A DNA stretch of 64,000 nt from Mesodorylaimus sp. YZB2_4 (Eukaryota > Nematoda > Enoplea > Dorylaimida > Dorylaimidae): assembly GCA_030248295.1 (NCBI GenBank), contig JASANH010001333.1:594604-658603 (forward strand). The letters run 5' to 3'. Positions within the stretch are counted from its first letter, which is position 1; every line of letters starts with the position of its first letter. The notes below the pieces were generated by a model. That model saw only the letters and a list, made by a program, of their open reading frames with translations. It was not told where the DNA came from and searched no databases. The position numbers were made by a program, and so were the translations under genes. Of the stretch, positions 1 through 64,000 are shown in pieces.

Positions 1-13
1 GCTTTCTTTTTAG

Positions 14-286
14 GAGTTGATGAACTTTTCGGTGGTGCACTGAGCAGCAGTAGCGAGGATGAGGCGCCTAGTCATCCGCCTAGCGATATCCCAGATTCGG
101 ATGGGGAGTTGGACACGACCATGGGCAGTGCGCCAGTGTCGACACCAAGGCAACAACGTGAATCGGAGTCGGCAACTAACCAAATGTTGGGCGACGATGA
201 TGACGATGTGGAAGGTCAGCAATTGGCGCAGCAGTTGATGATGCCGGGCGGCCCCGATGAGGACAAACCACCCGAAATTGACTCAG
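14..286 (+). CDS. Internal exon of an acidic protein (partial gene; LEO1-like at best)
   Basis: A reading frame is open from base 1 and is bounded by a polypyrimidine acceptor (CTTTTTAG ending at 13) and a donor (CTCAG|GTAGGG at 287), so this looks like an internal exon of about 91 codons. The encoded stretch is rich in Ser, Asp, Glu and Gln. It starts with VDELFGGALSSSSEDE, contains a DDDDD run and ends EDKPPEIDS. An LFG-plus-acidic-serine pattern followed by EDKPP resembles the disordered N-terminal half of LEO1, a Paf1-complex subunit, but low-complexity sequence gives weak support. The rest of the gene would lie left of the window and possibly to the right. Exon structure is fairly credible; identity is not. 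Confidence 0.4.
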
Positions 287-381
287 GTAGGGGAGTGCAG
301 CTTCAGATAGAGGGCTAAGATTTGCGTTGATCAACAAAAAAAACATTAACACTTAGCGGGGATCGAACCCGCATCCTTTTT

Positions 382-455
382 GGTCCCGGTAGTGTAATGG
401 CTAGTGTGCTGGGCTGAAAATCCTGGTGGTGCGGGTTCGACTCCCGCGCAGAGCT
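382..455 (+). pseudogene. tRNA-like Pol III sequence (Phe-type anticodon loop)
   Basis: An A-box-like TAGTGTAATGG and a perfect B box GGTTCGACTCC are spaced as in a tRNA, with a T-run downstream at about 461. The anticodon loop reads CTGAAAA (GAA), but the acceptor ends do not pair and the anticodon stem has a mismatch. It is therefore a tRNA relic or SINE head rather than a working tRNA. Just upstream (354-372) a T-arm-like sequence lies in the opposite orientation, so two tRNA-like pieces abut head to head. Confidence 0.5.
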
Positions 456-767
456 CATGTTTTTTATAATCTTTCCGGTACGGTGCTTCTTAAGTCACTG
501 AGGCTTACGACTTTGGATATCCATTAGACCCTCCTCGGTGTGAGGATGTGAAAGTTCGGTGCAGATTTCGTATGCGTCCATAAAATGTGCACTGACAGTC
601 GTAGATATGCTTTATAATTCAGTGCGAATACCCGATTTTTTCCTCATGAAAAAACTCAAAGTCGGTGAAGATTTTTCGTGGATATTCCATCCATACTGGA
701 GACAAGGCGCTCTTCGATGATTTTATAGTTTTGATATGGAATTGTGAAAATATGTGCGCCTTCTCAG

Positions 768-934
768 AGACCTTACGAATGCGAATCGTGCAATTGCAAT
801 CGGAATTGATGCAAATCGAAAAGACGCGGAAAAACTACGAAATCGAAGCGAGTTCGTCAGCCGGGGATAAAAAGGATCGATTGCAGCAGGAGATCAGGGA
901 TTTGGGAAAAAGGGATAAGGAAATTCGAGAAGAG
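768..934 (+). CDS. Coiled-coil exon of an unidentified protein
   Basis: The segment has an acceptor (CCTTCTCAG ending at 767) and a donor (GAAGAG|GTGAGA at 935). It encodes a highly charged, heptad-like helix, for example RIVQLQSELMQIEKTRKNYE, and later DKKDRLQQEIRDLGKRDKE. I do not recognise the family. It could belong to the same gene as the exon at 14-286 or to another one; nothing decides this. The open frame extends upstream to about 665, but that part lacks coding character. Confidence 0.4.
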
Positions 935-2161
935 GTGAGAGTTTTATCGCTTCGAATTTAGATACAGTAGTTAGACGATTTTTCTGTGGGTTAATATAGC
1001 ACAAAGCTGGAGACATGAAAAAGTAGGGGAAATTTCAAAGCGCCTGGAAAACATAGTAAAATAGATATTTTTTGAGCTAAAATTCGGGAAAACTGTGAGA
1101 CTGCATTTTTGGGTTAAAAATTTTGGATCTCCCGGCTTTTGAATGCGCTTTTAATCACGCTGGGAATTAGTGAATCAGGTGAAAGTCGTCGTTGCATGGC
1201 GCTTAACTTTTAAATTACCGCCAAATTTCTTGCTGCAAAACGTAACGGTGTTTAGCAACGTGGCATGTGCACCTATTCTCCATGGGATAGTCATAAATCG
1301 CTCTGTGTCCACACTACGTTGCCCAACACCGCGTCTCTGTTATAGTGCAAAATTTGACTGGAATTGGCGGGAATTTAAAAGTTTTGCCCCGTCCTTGAGT
1401 CAACGATAAATTGGTCGAGAAATGCTGGGATAACGTAAAAACAACCAGGGAAAAAGTAGAATTTCTAAACTCAACTCGACTCAACGGATTAGTGACATCA
1501 CAATTTAAAACAAAGCAGATGCCAGCTTTCTTTTGGAGTGGAGTTTTTTAAAAAGTGTTCTTTTCTCTCGTTTTTTTTATTAACTGTAGATGACCTGCAC
1601 CCCAGCCAGAGTAGCCAGCAAATATTCAGTAGAGCCAATAATTATATTTTCTTGGATAATTTTCATTGCAGTATTTATCATTACATTCAGAATCAGGCGA
1701 GCAAAAAAAAAACGGAGAATGAGTTAGCAATTCACAAACAAATCCTTTCTTTCTGTCCGTCAAATTTTCTCCATCTTCCAGTTCTGAAACATCTGCGCAA
1801 CATTCAGTCGTGACCATTTTTTCTTGGGATCAGGATCCCGAACGAACGCTACTGAATGCAGGGTTTTAGGAATCCCGTCTTAAAATCAGGCCTGTAAAGG
1901 ACTGTTTCAGGCATTCAAAGGTGCAGTTAGATAATGTGTTCAGTATGTGGCAGACCTTGGGCTGAAAATAGGTTTTTTAGGTGGCGGCTTTGAAACGAGA
2001 AATTCAAAGGAAACCTTGAAAGAACATGATAGAATATGAAGGGTTTTGTGTATAGTTGATGCATGATGATGAGCAGTGCTGACTATGGAGCTGTGTTTTG
2101 TGGCAGGGCTATGTGCGAAAGAAACAGTTTTTATTTTTTCTTGAAGAAGACAAGATAAAAT
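935..2161. other. Non-coding stretch, no gene seen
   Basis: Only short open frames of unremarkable composition occur here. No splice-bounded coding exon, RNA gene or clear repeat was found. Confidence 0.5.
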
Positions 2162-3076
2162 TCAGGTTTGCCGTTTGAAGCATGCAGTTACTTTTCTCCT
2201 GTACTCCTTGACTATGACCAATGTCATGTATGGATCGATGGCGGCTGGCAAAGCGAATGGGGCGATCAATGCTCGGCCGAGCCAGGCGTCTATGCTCAAC
2301 GTATTGGGTGCGTATAAAAGTGCAGTTTTGACAGTCATTGCGGGACTTTGAGTGAGGAATGGAATGAGGAAGATGAGCGAGGTCAAAGTGACCAGTTGTT
2401 TGGACTCGTCCATGAGTCTGCTCTGCACTGACGGGCTGGCTTGAATAGTGTGGTTGCGGAGGATGGTGACTATTTTATAGGAACATAGGAATAGTGTAAT
2501 GTAGCACGATCCGATCAGCACCCGAATCGAGGTCAGCATGGCGGTGTATGCGATTGGCCAAGTGACGGCTTGGCCATCCATCTTTTTCCTCAATCCGCAA
2601 GTGCCCAAATCGTCTTCGCCCAACTGGTCGGTGAGGACGAATGGGAGGAAGAGCAGTGCGCTGAGTAGCCATGTGCAAATGCACATGATGGCGGTCTTGC
2701 AGCGAGTGAATGTCAGAGTGCACTTGTGTGAATTGTGCAGGGATAAGTATCGATTGTAGGCGATGACGGGGGGGACGAGGAAGGATTGCAGGCCTACCAC
2801 GTATTGGATATAGCCCGATGCCTGACAAGGGACGCTGTCGTAGGCACCAATGAAAGGGACTTGCAGAAATAAATTATTAGTACATTGACCAAAATCGATT
2901 AAAGCCAAGTTAAAAAGGAGCCATTCAAATGGTTTTCGTTTTAGAAAATTCTTACTGATCAAAATTAGAACGAACAGATTGGCGGGGATGCCGAATATGG
3001 CGAATATGGATGTGACGAGTTTGAGAGCGAGATTTGGGAAAAATGTGTGATGGAGGGTGGAATTGGTTGTGTTCAT
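2162..3076 (-). CDS. Rhodopsin-like seven-transmembrane receptor (intronless)
   Basis: Encodes 304 residues from the first true ATG (3076); the open frame continues 13 codons upstream only from a GTG. Seven hydrophobic segments are visible at about 17-41, 50-76, 87-108, 128-148, 173-205, 228-250 and 266-290. Family marks include N-glycosylation sites at the N terminus (NTT, NST), a cysteine before TM3 (84) and another in loop 2 (160) that would form the usual disulfide, NRY at 108-110 in place of DRY, and DPYMT at 281 in place of NPxxY. A basic tail follows TM7. The NRY and DPYM variants and the single-exon structure fit nematode-type orphan or chemosensory receptors. The ligand is unknown. 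Upstream, a CAG at the 5' side could be a splice acceptor, so a 5' exon cannot be excluded. Confidence 0.8.
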   Translation of the reverse strand: MNTTNSTLHHTFFPNLALKLVTSIFAIFGIPANLFVLILISKNFLKRKPFEWLLFNLALIDFGQCTNNLFLQVPFIGAYDSVPCQASGYIQYVVGLQSFLVPPVIAYNRYLSLHNSHKCTLTFTRCKTAIMCICTWLLSALLFLPFVLTDQLGEDDLGTCGLRKKMDGQAVTWPIAYTAMLTSIRVLIGSCYITLFLCSYKIVTILRNHTIQASPSVQSRLMDESKQLVTLTSLIFLIPFLTQSPAMTVKTALLYAPNTLSIDAWLGRALIAPFALPAAIDPYMTLVIVKEYRRKVTACFKRQT

Positions 3077-5189
3077 GGTCGATGTGGATTCCCAGTGAGC
3101 AACCGACCGCCCCACTGTTTCCTAGAAAAGTGAGGGATCTATAGCCGAGACTAGGTCTGGCTTAGGCTGAGTTAATGAGCTCATCGCGCCATGCTGTGAG
3201 CAGGCTTCACAGAGCGAAGCCTGTTGGGTTGATAATGAAAAATGTTGAAAGGAAGGAGAAAACGAAGTGGAATACTTTGACCAAAGGTTCAGACAGTAAA
3301 TTTTCCAAGTTTCATTTTCCATTTAACAGCTTCGCATGGCAGTGTTGCTAACGGCCATTATTGACAAAGGTTGCAAGTTGTTGAAAGGGTGATGAAATTT
3401 CATGGCTGGACTGGCAATTTCAGAAGCACGGGTTCGAATCCCACTCGAGTCAGGTTTTTTGCATGTATGGAAAAATAATAAAGCCTCTTACTAGTCTAAC
3501 TCGACAGATAGAACCTTCTATCTTTTATGTGAGGGTTGCGGGTGCATGAAGGCCGCTGGTGATCCAGGAAAACGATGTACTGTTGGGTCTCCCTGATCCA
3601 ACTAGCCAGCCTCAACATCCATGTCATCGCGCACCCATACACAACTGGTACGTGTACGCCGCCTCCCCCCCCCCCCCCCCCGGGCACGCCTAACCCCAAC
3701 TGATGTAACTACGACTTCCTTCATTGAAATTTTAAATTAAAAAATGGCGGGAAACTTTTTCTGAAGCTTTTGTGACAATTTCTCCCATCCCGTATTTTCA
3801 TGCACTCCACAGGGCCCCAGAGGTGCCAGAGTGAAGAGGTAAAGGGCAAACGATTAGGCAGTCTCAGCTGTCCAACACCGACCGGCAAGACGGGCAATGC
3901 GGCGGGCTGGACTCCCACCAGCCACTGTCTCTGGGTGTTGGTGTCCAGCAGGATCTCCTTGAGTGGAGATGCTCTTAGTGGAGTCACACACAAGGATAAA
4001 CGCAAAACGGGGTCAAGCCTAAAAAGTTTAAAACACCAGCCAAAAATGGCGGCTCCCGCCAAAAACAAGTGCGCGTTCGTTTCGCCATCTTCTAAAGTAA
4101 ACCCGCGGGGGGGGGGGGATAGGCATGGCCTTGAAAAAAGAGCAGTCAACTGCAGAAATAAGGAAAATGTAGCATACACTATGCACCTACTTGTTCCCAA
4201 TGTACATTTGACCACAGCGCTTTGACCCAGTGTGTACTCACACTCGAATGTCAGTAAGTGCTGACCATGCTTGCCTAGCACGCACTTTGCACACATTCGC
4301 TTTTTTGTAGGAAGTTTCCGTTTAAACGAAAAAGCATTGGGTTTAGTAGCGACTAAATCGATGATCCGAACCAACGTCAAGAATTTGATGAAGTAGGTCG
4401 AAGGAAGACACGCAAACTCTGCAAAAGGGTGTTTCGACTGCATCAGCAGATGGCATGGCACTGGGCAGGGAATGGGGGGGGGGGGGGCATTGCATTGGTG
4501 ATGGATGTCGGAGGACCTGGCTAGTACAAGCACAGCGGACCTTACCAGACATTTTTTGGGCTGGGTCCAACCGACTCTAGTCCCGCACAGCTAGCCAGCA
4601 GTCCTGTTATTATAAGCGAGGCCGTGAGGTGACCAGCTTTCACCAGCTTGCCTGTGTGTCTCCACTGAGCGCACCTTCAGCAAGGTCATCCTGTGCATCA
4701 GAGTCCCAGGATGATACTGGGAGAGTAGGGAGGGACCTTCCCGACTGGCGTCTGCCACTTCATGGTACTGGATGAGTCTTCAGGAGCCAGGTGTGCTAGG
4801 CCAGCGACGGACTTACAAAGTCGCCATTCTCAGTCGGCACAGAACTGCGCCGTCCCAGTTTGGGTTGCGGGCCAAGCATTGCGGACCATCGCGGCTCCAC
4901 CTTCCCGAGCATGGATATAGCGTATCCAGGCTCCCAAATGCACCCACGAGTGTTGATTATGATGCAACAGTGCTCTTTTTATGCAAACTCGATTTTCCTG
5001 ATAACGTTGAAAAAACGTTTTTCGAAAGTTGTTGGACGATATTAGCCATAGCTCACTGATCTGCAGGTCTTATTCAATTGACTGATCAACGACTGATTAC
5101 GTTGCAGTCGCAAAATAGGTTTTCCTTCCTTACGGCTTATGGCTCGATTCCAACTTTCTTCGTAAAAAAAGTCGAAAATATTTTCGTGG
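3077..5189. other. Intergenic DNA with homopolymer tracts
   Basis: Holds a run of about 18 C near 3665-3681, runs of 9-11 G near 4109 and 4478, and a tRNA-like B box at 3427-3441 (GGGTTCGAATCCC). A 270-codon open frame on the minus strand (3721-4533) runs through these tracts and looks like chance. At 4960-5060 a stretch resembles the arm of the foldback family described at 7500-8575. Confidence 0.45.
3427..3441 (+). pseudogene. tRNA T-arm / B-box relic
   Basis: GGGTTCGAATCCC is a complete T-arm and B-box match preceded by weak tRNA-like sequence, but no foldable acceptor stem is seen. Probably a tRNA-derived repeat fragment. Confidence 0.35.
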
Positions 5190-5560
5190 AACATATCAGC
5201 GTGTTCGTAAATGAATAAGGAATCTAATGCATGTCGCGAAAAGCTTCTATCTTGCACCCATCTCGAGATATTTGATATTTTTTCTGTAAAACCCCATGGT
5301 AGGCCGCTGTTTTTCGCAGATTTAGATATCAACTGAAGCAAAAGCGTAGACGACTGAAGGCCATGTTGAAAGGTAGATTGCGCTGATTTTAAGCTGTGCA
5401 GACCCCGTCTCCTGGTTAGCATAAAAGAGCAACAGGTCTGAAAGACATCACCTCGAGGGGCCCTCAATTTTTGCGCCCAATATCTCGGGATGGGTGAGAG
5501 ATAGAAACTTTTCGCGACATTTGTTCGATTCCTCATTCATTTGCGAACACGCTGGTATGT
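5190..5560. repeat. Foldback element, copy 1 of a dispersed family
   Basis: The left arm (about 5190-5280) and right arm (about 5450-5556) are inverted copies. They share phrases such as CGCGACAT, ATTCCTCATTCATTTGCGAA and CAATATCTCGGGATG in opposite orientation. The interior (5340-5450) matches the interior of the larger copy at 8040-8210 (GTAGACGAC, CCCGTCTCC, GCATAAA). The minus-strand open frame across this stretch is a by-product of the repeat, not a gene. Confidence 0.6.
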
Positions 5561-5919
5561 CGATGAGTGGATAAGACCTAAAATTAAGTCATATTTTTAG
5601 CCACTTGCAACTGGATAAAAAAAATCAAAATTTTAAATTAGCGCCATTTGTTATTTGAAATTGACGAAAGTGCAAGTACCTACCCGATCTTGTCTCATCT
5701 TTAAAACCAGAAGAAAAAGTCATTTTTGCATTGACTATTTACATCCTCACTTGGTAAAAATGATTGCTGTGAATGTCAAAGGAATTTTAAATTTACCGCG
5801 CTTTTGTGTAAAATTTCTAGCAGACATCTATTTAGGCGGGAAAATGCCGACCGCATTTTCTGGGTCGATTTTCGTTTTATTTTGATAATTTTTTATTTTG
5901 TTTTCGCCGCGTATGCGAA

Positions 5920-6354
5920 ATGTCGGGCTCAAAACGCAGTCGTTCAGATCGACGATCGAAAAGTTCACAAATTTCGTTGGCCGCCGATGAATGTTATGGT
6001 TGTACATTATGCCATCGTACGACTCTTCATTTGGCCAGCATTCGACGTCATTTATTTCAATTACATAAGATTATGGACTCGGATTCAATGGAAAATTATT
6101 ACGATATTCGAAGAATTCCTGGGCCGAGACTCGTCGCTCCGCACGTCGAAACGTCCACACCCACACAAAAAAATGCCGCCGATCCATCGTCAAAGGAAAA
6201 GAAACGAAAGCAAGGCTCGAAAAGTGATGCAGCTTGTCAAGCATCGTGTTCGGATTGTAAACGCTTGAAAAAGAGAGCAGAGAAATTGGAAAGTTTATTA
6301 GAAGAAATGTTTCAGAGCGCGGAAAAAATCAAGAAGACATTAGAAAATGAGTAG
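5920..6354 (+). CDS. Small C2H2 zinc-finger protein with C-terminal coiled coil
   Basis: Encodes 144 residues from an ATG at 5920. Residues 1-16 are basic and serine-rich (SGSKRSRSDRRSKSS). A single C2H2 finger follows at about 28-49 (CTLCHRTTLHLASIRRHLFQ, then LH), giving Cys-x2-Cys, a conserved Leu and His-x4-His. A polar linker with a KEKKRK nuclear-localisation-like cluster leads to a predicted coiled coil at about 113-143 (RLKKRAEKLESLLEEMF). The layout suggests a nuclear DNA- or RNA-binding protein that dimerises. The gene is intronless and sits between two foldback repeats. The family cannot be named; a second, unrelated single-finger frame occurs at 58.7 kb. Confidence 0.6.
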   Translation: MSGSKRSRSDRRSKSSQISLAADECYGCTLCHRTTLHLASIRRHLFQLHKIMDSDSMENYYDIRRIPGPRLVAPHVETSTPTQKNAADPSSKEKKRKQGSKSDAACQASCSDCKRLKKRAEKLESLLEEMFQSAEKIKKTLENE

Positions 6355-7499
6355 GAAATTGGGGAAAATTTGATGAGTTTTGCGTATTGTAATTTTTTGC
6401 TGCTTTCTCTTCTTGGTTTGAGGTTTCGATGTTTCAAAAGCCTGGTTTAGATTTTGGCTTTTATGGATGTAGTGAACTGATTCATTTCGTGTTAAATAAG
6501 TTCTGAGAAATGACAAAATCAGAAAAAAAATCGAGGTTCTTGTATATTCTTGGATTACACCCGAGTTTTAACAGGTGAGAAATACTTGGTATGCCTGCGA
6601 ATCACATGTGCGGGGGCGTGGCTAATATTTAGGCAGCCAATCACGTAGCAATATTTTGTCGAGTATAGATTTAGAGGGTCTACTGCCTTGAAGATGTTTC
6701 GTGATAAGGTCAGTAAGAAAACTATGACGTTTTGCTGCAGGCAGACCCGGCCAGTGCTCAGTGCAGTTCAGCAGCTTGGACAAGCTTAAGACAAGTGTCC
6801 TAAAGGTCAGTCAAGCGCTGCAGCTGTCGGCATTACCTGGCAGGCTGATGTTTCGGTCACATCACCAGCAGCAATGTTTTTATGCCTATATGTGTGGTCA
6901 TCTCATCCAGACTCCTCCTGCCACGAGATTCCACTGTGGATATGGACATATATTATGAACATTCTTTAATAATCTTTTCCTTCTTGAATCAATTTTTCTG
7001 CTGATTGATTTTTGAAAAATTCTCCCTCTGTACCTTGTCCAACCTAGTGTAGCTTTGACCCTGAAGATGTCAAGACAAAGTATATAACCTACCTATATTT
7101 TTTGGAAGCGTGTACCACGGGGCACATTTGGTGAAATTTTCAGGGGTGTTTCGAGTTATTCGCTCAAGTTTGTGAGGAAAATTTTGAATTCTCTTTTTTG
7201 GCGGGAATATCTCACGACGGGTGGGACCTAGGAAGAATTTTTAAATGTCATTCGATAGCTTATAATCTTGCGATCATTTTGGTATGTCTTAGATTATTAT
7301 AGGACCAAATATTGGTGAGATATGGCCAATATCGCCCAAGAATCACGTTTTTATGTGTATCTCCATTGGGAGGGGGTGAAAAACCTGTTTGACTCTTGCT
7401 TCACCAGACACTCATGGAGTACAAACTAATGGGCGCAAAAAATTATGGGGTCGAAATTTTAACTTGGTAAGCCAAGACTCGTATGGGTCGACTACTAAA
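6355..7499. other. Non-coding, repeat-derived
   Basis: No gene recognised. From about 7090 the sequence carries phrases (GGCGGGAATATCTC, ATATGGCCAATATCGCCCAA) shared with the foldback family to the right, so part of it is an older copy or an extension of that element. Confidence 0.4.
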
Positions 7500-8575
7500 A
7501 AAACCCTCTGTTCATAGTGGAGGCAGGGTTTCTGTAAGGGTCGACACATGTGAAACACAGGTTGCCAAGCTTCAATTTTTTACCTCTTTTTTATGTGCGA
7601 ATTCGATGCAGCCATTCGTGGTGATAGTGATGCAGCAATACTTTTTTGTGCACACCCGATTTCCACGGAATTATATAGCCAAACGTTTTTTTGAAAGTTC
7701 TTCGGCGATATTGGCCATAAATCACTGACCTTCCAGTCTTTCTCGATCAACGACTTATCAGCATGTTCGAAAATGAATGAGGAATCGAATGTTTGCCGCG
7801 GTAAGTTTCCGTCTCTCACCTATCTCGAGATATTGGGCGCCAGAGGCGTGGGGCGGGAAATTCAAAAGGCGCGCACTCAGTTCGCTAATTTCTTTCCCTC
7901 TATTTTCACAATTAGAAGTCGAAGTTCAATTGGGAAAAAAGCAGCCGATGCCATATTTTAAGCTCTATCCGAAAATAAATGTTTGGTTCCACAGGCTATC
8001 TTGCAAGATTTTCAAAAATGGATTTTTCTGAAAATTCCCTGAAGGTGGGTACAGTTTTTTTGCATATTTAGATATCAAATGTGAAGCTAAAGTATAGACG
8101 ACGGGGGGGGGGGGGGTTACGCTGAAAGTCAAATGAGTTTGGCATATTTTAGGTTGGTCAAATCCCGTCTCCCAGTCAGCATAAACGAGCAGGAGGCCTA
8201 AAAGTGGTCAACTTGAAGGGACTTCTTACTTTGGCGTCCAATATCTCGAGGTAGATTAGAGATGGAAACTTTTCGCGACAAGCATTCGATTCCTCATTCA
8301 TTTGCGAACACGCTGATGTGTGGTTGATCGAGAAAGACCGAAAGATCAATGAGTTATGGCCGATATCGCCCAACCACTTTCGAAAAAAGAGTTTTTTGGG
8401 ATAATTTGATGGAAATCGAGTGTGCACAAAAAAGCATTGCTACGTCACTATCACCGCGAATGGACACATCTAATACACACATAAAACAGAGAGTTGAAAA
8501 TTGAAGCTTGGCAACTCCTGGGTCGACCCTTACAGAAAGCGCGTCTTTTCTTTTGTAGTTCACGACTAGTGGACT
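7500..8575. repeat. Foldback element, copy 2 (about 340-bp inverted arms)
   Basis: The left arm (about 7520-7850) reappears inverted at about 8215-8560. Shared landmarks include GGGTCGACACATG / CTGGGTCGACCC, GTGCACACCCGATTTCC / GAAATCGAGTGTGCAC, ATGAATGAGGAATCGAATG and CTCGAGATATTGGGCGCC. The loop of about 360 bp contains a run of 14 G (8104-8117) and matches the interior of copy 1. No transposase-like frame is present, so it is non-autonomous. Confidence 0.7.
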
Positions 8576-8952
8576 GATTTCATTTTTTTCAACCTGCTGA
8601 CTAATTTTGCAGCAATGATGACAGTATTCTGACACCTATGATCCTCGCATCCAGTGTTCTCTGCGTCATGGCCACCGAATTCTACACCCAGCCGCTTATG
8701 AACATCAAGGTGCAGCTTTCGATTTCAGGTGCCCGCTAGTTTGTACGGATCGATGTGTAACTCGATCAGGGCTGTGGTGGCCATCGAACAGCAGCCGACT
8801 ATTAATCAGACACGACTGCAACAAGAGTAAAAGTACACAAGCCACATGAAAAAAACTTGGCCTCACGATCAGTTGCATTGTAGATTTTTCTGGGTGACAC
8901 CATCAAGCTTGATCGAAAATCCATTTTTACCTGTCGTATGTAGCTTTGAAGA
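8576..8952. other. Upstream region of the DEG/ENaC gene
   Basis: No clear exon or promoter motif. One short open stretch (about 8640-8740, starting ATGATCCTCGCATCC) is followed by a stop and has no recognisable product. Confidence 0.3.
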
Positions 8953-10464
8953 ATGAAGCTTGTACACGAATTCGCCGAGGATACGACTTTTCATGGAATC
9001 AAAGATTTTCGACGCCTAAAATCACCTTGGACACTGCTTATATGGGCATTAATCGTGGTTGCATGCAGTGGAGTCATGGCCTACGAAATGTTCATGATCG
9101 CTATGCAATATCAAACAAATCCGACAGCAACTCAAGTTACTCCACTTTTTTTAGAAAATTATCCATATCCTAGGATTTTATTTTGTCCAAACGAATGGAT
9201 TAATGAAACAAAAGTAGCAGAATATAAAATTTCTAAACCAGTTCTAATTTATGCATTATCATTACTTCAAGATTTAGTTTTAGCAAAAGAAGAAAAAGAT
9301 AATTTTACTGTACAAAATTATGATATTGAAGATTTAGATTTGACTTTGAGAACATTTGTGAAAAGTCAAAATTATAGCACATATGTTGATTTTTATCGAT
9401 TAATTACGAATGAACCTCGAATTGTAACTCGATGTAATAAATGTGATTATATTCGAAAACATGTAGTTGCATCGGGTGTTTGCTATCAATTGCGTCTTTC
9501 ACCCGCTTCATCAGCTTTTTTAATCCAACGTCCGCCCGTATTTCTTTATACTGAACCAAAACCCGATTTGATCAGTGCACATTTGGTACCTAAATATAGC
9601 GGGGCATATACTGTCGATGCAATGTACGTTTCATATTTACCACAAAATGAATTTTATTTATTCGATCCAATTTTATTAAATAGAAATTTTTCGTATATTT
9701 TACGAATAAAACCAACTTTATATCAAAGATTAAATAAACCAGAAAAACTATGCGTTCCACCAGAAATGTACAGATTAAAAAATCATTCGCAATTAATGTG
9801 TTATGCAAAATGTGATGAAAATTTTAAAAGAAAATGTCAAGGTTGTTTTTATGTTGGATATCATCAAGGTGTATTTAGTAATGGAACCATACCAATGGAC
9901 TTTAATCTACCACTTTGTTCAACTATTTTCAACGACCCTGTGCGAGACAATTGCACTAGTCGGGGCGCGGAATTCGATAATTGTGTCAAACGATGTCATC
10001 CTTTGTGCCACGAATGGGTCTACGAAACGACTCTTATTCCAATATCACAACGTAAATTATTGACTGAAAATAACGAGGAAGATATAAGTGTAGCTTTCAG
10101 TTACCAAGTTCGATATGGTGAGACATTGATCAGAGAAGTGTCGACTTACACTTGGGACACTTTTCTCAGTAATATTGGCGGCCAATTGGGTTTGTGGATG
10201 GGGGCTAGTGCAGTGTCAGTCTTACAACTCTTGCATTTTCTTGCTGCTCTTATTTATGAACAATGTTTCAAGAAGCGACGTGAAAATGGGGTAGTGAGAA
10301 ATGGACACGATGCAAATGGCGAGATGCAAATGATGGAGAAAACGGGTGTATATTTTGTGAAGAATGTTTTTTCCAATTATTCGCATAGACATAGTAGCGC
10401 GAATACTTCGAGTGCAAATGGTCAAGAAAATGACAGTCAGAACAGGAGGACGTCTTGCAGTTGA
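8953..10464 (+). CDS. Degenerin / epithelial sodium channel (DEG/ENaC) subunit
   Basis: Encodes 503 residues, the expected two-transmembrane cation channel subunit. The short cytoplasmic N terminus carries the conserved His-Gly gating motif (FHGIKDF, HG at 14-15). TM1 spans about 26-49. The large extracellular domain has a run of cysteines in its second half (CYAKCDENFKRKCQGC, then CVKRCHPLC) and several N-glycosylation sites. TM2 lies at about 410-436 and holds the GxS selectivity filter as GAS (417-419), preceded by the family motif NIGGQLGLWMG. A 64-residue polar tail follows. The frame is uninterrupted, unusual for a gene of this length. Codons at 9130-9860 are strongly A/T-ending, unlike the GC-richer flanks, so a retrocopy or transferred segment is possible. 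Subunits normally assemble as trimers in the plasma membrane; stimulus and subfamily (ASIC-, MEC- or FaNaC-like) are not determined. Confidence 0.9.
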   Translation: MKLVHEFAEDTTFHGIKDFRRLKSPWTLLIWALIVVACSGVMAYEMFMIAMQYQTNPTATQVTPLFLENYPYPRILFCPNEWINETKVAEYKISKPVLIYALSLLQDLVLAKEEKDNFTVQNYDIEDLDLTLRTFVKSQNYSTYVDFYRLITNEPRIVTRCNKCDYIRKHVVASGVCYQLRLSPASSAFLIQRPPVFLYTEPKPDLISAHLVPKYSGAYTVDAMYVSYLPQNEFYLFDPILLNRNFSYILRIKPTLYQRLNKPEKLCVPPEMYRLKNHSQLMCYAKCDENFKRKCQGCFYVGYHQGVFSNGTIPMDFNLPLCSTIFNDPVRDNCTSRGAEFDNCVKRCHPLCHEWVYETTLIPISQRKLLTENNEEDISVAFSYQVRYGETLIREVSTYTWDTFLSNIGGQLGLWMGASAVSVLQLLHFLAALIYEQCFKKRRENGVVRNGHDANGEMQMMEKTGVYFVKNVFSNYSHRHSSANTSSANGQENDSQNRRTSCS

Positions 10465-11193
10465 CAATGGAAATAAAATACTTTTCTGTAGGATTACTTG
10501 TATTTCATGTGTCTCGCGCGCATTATTTTTAGTGTGCCTTTTTATTGTCGCATACATTTATTTATTTCTGAGAGACAAGCATCTTGGTAGTGCTTTTAAA
10601 CTCTTCAAGTTTTCCTATATTTTGGTTTCCTATGATAGGAAAGCCCCAGCTGCACTGTGTGGGGACAAAAAGTCGGCAAATCATTTACCATATTGAATAT
10701 ATCTGTCTATCGGGTGTGCTACGCTAGTGCTCAAAAAGCGCGAAAAATTGTGTTTTTTTAGCGAAAATGATTGATATTTGGAGAACAATGAAAGATTTCA
10801 CTCACGGGGGAGAGTTTCAAGTAGCGTCGTTATTGCTCTACGTTTTGAATGGTTATGGCATATAAAAAGTTAAAAAATTGTGCAGTACCGACTTCAATGA
10901 ATTCATGTCACTCTCATAGTTTTTGTTAAGCGCGAATCCTAAAAAGACTTTTAGCTGCATGACTAGACGATTCCACGTTTTCTTATGGCCTCAGAAGGAA
11001 CGTAATTAAGAAGATCAATTTTTTCTTTTTTCAATGCACTGATTAATGTTCGATAAATATTAAAAAGCACGCGGTACTTCTTGGGAAATGAAATCGCTCT
11101 TGCAAGAATCGTCCATGCTCCACTTTCTGACTCCCTGATCTTCAGGATCTACGCCGCCTATGACAAATACTCCCCAATATCTGACCCGATATC
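10465..11193. other. Non-coding stretch after the channel gene
   Basis: Contains AATAAA at about 10471, just past the stop codon and a plausible poly(A) signal for the channel gene. No other gene or repeat was recognised. Confidence 0.4.
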
Positions 11194-11957
11194 CCCCCAA
11201 CATGCATACACTATATGCGCCGAAGGCGCTGGATCGACTGCTTAGACACACAACGGCGCTGAAAACGGATGTCACGAATGCTATTACCCATTTGTGGCGT
11301 GAATATACAAGATATCAAAAAACGGACAACGGCATTGAGGAGGAAATAGGATGAGTTGGGCCGTTGAAAACGGGGACCTCGAGTTGTTGAATTTAAAAAA
11401 ATTTTAAATTTGCCGCTCTGCAAGTACAGAGGGCACTTACGTCAGCAAATTAATGTCTGCAGGACGCGGCAGGCAGAGAGAGAATGATCGAAAAAGAAGA
11501 AAAAAGGCTCTGGCAGGTTGTCCTCGTCGTCTTTTAGCTAGTCTATAGTAGTGTCAGACTCTCTGGTGCCTGATTTTATTTTATTTTGTGCAGCTGTTCA
11601 TGGGTTTTCTACGGATACCCTTTGCGAAGAAGAGAGGTTTTGCCGAAATGATCATCGAATTGCTGCAAGGTCTATCAACAGCGCAAACGGCCGCACAGTC
11701 CCACAGTACGCTCCCTACCTGCATGACCTAAATTTTAGCGGCAAATTTAAAATTTTTTTAAATTCAACAACTCGAGGTCCCCGGTTCAACGGCCCAACTC
11801 ATCCTATTTCCTCCTCAATGCCGTTGTCCGTTTTTTGATATCTTGTATATTCGCGCCACAAATGGGTAATAGCATTCGTGACATCCGTTTTCAGCGCCGT
11901 TGTGTGTCTAAGCAGTCGATCCAGCGCCTTCGGCGCATATAGTGTATCCATGCCCCC
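11194..11957. repeat. Long inverted-repeat (foldback) element, about 220-bp arms
   Basis: The left arm (about 11197-11415) and right arm (about 11735-11955) are near-identical in inverse orientation. Landmarks include ATACACTATATGCGCCGAAG / CTTCGGCGCATATAGTGTAT, AAACGGATGTCACGAATGC / GCATTCGTGACATCCGTTTT and ACCTCGAGTTGTTGAATTT / AAATTCAACAACTCGAGGT. The roughly 320-bp interior has no recognisable frame. The short frames on both strands are arm by-products. Confidence 0.75.
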
Positions 11958-11964
11958 CAATGTC

Positions 11965-12006
11965 AGCACGCAGCTGACCCGCCCTCTGGCGGGTCAGCTG
12001 CGTGCT
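11965..12006. repeat. Perfect 19-bp hairpin
   Basis: AGCACGCAGCTGACCCGCC and its exact complement are separated by CTCT. The GC-rich stem begins eight bases beyond the right arm of the neighbouring foldback element. It is not followed by a T-run, so it is not an evident Pol III terminator, nor by a CTRR end as in Helitrons. Confidence 0.8.
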
Positions 12007-12489
12007 TTGCCTGCAGATCAGTATTGTCTGCTGGAGGCGGGATCCTGGGTGTTCGCGCAGATATCACAGATTTATGTAAAACCGACAAGGTCCACAGCTA
12101 ACCCGCCGTGATCTAAGAAAGCCAGCGCCCTGTCCAGGATGCCATCGCGTGAAGGTGCTCCTACTTGAGACGCACAGAGGGACGCCGCTGTGTGTGCTGG
12201 TTTCCGCAGAGTCTTGCTAGAAGGTTTATAATTACTGGCTGGTCAGAAGCAAAACTAGCTCCACGCAAGTATAACCTGACGTCATGTACACATGTAAGGT
12301 AAAGTATTTCAGAGCTGTACAGCACGCATTTTTGTGAACCCTCGGACTTTCGCTCGCTAGCAGACATTGTTGGTGTCTAGGCGTGCTAATGCTTAGATGC
12401 AAAAGTGGACACTGGACACTACTGGACATTGCATGTGTACCATGCTCCCCCCTCGCTCCGCTGGGGTAACATGGAGAAGATTGCCACCC

Positions 12490-13602
12490 TCGCACCTACA
12501 GCAAACCATGGCTATATACTAAAGTATTCTAAGGCTCCCTGAACGCCTATAAAACCGGTTCAGCATGCTCCGACGGGTCGACCATCAAGCTGGAATTCAA
12601 AAAAATGGGCTTCCAAGGCCTCTTTTTTAAATGATATCGCAAAAAAGTCATTGCAAAAGGTTTTTAGCTACAAATGAGGAAGTGACGTCGACCTCTCGCT
12701 TCATTCCCAAAAATGGACAAAACAATTTGAATTTGGCGCTTCACAGGTATTCTACCGACAGCATTGCAATAAGGTGCGCGCTGGCGCGAGGCAGAAAAAG
12801 CGTGGAACAAGAAAGATTGAGGAGGGGGAGTGGAAATGGTTGAGTAGCTGCCCTGCTTGGTTAGGAAGTTTCTTAAGCTAAGTTGTGAATGCAAAGGCAG
12901 GCACTACGAGCAACTAAACACGAACACGAACATACTGTGTGCGCGAATGTTTTCTTGCCGATCAAACAGTGCCTTTTGTAAAAAAAACCTACAAAGAAAT
13001 TTTTTGTTGCATGTTGAATAGCTCAGGGTCTAACCTCAGCCGTTGTTTTGCTTCCTTCGAACATTGCCTTTCTCAGTGTGCCTCAGCCTCAGCGCTTTTT
13101 TCGCAAACTTCGTGCGATGCCAGAAAAATTTAATGTCAGGGTAACTTCGCAGAGGCAGGAAAGCTCCAAAACTTTTACTCCTGCGTAGAGTGGAACCTGC
13201 GTCACTCAGCTGTGTAATCCGGCTCTGTACCTCTCCGCCTCCTCTCCCCATTGTGTGTGGGTCTTGTGGGCGACAATGACCGCCAGTTGTTACCTTAAAT
13301 CCATTTCGCAAGTCGAACAACCTCTTGTACCTGAGCATCACAACAAGTGCGCCAAACTCAAAACGATTTGCCCATTTAGGGAATGAAGCGAGAGGTCGAC
13401 GTCACTCTCTCATTTGTGCTTAAAAACCTTTCGCACTCACTATTTTTGCGATATCATTTCAAGAAGAGGCCTTGGAAGCCCATTTTTTTAAATTTCAGCG
13501 TGATGGCCGACCCGTCGGAGCATGCTGAACCGGTTTTATAGGGGTTCAGGGAGCCTTAGAATACTTAAGTATATAGCCATGCAGCAAACGCTGTAGGTGC
13601 GA
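12490..13602. repeat. Long inverted-repeat (foldback) element, about 225-bp arms
   Basis: Arms at about 12490-12717 and 13372-13602 are inverse copies. Shared phrases: TCGCACCTACAGC / GCTGTAGGTGCGA at the tips, AACCGGTTCAGCATGCTCCG / CGGAGCATGCTGAACCGGTT, and GACGTCGACCTCTCGCTTCA / TGAAGCGAGAGGTCGACGTC. The 650-bp interior has no convincing gene. The right tip is partly repeated (CTGTAGGTGCGAT at 13591 and 13617). Confidence 0.75.
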
Positions 13603-14530
13603 TCTCTATACACCACTGTAGGTGCGATACACCACGCCCCGTCCAGTAACGCGTGGTGACTCTGTTGCACAGAGAAACTGGACAAGCGGACGCGTGGCTT
13701 GGGCATCGCGAATGAAGTCACTGTCCAACAAAAAAATGGCGAAACTTTATTTAGTTTTCGTGGGACTTGTATCAGGATGACGAAATTCCTGCCGAGTTCA
13801 ACTTACGGGGTTTTCTCTTCCTCAAAGTTAAAACGGAACACACTTTGATGATGTAGCACCAGAGACATTTTTTCGCAACGCATGGACAATAAACAAGGAT
13901 CCGCTAGCTAAAATTTCCCAGTGGTCGGTTGGCAGTCCCTGATTTGAGCTCCACCACTCTCTCTGCAGGATCGTGATCAGATTTTGGCTTTTTTGATGGC
14001 GAAGCCATAGGATTAAATCTTACTATCAAGGCAAAACTAACAAACGAACATCGCCAACCGTTATGTCGATTTTTGGAAAACAAAAAATTGTAATATGTTT
14101 CAAGGTGCAGCAGTGTTCATCGCTTAGAGTACGGCGAGGTTTTCAATTCCACTGGATTGTTTTGGTTTTTTTTAAGAAAAAACCCCTAACAAGAGTGTTG
14201 GGAGCTTAAACTCGAAACCCCGATCCCACAAGCCGAGTTTGAAAAGAACTTTGCGTGTTTTCCTCAACGCTCAGCTTCCTTTCCACACAAAACTTTAGGA
14301 CTTTGGACGCTGACCACTGCTGACCAGTTGGCCAGACGCCTCGAATATTTTGCACAGTGCTTTCTTTTGCACTTAGGAACATGTTACAATTTTTCGTTTT
14401 CCAAAGTTCGACTTAACGGTTTGCGATGTTCCCTTAATCGTTTTGCTTTGATAAGAGGCATAGAGTGCGTCTACCGAAAAAGGCGTCTTTTAGACTCCCA
14501 CCTCCCAGCCCCGTATCGATTATCCACTCT
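13603..14530. other. Non-coding stretch
   Basis: Nothing beyond short open frames was recognised. Confidence 0.4.
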
Positions 14531-14725
14531 GAGAAAGCATCGCTCGCATCATCTCACGGCTGGACCGGATCGGCTGTGAGATATCCAGTCTGATCTGATC
14601 CAAAAATTTTGATTGATTCGAATATTTTACAGGATCTGATCCGATCCAACAAACCCCCATCAGTCAAAACGATAGGGGAATCGGTTATCTGATCCGATCC
14701 GGATCGGGATCCAGGCCTGGGAAAA
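14531..14725. repeat. GATCCGATCC-type repeat, copy 1
   Basis: Clusters of GATCTGATCC, GATCCGATCC and GGATCGGGATCC lie within about 190 bp. The same vocabulary, with a terminal ATCGGTCGATG-like phrase, recurs near 41235-41315, 48000-48260 and 52545-52780, so this is a dispersed repeat rather than chance composition. Confidence 0.5.
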
Positions 14726-15385
14726 TGTGTGTCTGAAAGAGAATGCAGATAAATCTATTTCACACATTTTTTGCGCAGCACATTCATTTCAAAATTTCCT
14801 TCATTCCAAATAGACAGTCTTTACGTAGACAGAGGAAGAACCGTAGTTGCTTCTCCAGCAGGTCGAACATGCAGTGAGATAAACATGGTGTATTTGCATA
14901 CTGTCACGTTGCAACAATGTTGTCTGCTAGCGAGCGAAGGTCCGAGGGTTCACAAAAATGCGTACAGTACATACTGCTGACCTTGTCCATCGAGGATTTT
15001 TATCAACAGGCACGGTAGTTGCCTGTTTGGACCAGCCACGCAGACGTACTGTGTAGCGGACAATTTCTTCCATCCATAACCTCGACAGAAAACTAACAAA
15101 AATGTACAAATATTTGGAGTGAGCTAAACTTACCATGGCCAGTGATCGCCCAAAATTTCTCTTAAAGCGGCATTGCTGCTCTCATGATTCAAAATGTCCG
15201 CCTTTCCAGAGAACGATGACGATGTAAGGAGACACAGTCACAGCAATAACAACGAAAGCTACAGGCGAAAGAGTTGGTATTTTGAAACCCCAATGTGTAG
15301 CTTTTTCTAATTTATATTTTACATTTGAAAAACAAGAATTGCGACGATGCCGCGTGGCGCGCACAAACCTTTTGTTGGCCGTGCC

Positions 15386-15438
15386 ATGAGGAAAGTGCTA
15401 TTTAAGTTAGCCGTAGTTCTCCATTTGGCCGTGTGTTT
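15386..15438 (+). CDS. Candidate signal-peptide exon (orphan)
   Basis: ATG followed by 17 codons (MRKVLFKLAVVLHLAVC) and a strong donor (TTT|GTAAGTATAC). The short basic start and hydrophobic core look like a secretory signal peptide exon. No downstream exon could be joined with confidence, so this may be chance. Confidence 0.2.
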
Positions 15439-16084
15439 GTAAGTATACAGTGCTGTAAAACTTGTACAACGAGAATCCAAAGTTTAAGCACGGTCAAGTA
15501 CTTGTTCTGAAGTGCTCGGAACGAACGATATGTATGGATTACAGGAAACAAAAGTCTGTTGTCAAGCAACAAATGGTTAGCTTAGTCAGTGTACTATAAC
15601 CAAATGCAAGGCTAGACGATTGGCTGGGCTCCCTCTCGACATTTGTAAGGTTGTGGTCAAACACTCTATCGTGTCCACATACTGTATACACTGTATCTTG
15701 GAAAAAGTTCCGCCTCTAATCACTTACGGGGAGGTACCTGCGAGCATGTGTCGCCGAGAGAGCCCGGCCAATCGTCTAGCCTTGAATCTGGTATGAGTAC
15801 AGCGGCTGGGCTAACCATTTGTGGTCTGATAACTGAATTTTTTGTGAAATATGATTCCCAGCTCATTGCTGACTTTTGCTGCCAACCGAGTTCTCCATGA
15901 CGCGGCGCACTTTTAAGAATGGTTTCAGAAGGCTCCCTAGAGAGACGCTGACTGAACATCCAACACTTTACACTGCCATCCAAGTTCGCAAGTACAGCAG
16001 CGTTGCTGAACGGTTCTGCACATCATTCCCGGGTCATTTCTCTTGCGCCTGTAGTTCGAAGTTGGTTGCTTCTGGCAAACAAAG

Positions 16085-17335
16085 ATGGACTTCGATCGAA
16101 TGCCTGACCACATTTGCGTGAAAATCTTTCAGCACCTGCCACCCAACGAGCTAGTCCGCGCGGGGCGTGTCAGCCGCCGATTCGAACAAATTTCTGAATG
16201 GGCTATTTCGAAGTTGAAGGAATTCAATGTTGCCGATAAAATGTTCCAAAAAATGAATCTAAAATCAATGAAAAAAATAGCCCAGCTATTTGCTCGAAAT
16301 CTGCAGACGATAATTTACAAAGAATATTATTCTTCGCCAGAATTCAAGTCGATTATGCAAAAGCGGCTGACGGTTCTATCGAAGCATCAACTTTCTCGTT
16401 TGAACCAATTGTTTTTGTGGCATAACGATTTCAAATTGGATGCGGCTTTGTGCAGTTTACTGGCCAATAGTCCGAATCTGCGACATCTGGACTGGGTCGT
16501 TCTGTTGGCTGCCCGAGACGTCACATTCCCGAACGTAGTATGCCCGTCTCTCGAAAGCGTTTCCATTCATCATGGCGGAAGTAAATTCTTTGAGTCGCTG
16601 GTGGCAAAATGCCCGCGTTTAAAGCGCATTTATCTCAACACCATGCTTGAATCGGTGGGGAAACGATGGGAAGATGTTCTCAACAAAGCGGCCACCAGGT
16701 TGCCATTAATTGAAGAACTGAGGATGAAAATGAACCCTCTCGATGACTTCGATTTTGGCAAAGTGCCCAATCTTTGGAAATCGACGCACTTGCGATCATT
16801 GCAGTTGGTCCACGATCAAACTTCGAATGCTTTGGTGGAGCTAATTTCCACCTCCTTCCCCCAACTTGAGCAGCTGGATTTGTATTGCCGTTCCATCACT
16901 GGCAGTGGCCTCAGTCGATTGTCGCGGTTGAAATACTTGCGTACTTTGCGCCTGATCTTTTATCCTCAAGGTGACGACGACGATCGCGACTGGGGAATCA
17001 GGCAACTGGCTTTCAACTGCTGCATGTTACAGGATGTCTATATAGATCATCATGCAGTATTGAGAGTGGCGACAGTGAAAGAGTTTGTGATGAGGTGCCG
17101 GCAGCTGGAAAAGATTTGCGTGGTACGAGTCGCTGATCTCGAAACTAAAGATGACGCCGTCCGATTCGTCAACTCTCTCGTCGGCTTCCCTCAAAGAAAT
17201 ATCAAAGTTTGCTTGCTGAACACGAACAAAAATTTATGGAAGAGTGCTGCCGTTCGAAGGGCGATATGTCGCGTGAACGAGCAAGCCGATGGGCGATCTA
17301 TTTTGGTGGACGAGCAAGACTTCTTGCAGCGATGA
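16085..17335 (+). CDS. F-box protein with leucine-rich C-terminal region
   Basis: Encodes 416 residues in one exon, with ATG in a favourable context (AAAG ATGG). Residues 6-33 form an F-box (MPDHICVKIFQHLPPNELVR, then AGRVSRRF), the module that docks on Skp1 in SCF ubiquitin ligases. The rest has degenerate leucine-rich repeats of about 25-30 residues (for example LFLWHNDFKLDAALCSLLAN, LEQLDLYCRSITGSGLSRLS, LKYLRTLRLIF), the usual substrate-binding part of FBXL proteins. The family use is to recruit targets for ubiquitination; the target here is unknown. Upstream sequence (15.9-16.08 kb) is non-coding as far as I can tell. The intronless state is common for expanded F-box families in nematodes. 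Confidence 0.8.
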   Translation: MDFDRMPDHICVKIFQHLPPNELVRAGRVSRRFEQISEWAISKLKEFNVADKMFQKMNLKSMKKIAQLFARNLQTIIYKEYYSSPEFKSIMQKRLTVLSKHQLSRLNQLFLWHNDFKLDAALCSLLANSPNLRHLDWVVLLAARDVTFPNVVCPSLESVSIHHGGSKFFESLVAKCPRLKRIYLNTMLESVGKRWEDVLNKAATRLPLIEELRMKMNPLDDFDFGKVPNLWKSTHLRSLQLVHDQTSNALVELISTSFPQLEQLDLYCRSITGSGLSRLSRLKYLRTLRLIFYPQGDDDDRDWGIRQLAFNCCMLQDVYIDHHAVLRVATVKEFVMRCRQLEKICVVRVADLETKDDAVRFVNSLVGFPQRNIKVCLLNTNKNLWKSAAVRRAICRVNEQADGRSILVDEQDFLQR

Positions 17336-18461
17336 TGATGTCATCGAAGAACGCGGATTTCGGGGATGAATAAGAAGACCACCAACCAATCGATCAGAAA
17401 TCTAATCGCCAAGTTCGTGTCCTATGTGACCAGTACGGTTAGTAAAAATACTGGATTTAAATGCGTGTGCGTATACGCAAAGTCTCTCGAATGCGTATGC
17501 GTATTGCGTAATACGCAAATTGCGTACTCCACAAAGTATGCATACAAGTTTGCGTATTGCGTATTTTTTATGGTCGGTTTCTATCCCCATACTGTAACTA
17601 ATTATGCATCCGGGGCTAAAATTATCAGCGACCATAGCAGTTGCAAGGTCTTTTTGACATGGCTACATTTTGCTGCCGCTTATGGCCAGCTTTGAAAGTC
17701 CAACCAGAAAAATTCCTGTCAGCTTCGATCATGGATTCTTTTCGAGTACTCTCAGCTCCCATCCAATCGATGCCTTAATTGCCGTGAATAGTTCCAACGA
17801 GGTACTTTTTGAAAGACTTGTTCAGCACTGGCGGAACATGCCATAGCCACCGGCACGAGTAATATTTAGCTATATATAATACAAAAAACCTAGCACAGAC
17901 TTTGGCTTTGAGGCCGCAGACCTGAATGACTGATAAGTTTCTTTGACATATAATTCTAGTCCAGCGTTTGGAGGCTTGCAGTGCAGCGGCCACACGCTCA
18001 CAAAACATTCCTAAGACTCACAAGAAGTCTGCTAAGACTTTCCTGATTTCCTGCACAAATTTCAGACAAGAATTTTGAAGAATGACAGGGTTTTTAGGAT
18101 GTCTTTTAGGAATGCTTGCCAGAACTCCTATTGGATTATAAAAACAAGTCTTTTTCCAGCATTCCATATTATATACTGCTCTGTAGAAACGCAGCTCACC
18201 TGGGTGCCCGATTGTGTGAAGATTGGCATTTTTCTCATACACTTTGGGAGGATCTTCACTGAGAAACCTCAGAACTCCTAACAAGTGAATCACGGAGAAG
18301 AAACCTCGCGAATTCGAATTCACATTCTTTTACTCATTCTTCTGGGTCTCCCACATAATGTACATGAGAAATCCTTCCCGAGGGGGCTAAAAAAATTAGC
18401 GTAGTACAGGATCGCTACAAACTATCATACTCACTCCTTACCGTGCACCCTGGCTACGGGC
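17336..18461. other. Non-coding; GCGTATACGC-type motif cluster
   Basis: At 17455-17570 there are repeated GCGTATACGC, GCGTATTGCGT and TGCGTACTCC phrases on both strands. They match the end of the repeat at 18462-18945, in inverse arrangement. The rest is featureless. Confidence 0.4.
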
Positions 18462-18945
18462 CACAGCGTGCAAAGTTGCACAAAAACCTTCTCTTTATGC
18501 TGGGGGCTTTATGAGGCTTTTATGAGAGCTTTATGGCGACATGCAGAAGAATCATAAAAATCAAAACAAGAAGTTTAAAGGAGATAGATGTGGCTATGAA
18601 GGATTATATACAGTATGGTAGCCCTTCCTTCTACGAGCAAAATCAGGCATGACTCAAACACGCAGATGCCTTACAGACAACTCTGATCATGAGACAAAAA
18701 AAGGATTAAGGAGAGGATGTGAGCACATTGTCTCTATCTATCGTCGCCATTGTTTCGAAAAAATGCGCCGCTTTTTATGATTTAGCTCAAGCTACTTTTA
18801 TCGGCGTACGCATTGTATGTATTGCGTACAAGCCACTTTGCGCATGCGTACATGCGCACATCGGTTAGAATGCGTTTGCGTATACGCATCCAAATTTCAA
18901 TGCCCATCGCAAACTTTGCGTATGCGTATTTTGTACGCAACCAAC
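18462..18945. repeat. Dispersed repeat with GCGTATACGC end, copy 1
   Basis: Aligns by eye over its length with 52830-53482: GCAAAGTTGCACAAAAA, TTTATGAGGCTT, ACGCAGATGCCT, then the terminal TTTTGCGTATGCGTATTTTG block. This copy lacks the 199-bp insertion seen in the other copy; the empty site is at 18820-18821. Confidence 0.65.
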
Positions 18946-19939
18946 TGTAGTGGCCGGCATGTTTCGTAGGCTGTATGAAATAATTTTTCACTGATCGTGA
19001 GATACTTGTCTATGTGGTCTTCATCGAGAAGGTGCGAGAATAAAGTAGCATTTTGCTTTGAATTAGGAAAATCCCAAAGCATGGATGATGAAACTACGGG
19101 TACGTGTGCGCAGTGTTTTTACTTACAATGTCATTATAATTGATTAGATGCACTTTAATGGAGGAGGATTCCAAAAGCTTCAAGCGTATGCCATTGCAAT
19201 TTCGAAACGTTCTTGGTGCGGGGCTGGGTTTTCTCCCGCCGGTCCACATTGAAGCAGAGACTGTTTTCCAGCAATGAACTAGTGTGGGGAACCCTAATTG
19301 GCCACACCTTTAGCAAATTCAACCTGATCGATTAGGCTGTTTCGTGTGATTGGGTCAAACGTTGCCGACTTCCATTCTTCGACGGCATTCAGGGTTGCGG
19401 CTGCAAATTTGTTGCTGCTATGCTAACCCTAAAATATTGCCAATAATGCTAGAGAAGTTTTTTGAAAGCAGTTTTCAGTACCGTATAAATGTCTCAAGAA
19501 GAGAGACACAACAAGTAAAGGAACCCGTTGAGCATATACCATACCTGTATGGTGGCTGCGTGACCGTCATTATTACTGGGCAGTCGGGAGACGAGGGACA
19601 TAATGGCCTATCCATTGTGCAGTGTGCGACCCACGCCACGATCGAGGCACTCGGACGGCACTTTGACCAGAATAGAGATATGTAACTAGATCCGGAAGAC
19701 CCAGACAGGAACCCTGCGTTACCTACCCTCCTCCCCTTGGCGGTAACTGGTTGTCACGGACAGCACGGAGCGTTGTGTGTGGATGTCTCAGTCAGGTGTG
19801 GGTAGTTGACTTGTGCTTTATATCGGATTTGGTAGTGCCAATAAGGCACACAAGAAAATGTGATCAAAACGTTGCTTACAACTGCTTTTGTACCAAATCG
19901 TGAAAAAGGGTGGAATCAGATATGTTATCAGCTGGCTGG
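18946..19939. other. Non-coding stretch
   Basis: No gene, RNA or repeat recognised, apart from short open frames. Confidence 0.35.
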
Positions 19940-20300
19940 AATGACCACATGTAATAATTTCCCCACCTCGAACTTAAAAACCCCCGTGGTAAATCTAATA
20001 GTGCGTATGTATTTTTTTGTCGTCGAGTTAGTATGATTTTCGACTTGTATCCTGAATGCCCTGGGTTCGAGTCCCGGTGGCTCCAAGTGTTTATCAAAAA
20101 ATATTTGCAAATAAATACTGAAGCTGAAACGTGGAGCTATCTTTCTCCAGGATCGGATCCCAACAAGCAACACCATATTCCAGCGCAAGCATTATAAACA
20201 GACCCCAGGACCACTGGATTTCTGGGGTTCTGACGGCGCATGTACGAGGCATACCTGCAGTGACCTTTGCGCAAGACAGGTGCCCACTCGATGCCTGGGC
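19940..20300 (+). repeat. tRNA-derived SINE family A, copy 1
   Basis: A tRNA-like head (about 20015-20086: TTAGTATGATT, then CTGGGTTCGAGTCCCGG) is followed by a unique tail (AAATAAATACTGAAGCTGAA, then TGACGGCGCATGTACGA and GCAGTGACCTTTGCG). The whole arrangement, including a CACCTCGAACTT leader, recurs at 21040-21335. Confidence 0.65.
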
Positions 20301-21039
20301 TGTACGATGCCTGTTGTGTTTGATTTGTGTGAAAGGACCTTAGCTGACTTGTTTATTCACGGAGTATTTTGTGACTGCCTCAATTGACCCCAACCCCCCC
20401 CCCCCCCCTTCCCCGAGGGGCTGTTATCTCTGGCTCCACTGTGTGTTGCCTGGATGTTTTATCTTCCTCGGTCATAGCCTGTTACTCCAATGGCTTAAGT
20501 GTGTTTTTCACGCTGGTAGGCATTCTCGGTGAATGCTCGACGCACAGCTGGATCACAATGTGTCCTTTCCCTTTCAGTAAGTGTGCACGTCTGATATGGC
20601 ACTCGTAAAATAGGGAATCAGTTTTGACTGAAGGAACACTTTTGGTAACAAGTGGAATGTGCAAAGCTTTATTTGTCGGCACTCTTTTCTTTCCCCCCCC
20701 ACGCCCGGGCCACCGCGCTTTTTTGGACATAAAAGAATATAACAGGCGCTTTTTTTGACGAAGGAAAAGGCACCCCCCTTTCGACCAAGAAAAGCAAACT
20801 TTTTTGTTGAAAACTTCGTAAAAATTCCCTTCCCACTAAAAATTACAAAAAAATAAACAGGGATTTTTTTTTTCTGGGGGGGGCAGGGAGGGTTACACCC
20901 CCCCCCCCCCTCTCGTATATTATCTCGGGGGTCGGGGGGGCCCCAGGCAACCTGGGAGCCCTGTCCGTACACCCGTCAGGTCAGTGCTCATGAAAGGAAA
21001 CAGTCAATTCAGAGATCGCCAGCTTGCTTGAACTGCTCA
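20301..21039. other. Non-coding with C/G homopolymer tracts
   Basis: Contains runs of about 13 C near 20395 and shorter C, G and T runs at 20870-20945. No gene seen. Confidence 0.4.
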
Positions 21040-21335
21040 CTTGCATTATTTACACACCTCGAACTTGAATATACCGTGATAATCATCTAGTTTGTATGAC
21101 TCTTTGTGGTCGAATTGGTATGATTTTTGGTATTTCAAGAACATAATGCCCCGGGTTCGAGTCCTGGAGGTTCCAAGTCTTTACCGAACAAATATTTGCG
21201 AATAAATACTGAAGCTGAAACGTGGTGGAAAGCTTGAGTCTCAGTAAGACGGGTTCCTGACGGCGCATGTACGACGCTCATACTTGCAGTGACCTTTGCG
21301 AAAGACACCTTCCCCAGTGAGCCACCCACGCAGTC
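21040..21335 (+). repeat. tRNA-derived SINE family A, copy 2
   Basis: Same leader, tRNA-like head (GGTCGAATTGGTATGATTT, then CCGGGTTCGAGTCCTGG) and tail as the copy at 19940-20300. The two differ at many positions, so neither is recent. Confidence 0.65.
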
Positions 21336-23787
21336 CCTGGGCTGGGCGGGATCGTCGATGAGGGACATTGCACCCCTCGAATCCTGACGTCCCACTACCA
21401 GTGCGACTGGCCCTTACTATAACCCACCACCAACACTGGATATGGCGGGGCCTGGGTAAGCTAAGAGGGAGACCGTAGAGCTAGGCGTGAGGGCGGCCCA
21501 GCGGGTCCATTATGGAAGAAGGGAAGAAGGAAGAGGCACTGAACCAAGTAGTGTGTTGCCCCCAGGATTTGAATAAGGCGCCGTTGTTGTCCTGCCTATC
21601 AATGTTGTCTGCTAGTCAGCGGGTGAGCGTGGGAATCAGCGAGTGTGGATGGAGTAGCAGAGTGGAAAGCGGTTGCCTGCCTCGCCTTGCTCTCATGACG
21701 AACCGTGCAGCGGACGAACGAGAGTATTCGGTCTTTCTTCACGAGAAGAAATAAAGAGAATCTGCAGGATGTCGGGGTCATTCTTTTTTGGTAAGTGTGC
21801 TTAGGTGTCACCTAGGTTGAGTCTCCATATTCGGTCTAGGACGTGCAGGAGCTGGGAGCCCATCGAATGAACGTCGTTACAGCCTCTTATGGCGTGGCAG
21901 TGTTAGCAGGTTGGACAGGTTGCGTAGACTCCCACCCAAATTCTGTCACATCTACGATTTTACTAGGATTTTCAAAGTTAATCAACTTTTAGCAATCGCA
22001 TTTGCCTTGTTAGTACTTTAACACGCATCATCAGGGCATGTGGTCGGTAATAAAAATATACCCAATGCTGAACTAATTCCATAATCAGGCATCCATTCAG
22101 TACCGTGAGGCTGCACGCGGGCAGTTTCCATGCCCGCAACTGTCGCTGTGTTTTTATGACCAAAAGTAGAATATGGCGAGAAACGTTGATAAGAAAGACT
22201 CGATGTTAGTTTGGGGAAACTAGTCGCATGCGAGTTCGAAGCCGCGGCGTCGGACTGATCGTGAGGTGGAACAGCGATAGCAGTGGTTGAGTCGCACGCC
22301 AATCGACCGTCACCACAAGCATAACTAAAAAAGTAAGGCATTCAGGAATGGCACAACGCAATCGGGGACAGAGGTAAGCACGGCCAGTGGAGAACTAATC
22401 AGGGAAGGGTTGCGGCAGAGCAGGCATGGTAAGTAACGCGGGGAAAAGTGCAGTTAAAAGCAGGGTAAAAAGGTCAATTAGAATCGTAACAAATTCGACA
22501 TGTACGAATGAAATATGAAATATTTTTGTGCTGATCGATCGATTATCGAAGTACAAAAATGTTTATATCACCATGTACACACGACCCAAAAAACAACTAT
22601 AACACAACACATAACATCACTTTACATTTCTCACCCAAAAATACTTACACCCATCTTCGAGAAAACATCACAAACCAAACCATTCATGCCCACTGGGCCA
22701 TAAAAAAGTAAGAACCTTAGCTGAACATAACAAGACCAGCTTTCACACATTTGCACAACAAAATTGAAAAATTACATGACACAAAAAGTTCCTCGAGCAC
22801 CGCCAATTTAGAAAGTTGCATATGCCAAATAATCGTTGTAACCGGCAGGTTTTCTAAATCAGACGTTATTGCCTTATTGAGCATTCAAGATGACAAGCGT
22901 ATGTATGCGAAAATAGGCAACGTGAACCCAGTTTATGAACATAGATAGTGAAAGAATGTGGATGTGGGGTAACCTTAAGTTGGGGGAGGGGCTGATGGGA
23001 AGACAGCACGGTTTCTTTGGCGTCGAGGAACAAGCAGCAGTACAAGCCAGTATAGTAGAGTGTATATACAAATGTGGTGCAACAGTGAGGGGAGTGCATG
23101 AAAAGTACAAAAAAGAGGAAAATGCCATGATTAGTTTCTTGAATAAACTCAAATTCTAGCACCAAAAGTATCACCAAATATGCTTAGATAAATCCATGTG
23201 TCACTGCTAGGATTATTCATCGATGCGTCATGTGTCATACACTATTCCTAAGAGCTAACAGCGAAGCATTGCTCATGTTGTGCCACCCAGCAACAATCAA
23301 TAGCTAAAACGTAGAAATCCAAGTTTGCACTTACTCCGAAAGAAGCCCATTGACGTGGACGCGTCGTGTTAGAAATGTCCATCAGCCCATCACGTCTGTT
23401 GCTGTTGTTAGTCACACACACTCTATGACCGTGTTTACTCGAAATCCTTGCCAAGCGAGATATTTTTAGTGCCATTCGTGTGGCCACATGGAGCCCTGGG
23501 TATTCTGCAGGTGCTTGCTGCAGCTCACCTTAGCCTATCCCGATGGAGGGAGGCAAGGGTTCGAGTGAACACGGTCAGACACAATGGACATGAATAGATG
23601 CACCTAATTATAAAAAGAAGCTAAATAGGAAGTGCTCGCATAACATTGCATCGAATGATACAACCGGCACCACAAGAGTCCTATTGCACAAATGGCCTTT
23701 TCTAGGCTCTGACTCAAACAAACAGCCGCGCCTTTTATAGAATGCAATTCGCGAAGCTCAAAGCGAAGCCGCGCCATGGCATGGCTT
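21336..23787. other. Non-coding stretch downstream of the KH-protein gene
   Basis: No convincing exon was found. This presumably includes the 3' UTR of the minus-strand poly(C)-binding protein gene nearest 23.79 kb. Confidence 0.35.
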
Positions 23788-27232
<3,445 letters not shown>

Positions 27233-30200
27233 AATTTTCTAAATTTCTATTCTTTCCCGTTTTCAGAACTTGATCGACCCTAAAAAAGTAGTTATTCAAG
27301 AAGATATGCCTTGTGTAGACGCGCAAATTAGGGCGAGAGTAGAGTAGATTTTCTGGAATTATGCTAAAAAACTAGGTAAAAACCGCGAAATCAATTTGAT
27401 ATGGTGATAAGAAAAAACAGCGATTAACCTTCGTGGACATTTTTAAGGTGTTTTCGATAATTGGACCTGACATCTGCAAATATTCACACACCTATTGTGC
27501 CGGAGGGTCAAAGTACGGTGCCCTGGGAACAGACGACGACCACCCACATGCCCAACTAGAAGATTTTCACTCAACTTGACGAAAAAATGTCACCTTCGCC
27601 TCAAAAAATTGCCCCATTACCCGGGGAGGCGACCAAAAGCACAGACGCAGATCACCTAGCCGATGAGAGTAAGAAAGAGAAGGATGAGACCGGTTTTCTT
27701 CTGCTTCATCACTTGAGAAAAGCGTGCTTTCTTGAAACACCGAAACCCATTCTCAAATGTCAAAAAGCCTCTACCGTATTCCCCGACTGGCCAAGCAGGA
27801 ACTGCCAACGGGTGCAAATTTGTAGTAGTTAAGGAGGGAGGCCTCGATCGATTCCGACTTGTCGTGCTTCTTTCAAGGAATTGGGCAAATGTATGCTAAT
27901 TCGTGCGGCCGTCAGCAATGCTCGAGGCGCCAATCGAGAGACCAGTCGGAATGTCGGCACTGGTTTAGGTCACTCACCGCACGAGCTTATACGCACGGCC
28001 AAAGCGAGCTAATCGGCCAGAAACGATGCGCTGGCATTTTCAAACCCGAGGCGTCAAGGAGCCATAAAACGGTGGACAAGTCGGCCATTCCACGATGATA
28101 TGGATCATTGGAGCAGGGACAGCGAGTTCGATCAGGGCAGCACCTACTGTAATGGACCATCCGAAATGCACAAGCTAGCCGACTGAGGGCGATGGGGTGG
28201 AAAAAGCATGGCTGGCGAATGCTTTCAGTTATCCAATAATGCAGTAGCCAATAAAGGGGCCCAGCCACAGTCTATTTCCCGAGCAAAAACAAACCGACTA
28301 GTCTTTTCTTCGTGTCCGAGCCATATGCCTAGCTTGGCCAGGAGCTATCTTCCTATCGATCATTCTCTTTCATCATCAACCGACGCAAAGCGAAAAGCGC
28401 AAAGCGGACCCCCATAAAAGTCTTTTCTTTCCGGCCGACCTCGTCCACACCTTTGCTCGCCCTCCAAACACGTCCCACTTTGATTACTAATAAATAGATG
28501 AACCCAGGTCACACAGATTTCTCACCTTCCTGTCGGCCGAGGGTCAAACTAGAAGCAACTCTGAGACAACTATGAGCGACTAACTAGTCCCCCAGAAAAG
28601 GCACGAGACAATGGGGACACCTCGACGACACGTGCTGAAGGCCTAATTAACGATGCCAAGTCAACTATTCGCACAATGTCCTAATTCAATCAATCAGCGA
28701 CGCTATTCAAAGATTCTTTGAGCCCCGGAGTACTCGATAAAGAACGAAGATCCTTGGCGAAGAAAAATGAGACAGTTTCGTGGAGCAACGAAGCTAAGAA
28801 GTGGCTGCTATGGGAACTTATACACATCATCCTGATGCTACCACCAGCTGATACAAGCAATGTTAAAAAAATGATGCGATCCGAGAAACACTCTTACTTT
28901 CCCCCAAATTCCTGGTACAAAGCGCGCAAAAAACCTGAAATTCAAAATATTGTTGACTGATTACTCTGAAAAAGTTACCACAATCTATTTTCTGTTCAAC
29001 TGTTTCTGTTCATATCAACATAAATCATTACGGTTAAAACTGCTGGCTAGTCATGTAAAACCAAAATTTGAAATTCGCGCTTTGTTATAGGAATTGCGGG
29101 AAGGTAAAGGTACTTATCCGATCACAACCGCTTATTTGAAAGCGACATTTTCTCAACAGTAGGAGAAGAAAAAAACGTGAAATTTGGAATTTGCGCATAA
29201 TTATAATCGCAGTATCAGAATATCTTTCCAATCTGCTAAAAGAAGCTGAGCGGGAATTCAAATTTTTCACTTCATCAGACCAGCAAAACGGGTTACTAAA
29301 AGCCTCCAAAATTGGACCCGAAAGCACCTTACGACCACACAGGGCCACCTAGCCCTACCTCGACTAGCTAGGTGCCAGCTACGGTCGATGCACGTTTGCT
29401 CGTCTCTCACGATCAGTCGTAAAGTGGGGCGGAACAGTAATAAAAGGTGAGTGTGCATTTAGTGTCGGCAAGAAGCATTAGGAGCACTTGGATACTAAGT
29501 AACCAAAGACAGGACGAGGGCCAGTCTGGCAGGAATCCATTCATGACAAATTATTGTTCATTTGTTGCTCGGATTCGATCCAGCAGAAAAAAACATCATG
29601 TCATTTTGGATCGAGAGAAGAAAACGCGTTGAATCCTTTTACAATCACCAATAACTACTCAATGTCCCTCTCAATCAGACGAGTCTAATCCGCACTGGCG
29701 AAGTAACTGAGCTAAAAAGGCATTGAATAATTTCGATTCCGGATCTAAACCTCATTTTACAAACAAGTTGGCTAAAGGAACTGGTCGCTTTTCGAGCACT
29801 TACCACGACACTACTCGAATTTGAACAACTTGGCCAACAAGGCGTTGGTCAAATTCGAAAATGTGCAGGATAAGTCTAAGGAACTAAATGGTACCGATTA
29901 TTCGACAACGGAAGAGAAAAGTGGCTAAGCTCGAGAAGGAGAAGTCCGGGGCTCAGGTGCCACTCGATCGACTGTGCAACCCAGTGCGGACATAGGCACT
30001 TTACTCGTCATTGCAGTTCGGCAAACAGGCAACGACAATTGGGTGCCATCGACACGTTACGGCCAGGCGTCACGCGCCGATACCCTTCTCGAACACGGTT
30101 CGCACAAAACTTTCATCGGCCGTAACAGTCGCTTATGACAATTCATTTACACATGCAAAATGGGAATACAGGCAGCACATTAAATGCACCTGACTAAATT

Positions 30201-31654
30201 ATTCAACCATTTTTATGTAACGCAAGCTGTGACCAGGATTCATCTCGGCAATCCAGCCGCAGCAGGAAATCAGTTTAGAGAAATTTAAAAGAAATTAGAG
30301 TTTTATACTAAAAAATACGCCCGCAAAGACCAGAACCAACATGCAGTGGTGTCGATGGCACAGCACAGGGGCACACCAAAGGCAACACCAGCAGGGCATT
30401 CATAAACTATGTTTTGCGCAACACGAGTCGTCCCGGCCTGCAAATACGGCAACCTACATCCGTGCAGTGCATTTTAAGAACTCGGAAGGAAAATTCAAAG
30501 AAATTTCATTATTTCATTTGAAGCCGGTTTCCACAATTAATCACGTCCCTGACGGGAGGCCGAGCGCGGCCTGACGTCACGCATTTCCATACGCAAGCGT
30601 GGGCGGTGCGAATACGGGCAGAACTGCCTCGGCCCCGTTTCCTACCAGGTCATCGTAAAAAGTTTGGAAAACGGGTAACGACTAAACAGAACTGTCCATC
30701 TTAGTCCTGCTACTTGCAGGTCCTATTCATTAGTCCGACGAAGGATCGGTGGCAGGCGCATGGGGGGAAAACAAAACATTAAAAAAACTAACGACGGCAC
30801 CTTCTAATTCGGTTGATAGGTCGCATGGCGTGGCTGGACTGGGACGATCCGAGTCCACATACCACGCCCAGCCTACACTTCGGCGACCTGAACTGTTGAT
30901 CGAAGCAGAAGCTGAACGGGCAAATCTCGTGTTCATCCTCGCCAAAACTTCCGCGCTTTCTTAGCTGATGATCAGCTGTCGGGCCGAGGTGAAACTGAAA
31001 ACCATCCATGTTTACCTCGGAGGCCGAGTCTGGCCTGGCTCATCGCGGAATCTCATTTGATCTGCCTAAATGCCATCCCTTTCTCTCGCCACCCTGCTAC
31101 TCGAAAAAACTATCTTCTAAGATCACCTAACGTCGAAGTATGGGTGCGAGGCGGGCCAGCTTAATCCTGAAAGTGATCCCCCTGCGCCCTATCAAATGCG
31201 CCTGTCCGAAATTCCTACAATGTCATCGTTCGTGTCGAATCGCCGACTCGTCAACGTCTGTCACTCACAATTTCGACCACTCATCGCCACCGGCTGTCAC
31301 GAACTAGTCTAGCCTCGAACTATGTAACGTAACTCCGACGGCATTCGAACACTCCTTTGCATAAGCTGACTCGTCACCTGACTCGTCAACCAACTCATAA
31401 ACTCGGAGAAAATATAACAGCCTTCACATGGCCATCACCTCCCCCGAACAATCCTCAATCCCCTTCGCCCTAGAAAATGAACACGCCACTATCGTCACTC
31501 CCTCTTCCTCTACACTATCTGCTAAAGTGCTCATAAATTGAGAAAAAATTCTGGAAAATGCTTGAAAAACGAATGTTAGAAGAAAGGTCAGGGTGCGAAA
31601 GACAAAATGGGCGAGCCAGAATGTAGCAATTGCATTAGTAATACATTCTCTTAG
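27233..31654. other. Gene-poor stretch, 5' side of the KH-protein gene
   Basis: About 4.4 kb without a recognisable exon on either strand. The proximal part should contain the promoter or 5' UTR of the poly(C)-binding protein gene; an AATTTAG acceptor seven bases before its ATG suggests a 5' UTR intron or a trans-splice site. A degenerate family B MITE fragment lies at 29070-29280. Confidence 0.35.
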
Positions 31655-31880
31655 GGTCGGCCAAAAACTTGGAATTTGAAAGTCCCGCTCAGACTTCTTA
31701 CTTCAATGCATCAATGATCAAAGGGCGTCTGTGCGCGGTCCAATGCACATGGATCATATAAAGTATAGCCATGATCTAATGTAACATATGAATCGATAGA
31801 TCAAACAGATCTGCACACTAATTGTCTGTCATAAGCAGTCGACTTACAGTAATCGCGGGAATTCAAATTTTTGTTTACGC
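31655..31880. repeat. MITE-like element, family B
   Basis: Left end GGAATTTGAAAGTCCCGCTC, right end AATCGCGGGAATTCAAATTT, roughly inverted. Interior words match the copy at 25085-25400. Confidence 0.55.
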
Positions 31881-32104
31881 TGAGAAAAGCCACTTCTTAA
31901 AGCAGAACTATTGCTGGATCGTGAAGAACCTCAAGCCACTGACAGCCTGGATATGCCAATTTGAACGCGGCACTGAATCTGGACAACCTGGCTAATGAAA
32001 ACAGAAAACACGTCTGACCGATTCCTGGGATGAAAAAAGGGCAGTGAGGAAAAGAAATCAGAAAATCTGTAAAGTGCGAAATACGAAGTGTGTTTTGCAA
32101 AATA

Positions 32105-32230
32105 CATTTTCGCAGAGCAGGCCATAAACTTCGAATTTGAAATTCCCGCTCAGACTGCTTACTTCAATGCATCAAGGATCTAAGCGCTTCTGTGCGCGGT
32201 CTTATGCGCATGGATCATATAAAGTATAGC
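32105..32230. repeat. MITE-like element, family B, truncated copy
   Basis: CGAATTTGAAATTCCCGCTC, then CTGTGCGCGGTC and GCATGGATCATATAAAGTAT, match the left half of the copy at 31655. The right end is missing. Confidence 0.5.
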
Positions 32231-33313
32231 ATCAGCCAGTATTCACAGTGTAAAGTGACTGATGGCCACTGCACACATGGACTATCAGGCCAATGCGCCT
32301 CGCTGGCAAGAGGAATAAGGCCGGCATTTCTTGGCGTGAACCAGGAACTAACTCGAGCGGGTCACGTCACCGGAAAGAATGTTCTCAGTTTCAGAGTAAG
32401 AGATCCGATAGAATGTTTGCACAATTACATACCTTAGAAATTGTGATCAGATCTTGGCCAAGAATAAGAATAATTGCAAAATGAATAACTTTTTAGTAAA
32501 GTATCAAAATGAGCACATTTGACAGCGACTTGTCAAATTGAGGTGAAAAATTGTGAGTATGTGCGTTTGACGCAAAAAATATGACGTAATATGGTAGTGA
32601 GAGTAGTTTAGTCAGCCCGAACTGAGGTGCACACGTTCGAGTGCCAATGAAGCGGGGACGTTTGAGGGTTGACGAAGACTAAGCAGGGAGGGTTGGAAAG
32701 GTGAATGGAGATTGGATTGGTGGTCGCTGGCTCCAGCCTCCCGTGCAACCACTACCCGATAGATTTTACGCAATTTTAAAACAAACAGCCGCCTTACGCA
32801 GTACTTGCACGACCGACAATGTCGTCTGGCCTCGGCGCCCGACAGACCTACTTCCACGATCCGCCATAAAATACACACGCCTGTGACGGAGTTGACGTCG
32901 AGTTATGGGAAAACTTGGACGACTAGTCTCTGGGACCTCATTTCGAACAGTAAAGGTATATTTGCTTTCGTCGAGATTCTGTTTTTCAATTGCCCAAACA
33001 GCCCGCTCGAATGACAGTCTAGCATGGGGACATGGAGCCGACAAGCTTTGCTGACTCACATGCTAGAATGCAGTGTGCACTGGGCGGTGGCTTTGCACGA
33101 TCCTTGTTCCACTGAGCAGATCTGAATACTCCGCTATGAGGTCTTCACTTGATTTTTATTCGGTTTTAGCTTCTTTTCAAAATTGCAAATGAAGCTTCCA
33201 AGTAATACGGCCTCACAAAATTTGAATTTCCACCTTTGACAGCTTATACCATTCAGATATGGAGACCGAATCACAATCTGATGCGTGGGCCACATCCAAA
33301 AGGAGTGCTCGTG
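32231..33313. other. Non-coding stretch
   Basis: Nothing recognised beyond short open frames. Confidence 0.35.
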
Positions 33314-33446
33314 AAGGCGCATTTATAGTCGACAAAATTTCTACACCTACCCCTAGGGTAGGAGTAATAGCATACGCTTAAGTATATGGCCATTACACCT
33401 ACCCTAGGGGTAAGAGTAGAAATTTTGTCGACTATAAATGCGCCTT
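33314..33446. repeat. 133-bp palindrome (MITE-like)
   Basis: The left arm AAGGCGCATTTATAGTCGAC continues through AAAATTTCTAC and CTACCCCTAGGGTAGG. It is matched by an inverted right arm ending GTCGACTATAAATGCGCCTT. The 32-bp outer parts are perfect apart from small differences near the loop. TGAAGG occurs at both outer edges. Confidence 0.75.
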
Positions 33447-34492
33447 GAAGGATTCTCTCATTTTGACTTTGGTTTTTACTGCGCCATCGGCAGTGGAACT
33501 GTTCGCTAGCGTAGGACCAGCAGCCAGGCGTGTGTTCTTGCACAGAGCGGTTGCACGCTTGATGGTGTAGTGATAAAAGGCGCGTGTCACAGTTTCCTTG
33601 ATAGAGCTAGAAAACGGTCAGCCTCAACACAATTTTGGCCATCTGCGAATTGGTCAAGTTTTTTCTGCACTTTGCACGCCTGTTGGTGGGAGACTCACAA
33701 TCGAGGCCGTTTATACTCACACCGTGGACCGGACTGGGGAAGGAATCGCTGGGGCAACCCTGGCCAGAAAAAGGCATATGCATGCCAGAATCTGGGGAGA
33801 GAAAGTCTGCAGGGAGTTGGTGGGAGAGCGGCTGAAATAGCCAGTTCTTCTGCAGGCTTTGTTTCCCTCTCCCTTATAAGTCTGCCATCCCACTCAACAA
33901 GCGAGGAGAGGCCTTGTGGGCAGGCCATCACCGGGCTGGGTATGGTCACCCCACTGGCAAAGATAGGGTCAACCAACAAGCCACCTGGAATGACCAGGAT
34001 GGGTAAAGAAATACACGACTGATTGTGAGGAACTGTTCAAGGCCCGCTTTTGCAATCACCTAGCACACGTCCTAGATGTTAGAATCACCAAAAGTCCTAT
34101 CCTACATCATTGTGATTTGATCATCGTATCTTTAGAACATGTCCTAGCTGATTATGAAACTGGTGCCAGGACCTTGCTTGCAGGATACAGCAGGGTGCAG
34201 GATAGGTCTTTCTACCAGGCTTAGGTAACGAAGGACATTGGGCCGCTCGCTTGTAAGATCAGCCTGAATTAACCCACACGAGAGGAATATCTTACGCCAT
34301 AACACAAGCGGGGGATCCACAAAAATATGCACATTTCAGTGATCATAGCAGCCCTCCTAGCTTACCTGCAGTACATACTCTACGGGTGAATCGATAAGAC
34401 GTGAGAGAACAGGGTTCGTCATGGTAACAAATCCAAGCAGAACTTGGATTATTCACAATGAAAAAAAAGACACGTTAAAAACACCCCAAACC
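33447..34492. other. Non-coding stretch downstream of the STMP1-like pair
   Basis: Open frames on both strands at 33.57-34.02 kb lack domains, splice signals or family resemblance. Confidence 0.35.
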
Positions 34493-35044
34493 CTATTTCG
34501 TATCTTCCCGTTTCTTTTCAATACTCTTCACATAGTCGATCACCTTGTTCCAAAGCCCGATCGGATCTGTTACTCGAGGAATCTAAAATGGAAATCCTTC
34601 TTCTGCAAATAGTCTGCAGCTGGAACAGTGCATTGACACTACTGTTTCCCTCGAATACCCCCCCCCCCCCCCCCCCCACCCACAGTAGCATCCGATCGGG
34701 ATTGGCTCTCCCGAATCTGATAAAAAATGGTCGGGATTGAATGTTGAGATATTTTAGAAGAGGAAGCCGGAGAAAATTTGGGGATTTGTATGCTAATTAA
34801 TGACTGATTCTACGCTTTTTTGGGTGAATGACACTAAAAATTATCCGAGGAAGTAGTTTTTGACTTTATATTTGCTGGCTACTTATGAGTGATAATAAAC
34901 ACCCACTTGATAATTCTGTGCTCCATATGCCCCGCCATAAACGCCCAACAAAAACCAAAGTGTTCTCGACTGCATCAATCTCGTCACACCCAAGGCGCTT
35001 AGGATGGACAGAGCACCTTTCGAAGCAAGTGCAGGTGCAGGCAT
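34493..35044 (-). CDS. STMP1: STMP1-like mitochondrial microprotein (DUF4535), paralogue A
   Basis: Two exons (35044-34907 and 34582-34493) join in phase 0 across GTGGGT...TTTTAG to give 75 residues. Residues 1-27 form a presequence-like extension (MPAPALASKGALSILSALGV). A single membrane segment WFLLGVYGGAYGAQNY follows, then the family signature NYQ-IPR, and then a charged amphipathic tail (IGLWNKVIDYVKSIEKK). The small-residue membrane helix followed by AQNYxIP and a lysine-rich tail is the pattern of short transmembrane mitochondrial protein 1. That family lies in the inner mitochondrial membrane and has been linked to respiratory-chain function. The intron holds a run of 20 C (34658-34677). 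The 3' exon lies 222 bp or more from paralogue B, on the same strand. AATAG directly follows a TTTTAG acceptor-like site 16 bases before the ATG. Confidence 0.7.
34658..34677 (+). repeat. Run of 20 C in the intron of STMP1-like paralogue A
   Basis: Uninterrupted poly-C (poly-G on the gene strand), one of several in the window (others near 3665, 8104, 41347, 41998 and 42050). Confidence 0.9.
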
Positions 35045-35265
35045 AATTGCTTCTATTCTAAAACCATAAAATTCATGTATCGAACTGGCAAATACAAAAA
35101 AGAAACAAGCTAATCTGCTTTTGTAAAATCAATAAGCACTAGTCGTTAGCAAACTTTACTGCACTTCGACAATGCACCATGTACAAACGGTATCAAAAAT
35201 ATTTCATTTTTACAAATTCATAGAATCACAATGATACCGATTGATAAAGCATGCCAACCCGTTTT

Positions 35266-37940
35266 TTATGATTTCTCATTTTTCTTTTCGTAGTTGCTGA
35301 TGTAAGTGCGTGCTTTCTCCCACAATGACACTGGATCGAGGATGCGCGGGATCTGAAAGTAGACAGGGCTGTGACCGCGAGTACGGCTGAGGTGGTGCTT
35401 GGATAGCGACTGATTAAGAGAGGGTTTCTGAGACCGACCGATTTTTTTGACCCCTTTTTTTATACGCTCAATCGAAAGTACTCAAAAAACTGATTGTCTT
35501 GGCGGAAGTAAAAGTTTTTTAAATGCCCATATACGGAAATATAGCAAATTTTAGGTGAAAAGTGGTCACTTTTGGTCAAACAATCATAACTTGCTTGTTT
35601 TTTATGTCCAAAACAATTTAAAAAAAAGAAATGACTGCTGCGGTCCAAGGAATCCCAATCTTTTTTCAAAATTACCCTAGCTATAACCATTCATGAGATA
35701 TTTAACAAAAACCGTCCATAATCAGGCACATAATCGATTATGGGCAAATTATTAAAACCGTTCAACCCTGTTTTTTCCCTGAAATAGCCTAGGGCCGCTA
35801 CATCACAAAACAGCTCGAAATTTCGCCCTACGACCAGATTATTGTGCACATGTGGGATAACTAAACCCCATTTAGGCAATTTTAGCCAAATAATTTTAGC
35901 TGTTAGTCAGGTACGCTGATCATAATAGCCCATCTTGAAAACCCTAGAAAGAGCTTCCAAATGCTTTTTCCCCGCCAGAGCTCGTTGATTTGCGCTCTAG
36001 ATATTGAAGAAAACTCGAATTCAGAAGGAGTTCCTGCAGTACGCACCTTTTGAATCTCCCGCCCACGACGCTTATGACATTGGAGTGGTTTCGGCTGCTT
36101 ACTCTGGGAATCGCCAGTTGATTCATACCAGCGTTGCCAGATGCAGCTAGAATCCGCTAGATCTAGCGGATTTTTTGTCCGACAGCGGGAAAAACAGCGG
36201 ATTGAGTGCTTTAGCGGACTTTGCAGCTAATTTTGGGTTTTTCAGCGGATTCTAGCGGATTTGTGCCAATCTATGTTCGAGTAGCCTATGCGGGAAGATT
36301 TTTTTAACAGCTCGCGCATTTTTCTGCGACTTTTGAGACAGTTTTGTCCGTGCGTTGAGGTCTGAAGGGTCGGGGTTGACAAGGGATGGGGTAGGCAACA
36401 CAATAATTTCGACTATACTGTAGGCCTACGATTTTGAATAAAAGACCGTAATTTACAACCAATTCATAGTTAGAGTTCAGAGTGCTCAGTCGGTATTACA
36501 GTAGGCCTAACCACAGTCCAGCCTTTGGCACGAAGTGAGGGTCTCAAAAGCGGCCCCCCTCCGTATTCCGTCTCCCCTTGTTTGGCATGAATAGAAATTT
36601 TCGTTTTTCCCTCTTCCCTGGTCTTCGACCTCCAGCCTGGTATAAACGATCTTTGGAATATGTAGTTGATGGTACAGCATCTGAGCGTGTATGAGTAAAC
36701 GTTTCCTCATACGTCGTTAATTTGCTGTATTCCATGTTTTATTTGCTAAAATAGCTCAGTTTTGCGACAAACTTTTAGCGAATTTTTTAGCGGATTTTTT
36801 AAGATATACAGCGAATTTTTAGCGGATTTCCAGGTCCCTTGCAGCGAGTTTTCAATTTTGCATCTGGCAACGCTGATTCATACCTCACACCAAACTTAAA
36901 AAAAAACATAAATTTTAGGCGGCACGCGGCGGGAAATTCAAAAGGTGCGCGCTGCAGGAACTCCTTCTGAATTTGATTTTTCTTCAATATCTCGGGTAAA
37001 TTTCAATAAATTTTGACGAAGAAAAAACCATTTGAAGTTTTTAAAGGGCTTCAAGATAGGCTATCACTGATTAGTGCACCTGATCAACAGCGAAAATTAT
37101 TGATCAGTTTTGGCTAAAACTGCCTGAATGGGGTTCAGTTATCTAACATGCGCACAATAATCTGGTCGTAGGGCGCAATTTCGAGCTGTTTTGTGATACA
37201 GTGGCCCTTGGCTACGATTTTAGTGAAAAAATCAGGGCTGGATTGTTTTAATAATTCGCCCATAGGGGGCCTCGTCGAGTCTCTCATAAACCCTCTCTTA
37301 AAGTGGCAGCTCGCACTGGTCATCCTGGCTAAGCAGTAGAGCAGTGCCTCTTCAAAAAGTCAACCTTATACAGCAACCCAGGCTGGCAGTGTGCCCATAA
37401 ATGGACACGTGACTCATCCAGTTAGGTTGATGTTTCACCGGCCTGACGAGTGTGCATTTGAGCCTCCCCGCCCGTCGAGGTTAATTGACTATAACTCATT
37501 TCTAAGCCTTTCCTTGGCCCTGTGAACACAATCTTATATTCGAGGATGCTGGACACACGCACAAAAAACGGTAGGTATGGCCATATTGTAACTACTTGCA
37601 TGCCATTTTTAGCATGCATGTGTGATCGGTTTTGAGATTTCACGAATCCCCTCTTTTCTAACCACACTACAGGCCAGACAGAAAACAAGACTTGACGGTC
37701 GAAGGGTGCCAGACAGCGCATCAGGGTTTCGCAACCAAAATTAATGAGTGGCTTCGCCAAACAAGCTTATCTCTGTCGGGACCGCAAAATATATTTTCTT
37801 TTTCCATACAAAAACGATAAAAAGAAAACAAAGTAAATTGACTCAAAATTTACCCCTTGGCTTACCTCGTAATTTTGAGCAGCGTATGCTCCAGCGTATA
37901 AACCAGCCGCAAAGAACAAAGCTCTCGATAAAATTTGCAT
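35266..37940 (-). CDS. STMP1: STMP1-like mitochondrial microprotein (DUF4535), paralogue B
   Basis: Exon 1 (37940-37866; MQILSRALFFAAGLYAGAYA, then AQNYE) and exon 2 (35352-35266; IPRILDPVSLWEKARTYISN, then YEKKNEKS) join in phase 0 across GTAAGC...TTTCAG. They give 53 residues, close to the 47 residues typical of the family. The intron sits at exactly the same codon boundary (NYE|IPR) as in paralogue A (NYQ|IPR), which supports both models and a tandem duplication. The 2.5-kb intron contains a large foldback element with a TIR transposon inside it. The protein lacks the N-terminal extension of paralogue A. Role by family: a single-pass inner mitochondrial membrane microprotein. Confidence 0.75.
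35740..37265. repeat. Foldback element (about 330-bp arms) in the intron of paralogue B
   Basis: The left arm (about 35740-36068) and right arm (about 36930-37265) are inverted copies: AATTATTAAAACCGTT / AATTATTAAAACAATC (right arm inverted), CCTACGACCAGATTATTGTG / CACAATAATCTGGTCGTAGG, and CAGAAGGAGTTCCTGCAG / CTGCAGGAACTCCTTCTG. They surround a short loop that was later interrupted by the TIR element at 36130-36874. Arm words (ATATCTCG, GGCGGGAAATTCAAAAGG, CGCGC) also occur in the foldback copies at 5.2 and 7.5 kb, so these are related. Confidence 0.75.
36130..36874. mobile_element. TIR element with 16-bp perfect ends and 10-bp target duplication
   Basis: The ends are AGCGTTGCCAGATGCA and its exact complement. 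The flanks carry the direct duplication GATTCATACC (36120-36129 and 36875-36884). Both subterminal regions are packed with AGCGGATTT-like words in the same orientation. The 745-bp body has no transposase. A 9-11 bp duplication is typical of Mutator-like elements. It was inserted in the loop of the surrounding foldback element, so it is the younger of the two. Confidence 0.85.
37266..37865. other. Rest of the intron of STMP1-like paralogue B
   Basis: No further exon or repeat recognised. Confidence 0.4.
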
Positions 37941-38260
37941 TTTTTACGTCGATCTGATAAGGTGCAAAAACTGGGGAAAAAATTGGTTATTACTTTACGG
38001 ACACGCAAAGTACCAGCTCCGCAGATATTCTTCCATCGAAACGAAAATCTGCCTCCCCGTACTGTGCCACTCGCACAAGCAAGTTCCCGCATCCTTATTG
38101 CAAATAAGCGCCAAATTTGAAATTTTGTTAGGTGACTTTGCTCATAGTGATGGGCCCGCGGTTACACTCTACGTTCAGCGTAAATCATTTAACGGACACA
38201 AACTTACACAAGTGTGTCAAAAAAGAACGTTAAAAAAATAAGACGCGATTGAAAAAGTGT

Positions 38261-38333
38261 CGAGCCTGGCAGGAGTCGAACCTGCAATCTCCTGATCCGT
38301 AGTCAGGCGCGTTATCCATTGCGCCACAGGCCC
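38261..38333 (-). tRNA. tRNA-Arg-ACG: tRNA-Arg (anticodon ACG)
   Basis: Folds fully: a 7-bp acceptor GGGCCTG/CAGGCTC (one G-T pair), a D arm GCGCAATGGATAACGC, an anticodon stem CCTGA/TCAGG with loop CTACGGA (ACG), and a T arm GCAGGTTCGACTCCTGC with discriminator G. The A and B boxes are canonical and a TTTTT terminator follows within about eight bases on the minus strand. 73 nt, no intron. In contrast to the many tRNA relics nearby, this one appears functional. The A34 would be edited to inosine to read CGN codons. Confidence 0.95.
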
Positions 38334-38849
38334 GTAACCGAAATGCTTGCTGTAAGCAATAAATTTCAGTGCCAAAGAGGCAATAACTGATAGTGAATGT
38401 AATTTCACACTTTTCCCGTGACTAATGCAACATGAGTTTTTAGCACACAGGGCTCGCTGAACGAGTAAGCGGGGAAGGGTAAGTAGTGCATGGTGCTTGT
38501 TCTGCCAGCTGGCAAGACTTCGTAACCCATTTCTGTTCTGGTCAACAGGCGATCTGAGTGCCTCGGTCGTGGATCCAACGCGGGACACATTGATCGTTTC
38601 TGCTCTTCATCCGACTGCCCATTAATATATGCTGCTTACACAGACACTATGGCAGGCATGCTTACTCTTTGCTTAGTTTAGTCAGGGGTCTGGGGACATA
38701 TATAAGGCTATCCCTCAAATTCAGGATTGCATAGTCAGCACGCCTGAACTTTCAACAGCTCCTGGGGCCAAACTGTTACACCATCAAGTCTGTAAGTTGA
38801 CTTCTTCTCCCACTGCGTTTCATTATGGCCACTCCACTCGCATGAAATT
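38334..38849. other. Non-coding; strong TATA-like motif
   Basis: CATATATAAGG at 38698 (+ strand) is a good TATA-box match, but no coding start was identified downstream. Nothing else seen. Confidence 0.25.
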
Positions 38850-39305
38850 TTACAAACACTGCAAAACATCATCAGCACACATTTCCAATCGTATTGCCCT
38901 GTACTCATCACCATCGACATTCCTCCCTCTTTCATCAGCACCCAAATCCATACCATCCTGGCACAAACCGTCAATTCTTCGAACAAACTTCATATAATTC
39001 GACTTATCTGCAACCATTCCCACATCGTCGCCCAAAATCTCGAAGGACGTGTTGGCTGATAAAGAATCAAGAAAGAGCAGAAATTGATCGATTTGCTCAG
39101 CCGTCCAACCGGAAATTAGGAATTCCAATTCATGAGTTGTCTTATTGGCCAGTGATTGGTCCAAACAGATTATGATGCCATCGAAGAGTGCAAGTCGGCA
39201 GTGTTTGACTCCATCGTGCGAAACCAGGCAGTTAACCAGGTTGAGTTTGCCATCTCCTAAAAAACGTGTCGCATAGTGACTGCAAAGTAATGGATCCACG
39301 GACAT
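38850..39305 (-). CDS. Unidentified protein or first exon (possibly degenerate BTB-like)
   Basis: A 151-codon frame opens with ATG (MSVDPLLCSHYATRFLGDGK) and has normal, non-repetitive composition. The segment LVSHDGVKHCRLALFDGIII, followed by ELEFLISGWTAEQIDQFLLF, is loosely reminiscent of the core of a divergent BTB/POZ domain, but this is a weak impression. The last 30 codons look less protein-like, so a splice donor may end the exon earlier. A SINE lies immediately upstream, and a roughly 33-bp copy of the start region reappears at 39638-39670. Confidence 0.35.
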   Translation of the reverse strand: MSVDPLLCSHYATRFLGDGKLNLVNCLVSHDGVKHCRLALFDGIIICLDQSLANKTTHELEFLISGWTAEQIDQFLLFLDSLSANTSFEILGDDVGMVADKSNYMKFVRRIDGLCQDGMDLGADERGRNVDGDEYRAIRLEMCADDVLQCL

Positions 39306-39324
39306 AGTAATTTCCTATCCTTAA

Positions 39325-39637
39325 ACAGATTGCCTGGGTCGTGACCTAGCGGTAGGCGTCCGCCTCTCACGCTGGGTGGTCACCAACTGGGGAGGGTTCG
39401 AACCCCGCCTGGGTAAAAAATTATTGTCGATTATGTCTTCCTTAGCCTTCGAGTGCGCTCTATGGTGCTTGGATATGGATAAACCATGAATTGACGTTTA
39501 CAAATCGATGGGAAGAGACCAAGGCACTGAACTAGGAACAGTTTGTTAGAGACCCTATGCTGAATGTGATTGGTCTGTGCACTGACACGAGTTACGGGTA
39601 CACTCATGTTTGATACAAGCCCTGGAAAGTACCTCAT
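39325..39637 (+). repeat. tRNA-derived SINE family C, copy 1
   Basis: The tRNA-like head has an A-box-like CTAGCGGTAGGCG, an anticodon-region CTCTCACG and a B box GGTTCGAACCC; CGCCTGGGTAAAAAA closes the head. The tail (TCGAGTGCGCTCTATGGTGC, then TTGGATATGGATAA) recurs at 43190-43320. The element is flanked by an imperfect direct repeat of about 33 bp (39292-39324 and 39638-39670). Confidence 0.65.
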
Positions 39638-39659
39638 GGATCCTCAGACATGGTAATTT

Positions 39660-39840
39660 CTTACCCTTGAATGTAAACCTCGTGCCTGGTAGGCCATGGC
39701 GAGTGGGAGAGAGTAATCGATACTCTCCTCTGGCTGGGAGACGTCAACACCTCGGGTTGATGTGTCAGCCGTAGGTATAGTCGCAGGACTTGCCTGCTCC
39801 AGTCGGAGTTTTTGTCACGCCGACTTCGGTCGGCCGCCTC
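39660..39840 (-). repeat. Repeat family D (CTACACCTGCGGCT type), inverted copy
   Basis: Read on the minus strand it contains GCAAGTCCTGCGACTATACC, AACCCGAGGTGTTGACGTCT, CCCAGCCAGAGGAGAGTATC and CCATGGCCTACCAGGC. Copies of this family also lie at 40845-40960, 43715-43840, 43900-44020, 48258-48370 and 58320-58420. Confidence 0.6.
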
Positions 39841-40344
39841 CTTCCCACGCCTACCAGGACTGGTCACAACCGACAGGATCTGGTTGTTTTTCAGACAAGA
39901 TGGGAAGAGGCCACAGGAGCGGTGAATACGTGCCCCCGACCACACTGAATGTGGTTTGTCTGACTGCCTGACTGTGACATGATCATACATGCCGACACCC
40001 TATAATAGCCTATAATCATTATAGGCTGACCTTCAAAATGTTTGAAAATTTTGAAAAAAAGGCGGGGGATTGCGCAGTCGCGGCCGAGAAAATTTTTAAA
40101 AAAAATTCACCTCCATTCTGCGCGCATTAGCAAATTTTGCGCAGTCTATTCCAGCTTTTGCCTGCTCTGGTGCGCATTAGGTATCATTCGTTGAAGGTGT
40201 TTTCGCCTCCGCTGCGCAATTGGTACTGTGTACTGGTAACGCGTGGTAATCACGTGCTTCCGTAATGACTGTAGTAAAAATGAACCGCACAGGTTCACCA
40301 AGAAATTACGAACTTAGGTGTCTGCGCATCGAAGACAGCGAAAT

Positions 40345-40444
40345 TTTGTGATTATGATCCAAAAATGGCAAAATTCAGTGATTGCGCATCAAAAACAGCG
40401 AAATTTAGTCATTTTGAGCCAAAAATGGCAAAGTTCAGAGATTG
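40345..40444 (+). repeat. Short tandem repeat, part interrupted by a TIR element
   Basis: Alternating GATTGCGCATCAAAAACAGC / GATTTTGAGCCAAAAATGGC units of about 30 bp with GCGAAATTTAGTG. The same array resumes at 41433-41640, on the far side of the element at 40445-41432. Confidence 0.7.
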
Positions 40445-41432
40445 GGAGCCATCCATAAAGGACGTCTACCCTGGGGGGAGGGTGGGGGTGAGCGGAAAGT
40501 GGACGGAAGTGGATGGAGGAGGGGGGAGGCTGACGCCAAGTGGACGTCCACTTCACAAAATCGGCGGGTTATCTCGGAAAATTATTGCAATAATCATAGT
40601 ATTAACGCTAGAGATACGAGTCAAATTACTAATATTTAAATCATTAAATGAAGCGACTATCCAAGGACTCAGGTCGATTATATTCCAGTTTTCCCAAACA
40701 TTTTTCATCCCTTTTGGCTTCTCTTTTTCTGAGGCGGATAAAACGATTTTAGTGGTGCTGCCAGTGGCTTTGTCGCTCAATCTGGTGTCTTGGTAACCAA
40801 GTCCTGCAGGGGTGGGAGAGGGGGTTTGCTGGGCAAGTACTCTGAATGTGAGAAAGAGCGACTACATCTGTGGCTGAAACATCAACCACGGGCCGACCTC
40901 CCCATCCAGGGCGATGGATTCCAGGCGCTAGGGGGCCATCGGGATGTCAGGGATGTTGCCCAATTAGAGCACTGACTGATCCGACCCTCGACGTGAGTCA
41001 CGATCTTGATCTGGGTGATCCGTTAAAGAAATGAGATATTTTTATGGATAAGGTTCCCAGCAGCCTGCCCTATATTTCCTTTCCTCGCTGTCACTGTCCA
41101 TCAAACCACTCCAAAAACTCAGGAGCACTACCTTGCACCTAAAGCGGGATTCAATTCTGATTTTGGAGGAAAATTGGAGAAGTTTTAAATTGGATGTGGC
41201 ATGACACATTTTCAGAGAGAGCGTGAAATTTTAGTTCCCAATTCGGCTGATGCAGCAGTCGAATCAAACTGAAGACTGGATGACCCATCATTTCGGCGGA
41301 TCAGTCGATGCTGGGAGCAATGCTTATTTGAAGTGAATGTTTTCCTATGGGGGGGGGGGGTCTGCTCAAGTGGACGTCCATTTTTAGGGGATTTAGGGCA
41401 TTTTTTGGTGGACGTCCTTTATGGATGGCCCC
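40445..41432. mobile_element. TIR element with GGxGCCATCCATAAAGGACGTC ends
   Basis: The left end (CCATCCATAAAGGACGTC) and right end (GACGTCCTTTATGGATGG) form a roughly 22-bp inverted repeat. The flanking TTG on each side (40442-40444 and 41433-41435) may be a 3-bp target duplication. Subterminal GTGGACGTCC palindromes are present. The element split a tandem repeat in two and itself contains a fragment of repeat family D (40845-40960) and GATCC-type sequence. No transposase was seen. Confidence 0.75.
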
Positions 41433-41640
41433 TTGCGCATCTAAAACAGCGAAATTTAGTGATTTTGAGCCAAAAATGGCAAAATTCAGTGATTGCTCAA
41501 AAGAAAACAGCGAAATTTGGTGATTTTGAGCCAGAAACGGCAAGATTCAGTGATTGCGCACCAAAAACAGCAAAATTTAGGGATTGCGCACCAAAACAGC
41601 AAAATTTAGGGATCGCGCACCAATTTTGCCAGGGGGATTG
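41433..41640 (+). repeat. Short tandem repeat, distal part
   Basis: Continuation of the array at 40345-40444, with units GATTGCGCACCAAAAACAGC and AAAATTTAGGGA. Confidence 0.7.
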
Positions 41641-41750
41641 CGCAATTATAGGCTAAAGTTCAGACCGTCGGCATGTATGGACATGATTTACACTCATAAT
41701 AAGAGCCCTGAGTCCTGTCACAGCGCCGCTGATAGGGTAGCTATTTCTCA

Positions 41751-41795
41751 CTCATATTTGCCACTGCGTGCAGGCAAGGCAGTGGCAAATATGAG
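41751..41795. repeat. Perfect 17-bp hairpin
   Basis: CTCATATTTGCCACTGC and its exact complement, loop of 11. No T-run follows. Origin unknown. Confidence 0.75.
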
Positions 41796-42738
41796 ACGTA
41801 GTCTTTGAGATCCGACGTGGTTTGATGTTTCAGCCATCACTTGGAAAGCACCTCCTTGTCCTTGGCGGCTGGACCAGCCACCCAGGATTGCTGGTTACAT
41901 TGGCCATATACTGTAGACAGGGCCTGCCTACTGACAGTCCCTGCTGCAACCCTGACCAGGAGACCGCACCAAGTATGGGCAAGAGGGTGTAGGGGTACCC
42001 CCCCCCCCCCACGTTGGGCCAGCCAGCACATTTAACCCTTCCTCTCGAGCCCCCCCCCCCCCCCCCCCCCCAAACAGTCTGACCTGGCCTCCAAGCACAG
42101 GCCAATTGTCCAGCCAGCTTACAGTACTGCATGTAAACAGTCATACAACTCACTGACTCGACTCGACTCGACCCAAACCTGACCTGGCCTGACCTGTCTC
42201 ACTCGAAATTAGATCAGGCTTAGGCGATCTGATCTGATCTCTACACCCTCCCTCCTTCCTCTCCCCCTTCCCCCTCCCCAGCCCTCCTCTAACCTTGCCC
42301 GCACTTCCATTCGACCTGGGAATGGCACTTTAATATACTCGTTCTCAGGGTACGAACCACTCAGCGATTTCGTTCATCCGACGCTGGCCATGGCCACCTG
42401 ACTCTGCCTCTAAGCGACTGATTTAGGCTAAACGAGTAGAGAATTTCGAAACTGGCCAACAAACACCCATCCTCCTCGATCGCCATCATCTCACCAAGGT
42501 CGCTGATGCTGGCACAGGATACCGTAAGAACTGGTCACTCACAGCCTCACTCATGACTGCTGGCCAGCTTTAGGCAGCACCTAGCCGGGGGTTTTTGACT
42601 CATCTAGCAAGGGGTCAGGGTTTCCTTGGCTTCCCCATGGGTGTCACTATATTTTGGCCCATCTAGAAGTCCCACGGCATGGCTTACTGGAATAGCACAG
42701 GGTTCAGCCACACAAAAATCACCATCTCCATCACTTAC
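41796..42738. other. Non-coding with long C tracts
   Basis: Runs of 13 C (41998-42010) and 22 C (42050-42071), then a CTCGA microsatellite and GACCTGGCCT-rich sequence at 42160-42240. No gene seen. Confidence 0.5.
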
Positions 42739-44649
42739 CAAACATATCCTTAGCTGACACAGCACCCGGCATCTCCGCTCGTATCCACTTCTGTTCTTGA
42801 CAAGCATACACCGAGGCCAGAATCGTGTCACCCATTCCCTTGGTCATCTTCACAACTTCCGTGTCTTGGAAAATGTGCGCTAAACAGTTGATTATGCACA
42901 CTCCCTGGCTCGAGGCCGGATCGAACCATCCTTTGGCAATTGTGGCCAACTGACCACTCCAGTATTGCCACGGATCAGGGTCCAAAACTGGTGGCAATAG
43001 TCTGCCCACACAACCAGATATCCTCGTAGCGTCCCTGATCGATGCTTGACCAATCAACAGTAAATCAGTCGATAGCAGACTTGCGGGCATTGTCGAAGAG
43101 ACAACGAGAAATGCTTTTTCGTGAGGCCTAAAATCGATAAAGCTTGGTCACTTTTTGTCACCCACTGTCCATCTTGCAAATACTTTACAGCTTGGGGGTC
43201 ACATAGACGACACGATGGGGTTCGACTCCCGTCCGGGTAAAAAATGATCGTCAAACATGTGTTCCTTGGCCCTCGAGTGCGCTGTATAGTGCTTGGCTAT
43301 GGATAATGTATGACATGACTCACCTGAGCATATTGATTTCTCTCAATGCCACACCCTCGGTCCAATCAACCCGCAAAAGGCAACTTCGGCCATTCGTTAG
43401 CCATTCTTGATTTCCCTCTGATATTGCCTGAACACTACCCCCAACATCGGCGATCAACCTGCAAAGCATTCGCTCTGACTCTGTTCCCTGTCTTTACTAC
43501 GGCGGTAAGTGGTTCAGGTGGTCCCTGGATCCACGATGCAGACTAGCCCCCACTTCTGCCCAACAGTTCGAAAGGTTGGACAAGCAAGTACAGCATATAA
43601 ATAGGGGCCACTTTGGTGGGGAGCTTAGACAGCCTCATCTGCCTTGGCCCCTGCAACCTCGCCATGCAGGCGTAGGAGGGACTGTGGTCGACCAAGTCAG
43701 CGGGACAAGAACTCCAACTGGGAGCAGGCAAGTCTTGCGACTACACCTGCGGCTCGAGCATCAACCCAACGGGTCGATGTCTCCCAGCCGGGGGGAGGTC
43801 GACTATTCTCTCCCATTCGCAAAAGCCAGTGTAACCAGCGCACCCAGGCAGCGGGAGATACTCGAGACCGAAGTCTCTAGGCAAAAAGGTCTAACTGGAG
43901 GAAGGCAAGTCTGGCGACTATACCTGCCCTAGAAACATCAACCGAAGAGGTTGACGTATGCGGCCAGGGGAGCGTATCGATTACTCCCAACCGCAAGGGA
44001 TGCTGGTTACACCAGGCAGCAGAGGGTTATACCTCAGAATCGACTGATCAACCGATTCGCTGATCCGACTGCTGGATCAGCCAGATCGATAAAAAATGAA
44101 GTGTGGCATACTATGATGGCCACACTTCATTTCTGGCAGATACATCATCATCATTTTTTGGAGTGTTCTGACATAAAATGACAGCGTGGAGGCAGAGCAG
44201 GTTGGCTGGACTCGTTGCCAAACATATCACATCCACCAATCTTCAATTGTTTGAAGCAGATCGGTCGACGCAGGGTTATACATAGATAGGGGCTTGAGCA
44301 AGTGCAGAAGCAGCTGACATTGGCGATCATCCTGCAAGGCATCCACTCTGACTACTCGCTGCCTACAGTCATCTTGCCGCTGTACAGTACATAACTGCAT
44401 ATTTATGTGCAAAAGTTTAGGACCTAATTTTGAAAATTTTCCATTTCCAGAACTCAGCCGAGCCAATAATGCAGCTGATTGACACCCTTACTTGTCATTG
44501 TGATAATTCTCCACTTGTACTCCGACCACGATCTTGTCTTTGATGACATACGCCCACTGATCGAGCACACGCAGCGGGCATCCAATCCAGGCTTTACGTG
44601 ACACGGGCAACGATACCACGCACAAACTACCGTACGGTTTGGCATCCGC
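42739..44649 (-). CDS. Two joined exons of an unidentified protein (partial)
   Basis: Exon 44649-44492 (acceptor TTTGTAG, donor AA|GTAAGG) and exon 43127-42739 (acceptor GATTTTAG, donor G|GTAAGTG) join in frame (phase 2), completing a Lys codon. They give about 182 residues of normal, globular composition. Notable parts are WIGCPLRVLDQWAYVIKDKI, VVGVQVENYHND, SIRDATRISGCVGRLLPPVL, IAKGWFDP and KMTKGMGDTILASVYACQEQ. I do not recognise the family. No start or stop is contained, so further exons lie on both sides; the frame at 38850-39305 does not join in phase with the second exon. The intervening intron contains SINE and family D repeats. Confidence 0.5.
43190..43320 (+). repeat. tRNA-derived SINE family C, copy 2 (5' truncated)
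   Basis: B box GGTTCGACTCC, then CCGGGTAAAAAATGATCGTC and TCGAGTGCGCTGTATAGTGC match the copy at 39325-39637. Confidence 0.6.
43715..44030 (+). repeat. Repeat family D, two copies in tandem
   Basis: Copies at about 43715-43840 and 43900-44020 share GGCAAGTCTTGCGACTACAC / GGCAAGTCTGGCGACTATAC, a pair of GGTT-GACG words, GGGAG-GTATCGATTACTCCC and a terminal CCAGGC. Confidence 0.6.
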
Positions 44650-44879
44650 CTACAAATAGTTGTTCTGAAACTTTTGCGCCAACAAGAGCCGAGAAATATC
44701 TAGCGAAATATAGTTATCCTGTGCAGTGAGCTGACAAAACTCGACTACTCATTCAACTTTTGCTGTAACCAGCGGCAGTCAAAATTCATTGAAGATGACA
44801 CAAGACTATAACATACGAAGTGTTTGGTGTCTGTGTCATATGGATATATGAATATTTTGTTGGTATAAATCGTTCTCAT

Positions 44880-45130
44880 GCAATGTTTGCATGTATATCG
44901 CATGTATAATACATACATAAATACAGTATATGTATCATAAATCTATAACTAAGCGCAGAAAAAAAATATTTATATATTCGCGCAAATATAGACTTATATA
45001 ATTATATTAATATATACGTATATATATACACTTTAACATATATATACATTTACTTGAGCATATATATATATATATATCATATATATATACTCACTTGAAC
45101 ATATACTGTATACAGTATGTATGTAGACTT
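44880..45130. repeat. AT-rich microsatellite region
   Basis: ATATATAC-type simple repeats, irregular. No coding content. Confidence 0.8.
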
Positions 45131-45654
45131 TTAGTACATATATTTACAATTATACACGTCTTTAGCGATATATCACACCAATAGGTAATTACTCTTGTTG
45201 GTGATTCCTTGATGAACACAGTATGCTGTAGATACAATTAGCCTTTATTTATATTTTGGTATATACGATATGTATGCGGTATATGTTCACTGTTCACAAA
45301 AGATTTTATTAAAATTATTTTTCACTGATTTTCCAAATTTCCAAGACAAGATTATTTTCACACTGCGCCAGAAAACTAAACCAATTTTTACTGCTCTGCT
45401 TAATCAAAGCATGACTACCAGGCACACACAAAAGGCGGGAAATTCAAAATTTGGAACCTCCAAACGCAACCGCCCACAATTTCCCTGGTTTTTCAGACAC
45501 TTCTCATAATCCCTGATTTTTCCAACCTTGTATAAATGCTGAGTAGAATGCGGCAGTAGAGTATATTGTGCTGCTGCATCTTCCTGTGCAGCATGAGTAA
45601 TAACTCGCGATGATTATTAATTGATCCACACTGTATACTGTAGATACCATTTGC

Positions 45655-45835
45655 ATATATACATATATTTATACATGTGTATATATACATATATTTATAC
45701 ATGTATATATATACATATGCATACATATATAAATATATATACATATACATATATATATGCATATATATATTCATATATACACATATATATATATTCATAT
45801 ATATATACATATGCATATATATATATATATGTACT
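45655..45835. repeat. ATATAC / ATGTAT microsatellite
   Basis: Dense TATACATA and ATATATAT simple repeat. The Tyr-Ile repeat open frames on both strands come only from this. Confidence 0.85.
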
Positions 45836-45845
45836 ATGCAAGCAA

Positions 45846-45884
45846 TCCAGCACTTTCCGATTCATCGATTCCTGTCTTTCAAGG
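45846..45884 (-). pseudogene. 39-bp duplicated exon fragment
   Basis: An exact copy of bases 46142-46180 (coding [13 protein letters not shown] on the minus strand), sitting beside the microsatellite and followed by a non-homologous end (CLHS, stop). Probably a remnant of local duplication. Confidence 0.6.
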
Positions 45885-46072
45885 CAGGAATCGCCTTCTA
45901 GGCAGTTCACTCTATTAGCAACTCATTTTTCTTGCATGCCCATCAGGATATGTTTTTCAACCTATGTAGTTCTTGCCAAAACCTAGTCCCTGTGAAGAGA
46001 AAATTTCGGCTCAGTCTAGCCTTATTCAGATCCTAATCCCATGTAGCCTCCTTTCATACATTGAGATCAAGT

Positions 46073-46331
46073 TCATATCCCAGCCCGCCTTACCCAATCA
46101 CTATCCTTTCTTATATCCAACGGCTCAGACTTGATTAGCATATCCAGCACTTTCCGATTCATCGATTCCTGTCTTTCAAGCACCGCCTCCTTGGCCTTCA
46201 TCTCATTGGCAATCACCTACAAATCAACCTTGATCACTACCAACCCACTCAACCCCACCTCCTCACCTCTCTTTGCTTCTCCAAAGTTATCAGAACCTCG
46301 TCATCCATCCTCCAGAACCTCCGATCACGAT
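46073..46331 (-). CDS. Two 3' exons of an unidentified coiled-coil protein
   Basis: Exon 46331-46267 (acceptor ATTTGCAG, donor AGAG|GTGAGG) and exon 46216-46073 (acceptor TTTGTAG, stop TGA) join in phase 0 over a 50-bp intron. They encode DRRFWRMDDEVLITLEKQRE followed by [20 protein letters not shown] and a tail with LIKSEPLDI, a SUMO-type motif. The second exon could instead use a donor at TGG|GTAAGG. A helical segment ending in KSEPxD is common at the C terminus of MADF/Myb-like DNA-binding proteins, but no DNA-binding domain is visible. Only about 300 bp separate it from the PRPF3 stop, so either the gene is tiny or it is a fragment. Confidence 0.4.
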
Positions 46332-46629
46332 CTGCAAATCCCAAAGCTGATTCAATAATTGATATTCCAAAGAAAAAAAAACCCAAAAATATCCGAAATT
46401 AACATCTTTTCATCAAAACTACATTTTCAAATGAATTCACATTTTATTATCATTTGACAAACGAATTCCACATTTTCTGTACGTTAGTTTTACAAAAACC
46501 AGCATCCAACCCCCTTACAGTAGCTCCTACGAAACTTACAATTTCTCACGCCAGTCGTCCAAAATTCTGATTTCATCAACTTATCTAATCCAGTAGCTTC
46601 TGCCGAGGGGACCCTACTCTTTGCACAGT

Positions 46630-49600
46630 TTACTCCCCCTCATCCTCCAGCACGGATCCACTGTAAGACAAATCCCAGTAATGTTCCACGTGGTGTTTCT
46701 GGAACAATTCCCTGGCCATTTTTTCCATTGGACAAGCTTTGAATTTGATTTCACCAAATGCACGTTTTTTCACTTCGCCCTAAAAAAACATTTTTTTTCT
46801 GTAAAACTCGATTCAGAAATCTAAAACAAAGACAAAGTTTTACCTCCCAAACCAAAACGCAAGAATTCCTTGGTTTCTCCGGCTGACCACTGGCCACTGC
46901 ATCCGCTCTCGCCTTTGCTTCCTTGGCCGTCTCTTCTTCCCATTTAATTCTTCTCAACATCAAATTCTTAAAAAACTTTTGCGCCTTGGCACCTGAAAAA
47001 TCAGACCATCGAGTAACGCAAAAAATTCACTGATCCAGGTTCAATACCCGCTCAGGGCAACAGTTTTTGATTATGTGACTTTCACAAAGTCATTGGCCTT
47101 AGACACTGGAAAAGTTTAAAAAAACGAGTAATTAGATTCATAGAAATGTGGGTTCGAGACCCCCTCGGGCCAACAGTTTTTGATTGCGCATCTAAACACC
47201 AAAAAACACCAACAAAGTCAGACAATCTAGTAACATCAAAAATTAGTAATGCGGGTTCGACACCCTCTCAGGGCAACAGTTTTTGATCATGCATCTTACA
47301 CCAACTTAGCACCTGAAACATTACACCCAGTGTACTAGCTGACTCTGTAGAAAAGTCGGACATCAAAAATATAGTGATGCAGGATCGATACCCCTCAGGG
47401 CAACAGTTTTTGATCATGCATCTAACACTAGAAACACCAGGAAAGTAGGACTAGCGAGTAAGATCAGAAATTAAGTAACGTTGGTTCGAAACCCCCTTAG
47501 GCCAACAGTTTTTGATTATGTCTTACCTCCTTCGACCACCACCACATTAACGTCCTTATGCAAAACCACGATGCCAGTCAAATATAATTGTTTCGCATTC
47601 ATTTCGACTTTGAATCTTTTCGATGGATTCGATAAATCTGCTACGCGATATACTGAAACTTGTACCGATTGCAAATGAGCTCCTGGAATGCCAATGCCAG
47701 CACTTTCTTTCAATTTTTTCACTTTCTTCTCCGATTTTTGAGTCGGCGTCAATTTTCTGGCAGCGTTTGCTTCTTCGTGTTTTTTCAATCGTCTAGCCAT
47801 TTGGTCACGAACGTGCGCCTCCATTTTCGTCGGATCCATAATAGCTTGCGAGCCCAGCACACGCATCAGGTTGCTGATTTTTACTAAAAATAAGACAGGT
47901 AAAACAATTTTGCTATGTTTTAGATACATCCCATATCCTGGGCTAACCAAGCCTGGCTGGCGTGTGGAAAGGAGTGTGGCCGTATCAGGCCAGCATCGAC
48001 CGACCCGACCCTAGGCCTGATCCCGGTCCGATCCTGGGTCTGGATCGGCCCGATACCGATCCGGCCGATCCGCTTCAGAAATACAAGATTGGTCTACAGA
48101 CATACAGATACAGATAATATGCTGATTTTTAAGAAAAAACGGGACTTTCTCATCAGAGTACGCCATCCTTAATCATTTTCCAGCAGAGAAAGCGGGAAGA
48201 ATTTTAGTGGCCGATCTGGCTGATCCAGCAGTCGAATAGGATCGGTCGATGCTGGGTATCAAGCAAGTCTTCCGAATATACCTGCGGCTGAAACATGGGC
48301 ATGAAGGCCTAACACATCCCAGCCAGGGGAGATCCATTACTCCCACTCGTCAAGCTCTACCAGGCGCCATGGTAAACTGGATTTTCGATTTTCAGACTCA
48401 AGGGACTCAGTCATTTGTGAAAATTTGATCACTATCGATAGACAGTGGATAGTGATCGATAGCGACAGATAGTGATCGCTATCGAGTAATATTTTCGATC
48501 AATATCTTCAGTGATCAATATCATTTGTGATCACTATCGATCGATATCTTCCGTGATCACAATCTTCAGTGATCACTATCTTTAGTGATCAGTAAAGATC
48601 TTCAGTGCACTATCTTTAGTGATCACAATCTTCAGTGATCGCTATCTTCAGTGATCACTATCTTTAGTGATCATTGAAGATCATTAGTGATCACTGAAGA
48701 TCATTAGTGATCACTGAAGATCATTAGTGATCACTGAAGATCATTAGTGATCACTATCGATCAATATTTTCAACTATTATCGATCGATATCTTAAGTGAT
48801 CAGTTGACTTTGATTTCGATGTCACTATCGATATGGATAGATAGTGATGCCTAAGGCGTGTGCTGGACTGACCATTAAAGGATCTGGGCCCCTGCAAAAG
48901 CTTTTTTACTCATAATATCTGAGCACTGTGAAGTTTTCCATTAAAGTTTTCAACGTTTCGCAACTTTTCTACATTTTAAACTTTTAAACAACCTTAGAAA
49001 TTTTTTCCCCAGCAAAAAACCTTCTTTCTAACTCAATTTTTTTTCTGACCGTTGTTTAGCATACGACCGAACCCTTGGTTGGCTGAGGGGTCCAGGCAGG
49101 TTTTTGTATCCTTGGCGTTAAAAACTTTCCACCCCAACGAGGCTCAACACGAGGTTTTCCTTTGATAATTTTCCCAGTTTGAAACATCAAAATGCAACCT
49201 TTCACGGTTCTCCTTGATTTTAGCTCGAAGATCGTCATTTACGCTGTTTTTCCCAACTTTTTCGGACACTACCCAAATTCTTCGACATTCCCCGCTTTTC
49301 CAGACTTCAATTAAAATTTCTCAGCCGGAGCCTTGGGATCCTACTGCATGCAATCGTGTGTGCTTTAAACATAGAGAGGAGGCCTCACGTCGGTCATGGT
49401 GCCCTGGTTTCAAGTGTCTCACAGGCACTGGACTTCGGTCCCACGTGAAAATCTTCCCTCTCATATTTCTTCATTTCGAGATGTGACTTACACAGGGCAC
49501 GGCCACGCCAAAAGTCCGGGCAGTGGTAAGGATTTTCTTGGCTTCCCTAGGGGGGGGGGGGGGGAATGGTCAAACCCTTTTTTTCAAAATTTTAACATTA

Positions 49601-51060
49601 CAAAATTGACAATTTTTCTAGGCAGGAGGGCCCCAGTTTCAGAAAGTGCGTTTTTTAGAAATAAAATGTCCATCTTTCTGAGTGACCATATTCGGCCAAA
49701 CTTACCCTTCGGTTCAGGCGGTGGTTCTAATCCCAATCTGATCTTTTCTTGTTCTTCTCGTTGCATTTCTTTTCGATTTTGTCTTCTTAATTTTTTTCGT
49801 TCTTTTTTTGTCAAAAATACTTTCAAATATTTTTTCTGTCCCGATTCGCCTGGTGCTCGTAATTGAATGGGATGCTCGACCAAATTTGTGATCGTCTGCG
49901 TCAAATCCGACTCGGAAATAGTATCGTCGTAAGTTTTATTATTGAGTATGACCGAATCCCACCATTCCACATTGGGAACAGCGAAATCGGACTAAAAAAA
50001 TTAATTAATTAACAAAAATTAATAAACAATTGAAAACTTACTAATTCCGCCGCCCTCGGAGCAACCATAGCCAATTTGACAGCTGATGAAATTCCAGTTT
50101 TTTTCGCGACTGATTGAATATCCTGTTGTAATTTTTCCAATCTGGTTTTTGCTCTCATTCGATTTGCCAATTGTTCGAATTCGCCTTTATCGTGAAATTT
50201 TAGTTGCCTTTTTTGTCTTATAGCGCCTTTGGCAACGACTCGAGGATCGAAAAAATGAGCAGCTTCAGTCGCTTTTTCTTCCACAGCTTGGGCCGTTTCT
50301 TTGACAACTTTTTTGAATTGAGCTCGTTTTTCAGCTCGAATATTAGCTTTTAATGTTGGTTCGCGATGAATCAGACGAATTTCACGTCCAGTCGTATCGA
50401 TCGTTCGACCTGCCGAATCCAAAATTAATGGAGTTGGTTGACCGGGTTGACGTTCGTGCGATTGATAATTGACCGTGGTGGACATATTTTTCATACGATT
50501 TGCTATACGTTCCTTTAAATCTTCAGTTCGTTGCGTTTTTTCCATGGCTTCTTGAAGAAATCTTTCCGCTTGATCTGGAGCAATTTTTTTAGGCGGAAAC
50601 ATCTGTTGTACCTAAGCAGAAAAATCGCAGAAATTGTCAAAAGTTATTAAGAAAAATGCGGTTCAGGGAAAAAAGGAAATTCTTTCTTTAAAAGAACAAA
50701 AAACTTGCAGAATTTTTACAAATTCACCTCTTTTTTTCGTTGTTCAATCATTCTTTGCGCCTGTTCCATAATTTCACGAATTTTAGGATCCATTGGTGCT
50801 GGTCCAATTTTTGTTTTATCACCGCTGGATTTCTTTTCCGATGATGAACCTTCTAATTTAATCGATTTTGCTGATGATTTTCCGTCGTCTGCGTCTTCGG
50901 CATCTTGGAACTAGAAAAATTAGGTGTCTTTTGACAAAATAACAAAATAAAACTTTAGAAAGAAATTGAAAACAATGTTTACAACTGATCATGAGAAAAA
51001 GAAAAAATTTACTCGTGATCTCCGCTTTCTGCCGGAGGATTGCTCTTCAACTGATGGCAT
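46630..51060 (-). CDS. PRPF3: U4/U6 small nuclear ribonucleoprotein Prp3 (PRPF3), seven exons
   Basis: Seven phase-compatible exons: 51060-51013, 50910-50728, 50611-50042, 49991-49706, 47883-47527, 46992-46844 and 46779-46630. Together they encode 580 residues. Hallmarks in order: an acidic/basic N terminus; [15 protein letters not shown]; the central PRP3 domain with [91 protein letters not shown] and [16 protein letters not shown]; and the C-terminal DUF1115 domain with [37 protein letters not shown], and [10 protein letters not shown] through HYWDL. Prp3 binds the U4/U6 duplex in the tri-snRNP and is needed for spliceosome assembly. The N-terminal PWI domain of the 683-residue human protein appears to be absent. 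Intron 4 (49705-47884) and intron 5 (47526-46993) carry unusual repeats. Confidence 0.95.
47030..47515 (+). repeat. Five-copy array with tRNA B-box-like cores in PRPF3 intron 5
   Basis: Units of about 110 bp each contain GGTTCGANNCC or a close variant (47039, 47153, 47246, 47374, 47482) followed by CTCAGGGCAACAGTTTTTGA and ATCATGCATCTAACACC-like sequence. No A box or tRNA fold accompanies them. The array lies antisense to PRPF3 transcription. Confidence 0.75.
48000..48260. repeat. GATCCGATCC-type repeat, copy in PRPF3 intron 4
   Basis: CGACCCGACCCTAGGCCTGA, GGTCCGATCCTGGG, CCGATCCGCTTCAGAAATAC and, at the end, GGATCGGTCGATGCTGGGTA. It closely matches 52545-52780 (CGATCCGACCCTAAGCCTGG, CTGATCCGCTTCAAAA, ATCGGTCGATGATGCGCG). 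Confidence 0.6.
48261..48370 (+). repeat. Repeat family D fragment in PRPF3 intron 4
   Basis: CAAGCAAGTCTTCCGAATAT, ACCTGCGGCTGAAACATG, CCCAGCCAGGGGAGATCC and CTACCAGGCGCC match the family seen at 39660, 43715 and 58320. Confidence 0.55.
48420..48850. repeat. Palindrome-rich GATCACT satellite in PRPF3 intron 4
   Basis: A dense array of GATCACTATCGATAGTGATC-type palindromes, including four near-exact copies of a 20-bp unit GATCATTAGTGATCACTGAA (about 48666-48745). Most units are self-complementary. Confidence 0.8.
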
Positions 51061-52034
51061 CTTAACCGTTGAATTCTGTTTATAATCTAGAGCCAATGAA
51101 AGATAAAAATTTTTATATTTTATAATGATCAACAAAGGATAAATCGATTCGAAATTCAAGTATCCTGTAGTTTGCTGTTTTTCCGCGCAATAGCAGACAC
51201 CGCGCACATTTGTTTTTTAAGAAAACAAAGGGCGCGAAGTTTAAATTTAGATATGTGTATAAAGTGGTTACTGTAGATGTGTGGGACTTAGGACTTGTTG
51301 CGAAGAGACACTTGAAGCATATCTGGCTGAAGAGGCGATTAATTTCATTAGCCAATTGAATAATTGGTGTCTTGTACGATTTCTAGTGGATATGAAGAGG
51401 AAATGCTGCATCTTTGACTCAGCTATCGAACTTTCAGGGTGGAGCATTAAAAAATACTTTGACTCACCTATCACACCCACGTTCACAGAAAGCATGCTGG
51501 ACCAGACCATCTGCTATCACACCATCCGACTCAGCGCTGACAAAAAGAACAGCAGCTGATAAGGACAACTATGACAAGATGGCCGCCAGGTCGTCCTCGT
51601 GACGTGACGTGTTCCCTAAAAAGAATAAAACAGAGTTGGCCATCCTTGGTCATTCGAGCCACAAAACGCGCGTCATATTCCAGTTTAGAAATAGGGCGGG
51701 ATCCCGATCCTGATCCCGACATCGAGGCATCTGGATTCTGCATATATTAGGCATAAGCACGCTAGATTCACTCTGACTCGTTATTTTTGCGATGATGCCC
51801 TATTGGGTCAGGGTTTCAGCTTTTCCGAAAGTCCCCGAAATGGACAGAGCTCGCAATATCCGCACTGCCTAACGTTACTCTGCCACACTGCCTACTATTC
51901 GAAATGCGCTGCTGGCAAAATTACTTTTTGGGCTTGTAGAAGTCGTGGCCGCTTACTCAGCCTCTATTTTTGTATCTAACTTTTTACTTTTGTCAAAGCA
52001 CTCAGCCTTAATTTCCTTTTTAAATCAGAGCTAC
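51061..52034. other. 5' region of PRPF3 and spacer
   Basis: No exon recognised. It should contain the PRPF3 promoter (minus strand), but no clear element was identified. Confidence 0.35.
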
Positions 52035-52385
52035 CAGGTTATTCCTCTAATCAATACGTGAGCACCCCAGTAACTCTAATTTGTGAACAAGATATGATGA
52101 CGCTGAAGGCTAGACCTCACAAAGTGCCACTACCGATCGAGTCTGTGCTCCCATCAGCTAGACAAATTATTGATTTTCGTGATCACAAGAAATCAAAGGG
52201 GGATTCCAGACATGAATGCATTGGGCATCCCTTTGAGAACCAAAGAAAATGTCTTTTCTGATTTCGAGTCACCTGGAAACTGGAAAACTGTGAGCACGAT
52301 TCATTCAAAAGGTCGATAAACCTCGTAGAGTTTGCGAAGCATTTTCGGCCACCCTTCCAATTATTCGAGACATACACGATGGAGA
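52035..52385 (+). pseudogene. C-type-lectin-like exon fragment, inactivated
   Basis: Closely resembles the middle of exon 3 of the lectin gene (55393-55770): VTLICEQDMM, ALPSASQIIDF-like VLPSARQIIDF, HKKSKGDSRHE and FRVTWKLENC are all recognisable. It carries an in-frame TGA where the intact gene has a serine codon (CTTTTC TGA), a lost cysteine (DFRDH for DFCDH) and small deletions. The 3' part diverges. Confidence 0.7.
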
Positions 52386-52544
52386 TGTACCGTAAACTTC
52401 ACACTATACTTTCAACAATTTTACTTGAGTCATACTCGCGAGTAACCATACAAAATCTATGCTAGGACAACAATAGGGCATGCTCGGCATGGCGTAAAAA
52501 CACCTGTTTTCAGGATGTTCAGATTCAAAACGATCTGTGCGTAA

Positions 52545-52780
52545 ACCCAGCATCAACCGATCCGACCCTAAGCCTGGATCTATCCTGATCCGATCCTACT
52601 GATCCGCTTCAAAAAATTAAAGATTGGTGGGAATGATGTGTTTGGCAACGAGTCTTCACCAGCCTGCTCTGCTTACTCGCTGCCACATTTTTCACTCTCT
52701 GTCACACAATTTCAAAGGACACACTCGGATCGGCGAATCGGTCCTGCCGGATCGGTCGATGATGCGCGTAATCCCTGAAA
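52545..52780. repeat. GATCCGATCC-type repeat, copy 3
   Basis: Shares its beginning, middle and end phrases with the copy in PRPF3 intron 4 (48000-48260). Confidence 0.6.
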
Positions 52781-52829
52781 ACGATCTGAAATCTAACTGA
52801 AAAGGGGTTAATAGAGCCTGAATAGGGAC

Positions 52830-53482
52830 CACTGCATGCAAAGTTGCACAAAAAAACTTCTTTTTATGCTAGGAACTTTATGAGGCTTCTATGAGAGTTT
52901 ACGGCGACACGAAGGACAATCATAGAAAGTAAAATAAAGAAGCAGAAAGAAGATAAATGTACAATGCGGTATGACTCAGACGCGCAGATGCCTCGGAGAC
53001 AATAACTCTGAGACAAGAAAACCGGATGAAGAAGGGGATGTCAGCAGATTGGCCCTATCGCGTCGCCATCGCTAGAAAAAAAGCGCAATAATTCATAATC
53101 TAGCCCAAGCTGCGTATATCAACGTACGCATTGCACGCATAGACCATTTTACAGTTTTTACTCACTTGAAACTTTTGAAACTCACAAAAAGAAAATAAGA
53201 GTAAAAAAACGTTAAAATATGCAAATTTTCTACCCCGCGGGTATATGCGCACAGATCACACAAAGTCCAATTCACTTAAGATATACGCAAACATACTGTA
53301 CATGATCTATTTTCAACTTTTTTGAAACTGTGAAATGGTCTATTGCGTACTGTAGAAACTAATTTGCGTATGCCTACTGTAAATCAAGTGGAATGCGTTT
53401 GCGTGCGCGTAGAAGCATCCAATTTTCAATGCGTGATACAGCACGCAAATTTTGCGTATGCGTATTTTGTACGCAACTAACT
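52830..53482. repeat. Dispersed repeat with GCGTATACGC end, copy 2
   Basis: Homologous to 18462-18945 along its length but interrupted at a TA by a 199-bp element (53142-53340). Confidence 0.65.
53142..53340. mobile_element. Tc1/mariner-type MITE with TA duplication
   Basis: The ends GACCATTTTACAGTTT and AAACTGTGAAATGGTC are 16-bp inverted repeats with one mismatch. Both sides carry TA (53140-53141 and 53341-53342). The homologous position in the sister repeat (18820-18821) has a single TA and no insert, which is an empty-site confirmation. No coding capacity. Confidence 0.9.
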
Positions 53483-53740
53483 ATGCGCTCAAGTCATGAT
53501 CGCGCACAGACACGCTAAGAACAAAAAGAGGGATGGAGCCAGAAATCGCAACTTCGAGGGCGCAAGGGGGTAGTTTTCCAGTCACTACGGTACTTGATGC
53601 GCCCTTCGCTGGCACCCTGCCGGTCCCAGTGCGAGGTTGCAACTGTATCTGGGTGGATCTGGTTGACCCGTTGAAGTGCGTATATCATATAATATAAGTC
53701 GCAGATCCTGTATGAAAACAGAAAGCACCAAGCTTTCTAG

Positions 53741-56472
53741 GAAGAGATATTGGACCCACCTGAAAAACTGATGAAGATGGTTTGGGATGATGGAAGCATC
53801 GACATAATTCAAGCAGATGTTTTCGGGACCTCCCTGAAGAATCAGTGGACATCGAGAGAAAAACAATTTTTCACTGCTCTAAATTCTCGAAACGGATCTT
53901 GGTGCTCCTATGACAATTCTACCACGGTGAATCCAGTGGCCCTGGTTTGCCAGCAAAATATGAGGAAACCAACGAAAAGGGGGAATGTTCTGGACATGCC
54001 ATTACGGCCTTTTGTACCCACCATTCCATCGGTCGATCGGGTGACAAATTTCTGTGATTACGACCAAGCTGCTGACGATCCTCGGGACAAAGATGTTGGG
54101 AACAGGATTTCTAATTCCTTAAAAAACCCAAACAAATGTTTGTTTACATTCCGACTTGATTGGAATCTTGCAACTTGCACACCCCATCACAAACCCACTA
54201 TATTTTTTGACATTGACAGAGCTCGCAAAATCTGCGCTGCCTACTCTGCGACCTTGCCTATTGTTCGGGATGATTTGGGGGTGATATTACTTGGAGCGTT
54301 TGGACAGATCATGGCCAATTACACAGCTTCTATCCCACTGGGAATAAAACAGTGGGTACGTTTTGTTGGTTTAGGGGCCAAGAAGGGCGTTAATTGGCTT
54401 TAACAAAAATGAGACCATCAGCCTATGAAAAAATGGAAGAGAAAGGGTTCAGGAGGATATAAGGGCAAATCATGCTACTTTTCCAGGTACAACTAAACAC
54501 GACCACAAAAATCTATTGGGATGATGGAAGCGAGGTCGAATTCAATGGCCATGACTGGCTGGATGCTGCTATCGGAACTTTGACAGTGCAGGATGCTCGC
54601 ATTGGAGGTCGATTGGGCTGGCGATCATTTAAAAATGGTGATGTAGATCGTCCACTAATATTTGTCTGCGAACAAAATCTGACAAGTATCAACTTTAAGA
54701 AATCTCCAACAACCAGCACCATGCATCCAACAACTCCACATGGTGGACCTGTTGTTCGGTTCTGTGATCCAAATCGCCCCTCTGATCCTCGCGATCAGCA
54801 CATCGTCATGAAAGCGACGTATCCAGTGAACATATCCAGTGGAACGTACGAAAAGTGTTTCATCCTGGTGAATAAAGAAATGGTGCGGCCATTCGCCAAA
54901 TGCCCAGCAGATGGCCCCAGCAGTTTTGAAGTTGATTTACAGCTTGGCCGAGATATCTGCAGTTCCTTCGATGCCACACTTCCCATTGCGAAAGGATCAG
55001 ATCAGAGCGCTCTTCTCGCCCATCTGGGGGCTACTCAAAACCAAGAGAGTGTGGTCGTTTTGGGACTGAGATCTTGGGCAAGTTCCTTGACGTCCACTTC
55101 CTGTTCCTGTTTTCTTTTATCTAACGTTATTGCCCGTTTTGCATCGCGCTCATGCGCACTTGAGGATAGGAACGCACGACAGGTTGCAGTTCCGTTTTGA
55201 CTTCTTGCTGTCCAATGTCTATGCCTTATTGCAGAGTATCGGAAAGCATTTTATGTATCACTTCGTTTGGGACGACGACTCGGTGAGCGACACATGGGGG
55301 GCTTCTTTCATGGCAAAAGATCAAAGTTGGAAACACCCCGATGATCCATCGAGACGATATTTAACAGCTGTTTATGCTAGAAACGGGGGCTGGTGGTCAT
55401 TCAATCAATACGTGACCAACCCAGTAACTTTGGTTTGTGAACAAAATATGAAGGCATTGAAGGCCAGACCCCACAAATTAACATTGCCACTGCCCATCGA
55501 GCCTGCGCTCCCATCAGCCAGTCAAATTATCGATTTTTGCGATCACAAGAAATCAGTGGGAGATCCTAGGCATGAGAGCATCGGGCACAGGGTGTATTAT
55601 CCCTTGGAAAACCCGAGAAAATGTCTGTTCTCATTTCGAGTCACCTGGAAACTAGAAAACTGTTTGCACGACTCATATAAAAAGTGGTCATTCGACGTTG
55701 ACAAAGCTCGTAGAGTTTGCAAAGCATTTTCGGCCACCCTGCCAATCATTCGAGACATACACGATGAAGATGCGCTGAGCGCACTGGGTTTCGTAGTGCT
55801 CAAAGGGGAGGGCTATGTTCCATTGGGGATCAGAAGCTGGGTGAGTAAGTATTTGACTTGAAGTAATATACAGGTTTCGACGGCTGAAACCGCATCAGTC
55901 TAACGAAGCAAAAGGTCCGTAGGTTCAGCGGAAGGGCCCTTTGTGGCGAGATGTTCAGACGCGCCAGCCAGAATCAGAATAAACAGTGAAAATTGTGCTA
56001 TATCTCTCGAAAAGTTTTGGGTTTTCAGTACACACTGTCCTCTGTCAAGAAAATTTATTGGGACGATGGGAGTGTTTATAAGTTCAATACATCGCACCCA
56101 TTCGATGGAGAGATTACATGGCAAATCGAATACGAGGGCCCACAAAGTTTTACATTACATTCCATTTCACAAAAAAATTGGACATCGTACAGGAACAATC
56201 AAACATTTACCAGCAGGATTGCACTTGTTTGCGAGCAGGATCTGTTGAAACCCGAATTCAGTAAACCAACAACGAAATGGGAGGCGGCAAGCATGGAGGG
56301 CGCAGCAACAATCCTTGCTTCCACAGACCGCAACCCTGTGACTCAGGCCTCGAATCAGGCCGTGCCAGCTCTCAAGACAACGCAAACAGTGCTGGTTCTG
56401 ATTCATGCCATTTTGCGCCTGTTTACTGCTGTTCATTGTGTGTTGACTAATCTGGGAATGATTGATATTTAA
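53741..56472 (+). CDS. Multi-domain C-type-lectin-like protein (5' exons missing)
   Basis: Four exons (53741-54355, 54487-55077, 55235-55840, 56029-56472), all phase 0, encode 751 residues up to a stop. Each exon starts with the second half of a lectin-like domain (W-DDGS ... LVCEQN), continues through a spacer with DFCD-like Cys and ends with the first half of the next domain (CLFSFRVTWKLENC, then ARRVC...ATLPI and LGIRSW). Domains are thus split at W|WDDGS by symmetrical introns. The penultimate Cys and the WND calcium site of classical C-type lectins are not evident, so calcium-dependent sugar binding is doubtful. Intron 2 seems to use a GC donor (TTGG|GCAAGT). The C terminus is hydrophobic (TVLVLIHAILRLF) and could be a membrane or GPI tail. 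A start exon with signal peptide was not found. Decayed copies flank it. Confidence 0.75.
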
Positions 56473-56789
56473 CTCATCAAATTTTTCATATATTATAGCT
56501 ATTTAAGTTGACTAGACCCTAATTTTGTAGGATAATCGTAAGTGCTATGTTGCATTGATGTTCTACATTTTCGTAAATCAATGGTTAAACCAAAGGAGGG
56601 CATCATGCCTGAGAATTACACTTTTTGGGTGTGACATACTGTTGATTTGAGTGAACCGAAATCGAGTTCACTCAGATGTGTTCAGAACCACTTTGAAAAG
56701 TGAATGGTTTTGTCTGTTGGTCTTGGTCAGCCATTGATTATAGCAAACTCACTGGCTGAATGTCTGGCTGGAATTGTCGCTATTTCACG

Positions 56790-58680
56790 TAAAACCACAG
56801 AGCGCCTTTCTGCACTTTTTTTTCCGCGATGGGTCCTGGTGGTCGATCGATGTTGCTTATCAGGGTAATCCAGTGTTTTTAATTTGTCAGCTTAATATGA
56901 GACCATCAACAGAAAGAGAAAAATTGTGACTTAAAACCTATCAATCCATCGATCGATCGATCGAGTGACAAATTTTTTTGATACATACGAGCAAGCCGGA
57001 GATGCTCTTGGGTATCCCTTTTTTTGAAGAATCGTTATCTGTACTAACGACTTTGTGTAGAGCACAAGATCCTGTCGATTTTGCAGGGCCATGAGCATCG
57101 CCAACTGTAAGCATAAATCCTCCACTACAGAGATATCGGGAAGCCAAAAGCAGCTGCTGAGTTCTGTGGCAAATCCATGTTCATATCCGCATTGTGCTGA
57201 CGGCATTCTCCTATGTCCATCAATATCTGCCTCGGTCAATCTTAAGCCGTGAACCAACTGTAATGTCGTGGAGTTATGTTTTAAAAGGTAACTTGCTTTT
57301 TATAAGTGCTGGAACTGACCACTTGGAGACCTGACAATGCACTCATCCGACAAGCTGTAATTGCATGCCGCGACCAGTGACGACAACTTTGTCGATTTCA
57401 ACATTTTGGTGAAACTCATTTACTGACTAGTCAGGCCGGCACTTGTCAAGCTCGTCAATGCCATGCAGGAACCTGGCCAGTAAAAATGACGCCGAGGCGA
57501 TAAAGATTTCGGGACCTTCATTCACCCATGTACAGGAGAATACCCGACAAAAGGAGTTGCCGAAAATTCTAAAAATTTAGATTCCCCAATAGGTTTTTTT
57601 ACTCACAGCCATATTCAGCTGAAAAAATAGTGTCTGCGAATTTAATATTCGCCCATAAAGTTCTTCATTCTGACACCTTGACAATCAATATCGGCACCAT
57701 CACATGTGCAGCATTTACCTGTGATGGATATGTCTATCATGTATTCTTCATCAAAATTCACATCGCGGAATCGATTTCAACAGAATGGAGAGACCGAAGA
57801 AGTTAAGTGAGTATTTGAATTGAAGTAATAAGCAACCTGGAACCTGGAACTAAGCACAGAATGTATAAACGGACTGTTAAATAGATCTAGCATGTTTAGT
57901 GGGTTTTTTTGGCGCACCCTTCGGAAACAGGATTCAATAGAGATCCTGTACATCTCAATAAGCTTGCTGTGATTTTTGCAGAACACGTCGTTTTCCGTTA
58001 AACAAATTCACTGGGATGATGGAAGTATTTATGAATTCAATACAACGCACCCTTTCAATGACGATATTACACGACACATCGAATACCAAGGCCAGCAAAA
58101 TGTTACAGTTCAATCCATTTTCCAAAAAGCTTGGACTTCGTACAGGAGCAATCATACATTTACCGACAGGTTTACACTCATCTGCGAACAGGATCTGTCA
58201 AAACCTGAATTTAGTAAATCATTGACGAAATGCAAGACGACAAACGCGTATAATCCAACAACAACCCTTATGTAATAGGCGGAATAGCCCTACATTGGAG
58301 AAGATACCGCGGGGAGCGGATGGACTCAAAGACACTCGAGGCAGGTCACCTAGTCGTAGGTGCCCGAGACATCAACCCGACGGGTTTCAGCCTCGCCTGG
58401 AGGAGCGTATCGAGCGGCCAACGAAGGCAGCTGATACGCTGTATGCGGCGGCCAATCAAGGCAACCCCATACTGCTCCGTGCATAAGGCGGCCAGTTAAG
58501 GCAACCAAATGCACTACCTTCTCCACAGGCCAAACACGCCTACTACACTTATCTCAACAGACCTCGGGCCTGTGACTCAAGCCTCGAATCAGGCCGTGCC
58601 CTGACAGGACAAAGCAAAAAGTGCTGGTTGTGATTCGTGCCATCTTGTGCCTGCTTACTGGAGTAGTTAGAGCGCGCGTC
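56790..58680 (+). pseudogene. Decayed second copy of the lectin-like gene
   Basis: Recognisable parts in order: 56815-56930 resembles the domain end of exon 1 (DGSWWS, NPVFLICQLNMRPSTE, then a stop); 56940-57020 resembles its spacer (NPSIDR, then a stop); 57795-57830 matches the intron-3 donor region (AGTATTTGAATTGAAGTAAT); 57980-58275 is a well-preserved copy of exon 4 (KQIHWDDGSIYEFNTTHPFN, then FTLICEQDLSKPEF); and 58560-58670 continues the exon-4 tail (CCTGTGACTCAAGCCTCGAA). A SINE splits exon 4 between these last two parts. Stops and missing exons make the copy non-functional, although exon 4 alone is still open. Confidence 0.7.
58277..58550 (+). repeat. Repeat family D insertion in the decayed lectin copy
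   Basis: Contains CTAGTCGTAGGTGCCCGAGA, CATCAACCCGACGGGTTTCA and GCCTCGCCTGGAGGAGCG, matching family D. It is followed by GGCGGCCAA-type short repeats and separates two halves of a former exon. Confidence 0.6.
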
Positions 58681-58857
58681 GCTACCATCAACTGTACTGG
58701 TCCGCGCTCGCTTTCCATGAACAGATTTCATGTGACGCCTCAATGAATATTTCGAACAAAATGTCTTGTCACATTTTGTGCATTCATCGGCGCCATTTTC
58801 GCCAGACGAGCTATCGTTATCGTTGACCATTTTCGAGAGTAATCCAAACCGAACCAT
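58549..58857 (-). CDS. Single C2H2 zinc-finger frame (exon or fragment)
   Basis: A 102-codon frame from ATG at 58857 with an acidic/serine N terminus and one good C2H2 finger at about 28-50 (CTKCDKTFCSKYSLRRHMKS, then VH), followed by GKRARTS. The C-terminal 40 codons (from about 58670 down) run antisense to the tail of the decayed lectin copy, so that part is unlikely to be genuine protein. The finger itself is convincing. The true gene may have been truncated by, or fused to, the lectin duplication, or may splice out before this point. Confidence 0.45.
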   Translation of the reverse strand: MVRFGLLSKMVNDNDSSSGENGADECTKCDKTFCSKYSLRRHMKSVHGKRARTSTVDGSDARSNYSSKQAQDGTNHNQHFLLCPVRARPDSRLESQARGLLR

Positions 58858-58987
58858 TCGCCAACTCGAAAAAATATGAAACTGGCAGATGCAACAAAAC
58901 TGTTGCCTTTTATCGTCATTTAGCAGTAAGCCCTCTCTTCACATTCATATGAGGAACAATATATGGAAGCATCAGGGCAGTGATTGC

Positions 58988-60875
58988 TCCACCGCTACCA
59001 TGAGCTGCTCCCCCGCTAACATGAGCAGCTCCACCGCTAACATAAGCAGCTCCACCGCTAACATGAGCAGCTCCACCGCTAACATGAGCAGCTCCACCGC
59101 TAACATGAGCAGCTCCACCGCTAACATGAGCAGCTCCACCGCTAACATGAGCAGCTCCACCGCTAACATGAGCTGCTCCCCGCTAACATGAGCTGCTCCC
59201 CCGCTAACATGAGCAGCTCCACCGCTAACATGAGCAGCTCCCCGCTAACATGAGCAGCTCCACCGCTAACATGAGCTGCTCCCCGCTAACATGAGCTGCT
59301 CCCCCGCTAACATGAGCAGCTCCACCGCTAACATGAGCAGCTCCACCGCTAACATGAGCAGCTCCCCCGCTAACATGAGCAGCTCCACCGCTAACATGAG
59401 CTGCTCCCCGCTAACATGAGCTGCTCCCCCGCTAACATGAGCAGCTCCCCCGCTAACATGAGCAGCTCCCCCGCTAACATGAGCTGCTCCCCGCTAACAT
59501 GAGCTGCTCCCCGCTAACATGAGCTGCTCCCCCGCTAACATGAGCTGCTCCCCGCTAACATGAGCTGCTCCCCGCTAACATGAGCAGCTCCCCGCTAACA
59601 TGAGCTGCTCCCCGCTAACATGAGCAGCTCCACCGCTAACATGAGCAGCTCCCCCGCTAACATGAGCAGCTCCCCGCTAACATGAGCAGCTCCCCGCTAA
59701 CATGAGCTGCTCCCCGCTAACATGAGCTGCTCCCCCGCTAACATGAGCAGCTCCCCGCTAACATGAGCAGCTCCCCGCTAACATGAGCAGCTCCCCGCTA
59801 ACATGAGCTGCTCCCCGCTAACATGAGCTGCTCCCCCGCTAACATGAGCAGCTCCCCGCTAACATGAGCTGCTCCCCCGCTAACATGAGCAGCTACCCGC
59901 TAATATTAGCAGCTCCCCCGCTAACATGAGCAGCTACCCGCTAATATTAGCAGCTCCCCCGCTAACATGAGCAGCTTCCCGCTAAAATGAGCAGCTCCCC
60001 CGCTAACATGAGCAGCTCCCCCGCTAACATGAGCAGCTCCCCGCTAACATGAGCAGCTCCCCGCTAACATGAGCAGCTCCCCCAACATGAGCTGCTCCCC
60101 GCTAACATGAGCTGCTCCCCGCTAACATGAGCAGCTCCCCCGCTAACATGAGCAGCTCCCCGCTAACATGAGCAGCTCCCCGCTAACATGAGCTGCTCCC
60201 CGCTAACATGAGCTGCTCCCCCGCTAACATGAGCAGCTCCCCGCTAACATGAGCTGCTCCCCCGCTAACATGAGCTGCTCCCCGCTAACATGAGCTGCTC
60301 CCCCGCTAACATGAGCAGCTCCCCGCTAACATGAGCAGCTCCCCGCTAACATGAGCAGCTCCCCGCTAACATGAGCAGCTCCCCGCTAACATGAGCTGCT
60401 CCCCGCTAACATGAGCTGCTCCCCCGCTAACATGAGCAGCTCCCCGCTAACATGAGCTGCTCCCCGCTAACATGAGCATCTCACCGCTAAACTGAGCTGC
60501 TCCCCGCTAACATGCTCAGCTCCCCCGCTAACATGAGCAGCTCCCCCGCTAACATGAGCAGCTCCACCGCTAACATGAGCTGCTCCCCGCTAACATGAGC
60601 TGCTCCCCCGCTAACATGAGCAGCTCCACCGCTAACATGAGCAGCTCCACCGCTACCATGAGCTGCTCCCCCGCTAACATGAGCAGCTCCCCCGCTAACA
60701 TGAGCAGCTCCACCGCTACCATGAGCTGCTCCCCCGCTAACATGAGCAGCTCCCCCGCTAACATGAGCAGCTCCACCGCTACCATGAGCAGCTCCACCGC
60801 TACCATGAGCTGCTCCCCCGCTAACATGAGCAGCTCCACCGCTACCATGAGCTGCTTTCCCGCTATCATGAGCGG
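58988..60875. repeat. 20/21-bp minisatellite, about 90 copies
   Basis: Unit CCGCTAACATGAGCAGCTCC with an optional extra A or C (21 bp) or none (20 bp). The palindromic core GAGC-N-GCTC has either A or T at its centre. 21-bp units keep a frame (MSSSTAN repeats on plus, LLMLAVE on minus) only at the two ends; 20-bp units in the middle break it. Variant units (GCTACC, GCTATC, AATATTAG) cluster at the edges and in the middle. Confidence 0.95.
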
Positions 60876-61061
60876 GGTTGTAGGCTTATAAGTGCAACAT
60901 GGACCATGAAGTAAAGTCCCCTAAGGTACAAAGTGAACGCCCTGACTGGATTTGTAGGAAACTGGCATGGTGTGTGCTCTCACATTTGCCGCTCACCTGA
61001 TAAAATGGAAAGGTCCCCACAAAGTAGGAGCTACTCCTGCTACCAAAGTGCTGCTCTGCCA

Positions 61062-61450
61062 TAAAATGAGCAGATCCAAACAGTTCCCACCAAGGAGGAC
61101 CTGCTCCTGCCAAAAAATGAGCAACTCTGAGCAGCTCTGCACCAAGGAGGAGCTGCTCCTGCAACAAAATGAGCAGCTCCGAGCTGCTCCTCACCAAGGA
61201 GGAACTGCTCCTGCAACAAAATGAGCAGCTCCGAGCTGCTCCCCACCAAGGAGGAGCTGCTCTTGTCACTAAATGAGCAGCTCCGAGCTGCTCCCCACCA
61301 AGGAGGAGCTGCTCTTGTCACTAAATGAGCAGCTCCGAGCTGCTCCCCACCAAGGAGGAGCTGCTTTTGTCACTAAATGAGCAGCTCCGAGCTGCTCCCC
61401 ACCAAGGAGGAGCTGCTCCTGCAACAAAATGAGCAGCTCTGAGCAGCTCT
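61062..61450. repeat. 52-bp minisatellite, about 7.5 copies
   Basis: Unit begins AAATGAGCAGCTCCGAGCTG and continues CTCCCCACCAAGGAGGAGCT; repeat starts at 61167, 61219, 61271, 61323, 61375 and 61427 are exactly 52 bp apart. Shares ATGAGCAGCTCC with the upstream minisatellite. Confidence 0.95.
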
Positions 61451-62043
61451 GAGTGCTCCGCTGTAGGTTTCGATGACATGTATGTCTGCGCGTTCAAATA
61501 ATCCATTGTCTTCACTGTGCACACTCGACCCTCTTTCTAAACCGCCCTCGTGGCGCAACTCAGGCGCGTACGCAGGATTTGTGGGTCGTGGGGTGCCAAC
61601 AAAAAATTTGCATAAATATGCTAATTTAGTGCATCACGCAAAGTCTAGGAGACGGATGTGGCTAAATAGAAAATAGAGTCCAGTTTGGTATTTCAAAATG
61701 AGCGCCGAAGGCGCGAGGCGAGGGCGCGAAGCGCCCGAGAGGGGGTGGTGTGCGGGGCGGGGGATGTGTCCCCGCCCCGCCGGAGGCGAAAATTTTTAAA
61801 AATTAGCTCCTCGCAGACACAATTTTTGACGGTTTTTTAAATAAATTTGCGAGAAATAGCTTAGTTTAAGGAATCACTATCTTTTACCCCGCCAAAAACT
61901 CAAGTCAAAAAGCTTAAAGCTTCTGCGTGGCTTCTGGCCTTCCAAAATTTGCGCACAATCTTTCTGATCGTACCGAAGCAATGAGTGCCATCTTTGTCAG
62001 CATACCGTACTCACCATATACAAGAAAAACCTTTCATGTTATC
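61451..62043. other. Non-coding with a GC-rich block
   Basis: At 61697-61790 a very GC-rich, partly self-complementary block (GCGCCGAAGGCGC, GCGCGAAGCGCC, GGGGCGGGG, CCCCGCCCCGCC) breaks the otherwise AT-rich sequence. No gene seen. Confidence 0.5.
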
Positions 62044-62116
62044 ATCTTATGTCCGACGCCTCAACCACTCCAAGTCGCAATGCCGCCTGGAGTGGTTAAG
62101 GCGTCGGACATAAGAT
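62044..62116. repeat. 29-bp hairpin with one mismatch
   Basis: ATCTTATGTCCGACGCC...CCACTCCA and TGGAGTGG...GGCGTCGGACATAAGAT pair over 29 bp (one C-A mismatch) around a 15-nt loop. It directly precedes the left end of the MULE transposon. Confidence 0.85.
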
Positions 62117-62127
62117 CCGATGCGTGA

Positions 62128-64000
62128 CACGTCAAAAGATCGCGGGAAAAAGGTCGCACGACAAAAGGTCGCAACAAAAAGATCGCAAAGGCAAGAAGGT
62201 CGCACGACAAAAGATCGCAACAAAAAGATCGCAAAGGCAAGAAGGTCGCACGACAAAAGATCGCAACTAAAAAGATCGCATATATAAATTTTTAAGCAAA
62301 TTAGAGCACTGCGTTAAAAAAATTTTTTTTCACTCTCATAACATGTCAAAAATGGCCAGAAATACCATAATTTTACATTTTACACCCACTGTCATGAAAC
62401 GTGGAACATAATACGAGTAGGTTGCATTAAAAACATATTTTAGAAGTTGTAATTATGAGCGACACCGCGCAAATAATCCCTGATATCTCTGTTATCATAA
62501 TCATTTACGATTCTTTCGATTCTTTCGCGCAATCCCGATACTTTCGTCGGCCTTGAGGCGGTTGCTGGCCAGCGACATACTGTTCGATCTTGGTTTCATT
62601 CAGACTTTGCTCTTTCTTCAACGAATCGATGAATTTGAAAATCGATGGATGATGGGCGCCAACTAGCTCAGAAAAACCTCGATGCCACCCCTCCACCGAA
62701 TTATTAGTCTTCGCAATTCCATTAATAACCGATTCACGACAGTTCCAAAGTGGTATTGGAAACAATGGGCCACGTCTTATACCTCTGCGGTTTGGTCTGC
62801 CGATCCAAGTGTCCTCGAAATAATCGACGACTGGTTGTGCCTCTGCTGGCAACAATTCGGCCAATTGCTCAAACGAATCCACCACCGCAGGAATCGGTAC
62901 GAAAGATAATGCGGGCAGCATTCTCATTTGCAATCCAAAGTCCGGATCATTCTCATAGCGATGTTGTAGGCCAGCAGCTTGGATTTTGCGCCAAATGCTT
63001 TGCGAAAAATGAAAAAAGCATCCACGCCTCTCCGTCTGAGGAAATTCAGAAGCGAATGCATTGATCGCCGCTTGCTCGAAATCAGTCATAATGGAAGTTG
63101 GATTCAGATTTGCATTCAGCTCCTTCAACTCGGCCAATAACTTGGTGTACGTAACTTCGGTCTTGTTTGGCAAGAGAGCGAAGACTGATGGAATGACATT
63201 GTTGTAATGAACGCCATGAATGGTATACAACTGTTCGAAAAGCGGTGGTGCTGTCTTGAAAGTACCATCTGCGTACCAATGAGGGCTGTGCGATAGCGAT
63301 TGCAAATTCCTCTCCGTAGAAAAAATCAAAATTAGATTTGGACCTTCGCCGCTGTCACGCAATAAAAACTGTTGGCCACCTTCGGTTTGTTGAAATTCGG
63401 GAGGAATGATCAAATCTTCCAGCGATCGAGGATTTGGAAGCACACCGCCGAGTACTCCCCGTCGTGTTCTCTGCACTGTACGTTTCATACATTGAACTGG
63501 CGGAAGTTGGCCTTGTACAGCAGCTGACAACCCAGCTGTTTTTCACCAGTTTTCACAGCTATCTTAGCTGGATCGGGGGCATGATTATGCTCGCCTGGCT
63601 CCTTCGACACCTGTCCGTTCTCAGTTTGCATTCGGGATCGGCAGTTTCCCCTGTTGTTTTTGAAATTCACGCACTTCCAATCGATTTTGTTTCCGCTTTC
63701 CCGCTCCTTTCCGAATAAGTGCCCGCGATAACAAAGCTGATCTTTCCCTTTCTGACTTTTTGCGAATTCTAAAGGCATCTTGCAGCAAAAAGAGAATCGC
63801 AAACTAACTCAAAGAAACAGCTGAAATGGCTAAAACCTTCATCGACAGCTAAATTTATAGGGGGACATAAATGAGCTGTCATCACCTTCATTGTTTTTCA
63901 TGGTTTTGTTTCTTGCGACCTTTTATACCATGCGACCCTTTTGTCCTTGCGATCTTTTTAGTTGCGATCTTTTGTCGTGCGACCTTTTTACTGCGATATT
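62128..64000 (-). mobile_element. MULE transposon with repeat-filled terminal inverted repeats (right end beyond window)
   Basis: The left terminus (62128-62285) is made of AAAAGATCGCAACAAAAAGA and GGTCGCACGACAAAAG words. The right side (63918-64000) holds the same words inverted (TTGCGATCTTTTTAGTTGCG, TCTTTTGTCGTGCGACC) and continues past the end of the window. Between them lies the transposase gene on the minus strand. The outer right boundary and the target duplication cannot be seen. Confidence 0.85.
62505..63778 (-). CDS. MULE transposase with FLYWCH-type zinc finger (frame-disrupted)
   Basis: The first frame starts at ATG 63778 (MPLEFAKSQKGKDQLCYRGH) and contains a FLYWCH-like finger: DWKCVNF, GNCRSRM and the closing GEHNHAPDP. 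The second frame (to 62505) contains the MULE/DDE domain: first Asp in HWYADGTFKTAPPLFEQLY, second Asp in SIMTDFEQAAINAF, the CxxH of GCFFHFSQSIW, and the probable Glu in NNSVEGWHRGF. The two frames overlap around 63485-63530 and are out of register. The usual linker of some 30 residues before LPPVQCMKRTVQR is also missing. A small deletion with frameshift is the simplest reading; a very short intron is less likely. It would move the surrounding element by cut and paste if intact. Confidence 0.85.

Follow-up and report, generated by a model that had tools for sequence, protein, structure and literature searches.

Two tandem DUF4535/STMP1 genes, probably old duplicates, in a nematode-like genome

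The minus strand of the 64,000-nucleotide stretch of DNA analysed here (the window) carries two small genes, gene B followed by gene A, which are very probably two functional DUF4535/STMP1 paralogues that arose when a two-exon gene was duplicated in tandem long ago in a nematode. The family itself is already known; what is new is the presence of two tandem members of it. The initial annotation had proposed two two-exon genes of 53 (B) and 75 (A) codons, and their exon coordinates and GT-AG introns were reproduced exactly, as was the distance of 221 bp between the stop of B and the start of A. The spliced products are 53 and 75 amino acids long, respectively.

37866-37940, minus strand: gene B exon 1, 25 codons, MQILSRALFFAAGLYAGAYAAQNYE (spliced translation)
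35353-37865, minus strand: gene B intron, 2513 bp, GTAAGC...TTTCAG, phase 0
35266-35352, minus strand: gene B exon 2, 28 codons and TAA (spliced translation; PF15054 match of the spliced protein)
34907-35044, minus strand: gene A exon 1, 46 codons, including an N-terminal extension
34583-34906, minus strand: gene A intron, 324 bp, GTGGGT...TTTTAG, phase 0, at the same codon boundary as in gene B
34493-34582, minus strand: gene A exon 2, 29 codons and TAG (spliced translation; PF15054 match of the spliced protein)

Both phase 0 introns interrupt the same codon boundary (NYE/IPR in B and NYQ/IPR in A), as had been noted from the sequence at the outset. The donor of gene A, GTGGGT, is less canonical than the GTAAGC of gene B. 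A run of 20 C at 34658-34677 (G on the gene strand), a likely sequencing trouble spot, lies within the gene A intron. The gene B intron houses transposon-like elements.

35414-37301, no strand assigned: long inverted-repeat element of 1.9 kb with TTAA at both outer ends, inside the gene B intron
36129-36875, no strand assigned: nested element with 17-nt perfect terminal repeats, inside the 35414-37301 element

The inner element is flanked by an 8-bp direct repeat, ATTCATAC, at 36121-36128 and 36876-36883, and is presumably hAT-like. These nested elements account for most of the length difference between the gene B intron and its counterpart in gene A, which is about eight times shorter.

Joining the exons carried both proteins over the curated threshold of the family. 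Searched with the PF15054 profile (DUF4535/STMP1; Pfam curated gathering cut-off of 28.3 bits), spliced B scored 42.7 bits (E 4.4e-11, profile positions 3-41 of 45) and spliced A scored 41.3 bits (E 1.2e-10, profile positions 2-41 of 45), and the family assignment made in the initial annotation thus held. Exon 1 alone gave 26.1 bits for B and 21.3 bits for A, both below the cut-off, while exon 2 alone gave no match for either gene and neither did any of the three shuffled controls, the only ones run. The gain upon joining supports the splice reading, and the exon reading of both genes is well beyond chance. When the 145-Mb assembly was searched in six frames, unspliced, with the same profile and five candidates were scored, exon 1 of gene B was the sole match at E <= 0.001, with 26.7 bits and thus below the cut-off. 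In both predicted proteins a short run of hydrophobic residues is followed by an AQNYxIPR hinge and a tail rich in lysine. The best 17-residue hydropathy mean is 1.28 in B, and the maximum of A, 1.37, falls in its N-terminal extension; both values are modest. The PF15054 scores support the membership of A and B in the DUF4535/STMP1 family, whose founding member is human STMP1. Searches of solved structures with both proteins gave nothing significant (one unrelated match at E 0.88 and otherwise none at E up to 10), and NCBIfam, searched at E up to 1, yielded no match either. In pattern scans, none of 344 pattern stretches on bacterial and archaeal contigs and none of 31 on viral contigs was confirmed as a relative.

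When protein A was searched against the 145-Mb assembly at E up to 10, four matches were obtained, corresponding to the four exons of A and B. No third STMP1 copy was seen in the assembly, although an exon-wise search of this kind could miss a strongly diverged or finely split one. The two proteins are identical at 26 of 49 residues in an ungapped core (E 2e-21) that leaves out A residues 1-25 and 75 and B residues 1-4. MAFFT counted 29 identities in 53 aligned codons but broke up the N-terminus in an odd way, and the ungapped core was preferred to its alignment. Together with the common intron and the adjacent head-to-tail arrangement, the core identity supports the proposal, already made in the initial annotation, that A and B are tandem paralogues.

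Both reading frames are intact, and nucleotide differences between the copies fall at 19, 14 and 37 of the 49 first, second and third codon positions, respectively. The third-position excess is present in each exon (6, 5 and 15 of 21; 13, 9 and 22 of 28) and was reached in none of 20000 permutations. The NG86 method gave a dN of about 0.46, dS not being computable. This codon-position pattern leads us to read A and B as old copies kept as protein, and purifying selection on both is shown.

The genome looks like that of a nematode, as judged from 133 Col_cuticle_N and 27 TTR-52 matches in the assembly, both families being typical of nematodes. Chitin_bind_4 gave no match in the assembly, and the control was also silent, making this result uninformative. 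Elsewhere in the window, exons of the PRP3 splicing factor (PF08572), separated by a short AT-rich intron, are found at 49584-50611, a MULE transposase domain (PF10551) at 62505-63542, and repetitive open frames coding for an AAHGSGG-type repeat at 60487-60920, all on the minus strand. The assembly contains 15 COX1 matches. A COX1-like stretch outside the window, at positions 253316-254668 of a 488-kb contig, has further COX1 pieces in its neighbourhood. When the sequence there was read under the invertebrate mitochondrial code, the final 511 codons of the segment read were open; the locus reflects either an insertion of mitochondrial DNA into the nuclear genome or a join made in assembly.

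Several features in and around the gap between the two genes bear on how they may be transcribed.

38259-38334, minus strand: tRNA-Arg (ACG), upstream of gene B
37954-37955, minus strand: weaker acceptor-like AG (CACCTTATCAG), 13 nt before the gene B ATG
35045-35265, minus strand: 221-bp gap between B and A, with no AATAAA and six ATGs
35208 and 35160, minus strand: variant poly(A) hexamers in the gap, AATGAA and AGTAAA, respectively
35058-35059, minus strand: acceptor-like AG (TTTTATGGTTTTAG), 13 nt before the gene A ATG; candidate trans- or cis-splice acceptor

Most likely, each gene would yield its own mature monocistronic mRNA; a polycistronic B-A transcript is possible. We give about an even chance to the two genes being ordinary tandem duplicates, each with its own promoter. 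This is a common layout for such duplicates, and it agrees with the failure of all leader searches described below to find a spliced-leader gene. The tRNA-Arg bounds the promoter space of gene B, provided that transcription units do not overlap, and 318 bp would be left for a promoter of its own if transcription starts after the tRNA. For gene A, however, the 221 bp would be a tight fit for the 3' UTR and poly(A) site of B followed by the promoter and 5' UTR of A.

A nematode operon is a more tentative reading. It would consist of one precursor starting between the tRNA-Arg and gene B; cleavage and the trans-splicing of a spliced leader onto the AG at 35059/35058 would free the A mRNA from it, both proteins being made together. 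Since the genome is nematode-like and this phylum has operons and trans-splicing, the idea is reasonable. Nematode operons are well documented, and the 221-bp gap compares with the 89 to 838 bp, from poly(A) site to acceptor, given for putative operons of several species in excerpts of a published survey (PMC1657053). The likeness extends to the head-to-tail order, the short gap and a candidate acceptor AG shortly ahead of the second gene's ATG; the difference lies in the leader RNA and the precursor, which for A and B are only postulated. Scored with an acceptor matrix built from three introns only, those of A and B included, the AG before gene A was equalled or beaten within 60 nt at 52 of the window's 2362 ATGs, a figure that includes the ATG of A itself. 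The AG before gene B was matched or beaten at 486 of these ATGs and is therefore nothing special. Splicing at 35059/35058 would drop the ATGs at 35076 and 35067, making the one at 35044 the first AUG. The predicted fold of the gap is better than that of most shuffled versions (z -2.37, equalled by 3 of 200), and the continued adjacency of so old a pair would also fit an operon.

Against the operon stand the leader searches, which are weak for divergent leaders. An RF00198 search, a weak test in that it scored just 50 of its 31302 first-look candidates, found no spliced leader, and no leader gene was found with SL1-like or SL2-like patterns or with SL1 allowing up to 3 mismatches. A pattern combining leader, donor and Sm site gave 23 matches (one site counted twice, and two near-identical pairs) versus 35 for the reversed control, and no leader family was recognised among them. 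The Ur-type motif, TAYYTT, is likewise missing near the acceptor-like AG; the single copy in the gap lies at 35201, about 140 nt upstream. Spliced leaders have been reported for Trichinella spiralis, Trichuris muris and Prionchulus punctatus, according to excerpts of one study (PMC7986045). Our guess is that a lack of canonical SL1 would be compatible with a dorylaimian nematode.

An in-frame stop two codons upstream of the gene B ATG, whose context (AAAAATG) looks strong, pins down where this gene starts. Gene A has extra N-terminal residues in its reading frame, as the initial annotation had stated, but their proposed likeness to a mitochondrial presequence is not supported beyond composition. 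Residues 1-25 contain two K/R and no D/E, and although acidic residues are absent, the helical moment of this segment was equalled or exceeded in 2870 of 5000 shuffles, leaving its amphipathicity within chance. It is possible, if somewhat unlikely, that gene A begins at Met24, in which case the extension would be 5' UTR and the product an ordinary 52-residue STMP1. Met24 is two residues ahead of the common SR core and near the position of gene B Met1, which is four residues ahead of it; the 52-residue form also scores slightly higher on PF15054 (42.6 versus 41.3 bits). The frame above Met1 is open for another 28 codons, so the openness of the extension proves little in favour of Met1. Nevertheless, Met1 has the better start context, with A at position -3 as opposed to T at Met24, and the best acceptor-like AG sits 13 nt before Met1.

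The known system that best parallels the linked A/B pair is Drosophila sloth1/sloth2 (human SMIM4 and C12orf73/Brawnin), likewise a pair of neighbouring paralogues, whose products, like those predicted for A and B, are small mitochondrial proteins with a single helix. They belong to another family and share one mRNA with a 5-nt gap, and the main text of the sloth1/sloth2 paper, in the sections available, does not mention STMP1 or DUF4535 (PMC9681215). A single bicistronic mRNA of this type, with A translated by leaky scanning or reinitiation, is highly improbable for the present pair despite that precedent of tandem mitochondrial microprotein paralogues: B and A are separated by 221 nt rather than a few, the six ATGs in between count against leaky scanning, and the gene B start context looks strong while that of sloth1 is described as non-optimal (PMC9681215).

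We infer that both genes are expressed. By homology with vertebrate STMP1, the proteins would probably reside in a mitochondrial membrane, where an accessory role for such small proteins may lie in the respiratory chain (complexes III/IV) or in mitochondrial dynamics. STMP1/Mm47 (C7orf73, 1810058I24Rik) resembles A and B in its PF15054 match, its size class and its hydrophobic stretch followed by a basic tail; it differs from the present case in that here there are two tandem copies, A with an N-terminal extension. STMP1 has mostly been studied as a single vertebrate microprotein with several proposed roles. One report, in excerpt, places it in both mitochondrial membranes, inner as well as outer, supposes that it interacts with complexes III and IV, and calls its conservation one that reaches from human to nematode (PMC9932084); a review, likewise in excerpt, links it to the fission of mitochondria and to the activity of complex IV (PMC12455275). 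On its role and exact membrane, these published accounts, as excerpted, are at odds. A tandem STMP1 pair appears in none of the titles and abstract openings of the STMP1 literature surveyed, a scope that leaves room for one in print.

A further proposal, which we regard as improbable, is that the two diverged STMP1 paralogues make up an operon and that their products would be co-expressed hetero-oligomer partners on the respiratory chain, the extension of A giving it a different orientation or partner. In Drosophila, the two sloth peptides are both required, with an effect on complex III assembly, and the ratio between them is proposed to matter, as stated in the available sections of that paper (PMC9681215). 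If A and B are an operon, stoichiometry would seem to matter here as well, and the hetero-oligomer proposal, if true, would add to sloth1/2 a second, independent example of mitochondrial microprotein paralogues that stay linked because of dosage. Small two-exon genes such as A and B are easily overlooked in annotation. As two diverged and conserved STMP1 copies in one genome, they would offer a natural separation of the roles proposed for STMP1.
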